Below the pieces are notes generated by a model. It was not told the DNA's origin. It did not search any database and saw nothing but the letters and a program-made list of their open reading frames with translations. A program made the position numbers and the translations under genes. Positions 1 through 64,000 of a stretch of 64,000 nucleotides of DNA are shown here, piece by piece (positions within the stretch are counted from its first letter, which is position 1; each line of letters opens with the position of its first letter). Source of the DNA: Corynebacterium phoceense (GTDB lineage: Bacteria; Actinomycetota; Actinomycetes; Mycobacteriales; Mycobacteriaceae); contig NZ_LT596208.1 of assembly GCF_900092335.1 (NCBI RefSeq), positions 1,150,722-1,214,721 on the forward strand. The letters are read 5' to 3'.

Positions 1-244
1 CCGGGCACGAAGACTCGACGCGCAGCGGGCCGGCCTCGACGACGTCGACGAGCCGGGCGCGGCCAAAGCGCTTCTTCAGCTGCGTGAGCTCGGCGTCAAC
101 GGTGTCGCCCGGGTACGCGCCCGCGACGAAGATGGTGCGCCCGTCCGCGGCGTGGGCAATACCCCCGCCGCCGTGGGCCATGCGCTCCACGGTGAGCCGA
201 ATGGTGTCGCCTTTGGCGAGCTCGGGTGTTTCTGCGGAAGCCAT
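1..244 (-). CDS. TRAM-domain class I SAM-dependent RNA methyltransferase, N-terminal part
   Basis: Only the first 81 codons lie in the window; the rest runs off the left edge. The protein starts MASAETPELAKGDTIRLTVE and continues with a TRAM-type beta-barrel (residues about 8-65: a glycine-rich segment with AHGGGGIAHA, then VFVAGAYPGD-like and RARLVDVVEA-like strands). This is the N-terminal RNA-binding domain of TrmA/RlmD-like uridine methyltransferases; the catalytic SAM domain is not visible here. The next gene upstream ends three bases before this ATG, so it is the distal gene of the dut-DUF3710-DUF3159 operon, the order seen in other actinobacteria. Family assignment is firm; which rRNA or tRNA base it modifies cannot be told. 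Confidence 0.85.
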   Translation of the reverse strand, partial: MASAETPELAKGDTIRLTVERMAHGGGGIAHAADGRTIFVAGAYPGDTVDAELTQLKKRFGRARLVDVVEAGPLRVESSCP

Positions 245-247
245 GAA

Positions 248-937
248 TTATGCCTCTTTCTCGGCAGGTTCTGGAGTCTCGACGAGGCCTGCAGCCTCGA
301 CGGCAGCGTTGGCACGGCGGACCATCCAGATGGTGAGCAGGGTGACCAGGCCGGTAAGCGGCCAGCCCATGAGAATGCGGGTGACGCCCAGCGTCGTGGT
401 GTCACCGTGGTTGTACATGCCGTTTTGGACGAGGAAGCGCGCGAGGAACACGGCGGCCCAGCCGGCGGTGGCGTAGGAGTACGCCCACATGGCCTTGGGC
501 ACCTGGCGCCAGACCATGGATTCGCCGTTGATGCCCTTCCACACCACACCCACGACGGGCCAGCGGAAGATGATAGAAGCGATGGACAGCACCGCGAGCA
601 CGAGCGAGACCCAGATGCCGTACAGGAAGTAGCCCTTCGCGTCGCCGGTAAACCACGCGATGGCCGCGCACAGCGCCACGCCCAGCAGGCCCGAGATCGC
701 CGGCTGCAACGTCTCCTTGCGGATGATGCGCCACACCGTGATGACGAGCGCCACGCCGAGCGCGGCGAGCAACGCCGGGCCCAAGCCCCACTGATTATTG
801 ACCGGGATCAGCACGACGACGGGCAGCGTCGCCGAGACGAGACCCGTGAGCCCGCCCATCTGCTCGAGCAGCGTGGGCTCGCCCTCGGGAGCGTCGTCGG
901 GCTCGTCGACAGGACGCTCAGTAGAATGATCTGCCAC
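248..937 (-). CDS. DUF3159 family membrane protein
   Basis: The 229-residue protein has a charged N-terminus (residues 1-22) followed by about six hydrophobic segments (near 28-46, 50-68, 78-96, 100-125, 145-165 and 185-205), so it is an integral membrane protein of unknown function. It matches the actinobacterial DUF3159 family in length, hydropathy and neighbourhood. Translation starts with GTG whose first base is the last base of the preceding TAG stop (TAGTG), implying translational coupling with the DUF3710 gene. No catalytic motif is visible. Confidence 0.85.
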   Translation of the reverse strand: MADHSTERPVDEPDDAPEGEPTLLEQMGGLTGLVSATLPVVVLIPVNNQWGLGPALLAALGVALVITVWRIIRKETLQPAISGLLGVALCAAIAWFTGDAKGYFLYGIWVSLVLAVLSIASIIFRWPVVGVVWKGINGESMVWRQVPKAMWAYSYATAGWAAVFLARFLVQNGMYNHGDTTTLGVTRILMGWPLTGLVTLLTIWMVRRANAAVEAAGLVETPEPAEKEA

Positions 938-1737
938 TAATTGTCTTCTTTCAGTTCACGCAGCTGTGCGGCCGCCTGTGCCTCGGCATCGGTGGGCTGC
1001 TTATTCGCCTCGGCCTTCTGGGCCTCTTCGCGCTGCTTCATGGCCTTCTGCATCTCCTCGACGAGCGGGGCCGGCATGACCACCGGCAGCGAGTTGCCGG
1101 CGAGCACTGGGTCGTCGCCACGGTAGACGAACGTGCGCGCGGCGACCTCGCGGCCGAGCACGGCGAGCTCATCTTCCATGCCCGCCGGCGCGGCGAGCGT
1201 AAGACGCAGCATCCAGCGCGGGCCTTCAATGCCCACGATGCGAATGACGCCGCTATCGCTATGGCCCAGTACCTCGCTGCCCCACGGGCCCTCCTCGACG
1301 GAGGTTGTGAGCCCATCTTTCTCGATGCCGCGCAGCAAGTCCCGCGCGGCCTCGGCCCACTGGCCCGACGAGCGCGGTGCGGCGAATGCGACCGGCGTAA
1401 TCCGGCCCACGCGCGTCACGATATGGAGCATCTTCGGGCCTTCCGGGCCCATCTCCACCTGCACCTGCGAATCCTTGGGCAGCGGAATGCGCATGGAGCC
1501 CAAGTCGAGGATGCCCACCGAAAAATCCTTGAAGTCAAAAGACTCGATGTCGACCTGGTCGCCGTCGTAGGGACCATTCGCACCATTGACCGGATCGTGC
1601 GGGATGGTGACAATCTGCACGCCCGGCTGCGAGGCGGCCGAAGACTCGGCGCCAGCAGCCGCAAGGGTCGCAGAGGTGTCTGGGGTCTCGGCCGAGGGGG
1701 CATCGCCAGGCTCGGATTTCTTGCTAAAAGGCCACAT
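937..1737 (-). CDS. DUF3710 domain-containing protein
   Basis: A 266-residue soluble protein. Residues 1-60 are low-complexity and charged; the conserved DUF3710 core (about 60-225) follows, with FSVGILDLGSMRIPLP, VGRITPVAFAAPRSSGQWAE and GPRWMLRLTLAAPA. The C-terminal 40 residues are rich in E, Q, A and K and probably helical. A GGAGAAAACT ribosome binding site precedes the ATG. It lies 21 bases after dut and is coupled to DUF3159. The dut/DUF3710/DUF3159/TRAM order is conserved across Actinobacteria, but the function is unknown. Confidence 0.88.
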   Translation of the reverse strand: MWPFSKKSEPGDAPSAETPDTSATLAAAGAESSAASQPGVQIVTIPHDPVNGANGPYDGDQVDIESFDFKDFSVGILDLGSMRIPLPKDSQVQVEMGPEGPKMLHIVTRVGRITPVAFAAPRSSGQWAEAARDLLRGIEKDGLTTSVEEGPWGSEVLGHSDSGVIRIVGIEGPRWMLRLTLAAPAGMEDELAVLGREVAARTFVYRGDDPVLAGNSLPVVMPAPLVEEMQKAMKQREEAQKAEANKQPTDAEAQAAAQLRELKEDN

Positions 1738-1758
1738 AGTTTTCTCCTCAGAGTCGGG

Positions 1759-2223
1759 CTAGTTCACGCCGGTGGAGCCGTAGCCGCCGGCCCCGCGTTC
1801 GGTTGCATCGAGATCCTCGACCTCCACGAAGCCAGGCAACTCGACGCGCTGGACAACGAGCTGGGCAATGCGCATACCGCGCTCGACCGTAAAGGCCTCG
1901 CGCGGGTCGTGGTTGATGAGGCAGACCTTGAGCTCGCCGCGGTAATCAGCGTCCACTGTACCCGGCGTATTGACGATGGACAGGCCGTGCTTGGCGGCCA
2001 GGCCCGAGCGCGGGTGGATAAGGCCTACCGTGCCCAGCGGCAGAGCGATGGCAATGCCGGTGCCGATAAGGGCGCGCTCCTCCGGCTCGAGCGTCACGGT
2101 CTCGGCGGCATAAAGGTCAGCGCCGGCGTCGCCGCGGTGCGCGCGCTGCGGCAGCGGCAGCTCGGGGTCAAGGCGCTTGACGCGGATATCGGCGATGGGC
2201 TCCTGCGAAGTAGTAAAAGTCAC
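1759..2223 (-). CDS. dut: dUTP diphosphatase
   Basis: This enzyme hydrolyses dUTP to dUMP and pyrophosphate, keeping uracil out of DNA and supplying dTMP synthesis. The 154-residue protein has the trimeric dUTPase motifs in order: DAGADLYA (motif 1), [16 protein letters not shown] (motif 2), [14 protein letters not shown] (motif 3, catalytic Asp and Tyr), then RIAQLVV, and the glycine-rich C-terminal [10 protein letters not shown] (motif 5). The start is taken as GTG at 2223, giving MTFTTSQEP; the open frame extends further upstream but would overlap the divergent DUF3093 gene. It is the first gene of the minus-strand operon. Confidence 0.95.
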
Positions 2224-2291
2224 GGGCCCCAGCCTACCGCCCCGCGTGCCCCGCGACCCCACCGGGAGATGGAACTTAAGTTGGACTGTCG

Positions 2292-2297
2292 TAGACT
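2292..2297 (+). promoter_or_regulatory. -10 box (TAGACT) for leaderless DUF3093 transcript
   Basis: TAGACT is followed by seven bases and then the GTG of the DUF3093 gene, with a TTGGAC-like -35 at 2281-2286 (only about 5 bp away, so probably not the true -35). The spacing puts the transcription start on or one base before the start codon, and there is no Shine-Dalgarno sequence. Confidence 0.5.
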
Positions 2298-2304
2298 GTC
2301 CCTT

Positions 2305-2838
2305 GTGTCTGATTCCGTGTCTGATTCGCAAAACTCGCCCACTCCTGCCCCCACTGTCCTCTACCAGGAGCGGTTCTGGGTGCCGTGGTACTTCTGGCTG
2401 TACGGCGCCATCGTCATTTTCGTGGCCACCGCCACCTTCAGCTTGAACCGCGCGCCGATGTGGCTCTACATCATTGGCGCCGTCCTCACCGCGCTGGGCG
2501 TGTGGGTGCTCATCGCGTGGTCCGGCACCGTCCTGCGCGTTGAGAAGGACCCAGACGGCTCGCGCTGGCTCACCGTCAAGGGTGCGCAATTGCCTTCCGA
2601 TGTCGTCTCGCGCTCTCTCGCCATCCCCTCCACCGCCCGCCGCAACGCGCTCGGCCCGCAGCTTGACCCCGCGGCCTTCCTCGTCACGAAGGGCTGGATG
2701 AAGGAGCACGTCATGCTCGTCCTCGATGATCCCGAGGACGACACGCCCTATTGGCTCATCGCCACGAAGCATCCGCGTGAGGTCCTCGAGGCCTTCGTGC
2801 CCGCCCAAGCCGAGCAGGCGGCGTCCACGCTGGACTAA
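2305..2838 (+). CDS. DUF3093 domain-containing membrane protein
   Basis: A 177-residue protein with two adjacent membrane spans (about residues 24-44 and 48-68) followed by a cytosolic domain with [15 protein letters not shown] and [13 protein letters not shown]. This matches actinobacterial DUF3093, found divergent from dut in many genomes. Its function is unknown. GTG at 2305 was chosen because a -10 box sits seven bases upstream; an in-frame ATG at 2269 would add 12 residues but would lie upstream of that promoter. Confidence 0.85.
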
Positions 2839-3002
2839 CCGGGTTGCTGTCGAAGACCTTCTCCCGGTGCACGATCGCAGCAGAATTCTCGGCAGGAACA
2901 ACGTATTCGCCTGCGCCGCATCACAACAGCACAAAGCCCGACTCTCCCACCGCGCCGCCCCAAAGGCAGCGGCAGGAGGCCGGGCTTGCGCAGTTGTACG
3001 CT

Positions 3003-3293
3003 TTAAGCGCAGTCCATGCAGATAGGGTCGTCGCCTTCGTAATGGGACAGACGCTTATTGGACTGCACGAGGAAGCACGAGGCACACGTGAACTCGTTTT
3101 CCTGGCGCGGGATGACCTCGACGTTGAGCTCCTCACCGGTGAGGTCATCCATCGGCGGCGCGAAGGGCTCCACAATCTCGCCGTCGTCGTCCATGCCATT
3201 GTTTTCGGCCTCAGCGGCCTTGAGACCCTCCAGGGAGTCGGTCTCTTCCTCGTCCTCCGCGCGGCGGCGCGGTGCGTCGTAATCGGTAGCCAT
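3003..3293 (-). CDS. DUF4193 zinc-ribbon-like protein
   Basis: A 96-residue protein starting [11 protein letters not shown], with an acidic middle and a C-terminal Cys4 module: CASC at about residues 69-72 and CMDC at the extreme C-terminus, probably a zinc ribbon. It corresponds to the DUF4193 family (mycobacterial Rv2699c-like), conserved between dut/DUF3093 and suhB. The ATG at 3293 has an AAGGAT ribosome binding site nine bases away; an in-frame TTG three codons upstream is less likely. Function unknown. Confidence 0.9.
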
Positions 3294-3419
3294 GATGGTC
3301 AATCCTTACAGGGTTAGGTGGGGACTTTTCTAGCTTTATCGGGGTGCATACTAAACGACGATTGGCCGCTTGTCATTCTCCGCTTGCCACGGGGTTAATC
3401 CCCGTTTACCCCCACCGCT

Positions 3420-4403
3420 CTACGCTGGGATTTTGTCGGTTCCCTTAGCCTCACTTAAGGTCGCCCACGCCGCCGGCGCGACGCTCGGCTGGGCGGCAAA
3501 AAAGATGGCACCATCCTTGCCGTCGGCCTCCATGCCCGGATGCACGACCGCGCACCCGGCTTCACGAGCGATAATCGTGCCCGCAGCGCAGTCCCACGCC
3601 TTGATGCCGTGCTCGTAGTAGACGTCCACGGACCCGTCCGCCACGCGGCAGATATCGAGCGCCGCTGCGCCAATGCGGCGAATATCACGCACCTGCGGCA
3701 GCAGTCGCACGAGGACTTCCGCTTGCGCGCGTCGCCGCGATGCCTCGTAGCCAAAGCCCGTCGCCACCAGGCTTAAGGCCGGGTCGGTCTCCGTACGCGG
3801 ATGCACAGGCTGCGGCGACGAACCGCCGCGCACAACCGTCGCGCCATGCCCCAGCGCCGCCGCGTACGTCACGTCCTGTGCGACGTTGACCACGCAGCCT
3901 GCCACCGGCTCGCCGTCGACGACCGCGCCGATGGAGACGGCATAATCCGGCACGCCATACAGGAAGTTCACTGTGCCATCGATCGGGTCGACCACCCACG
4001 TCACCCCGCTCGAAGACTCACGTGCGGCGCCCTCCTCACCCAGCAGGCCGTCAAAGGGTCGCGCCGCCAGGAGCTCGCCCGTAATAAAGCTTTCCGATGC
4101 CTCGTCGACCTCCGTCACCGGATCCACCGCCGAAGACTTCGTGTGATGGGCATGCAGCCCCGCCCCCTGCGGTCCGGCCAGCTCCGCGCGGCGCGTACGG
4201 ATGAGCGCCGCCGCCTGGCCCGCCACGCGGACCGCGAGGTCGCGCAGCTCGACGGCGTCGACGTCCTCCGGAACCTCAGGCGCCGCCGCGGACATCGTCT
4301 CCAGAGACGGCACCTCGCCGCACAGTTCCGGGTCGTTGTACGAGGACCCCACCAGCGCCGCGAAGGAGGAGCCAGGACCGGTTGGATTCTTAGGACTAGT
4401 CAT
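3420..4403 (-). CDS. suhB: inositol monophosphatase family protein
   Basis: A Mg-dependent phosphatase of the inositol monophosphatase/SuhB family, probably supplying myo-inositol from inositol 1-phosphate for phosphatidylinositol and mycothiol synthesis. Visible motifs are DPVTEVD, GEEG, the metal-binding [12 protein letters not shown] with [12 protein letters not shown] following, and the second motif [16 protein letters not shown]. The 327-residue length includes an N-terminal extension of about 65 residues beyond the usual fold. The start is uncertain: ATG at 4403 (MTSPKN) is preferred, with in-frame ATGs at 4412 and 4415 as alternatives. It is divergent from ppgK, as in mycobacteria. Confidence 0.9.
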
Positions 4404-4504
4404 GGTCTCCATCATGCCCACCCCACCACGCGCCCGCATCCCCACGACTTCGAACTAACAACACGGTTGCGCACAAACGCCCCACATCACGCGCAGCAAC
4501 ACCG

Positions 4505-4510
4505 TATGCT
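4505..4510 (+). promoter_or_regulatory. -10 box (TATGCT) for leaderless ppgK transcript
   Basis: TATGCT lies seven bases before the ppgK ATG and no ribosome binding site intervenes, which suggests leaderless transcription. An ATG inside the box at 4506 is also in frame but would sit upstream of the transcription start. Confidence 0.5.
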
Positions 4511-4517
4511 GGCACTT

Positions 4518-5288
4518 ATGACTGAGAATTCCCTGCCCGCCAACGCGGGCTTTGGCATCGACGTGGGTGGCTCCGGCATCAAGGGAGCCATCGTGGACCT
4601 CGACACCGGCGAGTTCGTGGGCGAGCGCCATAAAATCGCTACCCCGCAGCCAGCCACCCCGGAGGCCGTCGCCGAGACCATCACCGCCATCATTGAGCAC
4701 TTTCGTTGGGACGGCCCCGTGGGCATTACCCTCCCGTCCGTCATGAAGCACCAGGTTGCGCGCTCTGCCGCCAACGTCGACCAGCAGTGGATCGGCACCG
4801 ACACCCAAGAACTCTTCGGCCGCCATCTGCCCGGCCGCGAGGTTACCGTTCTCAATGACGCAGACGCCGCGGGCCTGGCCGAGGTCGAATTTGGCGCCGC
4901 GGAAGCGCGCGAGGGTGCGGCTATCTTCCTCACGCTAGGAACGGGCATCGGCAGCGCATTCCTACTGGAAGGAAAGCTGTTCCCCAACACGGAGTTGGGC
5001 CACATGATCGTGGGCAAGAAGGAAGCCGAGAAGCAGGCGTCCTCCGCGGTCAAAGACAAGAAGGAGCTCAGCTACAAAGACTGGGCGAAGCGCGTCAACA
5101 CGGTGCTCGAAGAGTACGAGAAGCTCTTTAACCCGGACGTCTTCCTCATCGGCGGCGGCATTTCCCGCAAGTTCGACAAATGGAGCGGCTACCTCACGCT
5201 CGAGACCCCCGTCATGCCTGCGAACCTGCGCAATCGCGCGGGAATCGTTGGCGCGGCGCTGGCCGCACAGCGCGGGGTGAAGCCCTAA
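4518..5288 (+). CDS. ppgK: polyphosphate glucokinase
   Basis: Phosphorylates glucose to glucose 6-phosphate using polyphosphate (and in relatives ATP). The 256-residue ROK-fold protein shows the phosphate-binding loop [19 protein letters not shown] (about 11-29), the sugar-binding [11 protein letters not shown] with catalytic Asp, [11 protein letters not shown], and [10 protein letters not shown]. The ROK family's zinc-binding cysteines are absent, as in PpgK. The end [13 protein letters not shown] is typical. It lies between suhB and sigA, the order seen in mycobacteria and corynebacteria. Confidence 0.93.
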
Positions 5289-5338
5289 AATCAACGGATA
5301 GTAATGGCCCAGTTGCGCGGCAAAAGATCCTTTTACGT

Positions 5339-5344
5339 TATACT
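5339..5344 (+). promoter_or_regulatory. sigA promoter -10 (TATACT)
   Basis: TATACT within TTTTACGTTATACTGG is a good SigA-type -10 for sigA. The best -35 candidate, TTGCGC at 5313-5318, is spaced 20 bases away, longer than optimal. Confidence 0.45.
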
Positions 5345-5430
5345 GGGCCGCTGTTCATAGCAATGGCTATTTGAGGAGCGCCACACGGCGCCCCACCGGT
5401 CCATTGAAGGCACAAGGCGAAAAGGCTTAC

Positions 5431-6864
<1,434 letters not shown>

Positions 6865-6915
6865 AAGGCCAAGCTAGTCGAGGCAAGCGACAAGACGCGC
6901 ATGCTTGCCGACGCC

Positions 6916-6962
6916 GCCCTCGCCTCCCCCGTTAGCACTAAATTGCGGAGGGACGCGAGGGC
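6916..6962. terminator. bidirectional terminator between sigA and the ABC operon
   Basis: GCCCTCGC at 6916 pairs with GCGAGGGC ending at 6962, extended after one mismatch by TCCC/GGGA, and ATTTT follows on the plus strand. The flanking genes converge here. Confidence 0.65.
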
Positions 6963-7004
6963 ATTTTGCATCTGTGGCACAAAGAAGAGTCCCAAGGATG
7001 AGCC

Positions 7005-7748
7005 CTAAGCCTCAACGTCATGGGTTCGCAGCCAGGCAACAGATGCAATCCAAGCTCCGATGACGAAGCAGATAGAAGCAGCCATCCGGAACACAATACC
7101 GCGCACATCAGGGGTGTCATCTGCGCCGAAGGCGGTACTGCCGAGCGAAATCGTCGACGTAACCATAGCCGGTGGCAGCAGCATCGGGATGAGCCGAATA
7201 CCGCTGTAGAGAATTCCGACTGAGGCAATCGCGCCCACAAGTGAAATCGCCACGGGCGTGGCAAAGCTGCGAATGATCATCGAGAAGAAGGATTGCCAGG
7301 CCCCGACTGCGAACGCCGGGATGATTGCTAGGAACAGCGCACTCACGTTGAGAGGCGAAATCTCTCCCTGTATTCCTAAGCCGCGTCCAATACCTAATGC
7401 CAGCGCAATGAACACCGCCTGCATTAGCGCGATGAGGACCATGATGGAGAAAAACTTGGCCGCGACTACTTCTCCCGCCGAGCGCGGTGAGGTCCAAATA
7501 GTGTTCCAATTGTGGTTGCGGTGTTCCAGACGCCAGGCCGCTGCAGCGATGATGGCCACTCCCACGGTCATAAAGATTAGGCCGTAGAACAGCGTTGCTT
7601 GGGAAAGATAGCTTGCCCATCCGGCATTAAGCACCGCCAAGTTGGCGTGATAATTCGCGGCCCCAATGCCGACTGCTATAGACGGCACGAGGAAGATGAC
7701 AGCCCATACGTAGGAGCGTCGAAATTTCAGCAGGTCGATAACAAACAT
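7005..7748 (-). CDS. ABC transporter permease (peptide-antibiotic type)
   Basis: A 247-residue membrane protein with about six spans (starting near residues 12, 45, 90, 130, 160 and 215) and the conserved NWNTIWTSP cytoplasmic loop seen in lantibiotic-immunity/bacitracin-type ABC2 permeases. The start at 7748 has AGGAGG nine bases upstream. It is the last gene of a five-gene operon (kinase, regulator, ATPase, permease, permease), four bases after the previous permease. It probably pairs with that permease as a heterodimeric membrane unit; the substrate is not known. Confidence 0.82.
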   Translation of the reverse strand: MFVIDLLKFRRSYVWAVIFLVPSIAVGIGAANYHANLAVLNAGWASYLSQATLFYGLIFMTVGVAIIAAAAWRLEHRNHNWNTIWTSPRSAGEVVAAKFFSIMVLIALMQAVFIALALGIGRGLGIQGEISPLNVSALFLAIIPAFAVGAWQSFFSMIIRSFATPVAISLVGAIASVGILYSGIRLIPMLLPPAMVTSTISLGSTAFGADDTPDVRGIVFRMAASICFVIGAWIASVAWLRTHDVEA

Positions 7749-7752
7749 GAAC

Positions 7753-8499
7753 TTATTCCTCCTGGGAGTCAAGCGTGCGGCAAAGCACGGTGAAGATGAC
7801 GGTGACAACGGCGATGAACAGTGCCCATGGAATCCACAGTGGTTCGACGCTCACTAGGCCTTCGGGGCGGAAGGCAAACGGGGCCAAGACTGCGTAGTAG
7901 CCGAAGGGATTAATGAGCGTGACCGCGGTTGGGGAAAGCATTCCTGCCACACCAAGGAAGCCGCCTACTACCCCAGTGCTGAGCACCACGAGCTGGGATT
8001 CCACGCGTGCTGCCTGCCACAAGAAAATCGCCATCAGTGCGCACGAGGTTCCATATAGACCAGCTGCTGTAAGAACCCATGTGCCGGGTGAATCAATCGA
8101 CGGAGCACCGAAGAGGAAGGGAGTGGTCAAGACCGCGAGCAATTCAACTACCTTTACTGCGGCTAGAACAAGGGTTAAAGCTGCGAATTTCGCGCGGAGC
8201 AGACCACCGCGGCGATATCCGGCGATGGAATTAAGCCGCCAGCCGCCGTGGAGATGCTCTACATCGGCTGCGCGACTGGCTAACAATGCCACCTGCACCG
8301 GAGTGAGGAAGGCCGTCACCATGATGTAGCCAAGGAGATATCCGCCCCATTGACTATGTGGATCTTGCTGAAATTGTTCGGCGGTGTTCTCACTCATCAG
8401 ATTCATACTGGAAAAGGCAACGATGGCGAGCGTGATAGCAAGGGCAAGCGGCAGCATCCGGGTATGCCGCATCTTGGCATATTCAGTCTGCAGGATCAT
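7753..8499 (-). CDS. ABC transporter permease (peptide-antibiotic type)
   Basis: A 248-residue protein starting MILQTEYAKMRHTRMLPLAL, the usual start of ABC2-type permeases where a short cytoplasmic helix precedes the first span. About six hydrophobic segments are present, with the loop HLHGGWRLNSIAGYRR corresponding to the NWNTIW-like coupling segment of its neighbour. Its ATG overlaps the ATPase stop codon (ATGA), so the two are translationally coupled. Function is inferred from operon context as export or immunity. Confidence 0.82.
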   Translation of the reverse strand: MILQTEYAKMRHTRMLPLALAITLAIVAFSSMNLMSENTAEQFQQDPHSQWGGYLLGYIMVTAFLTPVQVALLASRAADVEHLHGGWRLNSIAGYRRGGLLRAKFAALTLVLAAVKVVELLAVLTTPFLFGAPSIDSPGTWVLTAAGLYGTSCALMAIFLWQAARVESQLVVLSTGVVGGFLGVAGMLSPTAVTLINPFGYYAVLAPFAFRPEGLVSVEPLWIPWALFIAVVTVIFTVLCRTLDSQEE

Positions 8500-9410
8500 T
8501 GCAAGCCACCTCGTCCCGTAATCGAAATGAAGATCTCTTCGAGACTGCGGTGCGTTCTTAGCACCTGGTAGATGGGCACGCCATGGTTGACGAGCTGCGC
8601 GCAAGCCCCCGCGACGTCGCGCTCGCTTAAGTTCGGGACCCGAATACCACCTTCTACAAAACGCACTGAGATACCCGCGAGTGCTTGCGCCGCTTCCTTG
8701 GGGTTCGGGGTTTCGATAAAGACTTCAGGCGGCTGGGAATGGAAAAGCTCCTGCTTTGTACCTTGGAAGAGCAACTGCCCGCGATTGATAATGGTCAGCT
8801 CACTAGCCATCTTTTCGATTTCCGAGAGAAGGTGGCTCGAAACCAATACCGTTCGCCCCTCATCGGCAGCGAGGCTGACGATGAGATTGCGAATCTCTTC
8901 GATACCGGCAGGGTCAAGGCCGTTCGTTGGTTCATCAAGGATCAGAAGCTGCGGGTTACGAATCATAGCCATTGCGATGCCGAGGCGCTGCTTCATGCCC
9001 AAGGAATAGTTCGCAACTTTCTTGTCCAGCTGCTTTTCCAGCCGCACGAGGTGCACTGCGCGATCCACGTCGTCTGCTCCAGCGCGTAGAAGTCGCGCAG
9101 CGATGCGCAGATTCTCTCGCCCGGTGAGATGCAAATAGGCCGACGGCTGCTCGATGAGAGAGCCAGTGCGGGCCAAGGCCCGGCTGCGCGTCTTAGGCCC
9201 GAAAGGCTCGCCGAACAAACTGATGCTTCCCTCAGTCGGCTTTGCCAGACCCAAAAGCATTTTCATGGTCGTGGACTTGCCCGAACCATTCGGCCCCAAT
9301 AATCCGTGGACGACACCGTGGCCGATTGCCATATCAAGGCCGTCGACGGCCTTGAATCCCTTATATTCCTTGGTCAAACCCTGAGTTTCGACAACATATT
9401 CTGTGCTCAT
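8496..9410 (-). CDS. ABC transporter ATP-binding protein (BcrA/lantibiotic-immunity type)
   Basis: The 304-residue ATPase shows Walker A GPNGSGKST (about 40-48), the Q-loop region GSLIEQPSAY, signature YSLGMKQRLGIA (YSLGM in place of LSGGQ, as in BcrA-like proteins), Walker B LLILDEPTNGLD and the switch VSSHLLSEIE. The C-terminal 90 residues form the accessory domain typical of this subfamily. It couples ATP hydrolysis to the two downstream permeases and lies 73 bases after the response regulator, in the same operon. Confidence 0.92.
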   Translation of the reverse strand: MSTEYVVETQGLTKEYKGFKAVDGLDMAIGHGVVHGLLGPNGSGKSTTMKMLLGLAKPTEGSISLFGEPFGPKTRSRALARTGSLIEQPSAYLHLTGRENLRIAARLLRAGADDVDRAVHLVRLEKQLDKKVANYSLGMKQRLGIAMAMIRNPQLLILDEPTNGLDPAGIEEIRNLIVSLAADEGRTVLVSSHLLSEIEKMASELTIINRGQLLFQGTKQELFHSQPPEVFIETPNPKEAAQALAGISVRFVEGGIRVPNLSERDVAGACAQLVNHGVPIYQVLRTHRSLEEIFISITGRGGLQ

Positions 9411-9483
9411 AACTCAATTGTTTCCCGGCACGCCTACGCCGCACATCGCCGCGAGGCACGATTTTGCGAGTCATACCGGGGTA

Positions 9484-10161
9484 TTAGGAGCTAAGCAGGT
9501 CTGCACGGGAGACAACTCCGGTGCGATAGGCGAAAAGGGCTGCGTGTACACGGTCCCTGGAACTCGTCTTGGCGAGCACTCGTCCAACATGCGTCTTGAC
9601 GGTCGGCATAGAGATGAACATCCGCTCACATATCTCTGTGTTTGACCATCCCATCCCGATTGCTTCAAGGATTTCTTGTTCACGGGCAGTCAGCGATTCA
9701 AGTACCCGACGGTCTGCGCCGCTAATACTCAGCGTGTCCGTCGAATCATCCCTCATACTGTGGACAAGGCGCTTAGTGGCGCGGGGTGAAATTACCGCGT
9801 CTCCGCGATAGACAGTGCTCAACGCTCTTAGTAGCTCCTCTGGCTCTGCGTCCTTGAGCACGAAGCCACTCGCTCCTGCTCGCAGCCCGGACACTACATA
9901 GTCTTCGTCATCGAAGGTTGTCAGAATGATGACCTTCGTCTCCGGAAGAGTGGATGCGATCTCAGCAGTGGCGCTAATTCCATCGCGGACAGGCATCTGT
10001 ACATCCATGAGCACCACATCGGCAGGCGTGGCCGCGCATTGGGTCAGCGCATCTTCGCCATCGTTTGCTTGCCAGATAACATCCATGTCTGGCTGCGAAC
10101 TAATGATCTGAGCAATCCCGTGCAGGAAGAGAACCTGGTCATCTACCAATCCGACTTTCAT
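9484..10161 (-). CDS. NarL/LuxR-family response regulator
   Basis: A 225-residue regulator with an N-terminal receiver domain (acidic pair D7/D8, phospho-acceptor D53 in VVLMDVQMP, T in LTTFDD, K in FVLKDA) and a C-terminal LuxR helix-turn-helix (about 150-215: LTAREQEILEAIGMGWSN, MPTVKTHVGRVLAK). Its ATG overlaps the stop of the histidine kinase gene by four bases (ATGA). It probably controls its own operon, which includes the ABC transporter. Confidence 0.93.
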   Translation of the reverse strand: MKVGLVDDQVLFLHGIAQIISSQPDMDVIWQANDGEDALTQCAATPADVVLMDVQMPVRDGISATAEIASTLPETKVIILTTFDDEDYVVSGLRAGASGFVLKDAEPEELLRALSTVYRGDAVISPRATKRLVHSMRDDSTDTLSISGADRRVLESLTAREQEILEAIGMGWSNTEICERMFISMPTVKTHVGRVLAKTSSRDRVHAALFAYRTGVVSRADLLSS

Positions 10162-11291
10162 TGCTCATTTCCTCCTACGGTGGGTAACTTTGCTTCTACT
10201 ATCCATGTGCCAGCGTCACTGCGCTGGTTGAAGGTGCCTCCAACCAATTCCGCTCGTTCCTTCATGCCAGCAATGCCATGTCCCTCGTTTCGTACATCAC
10301 CCATATATCCATTGCGCACCTCAAGGCGGACGATACCTTCAAGCCATTCGACTAGTACGTCTGCTTGCCCGCCACCATGTTTGTTTGCATTGGTCAAAGC
10401 CTCTTGGACAATTCGGTACAGGCTTAGTGACGTCGCGGCGGAAAGCTCTTCAGGTGGCGTTCCTGTGCAGCGATATCCCACAGCAATGCCAGCGCTTCTA
10501 ACGCTGTTAATGAGTTCTGAAAGATCACCGAATCCCGCCATAGGCTGAGTGCCGCGCTTTTCCCCTGTGCGCAGTAAGCCCACGACTCCCCGCATCTCTC
10601 TCAAAGAGGTCCTTCCCACGCGGGAAATAGACTTCAAAGCTTCTTCTTGCGCTTCCGTGTCTTTGGTGTAGAGCGCCCCATCGGCCTGAGCAACTATGAC
10701 CGATAACGAATGTGTGACGACGTCATGGATCTCACGTGCGATGAACGCCCGTTGTTCCGTCGAGCGTTTCTCGAATTCCAGGCGTTGTTTCTCTAAAGCA
10801 CGCGAAATCTCCCGTGTGCGTTCTTCCTCTGCTCTCCTACGCAGTTCACCCACAAGCATGCATACCGCAAGGACCAGTAGGCTCCAGCCCACGACGAAAA
10901 GGCGCCGCGCAATATCCTGTGTTGCTTCCTGTACCGTTTGGCTCACCCAAAATATGCCGACAAAGCCCGCAGCAAGCATCCCTATAGTCACTATTCGACG
11001 TAGCGGCTCTTCCAGCCTGCGGCGAATAATGTAGGCGACCTGCCCCGCAAGGATTATGATGCCCACGGTGAGTTCCACCTGGAACAGGCTGGCGAAGAGC
11101 ACCACTGATGCAACGAAGACCACCAGACGCGGCCACCGCCTGCTAATAATTGGCACTAGCACGACCAAGGCAATAATCAGGTAGTCAAAGAGCGGCCGGG
11201 ACATCAGATCCCTACCGATGAGAGACACCGCTCCGCACAAAAGCGACACCGCAAGGTCACGAATCATTCGCCTATCAGAAAAGACTTCCAC
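10158..11291 (-). CDS. sensor histidine kinase, HisKA_3 type
   Basis: A 377-residue kinase with about five membrane spans in the first 150 residues and almost no extracellular sensing domain (intramembrane-sensing layout). A coiled linker (about 150-185) leads to the H-box REIHDVVTHSLSVI, then the N-box EALTNANKHGGG and G-box GHGIAGMKER. This is the DesK/LiaS-like class that pairs with NarL regulators. GTG at 11291 is taken as the start, with a TAGCGT -10-like sequence six bases upstream; an ATG eight codons later is an alternative. It heads the operon. Confidence 0.88.
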   Translation of the reverse strand: MEVFSDRRMIRDLAVSLLCGAVSLIGRDLMSRPLFDYLIIALVVLVPIISRRWPRLVVFVASVVLFASLFQVELTVGIIILAGQVAYIIRRRLEEPLRRIVTIGMLAAGFVGIFWVSQTVQEATQDIARRLFVVGWSLLVLAVCMLVGELRRRAEEERTREISRALEKQRLEFEKRSTEQRAFIAREIHDVVTHSLSVIVAQADGALYTKDTEAQEEALKSISRVGRTSLREMRGVVGLLRTGEKRGTQPMAGFGDLSELINSVRSAGIAVGYRCTGTPPEELSAATSLSLYRIVQEALTNANKHGGGQADVLVEWLEGIVRLEVRNGYMGDVRNEGHGIAGMKERAELVGGTFNQRSDAGTWIVEAKLPTVGGNEQ

Positions 11292-11431
11292 GCCTCTACG
11301 CTATCCGGTTCGACGAGTTAAGTAGTCATGCCTGAGTACGATTTCGTCGGCCCTTTTTATCCAAGGCCGGGCCTAAATAGACCTCCTTCGCCAATCAACT
11401 GATCTGCCGCAGAGACGTCTTCCGATGATGC

Positions 11432-11571
11432 GTGCGCTACAACACGTGCCGACGGCACACTTGGTGCGGGTACCAAACTCCCGATGAGTTCGTCCCAAGC
11501 CGCTTAAGGTCTGATAAGCTTAACCTACATTTTGTTCACCCCACGGTGTCTACTTTCCAGGGGTCGGGCCC
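11432..11571 (+). mobile_element. 3' remnant of a decayed IS3-family element
   Basis: The reading RYNTCRRHTWCGYQTPDEF matches the extreme C-terminus of IS3-type DDE transposases (usual form WYN..R.HS.LGY.TP.E). It is preceded in frame by a stop at 11426, so only a tail survives. About 60 bases downstream, 11545-11571 (GGTGTCTACTTTCCAGGGGT...) resembles the right terminus of the truncated element at 14178-14203 (GGTGTCTACCTAACGGGGGT...). Tail plus terminus in the correct order indicate the right end of a related element whose remainder is lost. Confidence 0.6.
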
Positions 11572-11620
11572 TCCACAGCGACCCAAGAACCGGCCTATCG
11601 TTACTCACGCACAAAGAGGC

Positions 11621-12001
11621 GTGGAAATTACGTGTGTCGCCGGGACTGCGGCCACTGGCAATAAGGATGCCCAACCTGACGTTAAGCACCGGCGTGGCCC
11701 TGAAACGGCCAAAGCAACTGCCAATCAACTAGTTCTGTTTTCAGAAATTGATCTGCGGCCAACCCCTAGTAAGTCGGTTGAGATCAGTAAGCTCCGCGGG
11801 ACGTGGTTTTACCTGTACCACGTTCACCATGATGGCCATGTTTCTCACGAACTGTCCTACCCCTCTGCCTTGGAAGAAGGCCGTGTCACCGCGTGGGAAT
11901 TGCGCATCCTCCTGCCAGACCTGGAGCCGTCCGATGTTACGATGAAGGTTATTCCGACCGACGACGATGATTCCATTGTCTTCAACATTCAGGCCATGTA
12001 A
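11621..12001 (+). CDS. hypothetical protein upstream of disrupted XRE/ImmA gene
   Basis: The convincing part is residues about 40-126: LVLFSEIDLRP, GTWFYLYHVHHDGHVSHELS, then an acidic C-terminus. I do not recognise a named family. The start is uncertain: GTG at 11621 is the first plausible in-frame start after the IS terminus at 11571 but has a poorly spaced AAAGAGGC, and the N-terminus may have been lost to the IS element. The next gene begins 47 bases downstream on the same strand, so this is probably a partner of the ImmA-type protein. Real coding is likely; function unknown. Confidence 0.5.
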   Translation: MEITCVAGTAATGNKDAQPDVKHRRGPETAKATANQLVLFSEIDLRPTPSKSVEISKLRGTWFYLYHVHHDGHVSHELSYPSALEEGRVTAWELRILLPDLEPSDVTMKVIPTDDDDSIVFNIQAM

Positions 12002-12048
12002 CCTGGCGTTTTCCCTGCCGCCTGACACTTCACGAGAAAGTCCAAACC

Positions 12049-12164
12049 ATGCTCTCCTTCACGCGACTCGATACCGCGCGCACCTTTCGCGGTCTCAGCA
12101 CTGAGGAAGCATGCACTCGCTTGGGGCTAGACATCAGGCAATGGCAGTCGTTCGAAGCAGACGG
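12049..12164 (+). pseudogene. 5' fragment of XRE-HTH/ImmA-IrrE metallopeptidase gene
   Basis: About 39 codons, reading MLSFTRLDTARTFRGLSTEE then CTRLGLDIRQWQSFEADGE. This is the N-terminal helix-turn-helix typical of XRE proteins fused to an ImmA/IrrE peptidase. The frame runs into the left inverted repeat of an IS3-family element at 12165. The matching C-terminal half resumes at 14204 on the same strand. Roughly 150 residues of linker expected between the halves are absent, so the gene is not simply interrupted but also deleted. Confidence 0.7.
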
Positions 12165-12186
12165 TGAAGTGCCCCGGGTTTTGTTC

Positions 12187-13107
12187 CTAGGCATTTGCCT
12201 TGATTTCCATTATTTCTCGACTGGGGTCGTGTTCCCAAAATTCGGCTTCGACTTCAGCTGGGGTGCGGTAGCCCAGGCTCTGGTGGAGCCGTGATTCGTT
12301 CCACCAGTTAACCCGCTCGAACGTCGCGATTTCCACGTCGACGACATCGGCCCATGAGCGCCTATGAATCAGCTCATTCTTGTAGGAGCCGTTGACATTC
12401 TCAGCCAAAGCATTGTCATAGGAATCACCAACAGTGCCGGTAGACGCCGTAATTCCGTGCTCAGCCAGGCGCTCGTTGTAGACGATACTCACATATTGTG
12501 AGCCGTGGTCTGAATGGTGAATTAGGCCCGCCGTTTCCTTGGCGCACACGATCGCCTGGTTCAACGCCTGCAGCGGCAACGCCTCAGTACGCATCGAATC
12601 AGACAACGCCCACCCGACAATCCTCCGGGAGTACACATCAGTGACAAAAGCTGTGTACACAAACCCTTTCCTGGTGCGCACATACGTAATGTCCGCTACC
12701 CACAGCCGATGAGGGCCAGGAGCCTTAAACTCACGATTAACCAAATCTGGGCGAAGATCCGGGCCTGTGGGTTTGCGCGTTGTGACAGGTGCCCCACCTT
12801 TTCCCTTGCCGGACAGTCCAGCGCTGCGCATCAGCCGGGCTGTCTGCTCGCGGCCAATGTCAACGCCCCGGCGTTGCAGCACGCGCCACATCTTCCGCAC
12901 CCCGTAGACGCCGTAATTTTCAGCATGAACGTCGCGAATATGCTCTACAAGGGCAGCGTCGCGAAGAGCGCGGGAGCTTAAGCCCCGGGCCTTGGATTGG
13001 CGGTACCCACGCGAGCTAAGAAAACCGCCTTCGCGATGCGTGTTTAACGTCTGGCAAATGAACTCGACGCAGAAACGATTCCGGTACTCATCAATGAACC
13101 GGATCAT
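12187..13107 (-). CDS. IS3-family transposase OrfB (DDE integrase)
   Basis: The 306-residue catalytic subunit starts MIRFIDEYRNRFCVEFICQ and has the HTH_21-like segment, then an rve domain: LWVADITYVRT (first Asp), LIHHSDHGSQYVS (second Asp region), and the Glu in GDSYDNALAENVNGSYKNE. The end matches RLHQSLGYRTPAEVE. It is intact, and its stop codon overlaps the inner end of the left inverted repeat. Confidence 0.92.
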   Translation of the reverse strand: MIRFIDEYRNRFCVEFICQTLNTHREGGFLSSRGYRQSKARGLSSRALRDAALVEHIRDVHAENYGVYGVRKMWRVLQRRGVDIGREQTARLMRSAGLSGKGKGGAPVTTRKPTGPDLRPDLVNREFKAPGPHRLWVADITYVRTRKGFVYTAFVTDVYSRRIVGWALSDSMRTEALPLQALNQAIVCAKETAGLIHHSDHGSQYVSIVYNERLAEHGITASTGTVGDSYDNALAENVNGSYKNELIHRRSWADVVDVEIATFERVNWWNESRLHQSLGYRTPAEVEAEFWEHDPSREIMEIKANA

Positions 13108-13420
13108 TTCCGACGTTTCGGGTCGAGTTCCGACGCGAAAAAGCCGAAGCGGCTTTCAACAACTCATTGGTGTCCCGCAACTCTTGATTCTCGCGACGCA
13201 ACCGTGCGTTTTCTGCAGCAAGGTCCTCGGGCATTGATTCCACAACACGTCCTTCGCGACGAGCGGCCTGCGTCCATTGCCTCGCCGTGTGCCACGACAC
13301 ACCCAGCTTTGGTGCCACGATCTTGCAGGCTGCCTGCATAGAAATGTTCTCCGCCAGGATGCGGTCTTCCACGAGGCGGACCACACAGTCTTTCGCATCC
13401 TGATCAAATTTTCTCGGCAT
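13091..13420 (-). CDS. IS3-family transposase OrfA
   Basis: A helix-turn-helix plus leucine-zipper protein of 109 codons: MPRKFDQDAKDCVVRLVEDR, LGVSWHTARQW, then the coiled segment ENARLRRENQELRDTNELLK. After ASAF the frame reads SRRNST instead of the usual FFASELDPKRRK, because the T-run here has five T instead of the six seen at the same place in the other copy (20657-20978). This changes the C-terminus and the relation to the orfB frame. Confidence 0.82.
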   Translation of the reverse strand: MPRKFDQDAKDCVVRLVEDRILAENISMQAACKIVAPKLGVSWHTARQWTQAARREGRVVESMPEDLAAENARLRRENQELRDTNELLKAASAFSRRNSTRNVGNDPVH

Positions 13421-13470
13421 GTTCCAAATTTTCCTATCTACTCAAACGGAACAAAACCTGGGGCACTTCA

Positions 13471-13832
13471 TTTGTCACGCGCAGTGGTCTTGACCCTGCG
13501 CTTCTTTTTTGAAATCCGAACAGGTTCTGGGCCCGCATCAAACTAGCCACTCTCTTGCGATTGATGCGCTTAGCCGGAGGTGTAGTGCCGTTGTCGCGCT
13601 TGCGGTCGTTGAGTTCAGCAGTGATGCGACGAGCGCCCCAGATGCCGTTTTCAGCGTCGAAAATGGCCTGGATCTCCGCGGCCACCACAGCGTCATCTAC
13701 AAGGCGCGCACGGCGCCGTGGAGCCGAGTTCTTCCACTTGTAATACGAAGACCGATTTAGCCCCAGGACTGTGCACATCCGCTTGACCGAGTAGTCGGCG
13801 AGATTGTCGTCAACGAACTGGAAGCGGATCAC
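13471..13832 (-). pseudogene. truncated IS3-family OrfB
   Basis: Starts with GTG overlapping the orfA stop (GTGA). It encodes FVDDNLADYSVKRMCTVLGL, SSYYKWKNSAPRRRARL and the start of the linker (NGIWGARRITAELN, VASLMRAQNLFGF). The sequence is cut by the neighbouring IS right end before the DDE catalytic domain, so it cannot encode an active transposase. Confidence 0.85.
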
Positions 13833-14131
13833 CAGGTCGTCTCTTCCGCAAAATACTTCGCGGCCTTACGCAGAATATCGCGCTCTTCACGAAGCCTTTT
13901 GTTTTCGCGTTCTAGCTGGCGGATTCTTTCCGCATCAGCAAGCTTTTCTACGGGTGACGCTGCATCTTCATCCTTGGCGACGTTAGTGCCGAATTGCTTG
14001 TACCAGTATCCCAAAGTCGAGCGATTGATTCCGAGTTCTTCTGCGACCTTGCGCATTGAGGTATCCGGGTTCGACTCGAACATCGCGACGGCGTCGCGTT
14101 TGAACTGTTCCGTGTAAACCTTGCGGGGCAT
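13829..14131 (-). CDS. IS3-family transposase OrfA
   Basis: A 100-residue protein: MPRKVYTEQFKRDAVAMFES, LGINRSTLGYWYKQFG (helix-turn-helix) and a C-terminal heptad region ERIRQLERENKRLREERDIL followed by RKAAKYFAEET, the standard OrfA layout. It appears complete, but its partner OrfB is truncated, so the element is immobile on its own. Confidence 0.9.
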   Translation of the reverse strand: MPRKVYTEQFKRDAVAMFESNPDTSMRKVAEELGINRSTLGYWYKQFGTNVAKDEDAASPVEKLADAERIRQLERENKRLREERDILRKAAKYFAEETTW

Positions 14132-14203
14132 GGTGGTAGATTACCTTCCTTCCCAACCACACTGGCTGGAATCAGAGGTGTCTACCTAACGGGGGTCAGG
14201 TCC

Positions 14204-14731
14204 CCTGTCGATGCCTTTTCATTGTGGGATGACGGTCGCCCCTACATCTTTACTGCGCGTCGCCGTAGCCCCGAAGGCGAAAGGTTCACGCTGGCTCACG
14301 AGCTCGGCCGCCTCGTTATGCACCCCAACGATCCCACGACGCCTGAGGCTGAATCCGAGGCCGATGCCTTTGCCGCAGAATTCCTCATTCCGCACACGGC
14401 GTGCTTCGAATATCTTCCCTACAACCCATCGTTGGAGAGGCTGCTCGAGTTCAAAACCGCCTTTCGCGTCTCAGCCATCGCAGCCGCACGGCGCGTGCAC
14501 GAAGTCGGTCGTTGCTCAGACTGGCACTACACGGAGCTCAATCGCATTCTCACGCTGCGCGGATTCCGCTCCGCTGAACCTGGCGGTCGTACCTTTTACG
14601 AACGCTCGCGCGTCTTTGACACGATCGCAGGCAACGATAAGTATTCGCTTCACGATATGGCGACTGAGCTTGGCCTTCCCACCGAATTGGCCCGCAGTTT
14701 CGCGCTCCAAATACGCCTTTCGGTGGTCTAG
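14204..14731 (+). pseudogene. 3' fragment of XRE/ImmA-IrrE metallopeptidase gene
   Basis: Immediately after the IS terminus the frame reads PVDAFSLWDDGRPYIFTARR, then ERFTLAHELGRLVMHPND, then SEADAFAAEFLIP. These are the ImmA/IrrE landmarks, including the downstream zinc-binding Glu region. The usual HELGH is HELGR here (CGC at 14308-14310), so the second zinc-ligand histidine is lost. The C-terminal 100 residues (FRVSAIAAARRVHE, YSLHDMATELGLPTELARSF) follow the family pattern. With no start codon of its own and the HTH half 2 kb away, this is a broken gene. Confidence 0.75.
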
Positions 14732-14754
14732 TCTCGCACCTCGTCGCGTCACAG

Positions 14755-14760
14755 TACAGT
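14755..14760 (+). promoter_or_regulatory. -10 box (TACAGT) for the 519-residue gene
   Basis: TACAGT lies seven bases before the ATG at 14768 with no Shine-Dalgarno between, consistent with leaderless transcription independent of the broken ImmA gene. Confidence 0.4.
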
Positions 14761-14767
14761 ATCCAGC

Positions 14768-16327
14768 ATGACCACACCACCGCCTGCACCGGATGTACGC
14801 CAGTTCCTCAACGACGAATCCCCCGTCGACCTCATCGAGTTTCTCAATGGACTCTTCTACGTCGAGCGCGTCGCTCGCGAGGAGGGCATAGATGAAGGCA
14901 CGCCCGTCGGCACGACATACTTCGAGGAGCTCTGGGGCGAGGATTCTCCGGAGTCCACCATGGCGCTGGCCGTGGCGGCAGTTCTAGATCCCAACGACGA
15001 GCGTAAGTCGCGAACGCAGGAAATACTCGCCTCCCGCGAGCACGAACTTCCGGCGTGGGCCGAAGGCCTCACCCAGGCGAGCATCGGCGAAGTCATCGAG
15101 TCCACGCAGTACGCCGGCGACATCGTCTACTACGCACTCGAGCTCGCCATCCCTGGCTCGGAGCCGGTGGCCGTGAACGTCTCGATCGACCTCACGGAGA
15201 CCAACGGCGCCATCTACGACTGTTTCGCGACGGCACTCCCGCTCGACGCCGTCCGCGACGTCATGCGCCGCAATGAGGATCAGGAACGCACCATGACGGT
15301 CCCAGTAGCGGGTCTGAAGAAGGTGCTCAGCAACGCACTCTACCTCGACGAAATCACCATCCCCTCCCATGAGAACGAGTCGTGGCCGCTCAACCGCCCG
15401 CTGCTCACCTGGGTCATCTCGCTACTGCCCGACAATGAAGCACCAGCGAACGGGCAGACTTTCGCCGCAGCCCGCGCCCGTCAAGAAAACGATGACTTCA
15501 GCGACCGTGACAAGGTCCTCAAGGAGTTCCTCAAGGCCGAAAAGCTCACCGGCGATGATCGCGATGCCGCCGAGCAACTCTTCGAGATCGCCTCCAACTA
15601 CACCATGGCCGACCTGCTTCATTGGTCCCCGCTGCGCATCGAGATCGTCCTCGACACCATCGCCCGCAAGGTGATCGCTGCGCAGGACTACCTGGAGGCC
15701 TTCCCACTCGTTCTGGAACGCCTCCTTGTGTGGTCGAAGAAGCAGATCAAGCGCCCCGCCGATCTCCACACGCGCCTCATGGAGGAGCTCGAGGAGCAGC
15801 ACAAGAACTTCGCCAAAGAAGTCACGGAGGAACCGGAGTACGCCGAGGGGACGATAGGCGCTCTGCTGCAGAAGGGACGCCCACGCCTCGACGAGTCGCC
15901 GCTCCCTCTCGAGGCGCTCAACACCGAGGACCTCTCCCCGGAACTCGTCGACCGAGTCAAGGCGACCGGCAAACAGATTCTTCGATGGTTCCGCACCCAT
16001 CAGACCGCCGATGTGGAAATCCTTACGGCCACCCGTCGTCTTCTCCACGATGTCGCCGTCGTGCGTCCCGACCTCATCTCCGATCCCCGGTACACACCCG
16101 CCCAACTCGGTGCCCTCATCGTGCTCGTGACCTATGACAACTCGCTCGTGCTCATCGACGAGGATTCGGTCCTGCGCGGGTTTGATCTCGCAGAACCTAT
16201 CGACGAGGAGGTGGAGGACTTCTTCGAGGCTCTCGACGATATCGACGAGGAACTGGCTCGCCCCGCGGGTTATTTCCTCACCTCCGAGATGCGCAGGCGG
16301 TGGAACGTGGTCTATAAGACCACGTAA
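14768..16327 (+). CDS. hypothetical protein, 519 residues
   Basis: A long intact acidic protein with no membrane span, signal peptide or catalytic motif that I recognise. Segments include an N-terminal LIEFLNGLFYVERVAREEGI, a beta-rich part (IVYYALELAIPGSEPVAVNV), a helical middle (RDAAEQLFEIASNYTMADLL, LVLERLLVWSKKQIKRP) and an acidic C-terminal helix region (EEVEDFFEALDDIDEELARP). Codon use and GC match the chromosome. It lies 36 bases after the ImmA gene fragment on the same strand and may be the third gene of that locus, though it has its own -10 box. Function unknown. Confidence 0.75.
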   Translation: MTTPPPAPDVRQFLNDESPVDLIEFLNGLFYVERVAREEGIDEGTPVGTTYFEELWGEDSPESTMALAVAAVLDPNDERKSRTQEILASREHELPAWAEGLTQASIGEVIESTQYAGDIVYYALELAIPGSEPVAVNVSIDLTETNGAIYDCFATALPLDAVRDVMRRNEDQERTMTVPVAGLKKVLSNALYLDEITIPSHENESWPLNRPLLTWVISLLPDNEAPANGQTFAAARARQENDDFSDRDKVLKEFLKAEKLTGDDRDAAEQLFEIASNYTMADLLHWSPLRIEIVLDTIARKVIAAQDYLEAFPLVLERLLVWSKKQIKRPADLHTRLMEELEEQHKNFAKEVTEEPEYAEGTIGALLQKGRPRLDESPLPLEALNTEDLSPELVDRVKATGKQILRWFRTHQTADVEILTATRRLLHDVAVVRPDLISDPRYTPAQLGALIVLVTYDNSLVLIDEDSVLRGFDLAEPIDEEVEDFFEALDDIDEELARPAGYFLTSEMRRRWNVVYKTT

Positions 16328-16407
16328 GCCTCACACGCGCCGAAGTAGGATCGACAGTAGAGACCCGAGCTCCCTGAAAGGCGGCAATCATGGCTTCGCC
16401 ATGGTGA

Positions 16408-16577
16408 CGTGCCACCTGGCGCACCTGCTACCCCGCCCTCTTTGCGGTCGGCCTCGGCTGCGCGTGCGCTGTCCTCGTGACGCTGTCTATTCCGGTGGGA
16501 CTCCTCCTTGATTTCAGCGAAGCGGGGTGCATCTGGCTCCACGCCGCCTTCGTGTCTAGCGCGTCCTCCAGGTCGGC
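16408..16577 (+). pseudogene. possible sensor-kinase N-terminal remnant
   Basis: One frame reads TWRTCYPALFAVGLGCACAV then LVTLSIPVGLLLDF, a convincing membrane segment with no usable start codon and a stop at 16585. It sits directly before a response regulator missing its first part, and the first span of a histidine kinase is the simplest reading. The identity is an inference from position and hydrophobicity only. Confidence 0.35.
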
Positions 16578-17036
16578 GTGCCCATAATCGTGCTCACCGC
16601 CCGCACCAATATCGAAGCCCGCGTCAAGGCCTTGGAGGGCGGCGCGGACGACTACGTGCCCAAGCCTTTCCAGTTCGCCGAGCTCTTAGCCCGCGTGCGC
16701 CTGCGGCTTGCCCCACGCGCCCCGGCGGCTGAGACGAGTTCAGCTCCCGAAACTTTCACCATCACGCACGAGGACGTGAGCCTCGACCTGCGCACCCAAC
16801 GCGTGGAGGTCGCCGGCACGTCCAAAGACCTCTCCCGCCGCGAGTTCGGCCTGCTCGAGACCTTCCTGCGCCACCCCGGCCAGATTCTCTCGCGCGCGCA
16901 GCTGCTCTCCATGGTCTGGGAGATGGACTTCGATCCTGGTTCCAACGTCGTGGACGTCTATATCCGGACGCTGCGCAAGAAAATCGGCCCCGAGCGCATC
17001 GAGACCGTCCGCGGCTCCGGCTACCGCCTCGTCTAG
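16578..17036 (+). pseudogene. 5'-truncated OmpR/PhoB-family response regulator
   Basis: The sequence opens in the middle of a receiver domain (VPIIVLTARTNIEARVKALE, GGADDYVPKPF with the conserved Thr and Lys) and continues into an intact winged-helix output domain (VSLDLRTQRVEVAG, LSRREFGLLETFLRHPGQI, VVDVYIRTLRKKIG, ETVRGSGYRLV). About 70 N-terminal residues, including the phosphorylated Asp, are missing, and an in-frame stop lies nine codons upstream. No kinase gene follows. Confidence 0.88.
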
Positions 17037-17084
17037 TCTGCACAACCCCGTTGCGCATTCACGAAAAACACCGGAGAACATCAA

Positions 17085-17123
17085 CGACCCCACCTCCCAT
17101 ATGACCATGGGAAGGTGAGGTCG
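17085..17123. terminator. bidirectional terminator hairpin
   Basis: CGACCCCACCTCCCAT pairs with ATGGGAAGGTGAGGTCG (one bulge, one wobble) around a short loop, between the convergent response-regulator remnant and the CAP-domain gene. Confidence 0.55.
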
Positions 17124-17136
17124 CCGCATTCAAGCG

Positions 17137-17724
17137 TTAGCGCTCGTTGTGGTCATGCCAGAACTGCACGATGATCCAGTCGCCCTTGTTCGGGCCCGCG
17201 GTGTACTTCGCGAAGCCATGGCCCACGGCAACGGAGGTCGTGTAGTACATGCCCTCGCGGTGACCATCCTTCGAGCGCTTCCAGACATCGATGGCCGCGG
17301 TCGGGTCGCCGGCGATCGCGATGTGCTCGTGCGGGCAATCCGTGTAGGTCCAGCACTTCAGGGTGCTGTGGTTGAACGTGCCCTGCGCGGCCTCGTGCTC
17401 GGCCCACTTCTGCGCGATGGCGTTGAGCTCCGCAGACTCAGACACGGGTGCAACCCCCTGCGAGGCACGGAACTCGTTGAGCTGCCGCATAAGCGACGCA
17501 CGCACCTGCTCCGGCGTGCGCTCCACCGGCTTCGGTGCCGGCTGCGGTGCCGGCTGCGGTGCCGGCTGGGAATTGGTCCCGCCCGACTGCGCGGTGCCAT
17601 TGCCACTGATGCTCGAGGAAGCAGTATCGCCCTGGACCGCGCCGATGATGGCGCCGATAATCGAAATCACCGTAACGATAAGGCCGATGATTTTGTTGAT
17701 GTCAATATTCATATTGACGTTCAT
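17137..17724 (-). CDS. membrane-anchored CAP/SCP-domain protein
   Basis: A 195-residue protein with an N-terminal hydrophobic anchor (about 11-30, KIIGLIVTVISIIGAIIGAV) lacking a clear signal peptidase site, then a proline-glutamine linker with repeated PAPQ, then a CAP domain (about 70-195). CAP landmarks are LNEFRASQGVAPV, LNAIAQKWAEHEA, FNHSTLKC, the HEHIAIAG equivalent of ENIA, and a C-terminal WIIVQFWHD. Two cysteines (CWTYTDC) may form a disulfide. AGGAGT precedes the ATG. Bacterial CAP proteins are extracellular and of mostly unknown function. Confidence 0.88.
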   Translation of the reverse strand: MNVNMNIDINKIIGLIVTVISIIGAIIGAVQGDTASSSISGNGTAQSGGTNSQPAPQPAPQPAPKPVERTPEQVRASLMRQLNEFRASQGVAPVSESAELNAIAQKWAEHEAAQGTFNHSTLKCWTYTDCPHEHIAIAGDPTAAIDVWKRSKDGHREGMYYTTSVAVGHGFAKYTAGPNKGDWIIVQFWHDHNER

Positions 17725-17865
17725 AAAAACTCACTCCTGAAGAGACGATGAAGGAAATAGGGGTGCTGAGCAGACTGAGAAAGAAAAGCCTTAACGAGCA
17801 CTCAGTTTAGTTTAAGGATTATGACAGGCGCCATTCGTGCCCCTTATCGGGGCCACGGGCGGCGG

Positions 17866-18336
17866 TCATCCTGGACCGTCACGCAGAAGTGCCTGTACGT
17901 TGACCCGCAGCTCCTCCGCGCCGAGGACGCTGCGCAGACGCTCCGGCTCATTCGGGGCGGTGCGCACCCGCACCGCCGCAGCCATAATCTGCTCGCGGAT
18001 GCGCTCCGCCATGCGCGGGTCCTGTGCGAAGGCCTCCTGCAACGGGCTTCCGATGCCCTGGGTGACCGCCGCGTAGTCCCACTCCAGCAAGAGCGCATCA
18101 AGGTCCGCCGCGGATTCCACGCCCAGCGCGACAATCTCCGCGTCGAGCTCGTCCTGTACTGCGCCCTTGCCGGTGTCTTTCCACGCGCGGTAGATGAGCA
18201 CCCCGGCGTAGCCCACACCGACCACGGCCACGGCCAAACCCGCGACCCACAGCGCAATGGCAAGCGCCCATACTGCAATGGCGATGAGAAAGACGAAGGC
18301 GATAATCCCGCCGCAGCCGCTACTCTTCGAGTTCAT
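17866..18336 (-). CDS. small membrane protein of unknown function
   Basis: A 156-residue protein with a long hydrophobic N-terminal region, probably two spans (about 10-50, IIAFVFLIAIAVWALAIAL then VAGLAVAVVGVGYAGVLIY), and a soluble C-terminal helical domain rich in Ala and Glu. GGGAGGG precedes the ATG, which overlaps the stop of the upstream gene (TAATG). I do not recognise a family; the pair with the next gene looks like an operon. Confidence 0.7.
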   Translation of the reverse strand: MNSKSSGCGGIIAFVFLIAIAVWALAIALWVAGLAVAVVGVGYAGVLIYRAWKDTGKGAVQDELDAEIVALGVESAADLDALLLEWDYAAVTQGIGSPLQEAFAQDPRMAERIREQIMAAAVRVRTAPNEPERLRSVLGAEELRVNVQALLRDGPG

Positions 18337-18704
18337 TAGCTGCCCTCCCTCAGGGATTGCATCCACTCGGCCGCGCCCTGCATGATGGTGATACCGACGA
18401 GCACGGCCACCGCGGCGAGCACGAGTGCCGCCACCGTAATGATGACGGCGGTGCCCACGCTCTTGCCTCGGTCCACGCGATACTCCGCGACGGCATCGAG
18501 CGTCGCCTCACGAAATTCGGCCAAGATGACCGGCCCCTGAATCTGCGCGCGCAACCACCGCAGCTTCGCCACATCAGCAACTGTGAGTGGCTGTGTCGCC
18601 GGTGCGGACGGCACCGCAGGCTGCTCCGCATGGTGCGCCACGAGCTGCTCTGTGGGCTGCCCGGGGAGCTGCTCAGCAGCAACTGGGTCGTACTTCTTAT
18701 TCAT
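18336..18704 (-). CDS. single-span membrane protein of unknown function
   Basis: A 122-residue protein starting MNKKYDPVAAEQLPGQPTEQ, with a proline-rich N-terminus, an amphipathic middle (LTVADVAKLRWLRAQIQGP) and one strong span near the C-terminus (about 90-112, AVIITVAALVLAAVAVLVG). The ATG at 18704 is preceded by AGGGAAC and a TACGGT -10-like sequence. First gene of a two-gene operon with the preceding entry. Confidence 0.68.
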   Translation of the reverse strand: MNKKYDPVAAEQLPGQPTEQLVAHHAEQPAVPSAPATQPLTVADVAKLRWLRAQIQGPVILAEFREATLDAVAEYRVDRGKSVGTAVIITVAALVLAAVAVLVGITIMQGAAEWMQSLREGS

Positions 18705-18872
18705 GTTCCCTACCGTAGAGCCCACCCCCAACACGACCCCGCGACCGGACACTGGGCTTCGAACGGTTGTTTCTCTTTCCCGCTTCAAGACGTGAAAGAA
18801 CCCCGCGTGGCGACAGTTCAATGAATGAGCCTCAGCGGGGTTCGTGCGACAAGAAACGCCGCAGCAGCGGCC

Positions 18873-19580
18873 TTACTGACCGAAGGAGCTATTGACGTTA
18901 TCCTCGACGCACTTTTGCTGCTCGGCCGGATCCGTGATGTTCATGCACTCTTCCAGGTTCGCGCTGTCGAAGATACCCATGACAGCAACTGCGAGGACAA
19001 CAAAGAACAGCAGCGACAGGACGGAGAGCACCAGACCCGTAACAGACATCCACGTGCGGCGTGCTTCCTTGGGCAGCTTGCGCGCCATGACGAGCGCGAC
19101 GATGGCCAAGATGATGCCGATCGGGCCCAATACGACGGGCGGAATGATGAACAGGCACGACAGCAGCGCGATAATACCCACGCCAAGTGCCCACGGCGCA
19201 AGCTTCGACTTCTGTGCCGCAGCCGCGCCCCAGTCACCAGCACCCTGGTAACCCTGGCCGTAGCCCGGAGTACCTGTGGCACCAGGCGTGCCTGCTGCGC
19301 CGTAGCCCGTGTAGCCAGCACCCGCACCAGTGCCATAGTCAGCGCCTGCACCGGCACCTGCACCATAAGCAGTGCTGCCCGTGCCTTCAGCCGGATTCGA
19401 GGTACCCGTCGGGTTCGCGTCGCTCGAGCCGTAATTGGGCAGACCCTGGCCAGCACCGGCACCGGGGTTCGTGGAACCGTTCGAGGACGTCGCACCGTTC
19501 GCGGCACCATCGCCAGCACCATTCGCGCCGAACCCGCTGTTCGATGCGGAGTCGCCGTAAGGATTATTCGGGGTGGTCAT
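18873..19580 (-). CDS. DUF4190-type membrane protein with Gly/Ala-rich N-terminus
   Basis: Residues 1-120 are low complexity (Gly, Ala, Asn, Thr, Tyr; many GAGAG and GYG pieces). Two membrane spans follow (about 127-160 and 172-198) around the loop VMARKLPKEARRTW, the DUF4190 signature. A short extracellular tail carries two cysteines (EECMNITDPAEQQKC). Such proteins are common in actinobacteria with no assigned role. An AAAGGCTCGACG ribosome binding region precedes the ATG. Confidence 0.82.
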   Translation of the reverse strand: MTTPNNPYGDSASNSGFGANGAGDGAANGATSSNGSTNPGAGAGQGLPNYGSSDANPTGTSNPAEGTGSTAYGAGAGAGADYGTGAGAGYTGYGAAGTPGATGTPGYGQGYQGAGDWGAAAAQKSKLAPWALGVGIIALLSCLFIIPPVVLGPIGIILAIVALVMARKLPKEARRTWMSVTGLVLSVLSLLFFVVLAVAVMGIFDSANLEECMNITDPAEQQKCVEDNVNSSFGQ

Positions 19581-19750
19581 CGTCGAGCCTTTCTCATGGT
19601 CGCTATCACTAATTCAGTGTCCCCACCCTACTGGTAGTCAGTGTCAGTGTGTCGGGGACTACCCCCACGTGATGGTGACACAAGCTCACAAAAGGGGCAC
19701 ACCCGATAAATACTCACCCCTGAAGCGTCCTGGGTTTAGTTCCGCTTCTT

Positions 19751-20660
19751 TTACGGCCCTGTGTTGATGGGCTGGGTGAGATAGTACTCGGTTTCTACTT
19801 CCTGTGGGGTAGCGTAGTCCAAAGCTTCATGAAGCCGCTTGGTGTTCCACCAATGCACCCACCGCAAGGTGGCCAATTCGACTTCTCCGACCGACGTCCA
19901 CGGGCCCCGGGCATGAATCAGTTCAGCCTTGTAGAGACCATTGACTGTTTCGGCTAGAGCATTGTCATAAGAATCGCCGACTGTTCCCACACTCGGACGG
20001 ATTCCGGATTCCGCTAGCGCAGTGGAATACTTCAGTGACACATACTGGCTGCCCCGATCACTATGGTGAATTAACTGGTTTCCATGGATTCGTCCTGCAG
20101 TCGTTAACGCATGCTCCAAAGCCTCCATGGGCAGCGCATCGGTACGCATCGTCGAGCGTGTAGCAACACCAACAATTTTTCGGCTGAATACATCCACGAC
20201 AAACGCGGTATAGGCGAATCCTGACAGGGTGCGAACGTAAGTAATGTCGGCAACCCACAACCTGCCTGGTGCCTGCGCACGGAAGTTTCGGCACACAAGG
20301 TCCGGGCGATGATCCGGTGTCTTCGGGCTAATCGTTGTCACAGGGGTTCGCCCACGTCGGCGGCCGGAAACACCTGCTAGCTTCATCAGTCGTGCAGTCT
20401 TATCGCGGCCGATATGAAAGCCTTCACGGTTCATCGCGTGCCACATTTTGCGGATGCCGTAGACCGAGAAATTCTCCGCATGCACACGCTGTATCTCTGG
20501 GATAAGCAGGCTATCGCTTAAGGTCCTTGCGCTGGGAACACGAGTGGTCGCCTTGCGGTAGCCACGAGAGGTGATGAATCCACGATCTGCCTGTTTTAGA
20601 ACTCTGCAGATGGGCCCGGGCCCCAAACTGATCTTTGTACGCGTCGATGTAGGAGATCAT
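19751..20660 (-). pseudogene. frameshifted IS3-family transposase OrfB
   Basis: The natural start is ATG at 20660, overlapping the orfA stop, reading MISYIDAYKDQFGA. At GGGGCCCGGGCCC an extra C shifts the frame; beyond it the catalytic protein is intact (GPICRVLKQADRGF, LWVADITYVRT, LIHHSDRGSQYVS, GDSYDNALAETVNGLYKAE, RLHEALDYATPQEVE). Removing one C restores a continuous protein of about 300 residues. Confidence 0.85.
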
Positions 20661-20978
20661 TTGGTCGTGGGTCGGTCGAGTTCCGCTGCGAAAAAAGCCG
20701 AAGCTGTCTTAAGAATCCCGTTTGCTCGTTTTAGTTCGCGGTTTTCACGGCGCAGACGCCCCAAGCTCTTCTTCCATTGTCTCGCCGCCTGAAGCGTCAG
20801 AGTCATCACGTACTGAAGCGCTGTCACGGTACCAGGCCCGCAACGTGTGGTGAGATACTCCAAGGAGCTCACCGACCTCCGTGTAGGCGCGTTGGAGTGA
20901 GCAAGACTCCAGGCGGACCATTTCGATGATCTGATGGACCGCCTTCTCCTTGAACTCGACGGAATACTTTCTAGGCAT
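20657..20978 (-). pseudogene. frameshifted IS3-family transposase OrfA
   Basis: The first frame gives MPRKYSVEFKEKAVHQIIEM, LGVSHHTLRAWYRDS and ETMEEELG. The second gives RLRRENRELKRANGILKTAS then AFFAAELDRPTTK. They join at a GGGG run near 20762 where one G appears inserted; deleting it restores the usual HTH plus coiled-coil OrfA. Confidence 0.85.
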
Positions 20979-21027
20979 AGTTCAATCCTTCCTTAGCTGA
21001 GGTAGGAACTAAACCCAGGACGCTTCA

Positions 21028-21315
21028 CCCCCGCCACCCACGTGAATATTGGCTTCAACCTTTGCTTCGCTGTTTCGCGGACACACCGGTATCCCTTCGG
21101 CTCAACAAGCTAGCTCAGTCTACTCAGAGAGGGGCGATTCGAATTGCACTTGGGCCTGCAACCAGATGTACGCATGCATACTCCTATACAAACGCTGGCT
21201 GGTACCAAACACAGCTCGGCCACGCCCGGAAATAACCGCTGGCTAGACCAAACCCCTGTCTATTTCGGGCCATATGCCCCCAAATAAAGGATGTGCGATG
21301 TCTAGCTAGCGATAA
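21028..21315. other. intergenic region with no visible gene
   Basis: Between the IS right end and the tctA stop I see no coding frame with supportive composition. A small inverted repeat TGTCTAG/CTAGACA (21299-21322) overlaps the end of tctA and may help termination. Confidence 0.4.
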
Positions 21316-22845
21316 CTAGACAGCGACTGGTTCCTGAGCAGCTTTACGCTCGCGGCGAATGCCGCGAAGGTGCTGGACAACCGTGACGATGGCTGCGCCG
21401 GCGAGGAAGATGTAAATGCCGATGGAAATGGGGCCATCGGCAAGCGCGGAGAGCTCGCCACCGGAAATGGTGAGCGCACGGCGAAGCTCAACCTCGGCCA
21501 GCGGCCCGAGGATGAAGCCCATAAGGACCGGCGCGACCGGCATGTTGTACTTGCGCATGAGGAAGCCCAGAATTCCGAAGCCGAGCATGAGGGCGACGTC
21601 GACGATGGAGGCACCCACTGCGTAGACACCCAGCGTGGTCAGGACAGCGATGCCGGCGTAGAGGTAGTTGTGCGGAATGTAGAGCAGCTTTGCCCACATC
21701 GGTGCAAGGAACAGGTTCAGCGTCACGAGGACGACGAGCGCCAGGAAGAGCGACGCGATGAGTGTCCAGACGAGGTCACCGGAGCGCTCGAAAAGGAGCG
21801 GTCCGGGCTGCAGGCCGAATTGCTGGAACGCCCCCAGAAGGATGGCTGCGGTCGCAGAGGTGGGCAGACCGATGGCGAGCAAGGTACCCAGCGACGTACC
21901 TGCAGAAGAGTTGCCGGCAGCTTCCGGTGCAGCAAGGCCGTTGATGGAGCCAGTCGTGCCGAAGTCCGTCTGGCCCTTCTTCTTCGCGATGCGCTTCTCC
22001 GTGCCGTACGCCATGAAGGTCGGCACCTCAGAACCACCGGCTGGGATGAGACCGAACGGCGCGCCGAACGCTGTGCCGCGCAGCCAGGATGGAAGCGCGC
22101 GACGGAAGTCTGCCTTAGACATGGTCGCCTTGGTGGTGCCGAGCTTGAAGTCAGGCGGCGAGACCTTGATGGTCGCTGCGGTGTGGAGGATTTCCCCCAC
22201 CGCGAGCAGGCCGACGGTCACGACGACGATATCGATGCCGTCGAAGAGTTGCGGAATGTTGAAGGTAAAGCGCTCCGTTCCGGACGGGCCGTCGATACCA
22301 ACGAAGGACAATGCAAGACCGATGGCGAGTGCGCCAAGACCGCGGATGATGGACTCCGAGACGACCGAGGAGATGGCGAAGAATGCGAAGACAGCAAGCG
22401 CGAAGTACTCCGCCGGGCCGAATTGGGTGGCGAGCAGGACGAGGTACGGCGAGAAGAACGCGACGATGAGCGTCGAGATGAAACCACCGATGAACGCACC
22501 AATCGCAGCGGTCGCAAGGGCCGTGGCTGCGCGTCCGTCGCGAGCCATGCGGTGGCCCTCGAGTGAGGAGGCAATGGCCGAGGCCTGGCCCGGCGTGTTG
22601 AGTAGGATGCCTGCGGTCGAGTCGCCAAAGAGACCACCGAAGTAGACCGCCGAGAACATGATGAAGGCACCGGTGGGATCGAGAGTGAACGCGATAGGCA
22701 GCAGCAGGGCCACTGCCATCGACGAGCCGAGGCCGGGCAAGACACCGACCGCAGTACCAAGCACGGCACCGATAACGAGGTAGATGAGGTTGGCTGGCGT
22801 GAGCGCCGCGCCGAAGCCCGCAATGAGTGAAGTCAGTTGCTCCAT
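21316..22845 (-). CDS. tctA: tripartite tricarboxylate transporter, large membrane subunit TctA
   Basis: A 509-residue protein with about twelve spans. It shows the TctA hallmark GVLPGLGSSMAVALLLP (about 34-50), GGLFGDSTAGILLNTPGQAS, and a repeat of the loop in the second half (GLPTSATAAILLGAF). It forms the secondary-active transport channel with TctB, receiving a carboxylate from TctC. It starts three bases after tctB stops. The substrate (citrate or another carboxylate) cannot be read from sequence. Confidence 0.95.
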   Translation of the reverse strand: MEQLTSLIAGFGAALTPANLIYLVIGAVLGTAVGVLPGLGSSMAVALLLPIAFTLDPTGAFIMFSAVYFGGLFGDSTAGILLNTPGQASAIASSLEGHRMARDGRAATALATAAIGAFIGGFISTLIVAFFSPYLVLLATQFGPAEYFALAVFAFFAISSVVSESIIRGLGALAIGLALSFVGIDGPSGTERFTFNIPQLFDGIDIVVVTVGLLAVGEILHTAATIKVSPPDFKLGTTKATMSKADFRRALPSWLRGTAFGAPFGLIPAGGSEVPTFMAYGTEKRIAKKKGQTDFGTTGSINGLAAPEAAGNSSAGTSLGTLLAIGLPTSATAAILLGAFQQFGLQPGPLLFERSGDLVWTLIASLFLALVVLVTLNLFLAPMWAKLLYIPHNYLYAGIAVLTTLGVYAVGASIVDVALMLGFGILGFLMRKYNMPVAPVLMGFILGPLAEVELRRALTISGGELSALADGPISIGIYIFLAGAAIVTVVQHLRGIRRERKAAQEPVAV

Positions 22846-22848
22846 GAT

Positions 22849-23478
22849 TTAGATACCTCCGAAGAAGCCGGCCGGAAGATTGAGTCCCAGACCCAAGGCG
22901 AAAATGAAGTAGGTCACTGAACCCACAATGAAGCTGATAGCGAGATCGCGCGGCCAGTTCTTGCCGCCCAATACCTGGGAGATGGCGAAGAAGAGAAGCG
23001 ACGAGGTGAGGATCCACCCCAGGTACGGAAGCACCGCAATGGTGAGGACGAAGGCCACGACGACGGCACCCCACGTCTTCCAGTCCGTGGGCGGGTTGGC
23101 GACCTCCGCGCTGGGCGGGAGGTCTGCGTCCGCGTCGTCACTCAGCGTGGAGATGTGACGCTCGTCTTCGTCGATGCCGCCGAGGTCATCAAGCAGGTCC
23201 GTCGAGACGTTGCTGGACGTATTGTGCGTGGAGTCACGCAGGCGCTGCGGCTTAGCGAAGACATCCGCCGCCAGGACTGCGGCGAGCACAAGGCAGCCGA
23301 TGCCCACTCCCGTAGGTAAGAAGAGCGGGCCGGGGATGGTCTCACCGATGACCTGGATGGTCGAGCGACCCAGCAGCATCCACAGGCCCACAAGCCCCAG
23401 GAGCGCGGCAAGCACGAGCTCGCCGTAGCTGCGCTTCGCCGGCGTCTTGTCCGGCTTTACTTTCGTTGCCGTTGTCAT
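22849..23478 (-). CDS. tctB: tripartite tricarboxylate transporter, small membrane subunit TctB
   Basis: A 209-residue protein with four spans: two near residues 20-75 and two near 135-205. The central hydrophilic loop (about 77-130, acidic, LLDDLGGIDEDERHISTLSD) is longer than in most TctB proteins. Its ATG overlaps the tctC stop (ATGA). Sequence divergence is normal for TctB; position between tctC and tctA makes the call secure. Confidence 0.9.
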   Translation of the reverse strand: MTTATKVKPDKTPAKRSYGELVLAALLGLVGLWMLLGRSTIQVIGETIPGPLFLPTGVGIGCLVLAAVLAADVFAKPQRLRDSTHNTSSNVSTDLLDDLGGIDEDERHISTLSDDADADLPPSAEVANPPTDWKTWGAVVVAFVLTIAVLPYLGWILTSSLLFFAISQVLGGKNWPRDLAISFIVGSVTYFIFALGLGLNLPAGFFGGI

Positions 23479-24455
23479 AGTCCAAGCACCTCCACGAGGT
23501 CGATTGCGTTCTTGTGTTCTTCTTCGAAGAAGCGGGTTGCGTCATCACCGGTGACCAGCGCGTCGGACCAGCTATTGCGCTCGGCCATCTGCGTCCAGTC
23601 CTCGGTGTCATGGACTTCTTGGAGGATGTTCGTGAGCTCCTGGCGAGCTTCCTCGCTGATTCCCGGAGGCGCGACAAATCCACGCCAGTTCGACGCAACA
23701 ACGTCGACGCCCGACTCCGTGAACGTGGGGATGTCATCGAGTCCTGGTTGGCGCTCCGCCGAGGAGATACCCAGGACACGCAGCGTGCCGTTTTCGACCT
23801 GGTCCTGGACTTCCTTGTAGCCCGTGTAACCAACATCGACGGAGTGAGAGAGCAGCGAGTTGAGCAGATCGCCGCCGCCTTCGAACGGGATGTACTTCAT
23901 TTCGTCAACGGTGAGACCAGAAGCGAGTGCCGTCTTCGACGCGAGCAAGTGGTCCGTGTTACCGATGGATGCACCGCCCACCGCAATAGACTGCGGGTTG
24001 GACTTCCATGCCGCGACGTAGTCCTCCATCGTCTGGAAGGGCGAGTCTGCGGGGACGACCACCACCGAATATTCTTCGGTGTACTTCACGACGGGCGTGA
24101 CATCCGAGATCTGGACGCCGGGCTGCGCAATTTCCGCGGAGGCAATCATGCCGCCACCGGTGACGAGAATCGTATTCTCGTTACCCGTCATCTCCGAGAG
24201 CTTAGTGAGCGCAATCGTGCCGCCCGCACCCGGAATATTGACGACCTGGACGTTGCCCACAATGTTGTGGTCACGAGCGACTTGTTGGATGGCTCGAGCT
24301 GTCGTATCCCAACCACCACCGGGATTCGCACCGGCGATGATGGTGAGTGACGAACGCGATGTAGCGCCCGAGCCCACGGCAGCAGAGAACCAAAGTCCTG
24401 TTGCTGTGAGTACGAGCGCCACGACCGCGAGTATCGGTGTGAGTGCCTTTTTCAC
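23475..24455 (-). CDS. tctC: tripartite tricarboxylate transporter substrate-binding protein TctC
   Basis: A 326-residue extracytoplasmic Bug-family receptor. An N-terminal signal segment (about 5-28, no lipobox cysteine) is followed by the binding fold with [43 protein letters not shown] and [20 protein letters not shown], all typical. GTG start with AAGGAATAAAA upstream. First gene of tctCBA; the divergent neighbour is an AbrB-type transporter. Confidence 0.94.
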
Positions 24456-24630
24456 TTTTATTCCTTGGGGAGAGCGTTGTCATAACCTTTAGCCTCTTGT
24501 TGGGGCCTGGATACACAATGTAGCGTCTCCTGTGACGGAGGACACCCGCTCCCCTGGAGCGAGAGCCGAATTACATTCATTTGGTCTATCAACCCGCAAG
24601 GTAAATCTGTGTGACGTAGGATTCTTTTCT

Positions 24631-25683
24631 GTGAGTGCTCCGAAGTTCTTCCGCTGGACAGCAGCGATTGTTCTCGCGCTGCTGCTCGGTTCTCTCTTTT
24701 CCTACTTCGGGCTCGCCGCCGCGTGGATTCTGGCTGGCATTCTCGCCTCTGCCACCGTGGCGATGACGACACATCACGAACTCCCGCTTCACCGCCTGAT
24801 TGACAAGTCAGCGCGGGGTGTCATTGGCGTACTGGCAGGCATCCCCATGGCGGTAGCGACACTCGATGAGCTCACCGCCGTCGCTTTGCCAGGCCTCCTC
24901 GTCTCGATCCTCACCATCGCGATTGGCTTCGGTTTTGGCCTCCTCCTCGCGAAACGGGAGCCAAGTATCTCCGGCCAAACGGGAATCCTGTGCCTGCTTC
25001 CCGGTGGGTCGTCGACCATGCCCGCTATTGCCAAGGAGACCGGTGCGCACTTCCAGCTGGTCTCGCTTACGCAATATCTGCGCCTCCTTATCGTGTCGAG
25101 TTCGCTGCCGATTCTGGGTAGCTTCCTTGACCACGGTGAGAACGCACCGCACGCATCCGCCAACTCGGACATCTCGAGCCCTGGCGTCTTGGCGCTCCTC
25201 GTCGTCTTTGCTGTAGCAGGTCCGCATCTGGGCAAGCTCCTTCGCTTGCCCGCTCCACACCTCTTTGCCCCGATGTTGCTCACTGTAGGGCTCGCGGCGC
25301 TCCTCCCCGATGCCACGATTGCACTGCCGTGGGAGATGAAAGTGGCCTCGCATATCCTCATCGGCTTTATGTGCGGTGGTGGCATCACGCCAGCAACGCT
25401 CAAGCTCTTCGCCAAGCAAATTCCGATGGTGCTCGCCGCTGTGGCGGCGACCATCGGGGCGTGCGCTCTCACTGCGTGGGGAATCATGGAATGGCTGGGC
25501 ATCCCCTACTTTGACGCGTATTTGGCCACCAGCCCGGGCGGACTGGAGACCGTCATCTCGCTTGCCACGGAAGCCGAGCACAGCCCGACCATCATTACGC
25601 TACAGCTCATCCGCGTCACGATCATCATGCTGATCGCGGGCTACCTCGCCCCCATCATTAACTTCCTCACGCGGCGTCGCTAG
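24631..25683 (+). CDS. AbrB-family (AmoA-like) membrane transporter
   Basis: A 350-residue protein with about ten spans in two repeated halves, each with a GxxxG-rich segment (SGQTGILCLLPGGSSTMP in the first, YLATSPGGLETVISLATEAE in the second), the pattern of the duplicated AbrB/'ammonia monooxygenase' membrane family. GTG at 24631 is chosen because TAGGAT lies nine bases upstream and the protein then opens directly into the first span. This family often sits beside tctABC genes, suggesting a related carboxylate transport role. Confidence 0.85.
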   Translation: MSAPKFFRWTAAIVLALLLGSLFSYFGLAAAWILAGILASATVAMTTHHELPLHRLIDKSARGVIGVLAGIPMAVATLDELTAVALPGLLVSILTIAIGFGFGLLLAKREPSISGQTGILCLLPGGSSTMPAIAKETGAHFQLVSLTQYLRLLIVSSSLPILGSFLDHGENAPHASANSDISSPGVLALLVVFAVAGPHLGKLLRLPAPHLFAPMLLTVGLAALLPDATIALPWEMKVASHILIGFMCGGGITPATLKLFAKQIPMVLAAVAATIGACALTAWGIMEWLGIPYFDAYLATSPGGLETVISLATEAEHSPTIITLQLIRVTIIMLIAGYLAPIINFLTRRR

Positions 25684-25908
25684 CCCGTACCGCACGGTGT
25701 TTCTCGACCACGCGTTTTCGTGCTCCACGTTTCGTGTCGACGCACTCTTTTATAGTCTCCATTACGTGCCGTAGGGTCAGACTTTGTCCCCACCAAGCCA
25801 GACGCTAAAGCACAGCTCCGATGAAGTCCCTGGGCATAGACGCATCCAAGACAAGTCAGGCGCATGCAAATGTGCGACCAAAACCACCCCGAGGATCACT
25901 GCAAGGAT

Positions 25909-25914
25909 TACACT
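25909..25914 (+). promoter_or_regulatory. -10 box (TACACT) for the secreted-protein gene
   Basis: TACACT, then six bases, then ATG at 25921; an AAGGA lies too far upstream (14 bases) to be a normal ribosome binding site. This suggests a leaderless message. Confidence 0.4.
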
Positions 25915-25920
25915 CTTCTC

Positions 25921-26799
25921 ATGATTAAAGACTCTCGTCTTTCTCTGCACACTCAGTCGCGCGCTGTTGCCCTCGGTGTTGGTGTTGCAATTGCCGCTTC
26001 AACGGTTGTCGCGCCGGCACATGCCGCTATCGTCTCCGGAAACACCTCCACCTGCACCCGCGAATTCACGTGGGCGGAAACGAATGAATTCAGCAATGGT
26101 CCGTTCCACTTCTTCGACGCACTGCGCGATGAAATGGAGAAGTCCCTATCTTCTGATGAGGCGCGTGCGCAGCTTGACGAGTACCAGCAGGCCGCGTACA
26201 GCGGCCTCAACGACGAAGCGCCGACCGACAAGGTCGTCGCGGAAGCGCTCGCTGCTGGCTACACGAAGGATGAAATCGACAACTACTTGCTGCTCATCAT
26301 GGACTCGGAGCGTTCAGAAGCAGGTGTCGTCACGACGCACGAGCTCGCCCAGGATCCTGTCGACATGATTAGCTCTGGCGAAGCCAACTCTCACCTTATG
26401 CCCGTGCTGCCCGCCGAGTCCGAGCGCAGTGACGCTCTGAAGAAGGCGATTGCTGGAATCGATCCCAAGACCGCCGCGGAGTACGCGGCATGGTCGAAGA
26501 CAGTCGCTGCCGCAGACGCGAAAGCCGTGGAGTTCTGCGAGAAGGGCACCATCGGCTCCTCCATCGTCGACTACCCCACCGGCGGTGCCAGCGATGCCGA
26601 CATCCTGTCCTCTGAGGAAAAGATTGCGCTCTCCAGCGACGACCCGTCGAACCGGGTTCCGGAGTCAGTGTCCTCGCAGGCAGCCATCGCGGGTCCGATC
26701 CTGGGTGTGCTTGCGATCATCGCGGCCGTAGCGGGCGCGCTGCAGCTGCCGCAGGCTCAGCCCATCATGCGCCAGCTGCGCTCGTTGCTCGGGGTGTAA
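25921..26799 (+). CDS. secreted protein with C-terminal membrane segment, unknown function
   Basis: A 292-residue protein. A signal peptide (about 1-36, VALGVGVAIAASTVVAPAHA) is followed by a mature start AIVSGNTSTCTREFTWAETN, a helical acidic domain, a second cysteine (VEFCEKG), and a C-terminal hydrophobic segment (about 257-278) plus a short basic tail, so it may be anchored with the body outside. I recognise no named family; proteins of this layout are common in corynebacteria. A decayed copy of its N-terminal region is at 31294-31463. Confidence 0.75.
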   Translation: MIKDSRLSLHTQSRAVALGVGVAIAASTVVAPAHAAIVSGNTSTCTREFTWAETNEFSNGPFHFFDALRDEMEKSLSSDEARAQLDEYQQAAYSGLNDEAPTDKVVAEALAAGYTKDEIDNYLLLIMDSERSEAGVVTTHELAQDPVDMISSGEANSHLMPVLPAESERSDALKKAIAGIDPKTAAEYAAWSKTVAAADAKAVEFCEKGTIGSSIVDYPTGGASDADILSSEEKIALSSDDPSNRVPESVSSQAAIAGPILGVLAIIAAVAGALQLPQAQPIMRQLRSLLGV

Positions 26800-26806
26800 A
26801 ACTCAC

Positions 26807-26836
26807 GCGACGCCGAGGTTGGGGGCTCGGCGTCGC
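26807..26836. terminator. bidirectional terminator hairpin
   Basis: An 11-bp perfect stem GCGACGCCGAG / CTCGGCGTCGC with an 8-base loop lies between two convergent genes. There is no T-run. Confidence 0.6.
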
Positions 26837-26865
26837 GAGGGGCATCGGCAAGCAGGGCGGGCTTG

Positions 26866-28110
26866 CTAGCGCAGCGGGTCGAAGTCCCGGATCTCCGGCA
26901 GGGTCTCCCCTGTCTCAATGAGGTGAGCGAGGGCGCGGCCGGAGGCGGGGCCTAAGACGACGCCCCACATGCCGTGGCCGCCGGCAACAAAGACGTTGGG
27001 GGCTTTGGTCACGCCGATAAGCGGCAGGCCGTCCGGGGTGACGGGGCGGGAGCCCACCCACTCGTCTTGGCGGTTGTCGAAGTTGAGGCCGGTGAACATT
27101 TCCTTGGCGGCCTTGACCATGGACTGGACGCGCTTGGGGTCGAAGGGAGCGTCGGCATCGCGGAACTCCATGGTGCCGGCAATGCGGAAGCGGCCCTCGT
27201 ACGGGGTGCAGGCCAGGCGCTGCGCGGGCAGGTAGACGGGATACTCGGCGGGGTGCGCGCCGGTATCAACGCTGAATGAGTAACCACGTCCGGCTTGGAC
27301 GCGGGTGCGCACGCCGAGCTTGCGGGCGAGCTTGGGCAGCCACGCGCCGGTGGCCAGGACCACGTGGTCGGCTTGGAGACGCTCGCCGGTGGAGAGCTCC
27401 ACCACGGGCTTGCGGGTGGACTGGACGTCCACGACGGAGGCGCCGGTGCGGATGGTGACGCCGCGGTCGCGGAGGGCATCGGCAAGCTTGTGGCAGAACG
27501 GACCCGGCTCAAAGTAGCGCTGGTTGCCCAGCTGGAAGACGAGCTGCGCGTTATCGCTGAGGAAGGGCACGAATTCGCGAGGATTGGCGACCTCTTCAAA
27601 CGGGACGTCCTGGCCGTGGCGCACGGCGCCTTCGACCTCATGAATAAACCCCTCGGCCTCCTGCTCGTTCTTGAAGGCGATGATGAACGGGCTCTTCTTC
27701 GTCCAGGACTCGACGCCGCCGTCGACCATCTCGTCATAGGCGTCGAGTGCCTTGAGATCGATGGGAGTGAGCGCAGCCATCGTCTTATCCCAGGCCTTCT
27801 GGGTGGCGTGCGCCATAAAACGCACGCCAAAGTCGATGACCTGCGGGCTGGGCGGAAGCGGGACGTGGAGGGCGGCATCCGGATTGAAGAAGGCCTGCGG
27901 GGTGTAGCGCCACAGCTCCGTGTTGGCGAGCGGAATGGTCTTGCCGGGGCTCAGCCACCCGGCATTGCCCCAGGAGGAACCGGCTGCGACGCCATCGCGG
28001 TCAATGACGGTGACCTCGTGGCCTTTCTGCCGGAGGAACCAGGCCGTGGACAAGCCGACCATGCCTGCGCCGACGACGATCGAATGTGGGGTGGACTGGG
28101 GTGCTGCCAT
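26866..28110 (-). CDS. FAD-dependent D-amino-acid dehydrogenase (DadA-like) oxidoreductase
   Basis: Probably oxidises a D-amino acid or related amine to the keto acid, passing electrons to a membrane acceptor. The 414-residue protein has the N-terminal FAD-binding dinucleotide fold (IVVGAGMVGLSTAWFLRQKG), GSSWGNAGWLSPG as in DadA, the ATGAWLPKLARKLG segment, and the C-terminal GSRPVTPDGLPLIG plus GGHGMWGVVLGPASGRALAH. GAGAGGAAG precedes the ATG. Substrate specificity is not determined by sequence; glycine or sarcosine oxidase-like relatives are possible. Confidence 0.85.
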   Translation of the reverse strand: MAAPQSTPHSIVVGAGMVGLSTAWFLRQKGHEVTVIDRDGVAAGSSWGNAGWLSPGKTIPLANTELWRYTPQAFFNPDAALHVPLPPSPQVIDFGVRFMAHATQKAWDKTMAALTPIDLKALDAYDEMVDGGVESWTKKSPFIIAFKNEQEAEGFIHEVEGAVRHGQDVPFEEVANPREFVPFLSDNAQLVFQLGNQRYFEPGPFCHKLADALRDRGVTIRTGASVVDVQSTRKPVVELSTGERLQADHVVLATGAWLPKLARKLGVRTRVQAGRGYSFSVDTGAHPAEYPVYLPAQRLACTPYEGRFRIAGTMEFRDADAPFDPKRVQSMVKAAKEMFTGLNFDNRQDEWVGSRPVTPDGLPLIGVTKAPNVFVAGGHGMWGVVLGPASGRALAHLIETGETLPEIRDFDPLR

Positions 28111-28323
28111 GGAATGCTTCCTCTCAGGGTGTCGAGTGGGTGTGTTGTGCGTAGAGCCCTTGTGGGGCGCGCACAGTGGGGTGTTAATTGTGAGACATAT
28201 TACTACCGTGTTGGTGGTTGTGTGGGGCGAAATGACGTCTCGATTGAGTGGGTGTTGTGGGGCCTCGGCGATGGTGGTTAATAGCTCGGTGCGGTGGGGT
28301 GACCTATGGCCCGGCGCGCGCGA

Positions 28324-28354
28324 AGCGCCGCCATCAAGGAAGGATGGCGGCGCT
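28324..28354. terminator. hairpin, probable terminator
   Basis: A 12-bp perfect stem AGCGCCGCCATC / GATGGCGGCGCT with a 7-base loop lies downstream of feoC and its adjoining oxidoreductase fragment. The 213 bases between this and the oxidoreductase gene start (28111-28323) hold no gene; a TAATAT -10-like box for that gene is near 28200. Confidence 0.55.
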
Positions 28355-28368
28355 GTATGTGGTGACTG

Positions 28369-28512
28369 TTAACGGAGGTGATGGACTTCGGCCAGCTTGT
28401 AGACCGGGGTGTCAAGTCCCTCGTAGCGGGCCTTCAACTGGAGCGCGAGGTAGCGCGAATAGTGGCGCGACTGGTGGAGGTTACCGCCGTGGAACCAGAG
28501 GTTGTCCTTGTC
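28369..28512 (-). pseudogene. C-terminal fragment of a flavin-dependent monooxygenase-like protein
   Basis: About 47 codons reading DNLWFHGGNLHQSRHYSRYL, then ALQLKARYEGLDTPVYKLAE and VHHLR followed by a stop. NLWFHGGNLHQSRHYS is characteristic of the end of CzcO-like FAD/NAD(P)-dependent monooxygenases. Upstream the frame passes into the antisense-irrelevant reading of feoC, so the first 90% of the gene is missing. It lies 8 bases beyond the feoC stop. Confidence 0.6.
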
Positions 28513-28519
28513 TCCCCAT

Positions 28520-28813
28520 CTAAGCCGGGCGGTGAAGGTGCAGCTCGATGGGAACCGTGCGGCCTGGAACGTGGGCTGCGCAGTTGCCGGCCCAGGAACA
28601 GCCGTCGCAGCTGGTGGCTTCGCACTCGCCGAGCGCTGCGCGCGTGAGCTCGCCGGTGGCCTCGAGGTGCGCCAGGACAAGGTCGACGGTCTCGGCGTCG
28701 AGCCCGGTCGCGGCGGCCAGCGCCGGGGTTCCGCTTATTCCCTGGGCCAACGCGGCGGTGACGGCGCGGGACGGTGGGAGGGATGGGGGCATCGGAAGGC
28801 TGCGGCGGAACAT
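28520..28813 (-). CDS. FeoC-like winged-helix protein with four cysteines
   Basis: A 97-residue protein whose ATG overlaps the feoB stop (TAATG). Residues about 15-60 look like a winged helix (AVTAALAQGISGTPALAAAT, ETVDLVLAHLEATGEL). A Cys cluster follows: C64, C69, C72 and C78 (C-x4-C-x2-C-x5-C), the kind of motif that binds an Fe-S cluster in FeoC. FeoC proteins sense iron or oxygen and modulate FeoB stability or expression. The call rests on position, size and the Cys pattern. Confidence 0.72.
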   Translation of the reverse strand: MFRRSLPMPPSLPPSRAVTAALAQGISGTPALAAATGLDAETVDLVLAHLEATGELTRAALGECEATSCDGCSWAGNCAAHVPGRTVPIELHLHRPA

Positions 28814-30795
28814 TACAGCACCAGCTTGAGGAGCTGGAAGGCGATGACGGAGAGCGTCCACGCAAAGGCGAGCTGCACGCCGAAGCCGAAGAGGGTCCAC
28901 CGCCAGCCGATTTCGCGGCGCTGTGCGGCGATGGTCGCCACGCACGGGGTGTACGAGAGCAGGAAGAGCATGTAGGCCCACACCGCGGCCAAAGCATGGC
29001 CTTCCGATGCCGCCTCAAAGTCAGCGCGGATACTGCTGGCGAGGGGGCTGGCGGCTTGCTCGGTGGGATCAGCATCCGTGACGTCCGCGACGGCATAGGT
29101 CTGCGCCCACGTGGAGATAAGCGCTTCCTTCGCCACGAAGCCGGTGACGAGCGGGCCAGTGAGCGACCACGAGTCAAAGCCAGCAGGCGCGAAGGCCGGG
29201 GCGATGGTGCGCGCGACGGTGCCGTACGCGGAATCCTGTGGGGCGACCTCACCAATCCGGGCGTCCGTGCCGACGGGGATGGCCATGAGCAGCCAGATGA
29301 CGATGACGGTGGAGACGATAATGCCGCCGGCGGTGCGCAGGAATCCTCTGAGACGAATCCACATGACGGACAAGGCCAGGCGCGCGGTGGGCAGCTGGTA
29401 GGAGGGCAAATCAATGACAAGTGCCTCGGCGGGCATGGCGCGCCACAGCGTGTGGCGCAGGAGCAGGCCGGTGAGCACGACGAGTGCGATGGAGACGACG
29501 TACATCGTGAAGACGGCGCTGCCTGCATGCGCCGGGAAGAAGGTCTGCGCGAGCATGAGGAAGACGACGAGGCGCGCGGAGCACGACGTGAATGGAATGA
29601 GCAGTGCGGTGAGGATGCGCTGTCTGGGCGCGGCGAGCACGCGCGTGGCGGCAATCGCCGGGACATTGCAGCCAAAACCCACGATGATGGGGATAAACGC
29701 CTTGCCCGGCAGCCCGATGGCGCGCATGACGCGGTCGGTGACCACCGCCGCCCGCGCCATATAGCCGGAGTCCTCCAGCACGGCCAGGCAGATGAACATG
29801 AGCGCCATGAGCGGGGCGAAGGTGAGCACGGTGCCCACGCCGCCGATGAAACCGTCGACAAGGAGGCCTTCCACCAGTCCCCCGCCCAGGCCGACTTTTT
29901 CGAGCCCGGCGCGCGCCGCATCAGAGACTGGCCCCAGGATGAACGCCTCGAGGCCATCCTGCAGCGGTGCCGCGACAGTGGTGGTGATCTGGAAGACGAG
30001 CCACATGACGCCAAGGAAGAGAATGGGCCCCAGGACCGGGTGGAGGGCGAAGCGGTCAATCTTCTCCGTGGCGGTGGTCGCGGCGGGACCGCGGGTGACG
30101 GCGGCCTTCACAGCAGCATCGACATCTCGGAATCGATCGTCGGGATCATGGGAGGTGCGGAGGGTGGTCTTAGTCGTGGCCAGTGCTGCGCGGACGGCGC
30201 GCTCTAGTTCTGCGATGCCGGAGCGCGTGCGTCCGTTGACAGTGACGACGGGCATCCCGAGCTGCTTTTCCAGCTTCCTGACATCCACGGTGATGCCGCG
30301 GGCGGCGGCCGTGTCCGTCTTACTCAGCGCGATGACGACGCGGTGCGGGTACTCCGCAACCTGCAGCGCCATGTTGAGACCGCGCGCCACGGCGGTGGCG
30401 TCGACGAGGACTACGACGGCATCGGGACGCTCGTCCACCGGATGCCTGATGAGCATGTCCCGGGTGAGCTCCTCATCCGGGCTCATAGGGTCGAGCGAAT
30501 ACGCGCCAGGAAAGTCGATGAGGTCGATCGCCTGCGCCTGGTGAGGGCAGTGGCACTCGCTGGTCCCGGCACACGCGCAGTCGTGCGCTGTGCTGAGCCG
30601 CCAGGCGCCGCGGGCGACCTCGACGGTGGTGCCTGGCCAGTTGCCGGTCTGGGCCTTCGCACCGGTGAGCGCGTTAAAGAGCGTGGACTTGCCGGAGTTC
30701 GGTGCGCCGACGAGCGCGACGATAGGCGCACCCGCGGGAGCTACTGCCCCGCCGGCATTGCTGTGACAGCTGGCGGCTTTGTGTGTGGTGCTCAT
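28813..30795 (-). CDS. feoB: ferrous iron transporter FeoB
   Basis: GTP-dependent Fe(II) uptake across the membrane. The 660-residue protein has an N-terminal G domain: GAPNSGKST (G1, 30-38), DFPG (G3, 94-97) and SKTD (G4, where NKxD is usual). A helical linker and two Gate regions with conserved membrane cysteines follow (IVGFGCNVPAI, FTSCSARLVVFL, and SYTPCVATIAA near the C-terminus). A Cys-rich insertion (C73, C75, C81, C83) lies between G2 and G3. Coupled to feoA by ATGA and to feoC by TAATG. Likely repressed by DtxR with iron. Confidence 0.95.
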   Translation of the reverse strand: MSTTHKAASCHSNAGGAVAPAGAPIVALVGAPNSGKSTLFNALTGAKAQTGNWPGTTVEVARGAWRLSTAHDCACAGTSECHCPHQAQAIDLIDFPGAYSLDPMSPDEELTRDMLIRHPVDERPDAVVVLVDATAVARGLNMALQVAEYPHRVVIALSKTDTAAARGITVDVRKLEKQLGMPVVTVNGRTRSGIAELERAVRAALATTKTTLRTSHDPDDRFRDVDAAVKAAVTRGPAATTATEKIDRFALHPVLGPILFLGVMWLVFQITTTVAAPLQDGLEAFILGPVSDAARAGLEKVGLGGGLVEGLLVDGFIGGVGTVLTFAPLMALMFICLAVLEDSGYMARAAVVTDRVMRAIGLPGKAFIPIIVGFGCNVPAIAATRVLAAPRQRILTALLIPFTSCSARLVVFLMLAQTFFPAHAGSAVFTMYVVSIALVVLTGLLLRHTLWRAMPAEALVIDLPSYQLPTARLALSVMWIRLRGFLRTAGGIIVSTVIVIWLLMAIPVGTDARIGEVAPQDSAYGTVARTIAPAFAPAGFDSWSLTGPLVTGFVAKEALISTWAQTYAVADVTDADPTEQAASPLASSIRADFEAASEGHALAAVWAYMLFLLSYTPCVATIAAQRREIGWRWTLFGFGVQLAFAWTLSVIAFQLLKLVL

Positions 30796-31100
30796 CGTTG
30801 GACGTCCAGGCTCGCGAGGGTCGCCACGTCGAGGGCGTAGCGGCAGCCGTCCACGGTCACGACGCGGCCGCCGCCGGCCGTCTTATTGCCAATGGTGAGT
30901 GTCGCGCCCTCGCGCAAGCCGAGCTCGCGCAGGCGAAGGGCCAGCGCCGGATTCGTGACGCGGGCGACGCTGGTGAGCACGGCTTCGGCGCCGACGGGCA
31001 GGAGGTGGGCGCGGGCAGTGCATTCGCGCTCGACCGCGCCAGGCAGCGGTGCAGAAGTCGCGGCGCGGTGGCCGGTGGCAAAAAGCGACAACATAACCAT
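30792..31100 (-). CDS. feoA: ferrous iron transport protein FeoA
   Basis: A small SH3-fold protein of 102 residues (about 30 N-terminal residues beyond the usual 75), with the FeoA signature ALRLRELGLREGATLTIGNK and a closing beta segment VVTVDGCRYALDVATLASL. It is thought to modulate FeoB. GAGGAAGTCCTC precedes the ATG at 31100, and its stop overlaps the feoB start. First gene of the feoABC operon. Confidence 0.9.
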   Translation of the reverse strand: MVMLSLFATGHRAATSAPLPGAVERECTARAHLLPVGAEAVLTSVARVTNPALALRLRELGLREGATLTIGNKTAGGGRVVTVDGCRYALDVATLASLDVQR

Positions 31101-31154
31101 GAGGACTTCCTCGTCAATGAGTGAGGCTGATAATTAATCTCATCGGTAGTTTAA

Positions 31155-31173
31155 ATCGCGAAGGCTTGCCTTA
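31155..31173 (-). promoter_or_regulatory. candidate DtxR box upstream of feoA
   Basis: On the minus strand TAAGGCAAGCCTTCGCGA matches about 11 of 19 positions of the DtxR consensus (TTAGGTTAGCCTAACCTAA), strongest in the central AAGGC..AGCCT part. It lies some 55-75 bases before the feoA ATG, close to an AT-rich TTAATTATC that could be the -10. The match is moderate; dtxR itself is in this window at 38562. Confidence 0.4.
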
Positions 31174-31293
31174 GGAAGGCGATCCTTGGCTTGACTACTT
31201 TGTCACACCCAGGGGTGGATCCCCTCCTTGTTTCGGCGCCGCGGTACGCGGCCATCAATTGCACTTTGTGCAGGGTGTTCCCGCGTCGCTGCC

Positions 31294-31463
31294 TGCCTCT
31301 TGAAAGTCGCTACCGCGGCGGCCTGACCGTCGTGCAGGCCGCTCTCGTCTCGGGCAATTCTGAGAACTGCACTCGCGAATTCACGGGAACGCTGGCCGCA
31401 TGCACCGGCCGAGTGCAGCGGCATGCGTCCCCTTCGGCAGGTGGGACTGCGAAGTATGAATGA
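31294..31463 (+). pseudogene. decayed N-terminal copy of a secreted protein
   Basis: After a frameshift near 31320 the sequence reads LTVVQAALVSGNSENCTREF, close to the mature N-terminus of the secreted protein encoded at 25921 (AAIVSGNTSTCTREFTW). The preceding bases in another frame give LLKVATAAA, which looks like the rest of a signal peptide. The frame ends 20 codons after the similarity without the acidic body of the protein. Confidence 0.5.
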
Positions 31464-31501
31464 GTCGCCGAAAACTCACTCTGTTTTTCGCTACTCATTC
31501 A
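31457..31501. repeat. imperfect hairpin repeat, copy 1
   Basis: TGAATGAGTCGCCGAAAA at the left pairs imperfectly with TTTTTCGCTACTCATTCA. The left arm and its flank (AGTATGAATGAGTCGCCG) are identical to the copy at 32391. It lies 7 bases beyond the stop of the DUF559 gene. Confidence 0.75.
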
Positions 31502-31508
31502 CGTTCCG

Positions 31509-32324
31509 TCATTCCAGAACAACCATCTCGTCGTGCATACCCCAATGCCACTGCCGTACGAAGAGCCTGTGCCACCGCTCGCTCAGTCGCGGGGCCTTCG
31601 CTGAGAGGATTTGCCCCACCACGTCCTCGAGATGATGTTTCACGCAAGAACCGGAATATCGAAGCGTCGTCCAGCCGCGCAGGACAGCATCATTATTCTT
31701 CCAGCGGTCATGGATGAACACGTCACGCTGGATGTGGAACTTGAATCCGTCAAGTTCGATTGCGACCTTCGTTTTCGGGATCACCAGATCCCAGCGGTAA
31801 AGCCCGATCAGGTGATTGACTTTTACCTCGACGCCATGTTCCCGCAGTGCACGGGCGACAGTGCGCTCGAGCAGGGACTCAGCCCCGACCGCGGCGCGGT
31901 TGATAAGTTCCCGCGTCCGCTTGGGAAGCTCGCGCACGTGCGAGAGATCCTCGTCGAGCAACCTCTGTCCCCTCTTTCCGCCGTAGCGGCTCGCGAGCAG
32001 CCGAATGGCCCGGTCGTCATTGGCGATATCGGCCACGGCGAGGGGGTGATACAGGATCTTAAGGTCGCCACGCGTGAGGTACACCAACCGGTTCCGTCGC
32101 GACACGGTCCATAGCTGCGAAGACGGTAGCGATGTGCGACTCACCAAGCGCAGCGGAAAGGTGAGCTGTTCACCCAGCAGCACCTGTGCGGCGCTCTCGC
32201 CGGTTAGATACGCACCCCTCTCGCAAGCGAGCGCCGCGAGCTGTTCCGGCGTCGGCTCTTCAGGCAAGTAAAGGCCCTGGCCTACTTTGAAAGCCCCCGG
32301 AAATTTTCTGTCAACAATCCCCAT
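31509..32324 (-). CDS. DUF559 (Vsr-like endonuclease fold) protein
   Basis: A 271-residue protein. The N-terminal half (about 1-130) resembles the winged-helix/AbiEi-like part found before DUF559 domains, with GAYLTGESAAQVLLGEQL. The C-terminal half (about 150-255) has the PD-(D/E)XK-like core: LERTVARALREHGV, YRWDLVIPKTKVAIELDGFK (Asp, then E-L-D), HDRWKNNDAVLRGWTTLRYS. These proteins are common in mobile actinobacterial loci and are presumed nucleases. GGGGGAG precedes the ATG. The gene is bracketed by two hairpin repeats. Confidence 0.8.
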   Translation of the reverse strand: MGIVDRKFPGAFKVGQGLYLPEEPTPEQLAALACERGAYLTGESAAQVLLGEQLTFPLRLVSRTSLPSSQLWTVSRRNRLVYLTRGDLKILYHPLAVADIANDDRAIRLLASRYGGKRGQRLLDEDLSHVRELPKRTRELINRAAVGAESLLERTVARALREHGVEVKVNHLIGLYRWDLVIPKTKVAIELDGFKFHIQRDVFIHDRWKNNDAVLRGWTTLRYSGSCVKHHLEDVVGQILSAKAPRLSERWHRLFVRQWHWGMHDEMVVLE

Positions 32325-32390
32325 GCTGATCTCCCCCGTGTGTTGTGAGCATCAGCCTAACCGAAGGCGCCCGAGCGTGCAGCACAAGTA

Positions 32391-32435
32391 TGAATGAGTC
32401 GCCGAAAATTCACCCGATTTTCGGCGACTCATTCA
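32391..32435. repeat. perfect hairpin repeat, copy 2
   Basis: A 19-bp perfect stem, TGAATGAGTCGCCGAAAAT and its complement, with a 7-base loop, between the helicase 3' end and the DUF559 start. Shares left arm and flank with copy 1 at 31457. It could serve as the helicase terminator. Confidence 0.8.
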
Positions 32436-32463
32436 CGTTTCGACAAGCGAGAGCACCTGCGCT

Positions 32464-34230
32464 CTACCAAGCCCGCAGAAAATCAATCCGCGCCTGCAGC
32501 TGCTCCGCGTTGCACAGTGCGGTGGGCGGGCCGCCGCAGGCCTTTCTGACCTCCGTGTGGATAGCGCCGTGCGGGCGGCCGGAGCTCTGCGCCTTGATGG
32601 AGACCAAGGTGTTGAGCTCCTTGCGCAGCTCGGCGATCTCATCGACAACACCGCTGGCTTCGCCAGCGGCATCGGAAGCAGCGGGCTTCCGGTTCTGCGG
32701 CGCGCTGGGCAGGCCGAAGATTTCGCGGCGGTGGGCCTCGGCGGCCTCGGCGGCGCGCTTGGCCTTCTCTTCCTGCTCGCGGCGGTCGAGTTCATCGGAC
32801 TGCTTCTTGCGCAGCAGGTCCTTGACCTGATCGGCGTCGAGGAGGCCGGGGATGCCGATGAAGTCCTGGTCTTCCTGCGTGATATCGCCGGTGGTGAACT
32901 GGGAGCCGTTGAAGAGCAGGCCGGAGAACTCAGCCTCCGCACCCAAGGACTCGTAGGTCGGCTCGAGCATGTCCTGCTCGGTCTTCTTCTTGTTGGCTTC
33001 GGCCAACAGATCGTCGTCCCAGCCCTCCTTATCCGGGGACTTCTCCGCACCAAGGACGTGGTCACGGGACTTTTCCATGTTCTCCGCCAGGCCCAGGAGC
33101 ACGGGGACGGAGGGCAGGAAGACACTCGCGGTTTCGCCCGGCATGCGCGAACGCACAAAACGGCCGATGGCCTGCGCGAAGAAGAGCGGCGTGGACGCGG
33201 AGGTGGCGTAGACGCCCACGGCCAGGCGCGGGACGTCGACGCCCTCAGAAACCATGCGCACAGCGACCATCCACTCGTCGGTGGACTGGGAGAATTCCTC
33301 AATGCGGTCCGAGGACGTCGGATCGTCGGAGAGGATGACGGAGACCGGCGTATTCGACAGCTTCTTCAAGATCTTCGCGTACGCGCGGGCGGTCTGCGTG
33401 TCCGTGGCGAGCACGAGGCCGCCGGCGTCCGGCATGTTGCGGCGCATCTGCATAAGCCGCGTGTGTGCCGCATTCAAAACGGTAGGAATCCACTCGCCCT
33501 TGGGGTCCAGCGCCGTCTTCCACGCGCGGGCGGTCTGCTCCGGGTTGAGGATGTCGCCCAGGCGGGCGGCATGCTCCTCGCCGGCGGAATCGCGCCAGCG
33601 CGACTCGCCAGAGTAAGAAAGGAAGACCACGGGGCGCACGACGCCATCGGCAAGCGCGTCACCGTACCCATAGGTGTGGTCGGACTGGCTAACGAGGTGG
33701 CCCTCACCGTCCTGCTCGTAGCGCACGAAGGGGATCTGCGAGTCATCGGAACGGAACGGCGTACCTGTAAGCGCCAGGCGGTGCTCCACGTCGTCGTAGG
33801 CCTCGCGCACGCCGTCGCCCCAGCTTTTTGCGTCGCCGGCGTGGTGGATCTCGTCAAGGATCACCAACGTGCGCTTGGACGAGGCCACGGCGCGGTGCTT
33901 GAACGGGTGCATGCCTACCTGGGCATAGGTGACCACAATGCCGTCGTACGCCGGGTTGACCGCAGACGAGTTCTTAAAGTTCGGGTCCAGCGACAGGTTC
34001 ACGCGCGCGGCGGCGTGGGACCACTGCACCTTGAGGTGCTCCGTGGGGACCACAACAATGACGCGGTCGACCGTGCGGTCATCGATAAGCTCCGTGGCAA
34101 TGCGCAACGCGAACGTCGTCTTACCGGCACCCGGCGTTGCCACGGCCATGAAGTCACGCGGTTTGGTTGCCAAGAATTTGTCCAATGCCGCCTGTTGCCA
34201 GGCGCGCAAAGGACCGCGGCGGGCGCTCAC
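32464..34230 (-). CDS. SF2 DEAD/DEAH-box helicase
   Basis: A 588-residue nucleic-acid helicase. Motifs in order: TPGAGKTTFALR (I, about 34-45), VVPTEHLKVQW (Ia), ILDEIHHAG (II, DEIH), LTGTPFRSD (III), VRMVSEGVDVPRL (V) and AQAIGRFVRSR (VI). A C-terminal extension with a long Glu/Lys/Ala helix (about 490-530) is present. It is coupled by GTGA overlap to the DUF3039 gene, the standard actinobacterial pair. Substrate unknown; repair or RNA metabolism is presumed. Confidence 0.92.
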   Translation of the reverse strand: MSARRGPLRAWQQAALDKFLATKPRDFMAVATPGAGKTTFALRIATELIDDRTVDRVIVVVPTEHLKVQWSHAAARVNLSLDPNFKNSSAVNPAYDGIVVTYAQVGMHPFKHRAVASSKRTLVILDEIHHAGDAKSWGDGVREAYDDVEHRLALTGTPFRSDDSQIPFVRYEQDGEGHLVSQSDHTYGYGDALADGVVRPVVFLSYSGESRWRDSAGEEHAARLGDILNPEQTARAWKTALDPKGEWIPTVLNAAHTRLMQMRRNMPDAGGLVLATDTQTARAYAKILKKLSNTPVSVILSDDPTSSDRIEEFSQSTDEWMVAVRMVSEGVDVPRLAVGVYATSASTPLFFAQAIGRFVRSRMPGETASVFLPSVPVLLGLAENMEKSRDHVLGAEKSPDKEGWDDDLLAEANKKKTEQDMLEPTYESLGAEAEFSGLLFNGSQFTTGDITQEDQDFIGIPGLLDADQVKDLLRKKQSDELDRREQEEKAKRAAEAAEAHRREIFGLPSAPQNRKPAASDAAGEASGVVDEIAELRKELNTLVSIKAQSSGRPHGAIHTEVRKACGGPPTALCNAEQLQARIDFLRAW

Positions 34231-34469
34231 TTACGACGCAGCCCCTTATAGATTTTCTCGCAGTCCGGGCACACCGGAGAACCCGGCTTCGCCTGTTTGG
34301 TCACCGGGAAGGTCTCGCCGCACAGTGCAACGACGTATTCGCCGCTCACAGCGGAATTCAGGATCTTGTCCTTGCGCACGTAGTGGAAGAACTTCGGGGT
34401 GCCATCACCCGTCGACGTCTCTTCACGAACGTCGGGGCGTTCAATCGTCTTCGTCGTCGTAGTACTCAC
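34227..34469 (-). CDS. DUF3039 domain-containing protein
   Basis: An 80-residue protein ending in a probable zinc site: a single C in VVALCGETF followed by CPDCEKIYKGL. The start is taken at GTG 34469 (VSTTTTKTIERPDVREE), where a GATAGGTC -10-like box lies just upstream; an ATG four codons earlier is in frame. Conserved upstream partner of the helicase; function unknown. Confidence 0.87.
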   Translation of the reverse strand: MSTTTTKTIERPDVREETSTGDGTPKFFHYVRKDKILNSAVSGEYVVALCGETFPVTKQAKPGSPVCPDCEKIYKGLRRK

Positions 34470-34530
34470 TCGACCTATCATGCCCCACGAGGGTTAAAAA
34501 ATGCGACTCTAGGGGCTAGGCTGGGTTGTC

Positions 34531-35004
34531 ATGAGCACTCGGGACAATGGCGACGACACCCCAGACGATCCTATGACCGGATCGTCGTCTAGCGATCCCT
34601 CCATTATTGAGGGCGTCGCAGAGGAAGCTCCCCGCCGCCGTTTTGCCCGCCGCAGTACCCTCATTACAGACGCGAAGGTCGGCCCCGGCCAGGATCGCCT
34701 CCGCCGCGAGAAGCAATACGCTTTTCTCCAGTTCCTCCGCGTGCCCTCCCTCCTGCTCGGCGCGTTCTTCCTCGTCATGCACTGGTACCTCGCCGCGACC
34801 ATCGCGCTGGCCGTCTCCGTGCCGCTGCCGTGGATTGCGGTCGTGCTCGGCAACGGCCGCGGCCAGAAGCGCGACGAGCGCGAGCGCATGGTCTACCGCC
34901 CCGCCCTCGCCCGCCAGCAGCAACAGCACTACGCCCAGCTTGAGCGTGAACGCACCGCCGAGCTGCCCGCCTCCCGCACCATCGACCACGACGACACTCA
35001 GTAA
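34531..35004 (+). CDS. DUF3099 domain-containing membrane protein
   Basis: A 157-residue protein with an acidic N-terminus, the motif STLITDAKVG, then two closely spaced spans (about 68-86 and 88-106) and a charged glutamine/arginine-rich C-terminal tail. Matches DUF3099. TAGGCT eight bases before the ATG suggests a leaderless transcript divergent from DUF3039. The methyltransferase gene starts 9 bases later. Function unknown. Confidence 0.87.
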   Translation: MSTRDNGDDTPDDPMTGSSSSDPSIIEGVAEEAPRRRFARRSTLITDAKVGPGQDRLRREKQYAFLQFLRVPSLLLGAFFLVMHWYLAATIALAVSVPLPWIAVVLGNGRGQKRDERERMVYRPALARQQQQHYAQLERERTAELPASRTIDHDDTQ

Positions 35005-35013
35005 AGGCCCGCT

Positions 35014-36564
35014 ATGACCGACTTCTTCGCGCCGCTCAACCCCAAGTTCCCGCTTGCCGATGCCGCCGCGGACCTCGCCGCCGCCTTCGAATCCGCCGGC
35101 TTTACCGACGCCGGTCTCTCCGGCCACCTGGGCCCTGAGGTCACCGAGGCCCTCTATCGCGGCGAGTCCGGCCCCGTTCTGCTCGCCACCTCCGGCGGCA
35201 CGCAGCTCGACGCGCTCATTCGCGCGTTTATCCTCCACGAGCCGCTAACCCCCGCCGAGCTTGCCGATGCCCTCTCTGCACCGCTGGCCACCCGCCTCAT
35301 CGACGCCGGGGTCACCGTCCCTGCTGCTACCGCCGGGACGATCCGTATCGCCCTCGACGTACGCCCGCACGTCATCGCGGGCGCCAACCACTGGGTCTTT
35401 TCCGACGTGGACGCCACCTTCGTCGACCACGTCCCCGGCCCCGATCACGTGTTGGGCGTCGGTTCGGCCTCGCTCTCCCTCCTCCAGTCGACTCCGCACT
35501 CGCCGGTCGAGTCCGTCCTCGACCTCGGCACAGGCTCGGGAGTGCAGCTGCTCGGCCAGCTGGGCAACGCTACGCGGGTTGTCGCCACAGACGTCCATGC
35601 GCGCGCCCTCGAGCTCGCCCGTGCCACTGTCGCCGCGGCCGGTGCCACCGAGCGCGTCGATCTCCGCCAGGGCTCCTGGTTCGAGCCTGTCGACGGCGAA
35701 CGCTTCGACCGGATCGTGGCCAACCCGCCCTTCGTCGTGGGCTTGCCCACCGTGGGCCACGTCTACCGCGACTCCGGCCTCAACCTGGACGGCGCCTCCG
35801 AGCTCGTCATCTCCCAGGCCCCAGAGCACCTCAACCCAGGCGGCACCGCGCACCTGCTCGCGGCCTGGGTCCACCAAGGCGACGTCCCCTGGCAGCAGCG
35901 CGTCGCGTCCTGGTTGCCCGCCACAGGCGTGGCCGCGTGGATCATCCAGCGCGACGTCGCGGACCCGTCGCTCTACGTCTCGACGTGGCTCAAGGACGAA
36001 TCCGTGGACCTGCGCTCGGACACCGGCAAGGAGCAGGCGCAGCGCTGGCTTCAGCACTTCCATGCCCACGACGTCACGGGCATCGGCTTCGGCTTCGTGG
36101 CCGTGCAGCGCATCGGCGACGACGAACCCTCGGACATCCTGGCGGAGTACATGCCGCAGCCGTTTAACGATCCGCTCGGCCCCGAGGTCGAGGAGTACTT
36201 CGCGCGCGTCGCGTGGCTGCGCGGCCTCGTCCCCGGCCAGCTGGAGCGCTCTCACTTCGCGGTGCGCCCGGGCCTCGCCCGCGAGGACGTCGCCCTGCCG
36301 GACGAATCCGGCCAAGGTTTTCACCGCGCCGCACTGCGACTCACCCGTACCGAGGGCCCACGCTGGCAGCACGACGTGGACGAGCACCTCGCCGCCATCG
36401 TCGCGGGTCTCAACCCGGAGGGCCTCACACTCGCCGATACCGTCGGCGTCTACGCCGCACTCAACGACTTCGACGAGGACGAGCTCCTCGCCTCTGCCCT
36501 GCCTGCCGTCGTGGATCTCGTCCGCCACGGCTTGCTCATACCCACCGACCTGCTCAACGACTAA
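35014..36564 (+). CDS. class I SAM-dependent methyltransferase (N5-glutamine-type motif)
   Basis: A 516-residue protein. The middle domain is a Rossmann methyltransferase: [15 protein letters not shown] (SAM-binding motif I, about 171-185), [13 protein letters not shown] (motif II), and [10 protein letters not shown], the NPPF tetrapeptide of enzymes that methylate amino groups of glutamine, adenine or guanine. N-terminal (1-110) and C-terminal (about 330-516) domains are specific to actinobacterial members. The substrate is unknown. It is preceded by AAAGG and followed closely by dtd. Confidence 0.88.
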
Positions 36565-36578
36565 GGAGTCTTTCTTTC

Positions 36579-37031
36579 ATGCGCGCCGTTCTCACTCGCG
36601 TCTCGTCCGCGTCCGTCACCGTCGAAGGCGAGGTGGTCGGCGCTATCGACTGCCCCGAGACCGGCGGGCTGCTCGCACTCGTGGGCGTGGCCCGCGAGGA
36701 CTGCGACGACGCCAGCACGCTGGCGTCGAAAATTGACAAGATGGCAGACAAGATCTCGGGCCTGCGTATCCTCGACGGCGAGGTTGCCGTCCGCGACGCG
36801 GGCGCGCCGGTTCTCCTCGTCTCCCAGTTCACGCTCTACGGCCGCACCGCCAAGGGCCGCCGCCCGTCATGGTCGGACGCCGCGCCTGGCGAAGACGCCG
36901 AGCCCGTCATCGAGGCGCTGCGCACCGCGCTCGAGGGCCACGGAGTGCACGTGGAGACAGGCCGCTTCGGTGCCATGATGGAGGTCACCTCCGTCAATCA
37001 GGGCCCCTTCACGGTCCTCGTCGAGTGCTAG
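36579..37031 (+). CDS. dtd: D-aminoacyl-tRNA deacylase
   Basis: Hydrolyses D-aminoacyl-tRNA (and glycyl-tRNA-Ala), clearing mischarged tRNAs. The 150-residue protein has the family landmarks [37 protein letters not shown] (catalytic SQFTL) and the C-terminal [14 protein letters not shown] with the NxGP motif. An AGGAGT ribosome binding site precedes the ATG at 36579, 14 bases after the methyltransferase stop. Confidence 0.94.
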
Positions 37032-37155
37032 CCTCGCGGCCCGAGTCTGAATTTCCACTAATTTTTTGTTTTAAGTGGATCTCAGGAAACCGCAGGTTAC
37101 CCCCGGTGAATTACCCCCATTTGTGCGACACTTATCGCAGCAATAATCGGCGGCG

Positions 37156-37181
37156 GGAACTCATTTCACCTCTCGGCCGTT
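37156..37181 (+). promoter_or_regulatory. candidate SigH-type promoter for sigB
   Basis: GGAAC at 37156-37160 and GTT at 37179-37181 with 18 bases between fit the corynebacterial SigH pattern (GGAA - about 17-21 - GTT). The sigB start codon is 43 bases downstream. sigB is SigH-dependent in C. glutamicum. Confidence 0.5.
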
Positions 37182-37224
37182 GAACAATGTGTTACCGGCG
37201 AAACCTTATAGGAGGCCACAAACA

Positions 37225-38232
37225 ATGAGCAGCTCTTCCGCAGCCCACACCACCGCAGAAAACGACGGCTTCGCGCCCGACGACGCGGACCGCGGCTCCC
37301 GCCGCAATCAGACGAACGATAATCCCTCCGCAGACTTGGTTCGTGTTTATCTCAACGGTATCGGTAAGACGGCGCTGCTCTCGGCCGAAGACGAGGTGGA
37401 ACTCGCCCAGCGTATTGAGGTTGGTCTCTACGCGGAGCACAAGCTCGCCAACGCCGAGAAGCTCACCCGCGCTGAGAAGCGTGATTTGAAGATCCTCGCC
37501 CGCGACGGCAAGAAGGCCCGCTCCCACCTGCTGGAAGCCAACCTCCGTCTCGTCGTCTCGCTCGCGAAGCGTTACACCGGCCGCGGCATGCCGCTCCTCG
37601 ATCTCATCCAGGAGGGCAACCTCGGCCTTATTCGCGCCATGGAAAAGTTCGACTACTCCAAGGGCTTTAAGTTCTCCACGTACGCCACGTGGTGGATTCG
37701 CCAGGCCATTACGCGCGGCATGGCTGACCAGTCGCGCACCATTCGCCTCCCAGTCCACCTCGTCGAGCAGGTCAATAAGCTCTCCCGCATCAAGCGCGAG
37801 ATGTACCAGTCCCTGGGCCGCGAGGCCACGAACGAGGAGCTGTCGGAGGAATCCGGCATTGACGAGTCGAAGATTGAGATGCTCCTGCGCCAGTCCCGCG
37901 ACCCGGTCTCGCTTGACATGCCGGTCGGCGCGGACGAGGAAGCACCGCTGGGCGACTTCATTGAGGACGCTGAGGCGACCGACGCCGAGTCCGCCGTCGT
38001 CGCCGCGATGCGCCACTCTGATATCCGCTCCGTCATCGGCTCTTTGGAGCAGCGCGAGCAGGATGTCATCCGTCTGCGCTACGGCCTGGACGACGGTGTG
38101 CCGCGCACCCTCGACCAGATTGGCCGCAAGTTCGGTCTCTCCCGCGAGCGCGTCCGCCAGATCGAGCGCGAGGTGATGGCTAAGCTGCGCGACGGCAACC
38201 GCGCCGCCCGCCTGCGCGAGTACGCCCAGTAA
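37225..38232 (+). CDS. sigB: group 2 RNA polymerase sigma factor SigB
   Basis: The principal-like sigma factor used in stress and transition phase. The 335-residue protein lacks the basic/acidic N-terminal extension of SigA and has region 1.2 ([15 protein letters not shown]), region 2 ([38 protein letters not shown]), region 3 and region 4 ([20 protein letters not shown]). GGAGG precedes the ATG at 37225. It lies next to dtxR, as in other corynebacteria. Confidence 0.96.
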
Positions 38233-38273
38233 ACAAGCCCACACTCATTCCGGGCACCACCGCGCCCCTTTCC

Positions 38274-38303
38274 ACCGCTCTCGGCCAGCCGGCCGGGGGC
38301 GGT
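38274..38303 (+). terminator. hairpin after sigB
   Basis: ACCGCTCTCGGCC pairs with GGCCGGGGGCGGT (two G-T pairs) around AGCC. No strong T-run follows. The remaining 258 bases to dtxR contain no gene; a TAAAGT/TATGGG -10-like region lies near 38415-38427. Confidence 0.5.
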
Positions 38304-38561
38304 GTCGTATGTCACCTACAGGTTTCGGCGCTTAGTCGCCCACATCCCATAGTCCGCGACTATCAAAAATCGGCAGTTAAGAGTGTTTTCCTGCGCACGG
38401 GACCGTGCTTTTACGCTAAAGTATGGGAGTAAATCACACCGCGCGGCGGCAGGTCGTGGAAATAAAACGGCGTGCTGGCGCGTTGGCGTGGGCGAGTATT
38501 TCTCTATTACAGCAGCTGGGGCCGTCGCGCACGTCGGCTCCAGACAGAAAGGCCATACAGC

Positions 38562-39239
38562 ATGCGCGATCTAGTCGATACCACGGAGATGTATCTTCGT
38601 ACCATCTATGAGCTGGAAGAAGAGGGTATTACTCCCTTGCGCGCCCGCATTGCTGAGCGCCTCGAGCAGTCCGGCCCGACGGTCTCCCAGACGGTCGCCC
38701 GCATGGAGCGCGATGGCCTACTGCACGTGCGCAACGACCGCAGCCTCGACCTCACGGCGCAGGGCCGCTCACTGGCCACGGCCGTTATGCGCAAGCACCG
38801 TCTCGCTGAGCTCCTGCTCACCGACGTCCTGGGCCTCGACATCCACCAGGTCCACGACGAGGCCTGCCGCTGGGAGCACGTCATGAGCGAGGACGTCGAG
38901 CGTCGCCTCGTCAACATCCTGGACGAACCATTCCGCTCCCCGTTCGGCAATCCCATCCCGGCCCTCGACGAGCTGGGCGTGACCCCGCCGTCGCTCGAGG
39001 CGGGCGTGCGCGTCATCGATCTTCCGGACAACGAGGAGACGAAGGGCACCATCGAGCAGATCAACGAGATCCTGCAGGTCGATGCCTCCCAGTTCCGTAA
39101 GCTCTACGAGGCTGGCATCGTGGTCGGCGCCGCGGTCACCGTGGTCAATGACAACGGCACCGTGACGATGACGACGGACAACGGCGCCACCGTTGAGCTC
39201 GTCGACGACCTCGCTCACGCCATTCGCATTCGCACGTAG
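38562..39239 (+). CDS. dtxR: iron-dependent repressor DtxR
   Basis: The Fe(II)-activated repressor of iron uptake genes. The 225-residue protein is very close to C. diphtheriae DtxR: an N-terminal winged helix ([20 protein letters not shown]), metal sites M10, C102, E105, H106 (CRWEH) and H79, E83, H98, the dimer region [14 protein letters not shown], and a C-terminal SH3-like domain ending [11 protein letters not shown]. The ATG at 38562 follows AGAAAGGCC. A target in this window is probably feoABC. Confidence 0.97.
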
Positions 39240-39471
39240 CGTGCCGGGCCGGTGCTCGCCTTTCGCACCGGCGTCTTCTCCGCGGCCGCGCTCCCTGTGC
39301 CGCTCGTTTCGCCCCTCACTGGGCCACACGAGTTTCGCACCGGGACCGCGGCCGCGTTCGCGTCTACAGTGGGAGATTGTTGTATACAGACCAACACTCC
39401 TGACTCGACTCGCCTGCCCGCAGCATGTACCGCGGGCATTGCCCCAACCGCCTAATGGAAAGGTCCTATTC

Positions 39472-40461
39472 ATGAAGCTGCTTGTCACCGGCGGTGCCGG
39501 TTACGTGGGAAGCGTGTGCGCCGCCGTCCTCGTCGAGGCCGGCCACGACGTCACCATCATTGACAACTTCACCACGGGCAACCGCGAGGCCGTCCCGGCC
39601 GCCGCCCGCCTCGTCGAGGGCGACGTGCGTGATAAGGCCGCCGAGGTCCTCGGCGAAGGCGGCTTCGAGGGCGTCGTCCACTTCGCGGCACGCTCGCTTG
39701 TCGGCGAGTCCATGGAGGTGCCGGACGAGTACTGGCAGCACAACCTCGTCACCACGCTGGCGCTGCTCGACGCGATGCGCGCCAACGACGTGAAGAACCT
39801 CGTCTTCTCGTCCACCGCGGCGACCTACGGCGAGCCCGAGGTCGTGCCGATCACCGAGGACTTGCCTACCAAACCCACGAACACGTACGGCGCGACGAAG
39901 CTCTCCATCGACTACGCCATCACGTCCTACGCGAACGCCTACGGCCTGGGCGCGACCTCGCTGCGCTACTTCAACGTTGCGGGCGCTTACGGCGAGATTG
40001 GCGAGAACCGCGAAATCGAGACCCATCTCATCCCGCTCGTGCTCCAGGTGGCGCTGGGCCACCGCGACAAGATCTTTATCTTCGGCGATGACTACCCCAC
40101 CCCGGATGGCACGGCCGTGCGCGACTACATCCACATCCGCGACCTCGCGGACGCACACGTCCTCGCGCTCGAGACGAATACGCCGGGCACGCACCGCATC
40201 TACAACCTGGGCTCGGGCGACGGCTACTCCGTCAAGCAGGTCATCGAGGCCTGCCGCGCCGTGACAGGCCACCCCATCCCGGCCGAGCTTGCCCCGCGCC
40301 GCGCTGGCGACCCGGCGACGCTCATCGCGTCTTCCGCCAAGATCAAGGAAGAGCTGGGCTGGAACCCGACGCGTACAGAGCTCACCACCATCGTGACCGA
40401 CGCTTGGAACTTCACGAAGAACCTGGGCGAGCGCGCGCACTCCGCCAAGCGCGTCCGCTAA
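39472..40461 (+). CDS. galE: UDP-glucose 4-epimerase
   Basis: Interconverts UDP-glucose and UDP-galactose, which feeds the galactan of the corynebacterial cell wall. The 329-residue short-chain dehydrogenase-fold enzyme has the NAD-binding GGAGYVGS (7-14), [13 protein letters not shown], catalytic S114 region (FSSTAATYG) and Y139/K143 (TYGATK), then [13 protein letters not shown] and [19 protein letters not shown] precedes the ATG. Directly downstream of dtxR, as in C. glutamicum. Confidence 0.95.
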
Positions 40462-40479
40462 GCGTCTTCCACACACGAG

Positions 40480-40505
40480 TCCCGACGCCGATTACGGTGC
40501 CGGGA
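40480..40505. terminator. hairpin between galE and DUF4192 gene
   Basis: TCCCGACGCCG pairs with CGGTGCCGGGA (one mismatch, one wobble) around ATTA and is followed by TTTCG on the plus strand; the genes converge. Confidence 0.55.
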
Positions 40506-40536
40506 TTTCGTCGTTTCGGGCATGGACACACGTCCG

Positions 40537-41694
40537 CTAGGCACACAAGGCGCGCTCGCCGTCCTCGTCGAGGCCGAGGCTCGCACGCGCCTTGGCGGAT
40601 CCGCGCCGGAAGTTCGCCACCATCTTGTCCTGCAGCCCGGCGCGATACCCACGCATAAGCAGGCCCGCGAGGGTGTGCTCCGGGTCTTCCTCGAGGGCGA
40701 CGGACAACACGGTGCCGGCGACCATCGGCAAGCCGAGCGCGACCTGCGCCATGGCATAGAGCGCCAACGCGTTGGTGCGCGCGAGTCCGTGAACCGTCTG
40801 CGCCACGGCGAGCAGCACTCGCGCCGCGCCCTTGGGTTGGTCGCACAGAGCGCTCACGATGAGATCGCGCAACGCGGTGTCGTACAAGATGGTCGCCATG
40901 CGGGTGAGCAGGACGGCATCGGCACGCACAGGGTCGTCCTCCGGCGGCTCACCCGTCATATTCGACAGCTCGCTAAAGACCCGCGTCGCCAGCGGCACGA
41001 TGTCGCGGACCTCGAAGCGCAGGCGGACGTCCTCGGCCACGGTGCTGGCCGCCCCGCCGGCTGCCATGGGCACAGGCCGCGCGGGACGGCCTTGGGCGAG
41101 CAAGGGGGCATCGGAAGCAGCGGCTCTCACCATGGCTGCGATATCGCGCGGGCCGAAGTGAGGATTGGCCTCGTCGAAGCAGGCGAAGGCCTCGTCACGG
41201 GAAATCTCTGGCAGGCGGCCAGCCTCGCGCCAGCGCTCCATAGTGGGCGACGCGGCGATGGAGCCAATGGTGCCCTGTTGCCATTCCGCGGTGTGCGTGA
41301 GCGGAATCTCCGCCGGGGCAAAGCACATCTCATAGGGCTGGCCGACGGAAATCTCTGGGGTAAACCAGCAGGCGTCGACGGTGCGGTCAGTGTCGTCGAG
41401 GTCAGCAGAGAAGTCGAAGAGGAGATCGGTGAGGTCATGAATGGCGGGGTCGGGGCGGTGGGAAACGATGAAGGCGAAGACGACGTCCGCCCCCGCGGCG
41501 ACGACGGCGAAGGCCTCAGGCAGTTGGCGCGAGGCCAGCGCGATGTCGAAACGGGCGACGGGCCCTAAGACGAGGCGATTGTCCTCTGAGCTAAAGCCCA
41601 TGAGGATGATGGAGTCGCTGGGATAAAATCCGAGCGCCCCAGGGATAGAAGCGAGCAGGTAACCAGGTGTAACAGCATCATGTGAAGTAGTCAT
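40537..41694 (-). CDS. DUF4192 domain-containing protein
   Basis: A 385-residue soluble protein starting MTTSHDAVTPGYLLASIPGA, followed by LGFYPSDSIILMGF, the start of DUF4192. The rest is helical, with a tetratricopeptide-like C-terminal part (NALALYAMAQVALGLPMVAG, LAGLLMRGYRAGL). The ATG at 41694 fits the family start; upstream frame extends 67 codons but is not conserved-looking. Common in actinobacteria, function unknown. The 298 bases to the next gene hold no other gene. Confidence 0.87.
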   Translation of the reverse strand: MTTSHDAVTPGYLLASIPGALGFYPSDSIILMGFSSEDNRLVLGPVARFDIALASRQLPEAFAVVAAGADVVFAFIVSHRPDPAIHDLTDLLFDFSADLDDTDRTVDACWFTPEISVGQPYEMCFAPAEIPLTHTAEWQQGTIGSIAASPTMERWREAGRLPEISRDEAFACFDEANPHFGPRDIAAMVRAAASDAPLLAQGRPARPVPMAAGGAASTVAEDVRLRFEVRDIVPLATRVFSELSNMTGEPPEDDPVRADAVLLTRMATILYDTALRDLIVSALCDQPKGAARVLLAVAQTVHGLARTNALALYAMAQVALGLPMVAGTVLSVALEEDPEHTLAGLLMRGYRAGLQDKMVANFRRGSAKARASLGLDEDGERALCA

Positions 41695-41992
41695 GCTTTC
41701 ACTGTGGCGGGTTACTTTACATGGTGTCGAGACCGGCGCGTTCGTGCCTGTGGAAAACGTGGGTGCATTGCCCAATAGAGTGTGCAGTCCCCCGGGGATT
41801 ATCCACAGATGCACACATTGGTATTGACTCCACAGGAATAGATGGGGCACAACCGGCACGCTTGGCAGGTTTTTCGCGCTAAAATAGTTGGCCACCTACC
41901 CCATTGCCGCACCCCTGAAATTTGATTGCGTGCAAGGGAATAACAACGGTGAGGTTCGCTGTTGTGGAGGGTATAGACGCTAGGAGGACACC

Positions 41993-43075
41993 ATGGCGAA
42001 CGAAGATCGCATGTATGAGCTGGAGTACCCAGCACCGGCGGTGAACGACACCGCGGCCGGTGAGACGGACGGCCCCACCCTTATCGTCGCCCTGCACGGC
42101 TACGCGGACGCAGGCCAGGCGGTCGAGCACAGTGCCGACCACCTCAAGGCAGCGCTCGATAACAGACTTATCGCATCCTTTAACGCGGACGAGCTCATCG
42201 ATTACCGCTCGCGCCGCCCTGCGGTGACGCTCGATAATGACGCACCGATAGAGATTGAGAATCTCGATCTCGATATGCGCGTGCTGCGCGATAACGCGGA
42301 CAAGGCTTTCCTGCTGCTGTCTGGCCCCGAGCCGGACCTGCGCTGGCAGGCTTTTACCAAGGCCGTCACTGACCTGGTTGAGAAGTTCGACGTCAAGCAG
42401 ACGGTCGCGCTATATGGCGCGCCCATGCCGGTGCCGCATACGCGCCCCATGGTGATTACGGCCCACGGCAACTCACCGGAGCTCGTGAGCCGCATGTTCC
42501 GCCTCGACTCCACAATGATGGTCCCGGGTGCGGCGCAGATGTACATCGAACGTGCCCTAGCGAAGGCCGGCCGGAACGTGGCGGGCTACACGGCGCACGT
42601 GCCGCACTACCTGGCCAACTCCCCGTACCCACAGGCCACGCTCGAGCTTCTCGAGTCCGTCGCCTCCGTGACGGGGCTCAAGCTGCCACTGCGCGCCCTG
42701 GAGGCCGATGCCGCGCGACTCAACCACCAGATTGAGGAGCAGGTCAACGACTCCGAGGAGATCGCACAGGTCGTGGGCCAGCTAGAGAACCAGTACGACG
42801 CCTATATGGAGCGCTACCGCGAGGAGCACCCGCAGGCCATCATGCCGGGCGAGCAGGGCGCGCCTACCGGCGAAGAGCTCTCGGAGGAATTCGAGCGCTT
42901 CCTCGATGCCCTCGGCCACGAGAATTCCTGGCGCGACCAGATCCTCACCGCGGACATCAACGACCGCGAGGATAACTTCGGTCGGGACTCTTCGGGCCCG
43001 CAAGAGCTGGGTGGTCCTTCTGCCGGAGACTCGGATGCTTCCGATGACTCGGACGATTCAGGCAAAGCCAAGTAA
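41993..43075 (+). CDS. PAC2 family protein
   Basis: A 360-residue protein with the PAC2 fold (proteasome-assembly-chaperone-like), about residues 28-250: TLIVALHGYADAGQAVEHSA, FNADELIDYRSRRP, LYGAPMPVPHTRPM and YTAHVPHYLANSPYPQATLE are typical. The C-terminal 100 residues are acidic and disordered-looking (Ser/Asp repeats). AGGAGGACACC precedes the ATG. The helY helicase starts 33 bases later. Role in corynebacteria unknown; proteasome genes themselves are not in the window. Confidence 0.9.
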   Translation: MANEDRMYELEYPAPAVNDTAAGETDGPTLIVALHGYADAGQAVEHSADHLKAALDNRLIASFNADELIDYRSRRPAVTLDNDAPIEIENLDLDMRVLRDNADKAFLLLSGPEPDLRWQAFTKAVTDLVEKFDVKQTVALYGAPMPVPHTRPMVITAHGNSPELVSRMFRLDSTMMVPGAAQMYIERALAKAGRNVAGYTAHVPHYLANSPYPQATLELLESVASVTGLKLPLRALEADAARLNHQIEEQVNDSEEIAQVVGQLENQYDAYMERYREEHPQAIMPGEQGAPTGEELSEEFERFLDALGHENSWRDQILTADINDREDNFGRDSSGPQELGGPSAGDSDASDDSDDSGKAK

Positions 43076-43094
43076 CTCGCGTCGGCCTGCCTTG

Positions 43095-43100
43095 TAGACT
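43095..43100 (+). promoter_or_regulatory. -10 box (TAGACT) upstream of helY
   Basis: TAGACT, eight bases, then GTG, with no Shine-Dalgarno: a leaderless or near-leaderless start within the PAC2-helY intergenic gap. Confidence 0.45.
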
Positions 43101-43108
43101 GGTGAGTC

Positions 43109-45661
43109 GTGAATACCGCGACGTTGTCTGACAAGCTGGCCGACCTTGAGGATGTCCCCTCCTCCCTCTTCGACGAGGCGGTGTGGGACACCTTCATCGC
43201 GTGGACGAAAGACCGCGGGATTAGCCTCTACCCCGCCCAGGAGGAAGCCTCGTTGGGCATCCTCGCCGGCGACAATGTCATCCTTGCGACACCCACCGGC
43301 TCCGGCAAGTCCATGGTGGCTAACGCCGCGCACTTTATCGCGCTCGCCCGCGGCCAGCGCAGCTTCTACACCGCCCCCATTAAGGCGCTGGTCTCCGAGA
43401 AGTTCTTCGCGCTGTGCGAGATCTTCGGCCCCGATAACGTGGGCATGATGACGGGCGACGCCACCGTCAACGGCAACGCGCCGATTATCGCGGCCACCGC
43501 GGAGATCGTCGCCAATATCGCGCTGCGCGACGGCGCGGAGGCCTCTATCGACCAAGTCGTCATGGATGAGTTCCACTACTACTCTGAGCCCGACCGCGGC
43601 TGGGCCTGGCAAGTACCGCTCCTGGAACTGCCCAAGGCGCAGTTCCTCCTCATGTCCGCCACACTCGGCGACACGTCGTGGCTCGAGGAGGACCTCACCC
43701 AGCGCACCGGCCGCGACACCACGCTCGTTGCCGGGACCACCCGTCCCGTGCCGCTCGACTTCTCTTATGTCTTTACGGGCGTGCAGGACACCATCGAAGA
43801 ACTCCTCTCCACGGGCAAGGCACCCATCTACGTCGTGCACTTCTCCCAGCGCGAGGCCTCCGAGCGCGCCCAAGCGCTCACCTCCATCGGCACAATCCTC
43901 ACGCCCGAGGAAAAGGACGCAGTCGCGAAGGAAATCGGTGGTTTCCGCTTTACCACGACCTTCGGCCGGGACCTGTCCAAGCTGCTACGCAAGGGCATTG
44001 GCGTCCACCACGCCGGCATGCTGCCCAAGTACCGCCGCCTGGTCGAGCGCCTCGCCCAGCGCGGCTTGCTCAAGATCATCTGTGGCACGGACACCCTGGG
44101 CGTGGGTATTAACGTGCCCATCCGCACCGTGCTTATGACGGGCCTGGCCAAGTACGACGGCACCCGCCAGCGCATCTTGAAGTCCCGCGAGTTCCACCAG
44201 ATCGCCGGCCGCGCCGGACGAGCCGGCTACGACACCGAAGGCACCGTCGTTGTCGAGGCCCCCGAGCACGAAATCGAAAACGCCAAGGCCCGCCGCAAGG
44301 CCGGGGACGACCCGGCGCGCCTGAAGAAGCTCAAGAAGAAGTCCGCCCGCGACGGCGAGGTCACCTGGTCAGAGAAGACCTACCTGCGACTCATCGATGC
44401 CGAGCCTGAGCAGCTCACCAGCCAGTTCAAGGTCTCCAACTCCATGCTGCTCAATGTCCTTGCCCGCCACGGCGACGGCTACGAGCACATGCGCCACCTC
44501 CTGCGTACCAACCACGACACCCGCTCCAAGCAGAACCAGGATATCCTCACGGCGCTGGATCTCTTCCGCGGGCTCGTGCGCACCGGCGTCGTCCAGAAGT
44601 CCACCAAGGGCCTCGACATCTACGGCCGCCCCTACCACGTGGTGCGCGAACTCCCCCGCGATTTTGCGCTCAACCAGCCCCTGTCGCCTTTCGCGCTCGC
44701 CGCACTGAGCCTGCTCGACCCAGAGTCGGACACCTACACGCTCGACATTATCTCCGTCTTCGAAGCCATCCTCGACGACCCCCGCCAGGTTCTCATCGCC
44801 CAGCAGAAGCAGCGCCGCGGCGAGGAGATCGCCCAGCTCAAGGCCGATGGCGTGGACTACACCGAGCGCATGACCATCGTCGAAGACATCACGTGGCCCA
44901 AGCCCCTGGAGGAACTCCTCGAGCAAGCCTATGACACGTTTGCTGAGACCAATGCCTGGGTCAAGGAATTCCAGATCGCGCCCAAATCCGTCGTGCGCGA
45001 CATGCTGGAGAACGCCATGACCTTCTCCGACCTGGTGGCCACCTACGGCCTCGCCCGCAGCGAGGGCGTCATCCTGCGTTACCTCACCGACGCCTGGCGT
45101 ACCCTCCGCCAATCCGTCCCCGACGAGTACTACACGGACGAGCTTGCCGATGTCGTCGAATGGCTCGGCGAGCTCATCCGCCAGGTCGACTCTTCTCTCG
45201 TGGACGAATGGGCTCAGATGGCCGGCGAGGACAACCCCATCTCCCAGGAGGACTTGGACCGCGAGCTCGCCTTCGGCGTCGAGGACCCCACGGCCCTTAC
45301 CGCCAACCGCCGCGCGTTTACCATCATGGTGCGCAACTACTTCTTCCGCCTCGTCCAGCTCTTCGCCCTGGAGAAGGAAGACCGCCTGGCCGAGCTCCTC
45401 GACTATCTTGACGAGGTCCCCGACTTCGGCGCTGTGCTCGACGATTACTTCGACGAGTACGACGACATTGAGACCGGCCCCTCCGCCCGCGGCCCCGAGT
45501 TCTTCCGCGTGAACGACCAAGAGACCCGCGCCTGGACCGTCCGCCAAATCATTTGCGATCCCAAGGGCGAGCACGCCTTCCAGTTCGTGGGCACCGTCGA
45601 CCTCGATGCTTCCGATGCCGCCGGTGAGGTGCGCCTGTCCTCCTTGCGCGTCGAGTACTAG
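43109..45661 (+). CDS. helY: Ski2/Mtr4-like DEAD/DEAH helicase (HelY type)
   Basis: An 850-residue SF2 RNA helicase. Motifs: ILATPTGSGKSMVAN (I, about 52-66), APIKALVSEKFF (Ia), VVMDEFHYYSEP (II), LMSATLGDTSWLEED (III), STGKAPIYVVHFSQ (IV), GTDTLGVGINVPIRT (V) and QIAGRAGRAGYDTEG (VI). The C-terminal half is the DUF3516 region of actinobacterial HelY. Presumed role in RNA processing or decay. It sits after PAC2, as in other corynebacteria. Confidence 0.93.
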   Translation: MNTATLSDKLADLEDVPSSLFDEAVWDTFIAWTKDRGISLYPAQEEASLGILAGDNVILATPTGSGKSMVANAAHFIALARGQRSFYTAPIKALVSEKFFALCEIFGPDNVGMMTGDATVNGNAPIIAATAEIVANIALRDGAEASIDQVVMDEFHYYSEPDRGWAWQVPLLELPKAQFLLMSATLGDTSWLEEDLTQRTGRDTTLVAGTTRPVPLDFSYVFTGVQDTIEELLSTGKAPIYVVHFSQREASERAQALTSIGTILTPEEKDAVAKEIGGFRFTTTFGRDLSKLLRKGIGVHHAGMLPKYRRLVERLAQRGLLKIICGTDTLGVGINVPIRTVLMTGLAKYDGTRQRILKSREFHQIAGRAGRAGYDTEGTVVVEAPEHEIENAKARRKAGDDPARLKKLKKKSARDGEVTWSEKTYLRLIDAEPEQLTSQFKVSNSMLLNVLARHGDGYEHMRHLLRTNHDTRSKQNQDILTALDLFRGLVRTGVVQKSTKGLDIYGRPYHVVRELPRDFALNQPLSPFALAALSLLDPESDTYTLDIISVFEAILDDPRQVLIAQQKQRRGEEIAQLKADGVDYTERMTIVEDITWPKPLEELLEQAYDTFAETNAWVKEFQIAPKSVVRDMLENAMTFSDLVATYGLARSEGVILRYLTDAWRTLRQSVPDEYYTDELADVVEWLGELIRQVDSSLVDEWAQMAGEDNPISQEDLDRELAFGVEDPTALTANRRAFTIMVRNYFFRLVQLFALEKEDRLAELLDYLDEVPDFGAVLDDYFDEYDDIETGPSARGPEFFRVNDQETRAWTVRQIICDPKGEHAFQFVGTVDLDASDAAGEVRLSSLRVEY

Positions 45662-45708
45662 ACGTCGAGTCCCAGACGCCCCTCGGCTCCGGCTTGCCTA
45701 ACGCTGTT

Positions 45709-46281
45709 CTAACGCTGCGCGAGCGAGGAGAGAACCTCCGGGAACTGCTCCGGGTACTGCGTCAAGATAGACGACAAGATGATGGCGTTGACCGAGGACG
45801 TAGTGACCGGAACCAGGCCACCGCCATTCGCGGACAGAGCGAAGTTCGTGGCGTCGCGAATGGCATTCACCGGGAGATCCGGGCTGATGTACATTCCTTC
45901 CCAACCCTGGCCAACGAACTCGAGCTTCTTGCCGTGCTGATAACACGGGCCAACGACCCACCGCGTGTGGACGCACACGAGGCCATCGTTGCCCTGCGGC
46001 GAGACAATCCGGTTGCCGCCCACGTTCTGGTTCCAGAACGCCGAGTCGCTCGGCGTAAGAAACTTCTCGGTGTCCCACGAGCGCTGAGAGTTGGTCGGCG
46101 ACTGGTACGGCAGGACGACCTTGCCGCTCGTCACGGCGTCGAGCTCCTGCTGGAACTCGCGGTCAGACTGCTCATCCGCGCTCGCCACCGTGGGGCTGAC
46201 CGCAGCCATTCCTGCAGCGAGGACGGCAGCCACCGCCGCGCGGATCGTGAGGCGGGAGCTGGACTGGAAACGAGACGACAT
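45709..46281 (-). CDS. secreted protein of unknown function
   Basis: A 190-residue protein with a clear signal peptide (about 1-35, AAVAAVLAAGMAAVSPTVAS then ADEQ). The mature part has SGKVVLPYQSPTNSQRSWDT, two cysteines (LVCVHTRWVVGPCYQHG) and a C-terminal hydrophobic helix (NAIILSSILTQYPEQFPEVL). AAAGGA precedes ATG at 46281. I do not recognise a family. Confidence 0.75.
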   Translation of the reverse strand: MSSRFQSSSRLTIRAAVAAVLAAGMAAVSPTVASADEQSDREFQQELDAVTSGKVVLPYQSPTNSQRSWDTEKFLTPSDSAFWNQNVGGNRIVSPQGNDGLVCVHTRWVVGPCYQHGKKLEFVGQGWEGMYISPDLPVNAIRDATNFALSANGGGLVPVTTSSVNAIILSSILTQYPEQFPEVLSSLAQR

Positions 46282-46367
46282 AAAGAGTCCTTTCATCATG
46301 CTGGTGTGAGTGTTACCGCTGGGGCTTATGTTACTCTTCGGCGCCCCGCGCTACCATCCCGGCGCCT

Positions 46368-46931
46368 GGCCCACCGCTTAGCGCTGCGACGACGCTCGAG
46401 CCCGTACTCATGGGCATCGTGCTCTCCACGCTCTTCGCATTCCTTATCGTCTCGCCGATTTCCACCGTCGGCATCGCCACCGCCATCTTCATGGAGGGCG
46501 TGGCCTCCGGTACGGCGGACCTCGGTGCCGTCGCCACCGGCTTCACGCTGCTCATCATCGGTTGGAAGGCCAATGGCTTTGCGACATCCATCCTCCACGT
46601 CCTCGGCTCCCCCAAGGTCCAGATGGCGAATGTCTTTTCGCGCCCCATTACCCTGCTGCCGATTTTAAGCTCTGCGGCCATCCTCGGCGGCATCGACGGC
46701 GCCGTGGGCATTTCCGGCACGCCTATCTCGGCCGGCTTCGGTATTTCCGGCCTCATCGGCCCGCTCGCCGCCCTCAATTACGAAGGTTGGGGCTGGAGCG
46801 CTGGCAACGTCATCATCGTCGCCCTCGTCTTTGTCGCCGCCCCCATCGCTCTCGGCTTCCTCTTTACTTTCGTCTACAGCACGCTCCTTGGCAGGGTGAA
46901 GCCGGAGCACTACAAGCTGGACTTCGAGTAG
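46368..46931 (+). pseudogene. 5'-truncated PTS IIC-like (PTS_EIIC_2) membrane protein
   Basis: The sequence from GPPLSAATTLEPVLMGIVLS onward matches the C-terminal half of the roughly 330-350-residue PTS_EIIC_2 family: SPISTVGIATAIFMEGVASG, ATGFTLLIIGWKANG, SPKVQMANVF, GTPISAGFGISGLIGPLAAL. The N-terminal half is missing and the reading frame upstream lacks a good start and RBS; an ATG at 46410 could give a 173-residue product of about five spans. Most likely a remnant. Confidence 0.75.
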
Positions 46932-46964
46932 AGCTCCGGCACCACGCCGCTGCAAGGAACGCCG

Positions 46965-47275
46965 TTACCTCAGACGGTGCGCGTCGGCGGCGGCTTCGGC
47001 ACGCAGCCACTCCCCATAGGCCAGGGCATCTCGATAGGCCTCCCAACGCTCACCACATTCGCGGAAAAGCGGGCACAACGCGCGACGCTCCTGGAGTTCC
47101 TCGCCGCGGAAAGCACGGCAAAGCCGTACCCCTAAAATGTCGCGGGGCTCTCGGTTTCCTCAGCCGTGGCGTCGTGCGGGCTGGCAACGGCGGAGCCGTC
47201 AGAAGAAAAGGCGGCGATCCCCAAGGCCGCGGCAGCGACCAAACCGCTAAATGCGAGGCGCGACGACGTGCTCAT
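46965..47275 (-). pseudogene. frameshifted small secreted cysteine-containing protein
   Basis: ATG at 47275 with AAGGAAGGTCT upstream encodes a signal peptide (MSTSSRLAFSGLVAAAALGI, then AAFSSDGSAVA) and ends at a stop after ESPATF (47132), 47 residues in total. In the -1 frame the sequence continues openly from that point: RDILGVRLCRAFRGEELQER, RALCPLFRECGERWEAYRDA, LAYGEWLRAEAAADAHRLR. Adding one C to the CCCC at about 47145 fuses the two into a protein of about 104 residues. The 47-residue product could still be made. Confidence 0.55.
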
Positions 47276-47423
47276 AGACCTTCCTTAACTAAAAGTGGGC
47301 AGGATGCGAAGACCTAGTCAATGCAGTTCTCACAACTGCTCTTAATTTAGCGCACAACGCACGCCCGTTCTAGCTCAAACGGAAATGATCTCACCTGTGG
47401 ATTTTCCCCAAGGATCACAAAAA

Positions 47424-47451
47424 GGCCCTGCGCTCGTGTGAACGCAAGGCC
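47424..47451 (-). terminator. ahpD terminator
   Basis: GGCCTTGCG / CGCAGGGCC (one mismatch) with a 10-base loop, followed on the minus strand by TTTTTGTG. Confidence 0.7.
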
Positions 47452-47498
47452 CAGTGCAAGAGAACTGGAAGCTCCACCGGTTCTAGGAGTGCATGCTC

Positions 47499-48023
47499 TT
47501 AGCGAGCAGCCTCAATCTGAACAGCCTGTGCAACAGCCTGAACGGTGGCAGCCACGCGGATGCCCTCCCAGACCTGCTCCTTGGTCAGGCCCTCCTCCTG
47601 GAGGGTCTTGGTGTGAGCAACGAGGCAGTGCTCACAGCCGTTGATGGCGGAGACAACAGTGTTCCACAGCTCGAAGTTGGCCTTCTCAACGCCCGGCTTG
47701 GAAATGATGTTCATGCGCAGGCCGAACTTGACCTGAGCGAAGTCATCGCCCAGCCAGCCCTTAGCGCGGTACGCAACGTTATTCATTGCCATGACGGTAG
47801 CGGCGCCGAGGGCAGCCTCAATAGCCTCAGCGGACAGGTGCTCCTTGGCCTCTTCCATGATCTCGGAGAGGACGGTGTCGTTGCGGGTGGCAGCGGCCGC
47901 GGCGAGGATGGAGCCCCACAGCTGCTCCTCGTTGAGCTCGGTGGAACGAGTGAGGGTGCCCAGGTTCAGCTTCTGGTCCTTGGCGTACTCCGGCAGGGAA
48001 GACTTCAGGTTTTCGATAGACAT
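47499..48023 (-). CDS. ahpD: alkyl hydroperoxide reductase AhpD (carboxymuconolactone decarboxylase fold)
   Basis: Reduces AhpC in place of a thioredoxin-type reductase in actinobacteria, receiving electrons from the dihydrolipoamide system. The 174-residue protein has the redox motif C130-E-H-C133 with H137 and E118 ([18 protein letters not shown]), the AhpD proton-relay set. GGAGCAAAG precedes the ATG. Downstream of ahpC with a hairpin between them. Confidence 0.95.
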
Positions 48024-48076
48024 ATTCTTTGCTCCTTACAGCGTTTTATAGGTGTTTTTCAATCGATGGTCAAAAG

Positions 48077-48103
48077 CAAGCCCCGCAGCGTGTGCGAGGC
48101 TTG
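48077..48103 (-). terminator. hairpin between ahpC and ahpD
   Basis: An 11-bp stem with one mismatch (CAAGCCTCGCA / TGCGGGGCTTG) and a 5-base loop, followed on the minus strand by CTTTTG. It may attenuate transcription from ahpC into ahpD. Confidence 0.55.
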
Positions 48104-48139
48104 AAAGCTCATGGCCTAATGCCTGAGATGGGCGCAGCC

Positions 48140-48733
48140 TTAGAGCGAGGACTGGACGACGTCGAGCTTGTTGATGTTCTTGGTCGGGTCGTTAGCTTCC
48201 CAGTTGCAGGCGCACACTTCCTCAGACTGCAGAGCGTCGAGGACACGGAGAACCTCGTCAGTGTTACGGCCGACAGCGTCCGGGGTCACGGAGACGAACT
48301 GGATGATGCCATCCGGATCGATGATGAAGGTAGCGCGGTCTGCAACGCCGTCAGCGTTCTCGACACCGAGGGCGCGGATGAGGTCGTGGCGGACGTCAGC
48401 GAACATCGGGAACGGGATGGACTTAAGCTCCGGGTGGGTTGCACGCCAATTGAAGTGAGCGAACTCGTTGTCGGTGGAACCGCCCAGAACCTGGGTGTCG
48501 CGATCCTCAAACTCCTCGTTCAGCTTGCCAAATGCAGCGATCTCAGTCGGGCAGACGAAGGTGAAGTCCTTCGGGTAGAAGAAGACAACCTTCCACTTGC
48601 CCTGGTACTTGTCGAGCGAAACCTGCTCGAAGTAATCCTCCGGCTGCTGCGCGTTCACGTCGTGCAGGTCGCCGCCCTTCAGAGCGGTGAGGTCGAACTC
48701 CGGGAACTTCTCGCCAACGGTCAAGATAGGCAT
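48140..48733 (-). CDS. ahpC: peroxiredoxin AhpC
   Basis: A typical 2-Cys peroxiredoxin of 197 residues reducing hydrogen peroxide, alkyl peroxides and peroxynitrite. Peroxidatic C61 lies in YPKDFTFVCPTE; resolving cysteine(s) are near the C-terminus in SEEVCACNWEAN (two Cys here, as in mycobacterial AhpC). AGGAGT precedes the ATG. Divergent from oxyR, which probably activates it. Confidence 0.96.
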   Translation of the reverse strand: MPILTVGEKFPEFDLTALKGGDLHDVNAQQPEDYFEQVSLDKYQGKWKVVFFYPKDFTFVCPTEIAAFGKLNEEFEDRDTQVLGGSTDNEFAHFNWRATHPELKSIPFPMFADVRHDLIRALGVENADGVADRATFIIDPDGIIQFVSVTPDAVGRNTDEVLRVLDALQSEEVCACNWEANDPTKNINKLDVVQSSL

Positions 48734-48903
48734 AGTGTGTGTTACTCCTTAGGGTGCAAACAACTTGAATGGTTTCACTACTGGCCGTTTCCGCAGGCCC
48801 CGCTCACAATGACCGGGACTGTGTGGCCAACATGCTCCATTATGCCTATCAAATCGCGGGCTGTCAATAGCTAAACTTATTAAGAAGTGTTAGAGTTATA
48901 GGC
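48734..48903. promoter_or_regulatory. ahpC-oxyR divergent control region
   Basis: The oxyR-proximal 60 bases are AT-rich with nested palindromes: CTAT..ATAG around 48847-48871 and CTTATTAAG near 48879, and a TTAGAG/TATAGG -10-like region just before oxyR. Such T/A-rich palindromes suit LysR-type binding, but I cannot pick a definite OxyR site. Confidence 0.4.
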
Positions 48904-49860
48904 ATGCACAATAAAGAGTATCGTCCCACGCTTGCTCAGCTGCGCACTTTCGTGACGATCGCCGAGAATAAGCACTTCGGCACCGCCGCTACCAAGCTGC
49001 AGATTTCCCAGCCTTCCCTCTCCCAGGCGCTCGTCGCGCTCGAGCAAGGCCTTGGCGTCCAACTTATCGAGCGCTCCACCCGCAAAGTGATTGTTACTAC
49101 AGCGGGGGAGTCTCTCCTCCCTTATGCCAAGGCCACGCTCGAAGCTGCCGATGCCTTCTTAGCCCACGCCCGCGGCGCCAACGGGACCCTCACAGGCCCG
49201 CTCACCATTGGCATTATTCCTACGATCGCGCCGTATATCCTGCCGGACCTCCTCACTTCCATCGCCGAGCGGTTCCCGGAGCTCGAACCGCGCTTCGTCG
49301 AAGAGCAGACGGATAACCTCGTCCAGCGCCTGCGCGACGGCCAGCTCGATGTCGCCATCATGGCGCTGCCTGCGGAGTCGCATGGTCTTGTCGAGGTGCC
49401 GCTCTACCACGAGAATTTCCGGGTCGTCACCAATGTCTCGCACCCACTCGCCGGCCGCACCGACCTTGAGCTCAAGCAGCTCGATGACCTCGATCTGCTC
49501 CTCCTCGATGACGGGCACTGCCTGCGCGATCAGATTCTCGACCTCTGCCGCACCGCGCACATTAATCCGGCAGAAGCGACGAACGCCGTGACTCGCGCCT
49601 CCTCGCTCACGACCATCATGCAGCTCGTCATGGGCAACCTGGGCAGCACGCTCGTCCCCGAGTCCGCGCTCGCCACCGAATGCGGCAACCCGGAGCTCGC
49701 CGTGGGCCGTTTCGCCCCCGACGTCGTCGCCGAGCGCACCATCGGCCTCGTCTTCCGTTCCTCGGCCGCGCGCTCCCAGGAATTCGAGGAGCTGGGCGCG
49801 CTCGTCACCGCCGCATTCCACAACGCCGTCGAGCGTTCGGCACCGCTCTCCCCTGCCTAA
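48904..49860 (+). CDS. oxyR: hydrogen peroxide-responsive LysR regulator OxyR
   Basis: The 318-residue LysR protein has an N-terminal winged helix (TLAQLRTFVTIAENKHFGTA, SQPSLSQALVALEQGLGVQL) and an effector domain with the OxyR redox pair C206 and C215 (DDGHCLRDQILDLCR), spaced eight residues apart as in OxyR. SSLTTIMQLVMGNLGSTLVP follows, also typical. Divergent from ahpC-ahpD. Confidence 0.95.
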   Translation: MHNKEYRPTLAQLRTFVTIAENKHFGTAATKLQISQPSLSQALVALEQGLGVQLIERSTRKVIVTTAGESLLPYAKATLEAADAFLAHARGANGTLTGPLTIGIIPTIAPYILPDLLTSIAERFPELEPRFVEEQTDNLVQRLRDGQLDVAIMALPAESHGLVEVPLYHENFRVVTNVSHPLAGRTDLELKQLDDLDLLLLDDGHCLRDQILDLCRTAHINPAEATNAVTRASSLTTIMQLVMGNLGSTLVPESALATECGNPELAVGRFAPDVVAERTIGLVFRSSAARSQEFEELGALVTAAFHNAVERSAPLSPA

Positions 49861-49891
49861 AGCGCCGAACTGCCCCCGCGTTCCATAGCAA

Positions 49892-49922
49892 AGCGCGCCG
49901 CCCACAGACCGGGCGGCGCGCT
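49892..49922. terminator. bidirectional terminator
   Basis: A perfect 12-bp stem AGCGCGCCGCCC / GGGCGGCGCGCT with a 7-base loop between convergent oxyR and the membrane-protein gene. Confidence 0.7.
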
Positions 49923-49943
49923 TCGCTGTATACGTGGAGGTGG

Positions 49944-50990
49944 CTATGCCTTGCGGCCTGCTGCGGGAATCTCGCCGCCCACGACCTGGCGGTAGTAGTG
50001 TGCAGTACCCAGCGTATACGCCGGTAGCAGCACGCACGCGCCTAGGCCCAAGGTCACGATGAGGCCAAACATCATGATGAGACCCATGAGCAGGGTGAAG
50101 CCCAGCAGCGGGAAGAAGTGACGCAGGCCGGCACGGAAGCCCTGCACGATGGCGTCCTTGACGCTGGCGCCGTCCGCCGCGTGCCACTGCATCAGCAGTA
50201 ACAGCGGGGTCATGATCACGGTGACCACGAGAACGACGAGCAGCATGAGCAACAACGAGCCCAACGCCGCAAAGAGCTCGTCATTGCTCACATTCGGCTT
50301 GTCCATCAGGTCGATCATGCCGAACAACGGCGACGCGATAAGCGCGAAGGTCACGATGCCCGGGATGATGGAGGCGACAAGCCCCGCACCCAGTGTCGGC
50401 CAGAACTTCACGTCGCGGCCAACGAAGCCCCACTCCGTCGTGGGGTCATCGATCTGCCACAGCGCCAACCGGAGGATGAACGGCATGACGATAAGCGACA
50501 GAATGCCGGAAACGACATCGACAAATGTATTCGAGCCCTCATCGCCGCCGAGCGCAGCGCCCAGCGCACCGAAGGCCGCGGCAGCCAGGAAGTAGACGAG
50601 GCCGCCGACGATCCACAGCTTGGCGTTGCCGAACGTCGCCTTGAAGCCCCACCCGATGGCATCCGTGACGGACGTCTCGGGTCCGGCCTTCACGGTCGCC
50701 GCGCCGCCGTAACCGAAGAGCGCCTCGTTCGCGCTGTAGCCCTGGTAGCCCGGTCCCGGCTGGCCGCCCGGAATTGCTCCGCTGCCCTGCCCCGGGTAGC
50801 CCGGGTAGTTCGGAATTCCACCCGCGGGCTGCTGACCAAAGCCCGGCGCATCCTCCGGGTGATTCGTGGGGCCATACTCACCGTAGCCATAGTTTCCGCC
50901 GTTTCCGTAGACACCACCGTTCTCACCAGTGCCGTCAGAGTTGTAGTCACCGCCGCCGAACGGATTGCGTGGATCCTGTGGGTTCGTCAC
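49944..50990 (-). CDS. multi-span membrane protein with Gly/Pro/Tyr-rich N-terminus
   Basis: A 348-residue protein. Residues 1-95 are low-complexity (Gly, Pro, Asn, Tyr; YGNGGNYGYGEYG). About six spans follow (near 125-145, 160-180, 205-230, 250-280, 300-330), with WQIDDPTTEWGFVGR between. It resembles the actinobacterial integral membrane proteins that carry proline/glycine tails and are grouped only loosely. GTG at 50990 has GAGGAG seven bases upstream. Function unknown. Confidence 0.75.
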   Translation of the reverse strand: MTNPQDPRNPFGGGDYNSDGTGENGGVYGNGGNYGYGEYGPTNHPEDAPGFGQQPAGGIPNYPGYPGQGSGAIPGGQPGPGYQGYSANEALFGYGGAATVKAGPETSVTDAIGWGFKATFGNAKLWIVGGLVYFLAAAAFGALGAALGGDEGSNTFVDVVSGILSLIVMPFILRLALWQIDDPTTEWGFVGRDVKFWPTLGAGLVASIIPGIVTFALIASPLFGMIDLMDKPNVSNDELFAALGSLLLMLLVVLVVTVIMTPLLLLMQWHAADGASVKDAIVQGFRAGLRHFFPLLGFTLLMGLIMMFGLIVTLGLGACVLLPAYTLGTAHYYRQVVGGEIPAAGRKA

Positions 50991-51167
50991 GTCACTGCTC
51001 CTCACACGTTGTTGCTACGGGGACTCTCCCCGCGCTGCTGAACGGTTCTAGAGTAGCGAAGAACCGCCACTGATGTGCTCACAATCCACAGCGCGGGAGG
51101 CTGTGGGGCGCCGGGCACGGCGGCATCGGAAAGCTACGCGCAGCGGCGGGTAGACTGGTGCGCAACT

Positions 51168-54100
51168 ATGTCTGAAAACACCACAGCCCCTTCGCGCGAG
51201 GAACTCTTCGCCGCGCTTGAAAAGGTATCCCTCGCCGAGGCACGCAGTTTCAAGCGCCGGCTCCACAAGGCACGCTCCGAGGGTGCCCGCACCGCCATCG
51301 GCCGCGATATCGAGGCAGCCCAGGAGCGCGTCGCGCTTATCGATGCCTCCGTTCCGGAGATAACCTACCCCGACGCGCTTCCCGTCTCGGCGCGCAAGGA
51401 TGACATCGCGGAGGCCATCCGCGACAACCAAGTCGTCATTATCGCTGGCGAAACCGGTTCCGGTAAGACCACGCAGATCCCCAAGATCTGCTTGGAACTC
51501 GGCCGCGGACGCCGCGGACTCATCGGTCACACGCAGCCCCGTCGTCTGGCCGCACGCACCGTCGCCGAGCGCATCGCGCAGGAACTGGATCAGAAGATCG
51601 GCGAGACCGTTGGCTACGCCATCCGCTTCGACGACCGCGTGTCGGCAACGACCGCGGTCAAGCTCATGACGGACGGTATTTTGCTCGCGGAGATGCAGCG
51701 CGACCGCTTCCTCAACGCCTATGACACGATCATTATTGACGAGGCGCACGAACGATCGCTAAATATCGATTTCCTGCTGGGCTACTTGAAGCGTCTGTTG
51801 CCCAAGCGTCCGGACCTCAAGGTCATCATTACGTCGGCGACGATTGACCCGGAGCGCTTTGCGTCCCATTTCGCGTCCCAGGATGGAACGCCGGCGCCCA
51901 TTATTGAGGTCTCTGGGCGCACCTTCCCCGTCGAGATTCGCTACCGTCCCCTCGAGTTTGAGGCCGGCGGCAAGATTGTGGACCAAGATCCTCTTGACGG
52001 ACTATGCGAGGCCATCGAGGAGCTCATGGCCGAGGGCGAGGGCGATATCCTTTGCTTCTTCCCCGGCGAGCGCGACATCCGTGACGCGATGGAGGCCCTC
52101 GAAGGCCGCACATGGCGCGGAGTGGAGGTCACGCCCCTGTTCGGACGCCTGTCCAACGAGGAACAGCACCGCGTGTTCTCCTCGCACCGCGGACGGCGGA
52201 TTGTGCTGTCCACCAATATCGCGGAGACCTCCCTGACCGTCCCCGGCATCCGCTACGTCGTGGACACCGGCACCGCGCGCATCTCTCGCTACTCCACGCG
52301 CACCAAGGTCCAGCGCTTGCCCATCGAGCCCATCTCGCAGGCCAGCGCCAACCAGCGCTCCGGTCGCTGTGGCCGTGTCGCCGACGGCATCGCCATCCGC
52401 CTCTACTCCGAGGACGATTTCAACTCGCGCCCCGAGTTCACCGATCCGGAAATCCTGCGTACCAACCTGGCCAGCGTCATCCTGCAGATGATCTCGCTGC
52501 GACTGGGCGATATCTCCGAGTTTCCCTTCGTCCAGCCGCCGGACCAGAAGGCCATCCGCGACGGCCTACTCCTCCTTCACGAGCTCTCCGCTCTCAAGGA
52601 CGAGGAGAAAGACGGCCTGCCCGTCCTCACCCCAGTCGGCCGCGACCTTGCGCGCATCCCTGTCGATCCGCGCATGGCCCGCATGCTCGTCGAAGCCCGC
52701 ACCACCAGCTGCCTCGAGGACGTCATCGTCATCGTCGCCGCCATGACCATCCAGGACGTGCGCGAGCGCCCCACCGAATTCAAGGCCCAGGCCGACCAAG
52801 CCCACGCCCGCTTCAAGGACACAAAGTCCGATTTCCTGGCGATGCTCAAGCTGTGGGACTACATCGTGGAAACCCGCGACGAACAGTCCGGCAACGCCTT
52901 CCGCAAGCGCATGAAGAAGGAATACCTCCACTACATGCGCATCCGCGAGTGGTTCGACTTGGTGCGCCAGCTGCGTGACGTAGCGAAGCAGCTGGGCTGG
53001 CAGTTTAATGAGTCCTCCTCCAGGGATGATGACCGTATCCACATGTCCCTGCTGTCCGGCCTGCTGTCTAACATCGGCGCGCGCGACGGCAGCTCCAAGG
53101 AATTCCAGGGTGCGCGCAACACACGCTTCCTCGTCTTCCCCGGCTCCGCACTCGCGAAGAAGCCGCCGGAGTTCCTCATGGCCTCCGAACTCGTGGAGAC
53201 CTCCCGCCTCTGGGCCCGCGACGTCGCAGCCATCGATCCCGCCTGGGTGGAAAAACTCGGCGCAGATCTGCTCAAGCGCCATTATTCGGAGCCCACGTGG
53301 TCGCGCAAACGCGCTGCCGCGATGGCGCATGAGAAAGCGACGCTCTACGGCGTTCCCATCTTCAACGACCGCCTCGTGCCCTACCACCGCGTCGATCCGG
53401 TGGCCGCGCGCGACATGTTCATCCGCGAGGCCCTCATCGCTGGCGACTGGAACACGCACCACACCTTCTTTAAGAAGAACGCGCAGGCCTTGGAAGACGC
53501 CGCCGAATACGAGGAGAAGGCACGCCGCCGCGGACTTGTGGTCGACGAGGACCGGCTCTTCGACTTCTACGACTCGCGCCTGCCCGCAAAGATTACGACC
53601 GGCCGCCATTTCGACTCCTGGTGGAAGAAGGAGCGCCAGAAGCACCCCGACCTCCTCGACTTCGATCCAGCGAAGCTTGTGGAAGACGACGCCGGCGTCA
53701 CGGAGGAAGCATTCCCTGACCGCTGGCTCAAGGGGTCTATCGACTACGACCTCACGTACAAGTTTGAACCGGGCGATCCTCTCGATGGCGTCACCCTCAT
53801 GGTGCCCATCCCGCTGCTCGCGGGTCTTGACACCGAGGGCTTCGATTGGCTGGTCCCGGGTCTGCGCTTGGAGCTACTCACCGAGCTCATCCGCACTCTG
53901 CCCAAGGCCCTGCGCCGTACCGTCGTTCCTGCGCCCGAGTTCGCCGAGCGCGCGCTCGACCGCGTCATCCCTTACGAAGGCACCGTCACGCAGCAGCTTG
54001 CCGATGTCCTCCGCGAGCTCGGCGGCTCCGGCATTCAGACCGAGGACTTCCGCCCGTCCGCCCTGCCCGCTCACCTCAAGATGAACTACGCGGCCATCGA

Positions 54101-55064
54101 CAAGCGCGGCAAAATTGTGGATTCGGACCGTGACTTGGCCGCTCTCGTCGAGCGCCAAGCCGGTTCCATCAAGTCCTCCGTCTCCCGCGTAGGCCGCAAG
54201 TCCGAGTCCAAGGCCGTGAAGGAATGGACTGCCGAGACCCTCGGCACCGTGGAGGAGACCGTCTCCACCGTCGTCGACGGCCACGAGGTCCAAGCCTATC
54301 CAGCGCTCGTCGCCACCAAGGATGGCGTGGAGCTCAAGGTGCACCCGACCAAGGCTGCTGCCGATGCCGCCATGCTCACCACCACGCTCACCCTGCTCAT
54401 GCGCGATATCCACGTGCAGGCTGGGCCCATGGTCAAGGGTCTGCCCTTGCAACAGCGGGTTGCCGTGGACTCGTATCCGCACGGCGGCGCCCAGGGGCTC
54501 GTCGACGACGCCCGCGTCGCCGCAATTCGCGACCTCATGATGTCCGCCGGCGGTCCCGTGCGCTCACCCGAGGAATTTGAGAAGCTGCGCGCCAAGGTCA
54601 AGCCCGATGTCCCCGGTGCCGTGCGCCGTACCGTCGTAGCACTCGCGCCCGGTCTCGTGGAATACGCTAACGTCGTCACAGAGCTCGCCAAGTGGGAAGG
54701 CCCCGCCATCGACGATATGCGCCGCCAGCTCGAGTTCCTGCTGCCGCGTAACGCCGTCACGGTCCACGGGCTTGTTCATCTGCAGCACCTGCCGCGCTAC
54801 GTTGCCGCCATGCGTATTCGCTTGGAGGAAATGGGCATGGACGCTGACAAAGATGCCGACCGCCAGGCAGAGATCGACGAGGCCCACGCCTACCTGAAGA
54901 ACCGACTGCGCAACCTCCCCGCTGGCCGCAAGAAGACCCGCGAGGTCAAGGAGATCCACTGGATGATCGAGGAACTGCGCGTCTCCCTCTTCGCTCAGCG
55001 CCTCGGCACCGCCCGCCCCATCTCGCTACGTCGCGTGCAAAAAGCCGTGGACAAGCTGCGCTAA
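51168..55064 (+). CDS. hrpA: ATP-dependent RNA helicase HrpA
   Basis: A DEAH-box RNA helicase of 1298 residues, the full HrpA length. Motifs: IIAGETGSGKTTQIPK (I), HTQPRRLAARTVAERI (Ia), IIIDEAHERSLNIDFL (II, DEAH), ITSATIDPERFASHF (III), STNIAETSLTVPGIRYVVDT (V) and ANQRSGRCGRVADGI (VI). HA2 and OB domains follow, then the DUF3418 C-terminal region. The start is ATG 51168, with TAGACT at 51151-51156 eleven bases upstream. In relatives HrpA rescues stalled ribosomes. Confidence 0.95.
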   Translation: MSENTTAPSREELFAALEKVSLAEARSFKRRLHKARSEGARTAIGRDIEAAQERVALIDASVPEITYPDALPVSARKDDIAEAIRDNQVVIIAGETGSGKTTQIPKICLELGRGRRGLIGHTQPRRLAARTVAERIAQELDQKIGETVGYAIRFDDRVSATTAVKLMTDGILLAEMQRDRFLNAYDTIIIDEAHERSLNIDFLLGYLKRLLPKRPDLKVIITSATIDPERFASHFASQDGTPAPIIEVSGRTFPVEIRYRPLEFEAGGKIVDQDPLDGLCEAIEELMAEGEGDILCFFPGERDIRDAMEALEGRTWRGVEVTPLFGRLSNEEQHRVFSSHRGRRIVLSTNIAETSLTVPGIRYVVDTGTARISRYSTRTKVQRLPIEPISQASANQRSGRCGRVADGIAIRLYSEDDFNSRPEFTDPEILRTNLASVILQMISLRLGDISEFPFVQPPDQKAIRDGLLLLHELSALKDEEKDGLPVLTPVGRDLARIPVDPRMARMLVEARTTSCLEDVIVIVAAMTIQDVRERPTEFKAQADQAHARFKDTKSDFLAMLKLWDYIVETRDEQSGNAFRKRMKKEYLHYMRIREWFDLVRQLRDVAKQLGWQFNESSSRDDDRIHMSLLSGLLSNIGARDGSSKEFQGARNTRFLVFPGSALAKKPPEFLMASELVETSRLWARDVAAIDPAWVEKLGADLLKRHYSEPTWSRKRAAAMAHEKATLYGVPIFNDRLVPYHRVDPVAARDMFIREALIAGDWNTHHTFFKKNAQALEDAAEYEEKARRRGLVVDEDRLFDFYDSRLPAKITTGRHFDSWWKKERQKHPDLLDFDPAKLVEDDAGVTEEAFPDRWLKGSIDYDLTYKFEPGDPLDGVTLMVPIPLLAGLDTEGFDWLVPGLRLELLTELIRTLPKALRRTVVPAPEFAERALDRVIPYEGTVTQQLADVLRELGGSGIQTEDFRPSALPAHLKMNYAAIDKRGKIVDSDRDLAALVERQAGSIKSSVSRVGRKSESKAVKEWTAETLGTVEETVSTVVDGHEVQAYPALVATKDGVELKVHPTKAAADAAMLTTTLTLLMRDIHVQAGPMVKGLPLQQRVAVDSYPHGGAQGLVDDARVAAIRDLMMSAGGPVRSPEEFEKLRAKVKPDVPGAVRRTVVALAPGLVEYANVVTELAKWEGPAIDDMRRQLEFLLPRNAVTVHGLVHLQHLPRYVAAMRIRLEEMGMDADKDADRQAEIDEAHAYLKNRLRNLPAGRKKTREVKEIHWMIEELRVSLFAQRLGTARPISLRRVQKAVDKLR

Positions 55065-55089
55065 ACAGCGCCCCCACGGCAACGCGTCG

Positions 55090-55125
55090 GGTCGGGGCGA
55101 TCTCATGAATAAGGTCGCCCCGGCC
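55090..55125. terminator. bidirectional terminator between hrpA and nrdR
   Basis: GGTCGGGGCGA pairs with TCGCCCCGGCC (one G-T) around a 14-base loop, followed by CCTTTG on the plus strand. Confidence 0.6.
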
Positions 55126-55171
55126 CTTTGTGCTCTATGTATCCGGGCACAGTGCGCGCGGCCCGGCTCTT

Positions 55172-55630
55172 CTAGCTGTCTGCGCGGTCGCGACGCTTCA
55201 TGAGGCGAATCTCGGACTCGAAGTCGTCTGCACTTTCGAAGGACTTATACACCGACGCGAAACGCAGATAGGCCACCTCATCGAGATGTCGCAACGGCTC
55301 GAGAATCGCCAAACCGATGTCGTTGGCGTTGACCTGGGAGCTGCCGTGGCTGCGCACGGTTTCCTCGACTTCTTGGGCAAGGCGCTTCAACGCGTCATCC
55401 GGCACGTGGCGTCCCTGGCATGCGCGGCGCACCCCGCGGATGAGTTTGTCGCGGCTAAACGGCTCCGTAATGCCGTTGCGCTTGACCACGAGCAGCACGG
55501 CCTTCTCCACGGTCGTGAAGCGACCCGTGCAGTTCGTGCATTCGCGGCGCCGGCGAATGGCTGTGCCCGCGTCCACGACGCGTGAGTCGATGACGCGCGA
55601 CTGTTCATTGTGGCAAAACGGGCAATACAC
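55172..55630 (-). CDS. nrdR: transcriptional repressor NrdR
   Basis: Represses ribonucleotide reductase genes in response to ATP/dATP. The 152-residue protein has an N-terminal zinc ribbon (C3, C6 in YCPFC and a second pair in CTNC), the [18 protein letters not shown] motif and an ATP-cone domain ([39 protein letters not shown]). GTG at 55630 follows GAGAGGAG. Its position beside the lexA/divS region is conserved in corynebacteria. Confidence 0.95.
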
Positions 55631-55827
55631 TGGGACTCCTCTCCACGGTGCCGCAGCGACCACGGCCACTTGTGCGGCCATGGGTGCGGTACGGATTCGA
55701 TGTCCCAGTGTAGCGCCCTGCCCTCGCGGGCCCTATTTACTTATGTCTCGCTTGCGAACGTCCCCGGCATGCCGCGCCGTGACGTCCCCAAGCGAAGCTT
55801 TCCCTACCGCCCGCGTGACCAAGCGAC

Positions 55828-56226
55828 CTAGCGGGCACCGTTGACAGCGGCCACTTCTGCCTGCGGCGCCATATCCGCACCAGTCATGGTCTCTTCCGCG
55901 GCGCCGCCGCCGAAGACGATGGTGAAGAAGAGCGCTGCTCCAAACACGGCACCGAGCACTGCGCCGCCGCGCAACGATTCCCTCTCCTCCGTGTTCGAAA
56001 CATCAACACGAGCATTGCGAGGACGCACGGATGCTGGTCCATGACCGCTCCGGCGTTCGATATCTAGCGTTCGAACGCTCCCACCGTAGGCGCCGGTTCG
56101 ACGTGGAGTGCGATGCCCCGCCGGGACATCCCACACGGCCGCCGGCGGCACGACTGCGGCGGAGTGATTGTCAACCAAAGACGAGGTACGAGCTGCGAAG
56201 CGACTAGTGTTCAATGCGATAGCCAT
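55828..56226 (-). CDS. DivS-like SOS cell-division suppressor candidate
   Basis: A 132-residue protein divergent from lexA, with a poorly conserved basic N-terminal half and one span (about 88-108, GGAVLGAVFGAALFFTIVFG) near the C-terminus. C. glutamicum has divS, and mycobacteria the LysM-bearing chiZ/Rv2719c, in this spot; both are SOS-induced and inhibit division. No LysM motif is visible here. The function is inferred from location and topology. AAAGGA precedes the ATG, and LexA-like sites lie upstream. Confidence 0.6.
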   Translation of the reverse strand: MAIALNTSRFAARTSSLVDNHSAAVVPPAAVWDVPAGHRTPRRTGAYGGSVRTLDIERRSGHGPASVRPRNARVDVSNTEERESLRGGAVLGAVFGAALFFTIVFGGGAAEETMTGADMAPQAEVAAVNGAR

Positions 56227-56275
56227 GAGAGAGTCCTTTCGTCGTGTGCGGCCATCATACGAAGCGGTAAGAACA

Positions 56276-56353
56276 TGTTCGAAAGTTGGTCGCTGTTATG
56301 TTCGAATTAGTTGCTATGTTCGATTTATAGCAAGGTTTCGAAAATTTGTCCAC
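56276..56353. promoter_or_regulatory. LexA (SOS box) control region
   Basis: Four LexA-type elements: TGTTCGA half-sites at 56276, 56299 and 56317, and a fuller palindrome TCGAAAATTTGTCCAC at 56338-56353 that matches 11 of 14 informative positions of TCGAAmAnnTGTTCGA. A further TCGAACA half-site lies near 56373. These sit between the divergent divS-like and lexA genes and probably serve both. The region to the lexA ATG (56354-56582) has no other gene. Confidence 0.6.
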
Positions 56354-56582
56354 AAATCGTACAAATTTCTCGAACATCCGTGCTTAGCGTGCTACAAATA
56401 GAGGGGAAGCCATTTCATGGCAGTCGCACGTCTCTGGCACGACTCGGAGGTAGCATCACGCGGATCATATTCCTCGCCCAGCCATCTCCCGGTTCGTGCA
56501 AATACGCCCAGTCCGTATCCGCACGTTCGTCCCGTCCACCGACCACACGACTTTTCGCCCCACCCAAAGGAGCCTTGACCCC

Positions 56583-57284
56583 ATGCCCCGCAAGTCAGCA
56601 AAAAATACCGGCAAGCCTGACGTTTCCGCGCTGAGCGAGCGCCAGCGTCGCATTCTCGAAGTCATCAGCGACGCAGTCCTGCTGCGCGGTTATCCGCCAA
56701 GCATTCGCGAGATTGGTGACGCTACCGGACTGCAGTCCACCTCGTCCGTGGCCTACCAGCTCAAGCAGCTGGAGGAAAAGGGGTTCTTGCGCCGTGACCC
56801 TAACAAGCCGCGCGCGGTGGACGTTCGCCACCTCCACGATCAGAAGAAGAAGCCGGGCCCTGCACCGAAGTCTGCGGACGCACAGCCGGTTCCGCCGGAG
56901 GCCTCGGGAGTGAGCTACGTGCCGGTCGTCGGCCGCATTGCCGCAGGCGCCCCCATCACAGCAGAGGAAAACGTGGACACTTACTTCCCCATGCCGGACG
57001 AGATTGTCGGCTCCGGGGATCTGTACATGCTCCAGGTCGTCGGCGAGTCCATGAAGGATGCGGGCATCCTCGACGGCGACTGGGTCATCGTTCACTCGCA
57101 GTCCACCGCCGAGGAAGGCGACTTTGTCGCAGCATTGTTGGGTGGCGATGAAGCAACGGTCAAGGAATTTCACCGTGACTCCACCGGCGTGTGGCTATTG
57201 CCGCACAATGATGACTTCGACCCCATCGACGGCACTCATGCCACCATTATGGGCAAGGTCGTGTCCGTTTTCCGCAAGATTTAA
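56583..57284 (+). CDS. lexA: SOS repressor LexA
   Basis: The 233-residue repressor has an N-terminal winged helix ([40 protein letters not shown]), a linker, the Ala121-Gly122 autocleavage site ([10 protein letters not shown]) and the catalytic dyad S156 (VGESMKDAG) and K194 (EATVKEFH). The ATG at 56583 has AAAGGAG ten bases upstream. Self-cleavage with RecA induces the SOS genes, including the divergent divS-like gene. Confidence 0.96.
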
Positions 57285-57305
57285 TCGGATAACCTTTTAC
57301 GAGTC

Positions 57306-57327
57306 AAGGGTGGGATTACCCACCCTT
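57306..57327 (+). terminator. lexA terminator
   Basis: AAGGGTGGG / CCCACCCTT stem with a 4-base loop, followed by TTCTGG and a run of seven T. Confidence 0.75.
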
Positions 57328-57659
57328 TTCTGGTATTTTTTTACCCCTTAATTGGGGCGATACCTGCATGGACACTCATCACAGATTGAAGTCCGCACAC
57401 AGCCGAAATCCCATGTAGAACAATTTTTAGGGGCGATGTGGCGCACACCTCAATGTGAGATTAGATCCGAACGCCTTTGTTTTACGCGTGTTTTGGGACA
57501 ATGGTCTTATATCTTCATACGGCAACGCGACCGCAGCAATGCAGTGCGCCGCGACGCACCAGCTCCCGGCTCCCTTACCGAGGCCTGCGCAGCACTGGTC
57601 CTGTTCGCCGCACCACGCGTTGACCGGAATTGTCCCCGAGTAAAAGAAGTGATGCCGCC
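57328..57659 (+). other. intergenic region before sugR
   Basis: No supported gene; a short open frame near 57455-57643 has no ribosome binding site and unnatural composition. TTATATCTTCATAC around 57508 could carry the sugR -10. Confidence 0.4.
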
Positions 57660-58445
57660 ATGTACGCTGAGGAGCGCCGCCGCCAGATTGCTTCGTTGAC
57701 CGCCGTCGAAGGGCGCGTCAACGTCACCGAACTTTCCGAGAGATTCGATGTCACCGCGGAGACCATTCGACGCGACTTAGCGGTGCTCGACCGCGATGGC
57801 GTCGTCCACCGCGTCCACGGCGGCGCTGTTGCTTCCCAGTCTTTCCAGACCGCGGAGTTTACCCTCGACGCACGCTCACGCTCCGCGTCAACCGCCAAGT
57901 CGGCCATCGCACGCGCCGCGGTGGACTACCTCCCACAGCCGGGCGGCTCCATCTTTCTCGACGCTGGTACCACTATCAACGCTCTCGCTGACCTCATCTC
58001 GGTTCAGCCTAACGCGCACAGCTGGTCCATCGTTTCCAATAGCCTTCCCATTGCGCTCTCTCTGGCCAGCAATGGTCTCTCCGAGGTCCAGCTGCTGGGC
58101 GGCACGGTCCGCGCCATCACGCAGGCGGTGGTCGGCGATACGGCGCTGCGCACCATGGCACTCATGCGCGCTGACGTCGCCTTCATCGGTACGAACGCGC
58201 TTACCCTCGACCACGGACTGTCCACGGCAGACTCCCAAGAGGCTGCAATGAAGTCCGCTTTCGTTACCCACGCACAGAAGGTTGTCGTGCTCTGCGACTC
58301 CACGAAACTGGGCAATGACTACCTCGTGAGCTTCGCGTCAATCGCTGACCTTGATGTGGTCATCACGGATTCCGGCGCACCGCAGTCCTTCATCGACCAA
58401 CTGCGCGACCGTGAGGTTGAGGTCATTGTCGTAGAGGACAAGTAA
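57660..58445 (+). CDS. sugR: DeoR-family sugar PTS repressor SugR
   Basis: Represses pts and glycolytic genes when phosphorylated sugars are low. The 261-residue protein is closely similar to C. glutamicum SugR: an N-terminal DeoR winged helix (YAEERRRQIASLTAVEGRVN, TAETIRRDLAVLDRDGVVHR) and a sugar-phosphate domain (FLDAGTTINALADLI, LLGGTVRAITQAVVGDTALR, ADVAFIGTNALTLDHGLSTA). ATG at 57660 is chosen by homology of MYAEERR. Position between lexA and ptsI is conserved. Confidence 0.92.
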   Translation: MYAEERRRQIASLTAVEGRVNVTELSERFDVTAETIRRDLAVLDRDGVVHRVHGGAVASQSFQTAEFTLDARSRSASTAKSAIARAAVDYLPQPGGSIFLDAGTTINALADLISVQPNAHSWSIVSNSLPIALSLASNGLSEVQLLGGTVRAITQAVVGDTALRTMALMRADVAFIGTNALTLDHGLSTADSQEAAMKSAFVTHAQKVVVLCDSTKLGNDYLVSFASIADLDVVITDSGAPQSFIDQLRDREVEVIVVEDK

Positions 58446-58472
58446 ACCAGACTTTCCAACGCTCCACTGCAC

Positions 58473-58511
58473 AACGCCCCATCGGTTCACACAATGAGCC
58501 AATGGGGCGTT
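58473..58511. terminator. terminator between sugR and ptsI
   Basis: AACGCCCCAT / ATGGGGCGTT stem with a loop of about 19 bases, then TTCGG. A second hairpin GCCGCCC/GGGCGGC at 58581-58607 serves the ptsI side, followed on the minus strand by TTTGTC. Confidence 0.6.
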
Positions 58512-58625
58512 TCGGTATCTCCAACCATGTTCCGGTCGACCGACACGTGGCGAGACACACGAGTTGGCCAAGACGACAAAGCCGCCCATGCACGGGGCAC
58601 GGGCGGCAGCGGCTGCAGAAGTCGC

Positions 58626-60311
58626 TTAGATGTTCGCGATGTACTCGCGGACAGCCTCGCGGGCCTCAGAAGCGCCAACGGAGTTGACGGCGATGTCGGC
58701 GATCTTCTGGCACTGCTCCAGGGTGAGCTCCGAGAGCTGAGCGCCCACGCCGGCGACGGCGGTGGCGGCGCAGGACAGGGAGTTCACGCCCAATCCGACG
58801 AGCACGCCGGCGAGCATCGGATCAGCGGCGGCCTCGCCACAGACGCCCACGGCCACGTTGTTGTCGCGGCCGACGACACAGGTGTGTTGGATAAGACGCA
58901 GCACGGCCGGTTGCCACGGGTCGGTGAGGTAGGCCAGCTGCGGGGACAGACGGTCCGCAGCCATGGTGTACTGCGTGAGGTCATTGGTACCGATGGACAC
59001 GAAGTCGAGGTACGGCATGATGGTGTCGGCCATGAGCGCAGCGGCGGGGACCTCAATCATCGCACCCGCGGTGAGGTTGCGCTCACGGCACAGATCTGCG
59101 AACCACTTGGCTTCAGAGGATGTAGCAACCATCGGAGCCATGACCCAGGTGGGAGCGTTCTCGTCACGCTCAGCGGCGGCCTTCGCAATGGCGTCGAGCT
59201 GGCGCGTAAGAAGCGACTCGTTGTCACGGGCAATACGCAGACCGCGCACACCGAGAGCCGGGTTTTCCTCGGTCTCCATGGTGGCGTAGGAAATCGGCTT
59301 ATCCGAGCCTGCGTCGAGCGTACGGACAACGACCTTGGACTGCGGGAAGGCAGCGAAGACCTTGCCATAGATGCGTGCCTGCTCATCAACAGTTGGCTCT
59401 TCCGTCGCGGACAGGAAGGACATCTCCGTGCGGTAGAGGCCAATGCCCTCTGCCTGCGTGTCAGCGGCGACGCGAGCGGCATTGCCGTCTGCCACATTGG
59501 CGAGCAGCTGGAAGCGGTGGCCGTCCTTGGTCTGGGCCGGACCGGTCCACTGCGCCACCTTGGCGGCGCGCTCGCGGTACTCCGCGACGGCGGCCTCAGA
59601 GGTAGCCGGGTCAGCACCGAGGGTCACGGTACCCAACGAACCGTCGACGAAGACCTTGGTGCCCGGCTCGATGTCGCGCAGCTTGGCGCCTACGGCGACG
59701 ATGCACGGGATGTCGAGCTGACGCGCGATGATCGCGGTGTGCGAGGTCGGGCCGCCGAGCTCGGTGACGAGCGCCTTGATGTGGGTGCCGTCGAGGGTCG
59801 CGGTATCCGCCGGCGCGAGGTCATCGGCGAAGAGAACGGCTTCGCCCTCAACGGCGGGCAGGCCGGGCTCCGGCTCGCCGCGCAGCTGTGCAATAACGCG
59901 GTCACGCACGTCCTTTAGGTCGGTCGTGCGCTCAGCCATGACGCCGCCCGCAGCCTCGAACATGGCGATGAATTTGTCGGTCGCGCCGACGACGGCGTAT
60001 TCCGCGTTATTGCCGGCGTTGATGTTCTTACGCACGGCCTTGTGCCAGCCGCGGTCCTTGACCATGCCGGCGGTCGCGTTGAGCACCTCAGCCGCGTTGC
60101 CTTCCGCGCCCGCGGCGCGGGTCTCCAGACGACCGGAAACGGTGAGCACGGCCTCGTTAAAGCGATCGAATTCTGCCGCTGCCTCATCTTCGGCGATCGG
60201 CGTGCCCGAGGTCGGCAGATCGGGGCGGGGTCTTACCCAGACGGCCTCAGCAAAAGCGACGCCCGAAACGACGCCGGTGCCCTTGATAGTGGACTGAGAT
60301 GCGTTTTCCAT
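58626..60311 (-). CDS. ptsI: PTS enzyme I (phosphoenolpyruvate-protein phosphotransferase)
   Basis: Transfers phosphate from PEP to HPr. The 561-residue protein has active-site H191 in GGPTSHTAIIARQLDIP, the swivelling domain glycine-rich segment, and the PEP-binding TIM barrel with GIGLYRTEMSFL, NPALGVRGLRI, MIEVPAAALMAD, DFVSIGTNDLTQYTMAADR and the C-terminal GVCGEAAADP (active Cys). ATG at 60311 follows GGGAG; an in-frame ATG eight codons upstream is less well placed. Divergent from fruK. Confidence 0.95.
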   Translation of the reverse strand: MENASQSTIKGTGVVSGVAFAEAVWVRPRPDLPTSGTPIAEDEAAAEFDRFNEAVLTVSGRLETRAAGAEGNAAEVLNATAGMVKDRGWHKAVRKNINAGNNAEYAVVGATDKFIAMFEAAGGVMAERTTDLKDVRDRVIAQLRGEPEPGLPAVEGEAVLFADDLAPADTATLDGTHIKALVTELGGPTSHTAIIARQLDIPCIVAVGAKLRDIEPGTKVFVDGSLGTVTLGADPATSEAAVAEYRERAAKVAQWTGPAQTKDGHRFQLLANVADGNAARVAADTQAEGIGLYRTEMSFLSATEEPTVDEQARIYGKVFAAFPQSKVVVRTLDAGSDKPISYATMETEENPALGVRGLRIARDNESLLTRQLDAIAKAAAERDENAPTWVMAPMVATSSEAKWFADLCRERNLTAGAMIEVPAAALMADTIMPYLDFVSIGTNDLTQYTMAADRLSPQLAYLTDPWQPAVLRLIQHTCVVGRDNNVAVGVCGEAAADPMLAGVLVGLGVNSLSCAATAVAGVGAQLSELTLEQCQKIADIAVNSVGASEAREAVREYIANI

Positions 60312-60370
60312 GCGTGGAAACTCCCTTGCATTCATATCGAATGGTGTCTTTTGTTCAGATCATCACAAAT

Positions 60371-60428
60371 CGGACGCAAAATCAATAGAAAACACAGGAA
60401 ACCATTGACAAACGGACAGATTCGGACA
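60371..60428. promoter_or_regulatory. candidate SugR sites between ptsI and fruK
   Basis: CGGACA is repeated at 60413 and 60423 (10-base spacing, one helical turn), with CGGAC also at 60371. CGGACA/TGTCCG blocks are what SugR binds upstream of pts genes in C. glutamicum. The divergent promoters of ptsI and fruK share this 234-bp space. Confidence 0.45.
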
Positions 60429-60545
60429 AAAATCAACAGTGACCACAAATGTAATTCACAAGCGTTTTCCCAGAGTGTCCACCATCCGGGAGAAACACCA
60501 ACAAACACCAGCATACGGAAATATCCGGAGAGGGATGTTTATTAG

Positions 60546-61508
60546 ATGATCGTCACACTGACACCGAACCCCAGCGTCGACGCCACCCAGGAGCTGGGTG
60601 GACCGCTGGAGCCCGGCGCCGTCCAGCGCACCGTGGCTTATAGCCACGCCGCCGGTGGCAAGGGACTTAACGTCTCCCACGCCGTGCATCTCGCAGGCGC
60701 ACCGACGCTCGCGCTGTTCCCGGCTGCGAACCGCGACGGCTTCCTCAGTCTCGTCGAGGATTCCGAAGTCCCGTTCGAGAATATCCCTATGACGGATCTC
60801 GTGCGTACGAACTCCACCATCACGGAGCCGGACGGCCGCACCACGAAGATCAACGGCTTGGGCCCGACGCTGTCTGAAGACACGCAGGCCGAGCTCGTCG
60901 CCCGCTTGAGCGCCGCAGCGGCCACGGCCGACTGGGTCGTCCTCGCCGGTTCTCTGCCACGCGGCGTGGACAAGGACTGGTACGCCACCCTGGTGCGCGC
61001 CGTGCGCGCGGCCAACCCCAACTCGCAGATCGCCGTCGACACCTCGGATGGCCCCATGGAGGCCCTCGGCGCCCGCCTGGACGACTCCGCGCCGGACCTC
61101 ATCAAGCCCAATGGCTTGGAGCTGGGACAGCTCACCGGTCGCGACGGTCTGGCACTCGAGCGCCAGGCGGAAGACGGGGACTTCAGCGGCGTCGTCGAGG
61201 CGGCGCGCGAGGTCAACGCGCGAGGCATCCCCCAGGTGCTCGTCACCTTGGGCGGCGCAGGCGCCGTCCTCGTTACCCCGGAGGGCGCCTGGATTGCGAC
61301 CCCGCCGCCCGTCGAGGTCAAGTCGACCGTCGGCGCAGGCGACTCCTCTCTCGCTGGCTACATCCTGGCACGCAGCCAGGGCAAGAACTTCGCGGACTCA
61401 CTCGCCCAGTCGGTTGCCTATGGCACCGCGGCAGCCGGACTGCCCGGCACAACGATTCCGCGCCCGGAACAATTGAATATTGAAGAGACCACAGTCTCTG
61501 CCCTGTAA
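60546..61508 (+). CDS. fruK: 1-phosphofructokinase
   Basis: Phosphorylates fructose 1-phosphate to fructose 1,6-bisphosphate. The 320-residue PfkB/ribokinase-fold enzyme shows TLTPNPSVDATQELGG at the start, AAGGKGLNVSHAV (sugar binding), LAGSLPRGVDKDWY and the catalytic GAGDSSLAGYILA near the C-terminus, with LVTLGGAGAVLVTPEGAW before it. GAGAGGGATG precedes the ATG. First gene of fruK-ptsF, 33 bases before ptsF. Confidence 0.95.
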   Translation: MIVTLTPNPSVDATQELGGPLEPGAVQRTVAYSHAAGGKGLNVSHAVHLAGAPTLALFPAANRDGFLSLVEDSEVPFENIPMTDLVRTNSTITEPDGRTTKINGLGPTLSEDTQAELVARLSAAAATADWVVLAGSLPRGVDKDWYATLVRAVRAANPNSQIAVDTSDGPMEALGARLDDSAPDLIKPNGLELGQLTGRDGLALERQAEDGDFSGVVEAAREVNARGIPQVLVTLGGAGAVLVTPEGAWIATPPPVEVKSTVGAGDSSLAGYILARSQGKNFADSLAQSVAYGTAAAGLPGTTIPRPEQLNIEETTVSAL

Positions 61509-61541
61509 TCCACCCCAGATAAATGAAGTAAGGAGCCTGAC

Positions 61542-63599
61542 ATGGCATCCGATCTGATTACGACCGACCTGGTCGCGCTTGACGCCGACTTTGGTGACAG
61601 TGTCGAATCGGTCATTACGAACCTCGCCACGCTAGTCCACGGCACTGGCCGCGCGACTGACATCGAGGGACTCGCGCAGCCCGCCATCAACCGCGAGGCA
61701 CAGGCCGGTACCGGCGTGCCCGGCGGCGTGGCTATCCCCCACTGCCGTTCCGAGGTTGTCACTGAGCCGACCCTCGCATTCGCGCGCCTGTCTCAGGGCG
61801 TGGATTTTTCGGGCCCGGACGGCGACGCTCACCTCGTCTTCCTCATCGCAGCCCCCGCCGGCGGCGGCAAGGCGCACCTCAAGATCCTCTCCAAGCTCGC
61901 ACGCGCGCTCGTGAAGAAGGACTTCCTTGCGGCTCTTCGATCCGCAAGTACGAAGGAAGAAATCGTCACGCTCGTCCTCGACGTCGTCAACGCCGAGAAG
62001 AAGCCTAAGGCCCAGCCTGCCGATGCCCCCACTACCGCAGCCGCCGCACCGGCTGCCAACGTCACGCGTATCGTCGCCGTCACGGCCTGCCCCACTGGCA
62101 TCGCCCACACCTATATGGCTGCCGATGCCCTCACGCAGACCGCCGCCGAGCGTTCCGACGTCGACCTGCAGGTCGAGACCCAGGGTTCCTCCAACAACAC
62201 GGCCCTGTCCCAGGCGACCATCGACGCGGCTGACGCCGTCATCTTCGCCACCGATGTGGGAGTCCGCGACCGCGAGCGCTTCGCGGGCAAGCCCGTCATC
62301 GAGTCTGGCGTCAAGCGCGGCATCAACGAGCCGGGCAAGATGATCGACGAGGCCATCGCTGCCTCAAAGAATCCCAACGCCCGCAAGGTAGCCGGCACCG
62401 CTGGGGCGGCATCGGCAAGCTCTGCACAGGAAGAAGGCGCAGGCCTGGGCTGGGGCAAGCGCATCCAGCAGGCGATTATGACGGGCGTGTCCTACATGGT
62501 GCCGTTCGTTGCCGCCGGCGGTCTGTTGCTCGCCCTCGGCTTCCTCTTCGGCGGCTATGACATGGCCAACGGTTGGGGCGCCATCTCTACGCAGTACTCG
62601 CTTAACAACCTGCCGGGCCACGAGGTCGACGTCGATGGCACGATGATGACCTTCGAGCGCTCCGGCTTCCTGCTCTACATCGGCGCGGTGCTCTTCGCGA
62701 CCGGCCAAGCGGCGATGGGCTTCATCGTTGCGGCCCTGTCCGGTTATATCGCGTTCGCGCTCGCTGGCCGTCCGGGCATCGCACCGGGCTTCGTCGGCGG
62801 CGCCATCGCCGTGACCCTGGGCGCCGGCTTCATCGGCGGTCTGGTCACCGGTCTTATCGCTGGTCTCGTCGCCATGTGGATCGGCAACTGGAAGGTCCCG
62901 CGCTGGCTGGGCTCCCTCATGCCGGTCGTCATCATCCCGCTGCTTGCTTCCCTCGTTACCGGCCTGCTCATGTACCTCGTCCTCGGCGCACCGCTCGAGG
63001 CGATCATGAACGGCCTGCAGAACTGGTTGTCGTCCATGTCCGGCTCCTCTGCCGTGCTGCTCGGCATCATCCTCGGCCTCATGATGTGCTTTGACCTCGG
63101 TGGCCCGGTCAACAAGGCGGCCTACCTCTTCGCGACCGCTGGCCTGTCCACGGGCGACGAAGCCTCCATGCAGATTATGGCTGCCGTCATGGCCGCCGGT
63201 ATGGTCCCGCCGATTGCCCTGTCCATCGCCACGTTCTTGCGCAAGAACCTATTCACCCCTGCCGAGCAAGAAAACGGCAAGTCTTCCTGGCTGCTGGGCC
63301 TGTCCTTCGTCTCCGAGGGTGCCATCCCGTTCGCCGCGGCTGACCCGCTGCGCGTCATCCCGTCCATGATGGCCGGTGGCGCCGTCACCGGTGCCCTGTC
63401 CATGGCCTTCCACGTCGGTTCCCGTGCTCCGCACGGCGGCATCTTCGTCTTCTTCGCCATCGACCCGATTTGGGGCTGGATCATCGCGCTGCTCGCCGGC
63501 ATCGCCGTCTCCACCCTCGCGGTCATCGCCATGAAGCAGTTCTGGCCCAACAAGACGGTCGAGGCCGAGGCCGCCAAGGCTGAAGCAACCGCCGCGTAA
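61542..63599 (+). CDS. ptsF: fructose-specific PTS enzyme IIABC
   Basis: Imports fructose with phosphorylation at C1. The 685-residue fusion has, in order, a IIA domain (about 1-145, phospho-H67 in GGVAIPHCRSEV), an Ala/Pro linker, a IIB domain (about 170-270, phospho-C183 in VTACPTGIAHTYMAADALT) and a IIC domain (about 300-655, around eight to nine spans, with GSRAPHGGIFVFFAIDP near the end). AAGGAG precedes the ATG. Confidence 0.96.
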   Translation: MASDLITTDLVALDADFGDSVESVITNLATLVHGTGRATDIEGLAQPAINREAQAGTGVPGGVAIPHCRSEVVTEPTLAFARLSQGVDFSGPDGDAHLVFLIAAPAGGGKAHLKILSKLARALVKKDFLAALRSASTKEEIVTLVLDVVNAEKKPKAQPADAPTTAAAAPAANVTRIVAVTACPTGIAHTYMAADALTQTAAERSDVDLQVETQGSSNNTALSQATIDAADAVIFATDVGVRDRERFAGKPVIESGVKRGINEPGKMIDEAIAASKNPNARKVAGTAGAASASSAQEEGAGLGWGKRIQQAIMTGVSYMVPFVAAGGLLLALGFLFGGYDMANGWGAISTQYSLNNLPGHEVDVDGTMMTFERSGFLLYIGAVLFATGQAAMGFIVAALSGYIAFALAGRPGIAPGFVGGAIAVTLGAGFIGGLVTGLIAGLVAMWIGNWKVPRWLGSLMPVVIIPLLASLVTGLLMYLVLGAPLEAIMNGLQNWLSSMSGSSAVLLGIILGLMMCFDLGGPVNKAAYLFATAGLSTGDEASMQIMAAVMAAGMVPPIALSIATFLRKNLFTPAEQENGKSSWLLGLSFVSEGAIPFAAADPLRVIPSMMAGGAVTGALSMAFHVGSRAPHGGIFVFFAIDPIWGWIIALLAGIAVSTLAVIAMKQFWPNKTVEAEAAKAEATAA

Positions 63600-63614
63600 C
63601 TCTTCTCACGTATG

Positions 63615-63639
63615 GTCCCCGGCGCATCCGGCCGGGGAC
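63615..63639 (+). terminator. hairpin after ptsF
   Basis: GTCCCCGG / CCGGGGAC stem with a 9-base loop, immediately before the ptsH -10 box. Confidence 0.55.
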
Positions 63640-63642
63640 GAG

Positions 63643-63648
63643 TACACT
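63643..63648 (+). promoter_or_regulatory. ptsH -10 box (TACACT)
   Basis: TACACT 41 bases before the ptsH ATG, just after the ptsF hairpin, so ptsH can be transcribed on its own. Confidence 0.5.
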
Positions 63649-63689
63649 GGTTTACAACGATTTACCCCGTATGAAAGGACTTACATACC

Positions 63690-63956
63690 ATGGCTTCTAA
63701 GACCGTTAAGGTTGGTTCCTCCGTCGGCCTGCACGCCCGTCCGGCTTCCATCATCGCTGATGCTGCTGGCGAGTACGACGAGGACATCTTCCTCACCCTC
63801 GTGGGTGGCGACGATGATGACGAGACCGACGCTGCCTCGTCCCTGATGATCATGGCCCTCGGTGCCGAGCAGGGCGACGAGGTCACCGTTACCTCTGACA
63901 ACGAGGACGCTGTCGAGAAGATCGCCGCTCTCATCGAGAAGGACCTGGACGCCTAA
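63690..63956 (+). CDS. ptsH: phosphocarrier protein HPr
   Basis: The 88-residue HPr passes phosphate from enzyme I to enzymes II. Active-site H15 lies in VGLHARPAS; the segment after residue 46 (DAASSLMIMALGAEQGDEVT) is the regular HPr helix and strand. GAAAGGACT precedes the ATG. No HPr kinase is expected in actinobacteria. Last gene of the PTS cluster. Confidence 0.96.
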   Translation: MASKTVKVGSSVGLHARPASIIADAAGEYDEDIFLTLVGGDDDDETDAASSLMIMALGAEQGDEVTVTSDNEDAVEKIAALIEKDLDA

Positions 63957-63970
63957 GTCTTCATCCTGAC

Positions 63971-63992
63971 AAGCGGGCCCTCGGGCCCGCTT
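63971..63992 (+). terminator. ptsH terminator
   Basis: AAGCGGGCCC / GGGCCCGCTT stem closing with TTTTCG. Confidence 0.75.
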
Positions 63993-64000
63993 TTCGCGTT

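Follow-up and report, generated by a model that had tools for sequence, protein, structure and literature searches.

Gene content of the locus

The window, i.e. the whole stretch of 64,000 nucleotides that was analysed, contained three plus-strand genes that had been predicted to form an accessory module. All three were found, with IS3-type frames on the minus strand between them, but they did not make up a working module, the 519-aa gene being the only one of the three that was intact. The features of the region were the following:

11432-12001, plus strand: open reading frame with a GTG start, containing the frame originally noted (11621-12001)
11387..11573, plus strand: IS end with the last transposase codons, of the IS family to which IS-B belongs, abutting the truncated rmrT
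11579..12001, plus strand: rmrT remnant encoding the C-terminal ~140 residues of a RosmerTA toxin of ~220 aa
12049..12164, plus strand: rmrA remnant part 1, helix-turn-helix start, 38 codons
12165..13470, minus strand: IS-A, IS3-type element of full length, with transposase frames at 13091-13420 and 12187-13107
13471..14205, minus strand: IS-B, truncated IS3-type element with the first transposase frame and a cut second frame without the rve core (Pfam)
14206..14731, plus strand: rmrA remnant part 2, ImmA/IrrE (M78) peptidase half with HELGR for HExxH
14768..16327, plus strand: P519, intact 519-aa protein of a wide actinobacterial family, a neighbour of RosmerTA and not a member
16560..17036, plus strand: OmpR-type response regulator without its first 67 residues, the right-hand scar of the region

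The full-length element IS-A was bounded by 23-nt terminal inverted repeats (96% complementary) and encoded the Pfam domains rve, HTH_21 and HTH_Tnp_1. A second full-length copy was present in the genome with an identity of 100% as rounded, and the insertion of IS-A therefore looks recent. The relatives of IS-B elsewhere in the genome showed 71% identity, and its right border was placed where the matches ended (14203-14206), even with a longer query. Moreover, the left IS end (11387-11570) was 85% identical to another place in the genome (C2:1517774-1517959) and 71-72% identical to four more; its matches ended at 11570-11573 with a longer query, and the same elements matched IS-B at the opposite end. 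The 49-aa peptide encoded at 11432-11578 had no Pfam match at E≤0.01. On the right-hand side of the region, three intact homologues of the response regulator (218-221 aa) matched it from their residue 68 by tblastn.

Remnants of RmrT and RmrA

The small protein was identified as RmrT by the PADLOC profile PDLC03935 (E=3e-25, profile positions 75-204 of 207). It had been described as a complete protein of 126 residues, a description that did not hold, as it is the C-terminal part of a ~220-aa RmrT preceded by an IS end. In particular, comparison with the genus and class homologues and with the PADLOC profile showed that ~80 N-terminal residues were absent and that the frame from 11579 corresponds to the last ~140 residues, while the frame upstream was recognized as the IS end by genome comparison. 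Seven columns invariant across all 16 rows of the family alignment (P, G, W, E, S, W and R) were also present in the RmrT of the window. As the truncated frame retains these conserved C-terminal residues, a short product could still arise from it. No second match to the small protein was found in the genome of the window at E≤0.001.

Searches beyond PADLOC gave little for this subfamily. Three members of PDLC03935 had no match in Pfam and RmrT had none in NCBIfam, while PHROGs returned a single weak match, for one RmrT, to a family of no assigned function (E=0.0025). When the predicted RmrT model was compared with known structures, the top three rows were restriction enzymes, with NaeI at a Z of 6.6 (rmsd 3.7, 138 aligned residues), a value within the chance range; next came human Rep15 (Z 4.7), then many EcoRV chains, and no nuclease function is proposed for RmrT. 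No match to the model was obtained with Foldseek at E≤0.001, and the D...ExK catalytic residues of the PD-(D/E)XK fold were not among the invariant RmrT columns.

Regarding the second gene, the peptidase half matched the PADLOC profile of RmrA, PDLC03949 (E=1.9e-43, positions 170-336 of 363), and a Peptidase_M78 domain (Pfam PF06114, E=2.5e-16) was found in the frame 14222-14731. Thus, the predicted XRE-HTH plus ImmA/IrrE peptidase gene was right in its identity (M78, RmrA) but not as a whole gene, as ~120 residues between the helix-turn-helix and the peptidase were not found within the window and HELGR stands in the place of the zinc motif HExxH, the second histidine being replaced by arginine. 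This motif was kept as HE[LI]GH in 23 out of 23 homologue loci (motif comparison, count repeated). The helix-turn-helix start is separated from the peptidase by the two IS elements; its best blastp match among RmrA homologues had an E-value of 4e-5, the query having been extended 25 nt into the IS. In Pfam, the fragment matched HTH_31 and HTH_25 below the cut-off (E=0.02-0.03), and no match was found in PADLOC at E≤0.01. The reading of rmrA as an otherwise whole gene simply interrupted by IS elements was rejected because its middle is absent. The peptidase half had no second match in the genome of the window at E≤0.001.

The profile scores also bear on a different reading, by which the gene would be a CapH/CapP-like regulator of CBASS or a similar system, with an ImmA-like peptidase cleaving a repressor upon DNA sensing. 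The capP profile of PADLOC was indeed matched by the peptidase half (E=2.3e-15), although the RmrA match was far better (1.9e-43), on which basis a CapP-type regulator was rejected. Furthermore, the homologues fuse the helix-turn-helix and the peptidase in one protein whose partner is RmrT, instead of forming two genes, one for the repressor and one for the peptidase, next to a CBASS operon, and no CBASS gene was recognized among the chosen neighbours of the pairs that were scanned. Hence, such a regulator is highly improbable here.

The RmrT-RmrA pair in other genomes

Counting the genome of the window itself, RmrT was present in 12 out of 242 genomes of the genus and in 9 out of 296 genomes of the class sample. 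In the 11 other genomes of the genus, it was always located directly upstream of the XRE-ImmA gene, and the two frames overlapped in 11 out of 11 loci when counted from the first start codons (the starts being predicted). At the class level, the pairing was found in seven of the eight other genomes with RmrT; in the remaining one (L094), RmrA was absent from the flanks of ~1.5 kb and the RmrT match held one stop. Therefore, the association that had been predicted from gene order was supported for the small protein and the XRE-ImmA gene.

Other defence genes were recognized beside 6 of the 11 pairs of the genus in a profile scan of part of the neighbours, and none was recognized beside the other five in that scan. 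These were:

L071: TOTE primase-helicase
L072: type I R-M with a type IV enzyme
L074: DUF3427 type IV enzyme
L075: Vsr with a C5-methylase and MzaB
L076: GmrSD_N protein
L081: DRT UG5-nitrilase

In the genus, this RmrT subfamily is thus often found next to other defence systems. The proposal of an accessory or defence locus was upheld, RosmerTA being the system identified by the PADLOC profiles. The genes downstream of RmrA varied among the 11 pairs.

RmrA was also found without its partner, as no RmrT of this subfamily was recognized in 9 of the 20 other genomes of the genus with the closest RmrA matches. Together with the seven invariant columns kept by the RmrT remnant, this would fit a truncated RmrT or peptidase fragment retained for a new role, e.g. 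as a solitary antitoxin or decoy. Against it, splits are also seen in some of the solitary RmrA copies (L068, L088 and L090), a few conserved residues would be expected anyway if the decay were young, and the loss of the zinc ligand, the absent middle and the recent IS insertion point to decay, so that a new role is considered very unlikely.

The 519-aa protein

The P519 family was found in 53 out of 296 class genomes and in 6 out of 242 genus genomes, again including the genome of the window, and the identities reported for the homologues in the genus ranged from 37 to 39%. A total of 37 P519 loci were examined, corresponding to 35 distinct places: those of all 5 other genus genomes, those of 29 class genomes out of the 52 others in which the family was matched, and that of one further genome of the family. 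None of them had RmrA nearby (0/37). Because RmrA was absent from all the homologue loci and the families are distributed differently, P519 is not a third member of the system. Accordingly, the recurrence beside XRE-ImmA genes that had been proposed for both flanking proteins was found for the small protein and failed for the 519-aa protein, so that the idea of three genes acting together is refuted by the latter and not by the former.

A working three-gene system, with P519 as effector and XRE-ImmA as regulator, is extremely improbable on these counts. The genes do share the strand, only 36 nt separate the rmrA stop (14731) from the start of the intact P519 (14768), and the P519 family can sit in defence loci, as two related genomes carry a type ISP restriction enzyme with a homologue 73 nt upstream of it and a third holds a remnant. 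Nevertheless, besides the absence of RmrA from the homologue loci, both RmrT and RmrA are broken, and what follows RmrA is variable in the genus.

P519 itself had no match in Pfam at E≤1, DUF6398 (PF19935) included, and none in NCBIfam and PHROGs at E≤0.1, while PADLOC gave one weak match (CARF3, E=0.025). The related-locus search of genome contigs revealed no relatives. However, DUF6398 was matched by 3 of the 11 sequences aligned for the P519 family, and P519 aligns with actinobacterial DUF6398 proteins over most of its length. DUF6398 homologues of ~600 aa carry a basic N-terminal extension, which is missing in P519. No paper naming DUF6398 was found in the literature collection that was searched.

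In the predicted model, residues ~385-505 aligned with cyclin-box structures at a best Z of 11.4 (rmsd 2.3, 107 aligned), a score to be read against the ~13 that helical bundles can reach by arrangement alone. All 50 structure rows listed had titles of cyclin, TFIIB/TFIIIB, Rb/p107 or RNA polymerase initiation complexes holding such factors. With Foldseek, TFIIB and p107 headed the list but only at E=0.08-0.16, with nothing at E≤0.001, and profile searches against PDB sequences returned nothing meaningful. The resemblance of the predicted C-terminal domain to the cyclin-box fold is then a modest lead. Going further, P519 might represent an uncharacterised actinobacterial family with a cyclin-box-like C-terminal domain (the DUF6398 region) that moved into defence loci in some genomes of the genus as an adaptor or regulator, which seems unlikely on one predicted model and very few loci. 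Overall, an otherwise unannotated protein gains a family assignment and a lead on its fold.

Proposed course of decay

The first two genes are very probably pseudogenes left over from a RosmerTA toxin-antitoxin system for phage defence, with the third gene as an unrelated neighbour. Both genes are broken, and they are RmrT and RmrA by descent. In an intact copy, RmrT would act as the toxin and RmrA, with its XRE helix-turn-helix and ImmA/IrrE metallopeptidase, as the antitoxin and probable autoregulator; by analogy with published RosmerTA systems, infection would lead RmrA to cease restraining RmrT, resulting in growth arrest.

We infer the following order of IS and loss events. The 5′ part of rmrT would have been replaced by an IS end, and IS-B, of the same IS family, would have come to sit within rmrA. 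The insertion of IS-A would have come afterwards, and with it the left part of IS-B and the middle of rmrA would have disappeared. The peptidase has also lost one of its zinc ligands. With both genes broken and that ligand lost, the pair in the window cannot work as RosmerTA. The locus is mostly ordinary; its value lies in a defence system caught while decaying, in which the toxin, the antitoxin and the catalytic motif have each been damaged and one IS insertion looks recent, and in the removal of a false three-gene module.

Comparison with known systems

RosmerTA was reportedly first described by Millman et al. in 2022. Both proteins of the window match its PADLOC profiles, and the intact homologues share its layout, i.e. 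toxin first, adjacent genes and an antitoxin with XRE-HTH and M78 domains. The window copy differs in being broken in both genes: the HTH and the RmrA-matching M78 domain of a RosmerTA antitoxin are there by descent, in pieces, while the two intact genes and the HExxH motif of a working system are not, and the copy is a relic.

The CapH-CapP layout comprises two proteins. The HTH and ImmA-like metallopeptidase logic is common to CapH-CapP and ImmR-ImmA, but these are pairs of separate proteins with other partner genes, while RmrA is one fused protein. In ICEBs1, ImmR is cleaved by ImmA (PMC10440598). The spr1629 family repressor/antitoxin (NCBIfam NF052239) was matched by one RmrA homologue (L078) across the peptidase part (E=7.8e-29), although its score of 100.9 bits lies below the curated cut-off of 335, which makes it a non-member by that model. 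Finally, neutralisation of RmrT toxicity by RmrA and phage defence are published for other RosmerTA systems, and the toxin of Gordonia phage Kita, RmrT-D5, is membrane-depolarising (both PMC10440598); the RmrT of the window belongs to the subfamily PDLC03935.

Layout of the locus

The locus was found to be the relic of a known defence system, RosmerTA, followed by an unrelated neighbour, a 519-residue protein (P519). The original prediction of a three-gene accessory module around an XRE/ImmA peptidase had the gene order and positions on the + strand right, but two of these genes proved to be incomplete:

11432-12001, + strand, open reading frame with GTG start
12049, + strand, HTH-like start
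12165-13470, IS-A, full-length IS3-type element with 23-nt terminal inverted repeats
between 12187 and 14131, - strand, IS3-type transposase frames
13471-14205, IS-B, truncated IS3-type element, lying with IS-A between the HTH and peptidase halves
14222-14731, + strand, Peptidase_M78 domain
14768-16327, + strand, 519-aa open reading frame (P519)

The small protein, which had no Pfam match, was identified by PADLOC as the toxin RmrT (E=2e-21 for 11624-11998 and 3e-25 for 11579-11998), and the peptidase half matched the profile of RmrA, the XRE-HTH and ImmA/IrrE antitoxin (E=1.9e-43, positions 170-336 of 363), so that the defence locus suspected from the sequence is RosmerTA. The HTH half (38 codons, ending where the IS begins) gave no match in the PADLOC search and a weak blastp alignment to RmrA homologues (best E=4e-5).

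Decay of rmrT and rmrA

PADLOC's RmrT profile (207 positions) is matched from position 75 on, and in a class-wide profile search homology sets in at 11579 (position 81 of a 221-position model); the homologues in the genus measure 213-229 residues (n=11, one length being taken after trimming to an inner start). Just 5' of the remnant lies an IS end (11387-11573), 85% identical to one other genomic site and 71-72% identical to four others; these matches break off at 11570-11573, also with a longer query. As the IS end runs up to 11573 and homology is found only from 11579, rmrT was cut at its 5' end. All seven columns invariant across a 16-row RmrT alignment that includes the remnant are kept in it.

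Compared with a 377-aa RmrA homologue from another genome (locus L074), the HTH half breaks off at about residue 59 and the peptidase half restarts at about 183, so roughly 120 residues are missing, of which tblastn with 13 homologues found no convincing trace in the window. The zinc motif HExxH reads HELGR, against HE[LI]GH in 23/23 homologue loci (L068-L090). A second full-length copy of IS-A in the genome is identical (100% as rounded), and the insertion of IS-A at this locus therefore looks recent; no target duplication was seen around it by eye. Elements in other parts of the genome match IS-B at one end and the IS end preceding rmrT at the other, which places the two in one IS family. 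The junctions suggest that IS-A, on arriving, removed the left portion of IS-B along with the central stretch of rmrA. As it stands, the RosmerTA pair in the window is unable to work as such. Split RmrA copies were also found at L068 (5280-9195, around IS-like genes) and, over two frames, at L088 (3845-5031) and L090 (6066-6774), and rmrA decay thus recurs in the genus. A further IS3-type transposase gene (by eye) lies at 19751-20626 of the window, its DNA ~63% identical to IS-A.

To the right, an OmpR-type response regulator (16560-17036) lacks its first 67 residues; it is whole in the three relatives used as queries, there behind a kinase-like frame (by eye). Together with the cut rmrT on the left, this gives the region a scar at either border; the left one adjoins an IS end, and no IS is visible at the right one.

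Recurrence and neighbours of RmrT-RmrA

Counting the window's genome, RmrT relatives occurred in 12/242 genomes of the genus and 9/296 of the class. In all 11 other genus genomes RmrT immediately preceded an XRE-ImmA gene that forms a single frame, and RmrA adjoined it in seven of the eight other class genomes, not being found in the ~1.5-kb flanks of the remaining one (L094). ImmA-type proteins were commoner, the peptidase half matching at E<=0.001 in 58/242 genus genomes, many matches being distant. Among the 20 other genus genomes with the closest RmrA matches (E<=6e-30), RmrT of the same subfamily was present in 11 and absent in nine. RmrA without RmrT was seen at L083, L084, L085 and at L068, L086, L089; by eye, a metE-like gene lay alongside solitary RmrA in three genomes, and an AAA ATPase and RloB-like pair, on the opposite strand, in three.

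Defence genes stood beside the pair in 6/11 genus loci: a TOTE primase-helicase (L071), type I R-M and a type IV enzyme (L072), a DUF3427 type IV enzyme (L074), Vsr, a C5-methylase and MzaB (L075), a GmrSD_N protein (L076) and a DRT UG5-nitrilase (L081). None was recognised beside the other five, whose neighbours were profile-scanned in part. At L081 (9505-17003), a second ImmA-type protein (capP E=1e-11, RmrA E=7e-10), whose partner looks PIN-like by eye, lies on one side of RosmerTA, and the DRT UG5-nitrilase reverse transcriptase (E=1e-229) on the other.

P519, an unrelated neighbour

P519 is intact, its nearest relatives being nearly equal in length (523 aa, 37-39% identity). The family occurred in 6/242 genus genomes and in 53/296 class genomes (33/115 genera), the window's counted. 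RmrA was found at E<=0.01 in 0/37 P519 homologue loci, representing 35 distinct places (8 entries with several-kb flanks, 29 with ~1.5 kb or less; they cover all five other genus genomes, 29 of the 52 other matching class genomes and one additional family genome). This speaks against P519 as a RosmerTA partner, and the three genes read earlier as one unit do not form one.

In two genomes a P519 homologue precedes a type ISP restriction enzyme by 73 nt, and a third carries a 65-aa P519 remnant near such an enzyme, with an AAA_13 ATPase nearby (L060 973-7633; L061 1-7790; L063 575-6176). The first 1240 residues of the L061 enzyme share 94% identity with the L060 enzyme; beyond them the two sequences part, as would be expected if the specificity part had changed. 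One genome (G273, L062 6114-18399) has five P519 paralogues in tandem or nearly so, the first shorter (339 aa), beside trp genes, and many other P519 loci have neighbours without evident defence role (by eye).

Pfam DUF6398 matched 3/11 family rows. The P519 structure model (mean pLDDT 83.9, pTM 0.65) has a C-terminal helical domain. Foldseek listed TFIIB and p107 first, weakly (E=0.08-0.16), and in a second comparison all 50 listed rows for this domain were cyclin, TFIIB/TFIIIB-containing or Rb/p107 by title. Since helical bundles can reach scores such as the best one (Z 11.4, 107 residues, 2.3 A) by arrangement alone, the predicted resemblance to cyclin-type structures is a lead only, and P519 a small open lead in an otherwise ordinary locus.

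Comparison with known RosmerTA systems

RosmerTA is described as pairing diverse RmrT toxins with the ImmA-domain antitoxin RmrA, some pairs being anti-phage; the toxin of Gordonia phage Kita is reported to cause membrane depolarisation, and the Kita pair to shield E. coli from two coliphages of a collection (PMC10440598). The window-type RmrT subfamily had no Pfam match (three members scanned), and the RmrT model no Foldseek match at E<=0.001. A second structural comparison returned restriction enzymes with intermediate Z scores (NaeI 6.6), not a trustworthy fold match, and D...ExK is not among the invariant residues of the alignment. By analogy, RmrT released from RmrA would be expected to arrest growth. 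In A. baumannii, RosmerTA reportedly shows a tendency to occur together with R-M systems, and some prophages carry it (PMC12421847). The neighbourhood and recurrence of the pair found here fit a mobile defence module.
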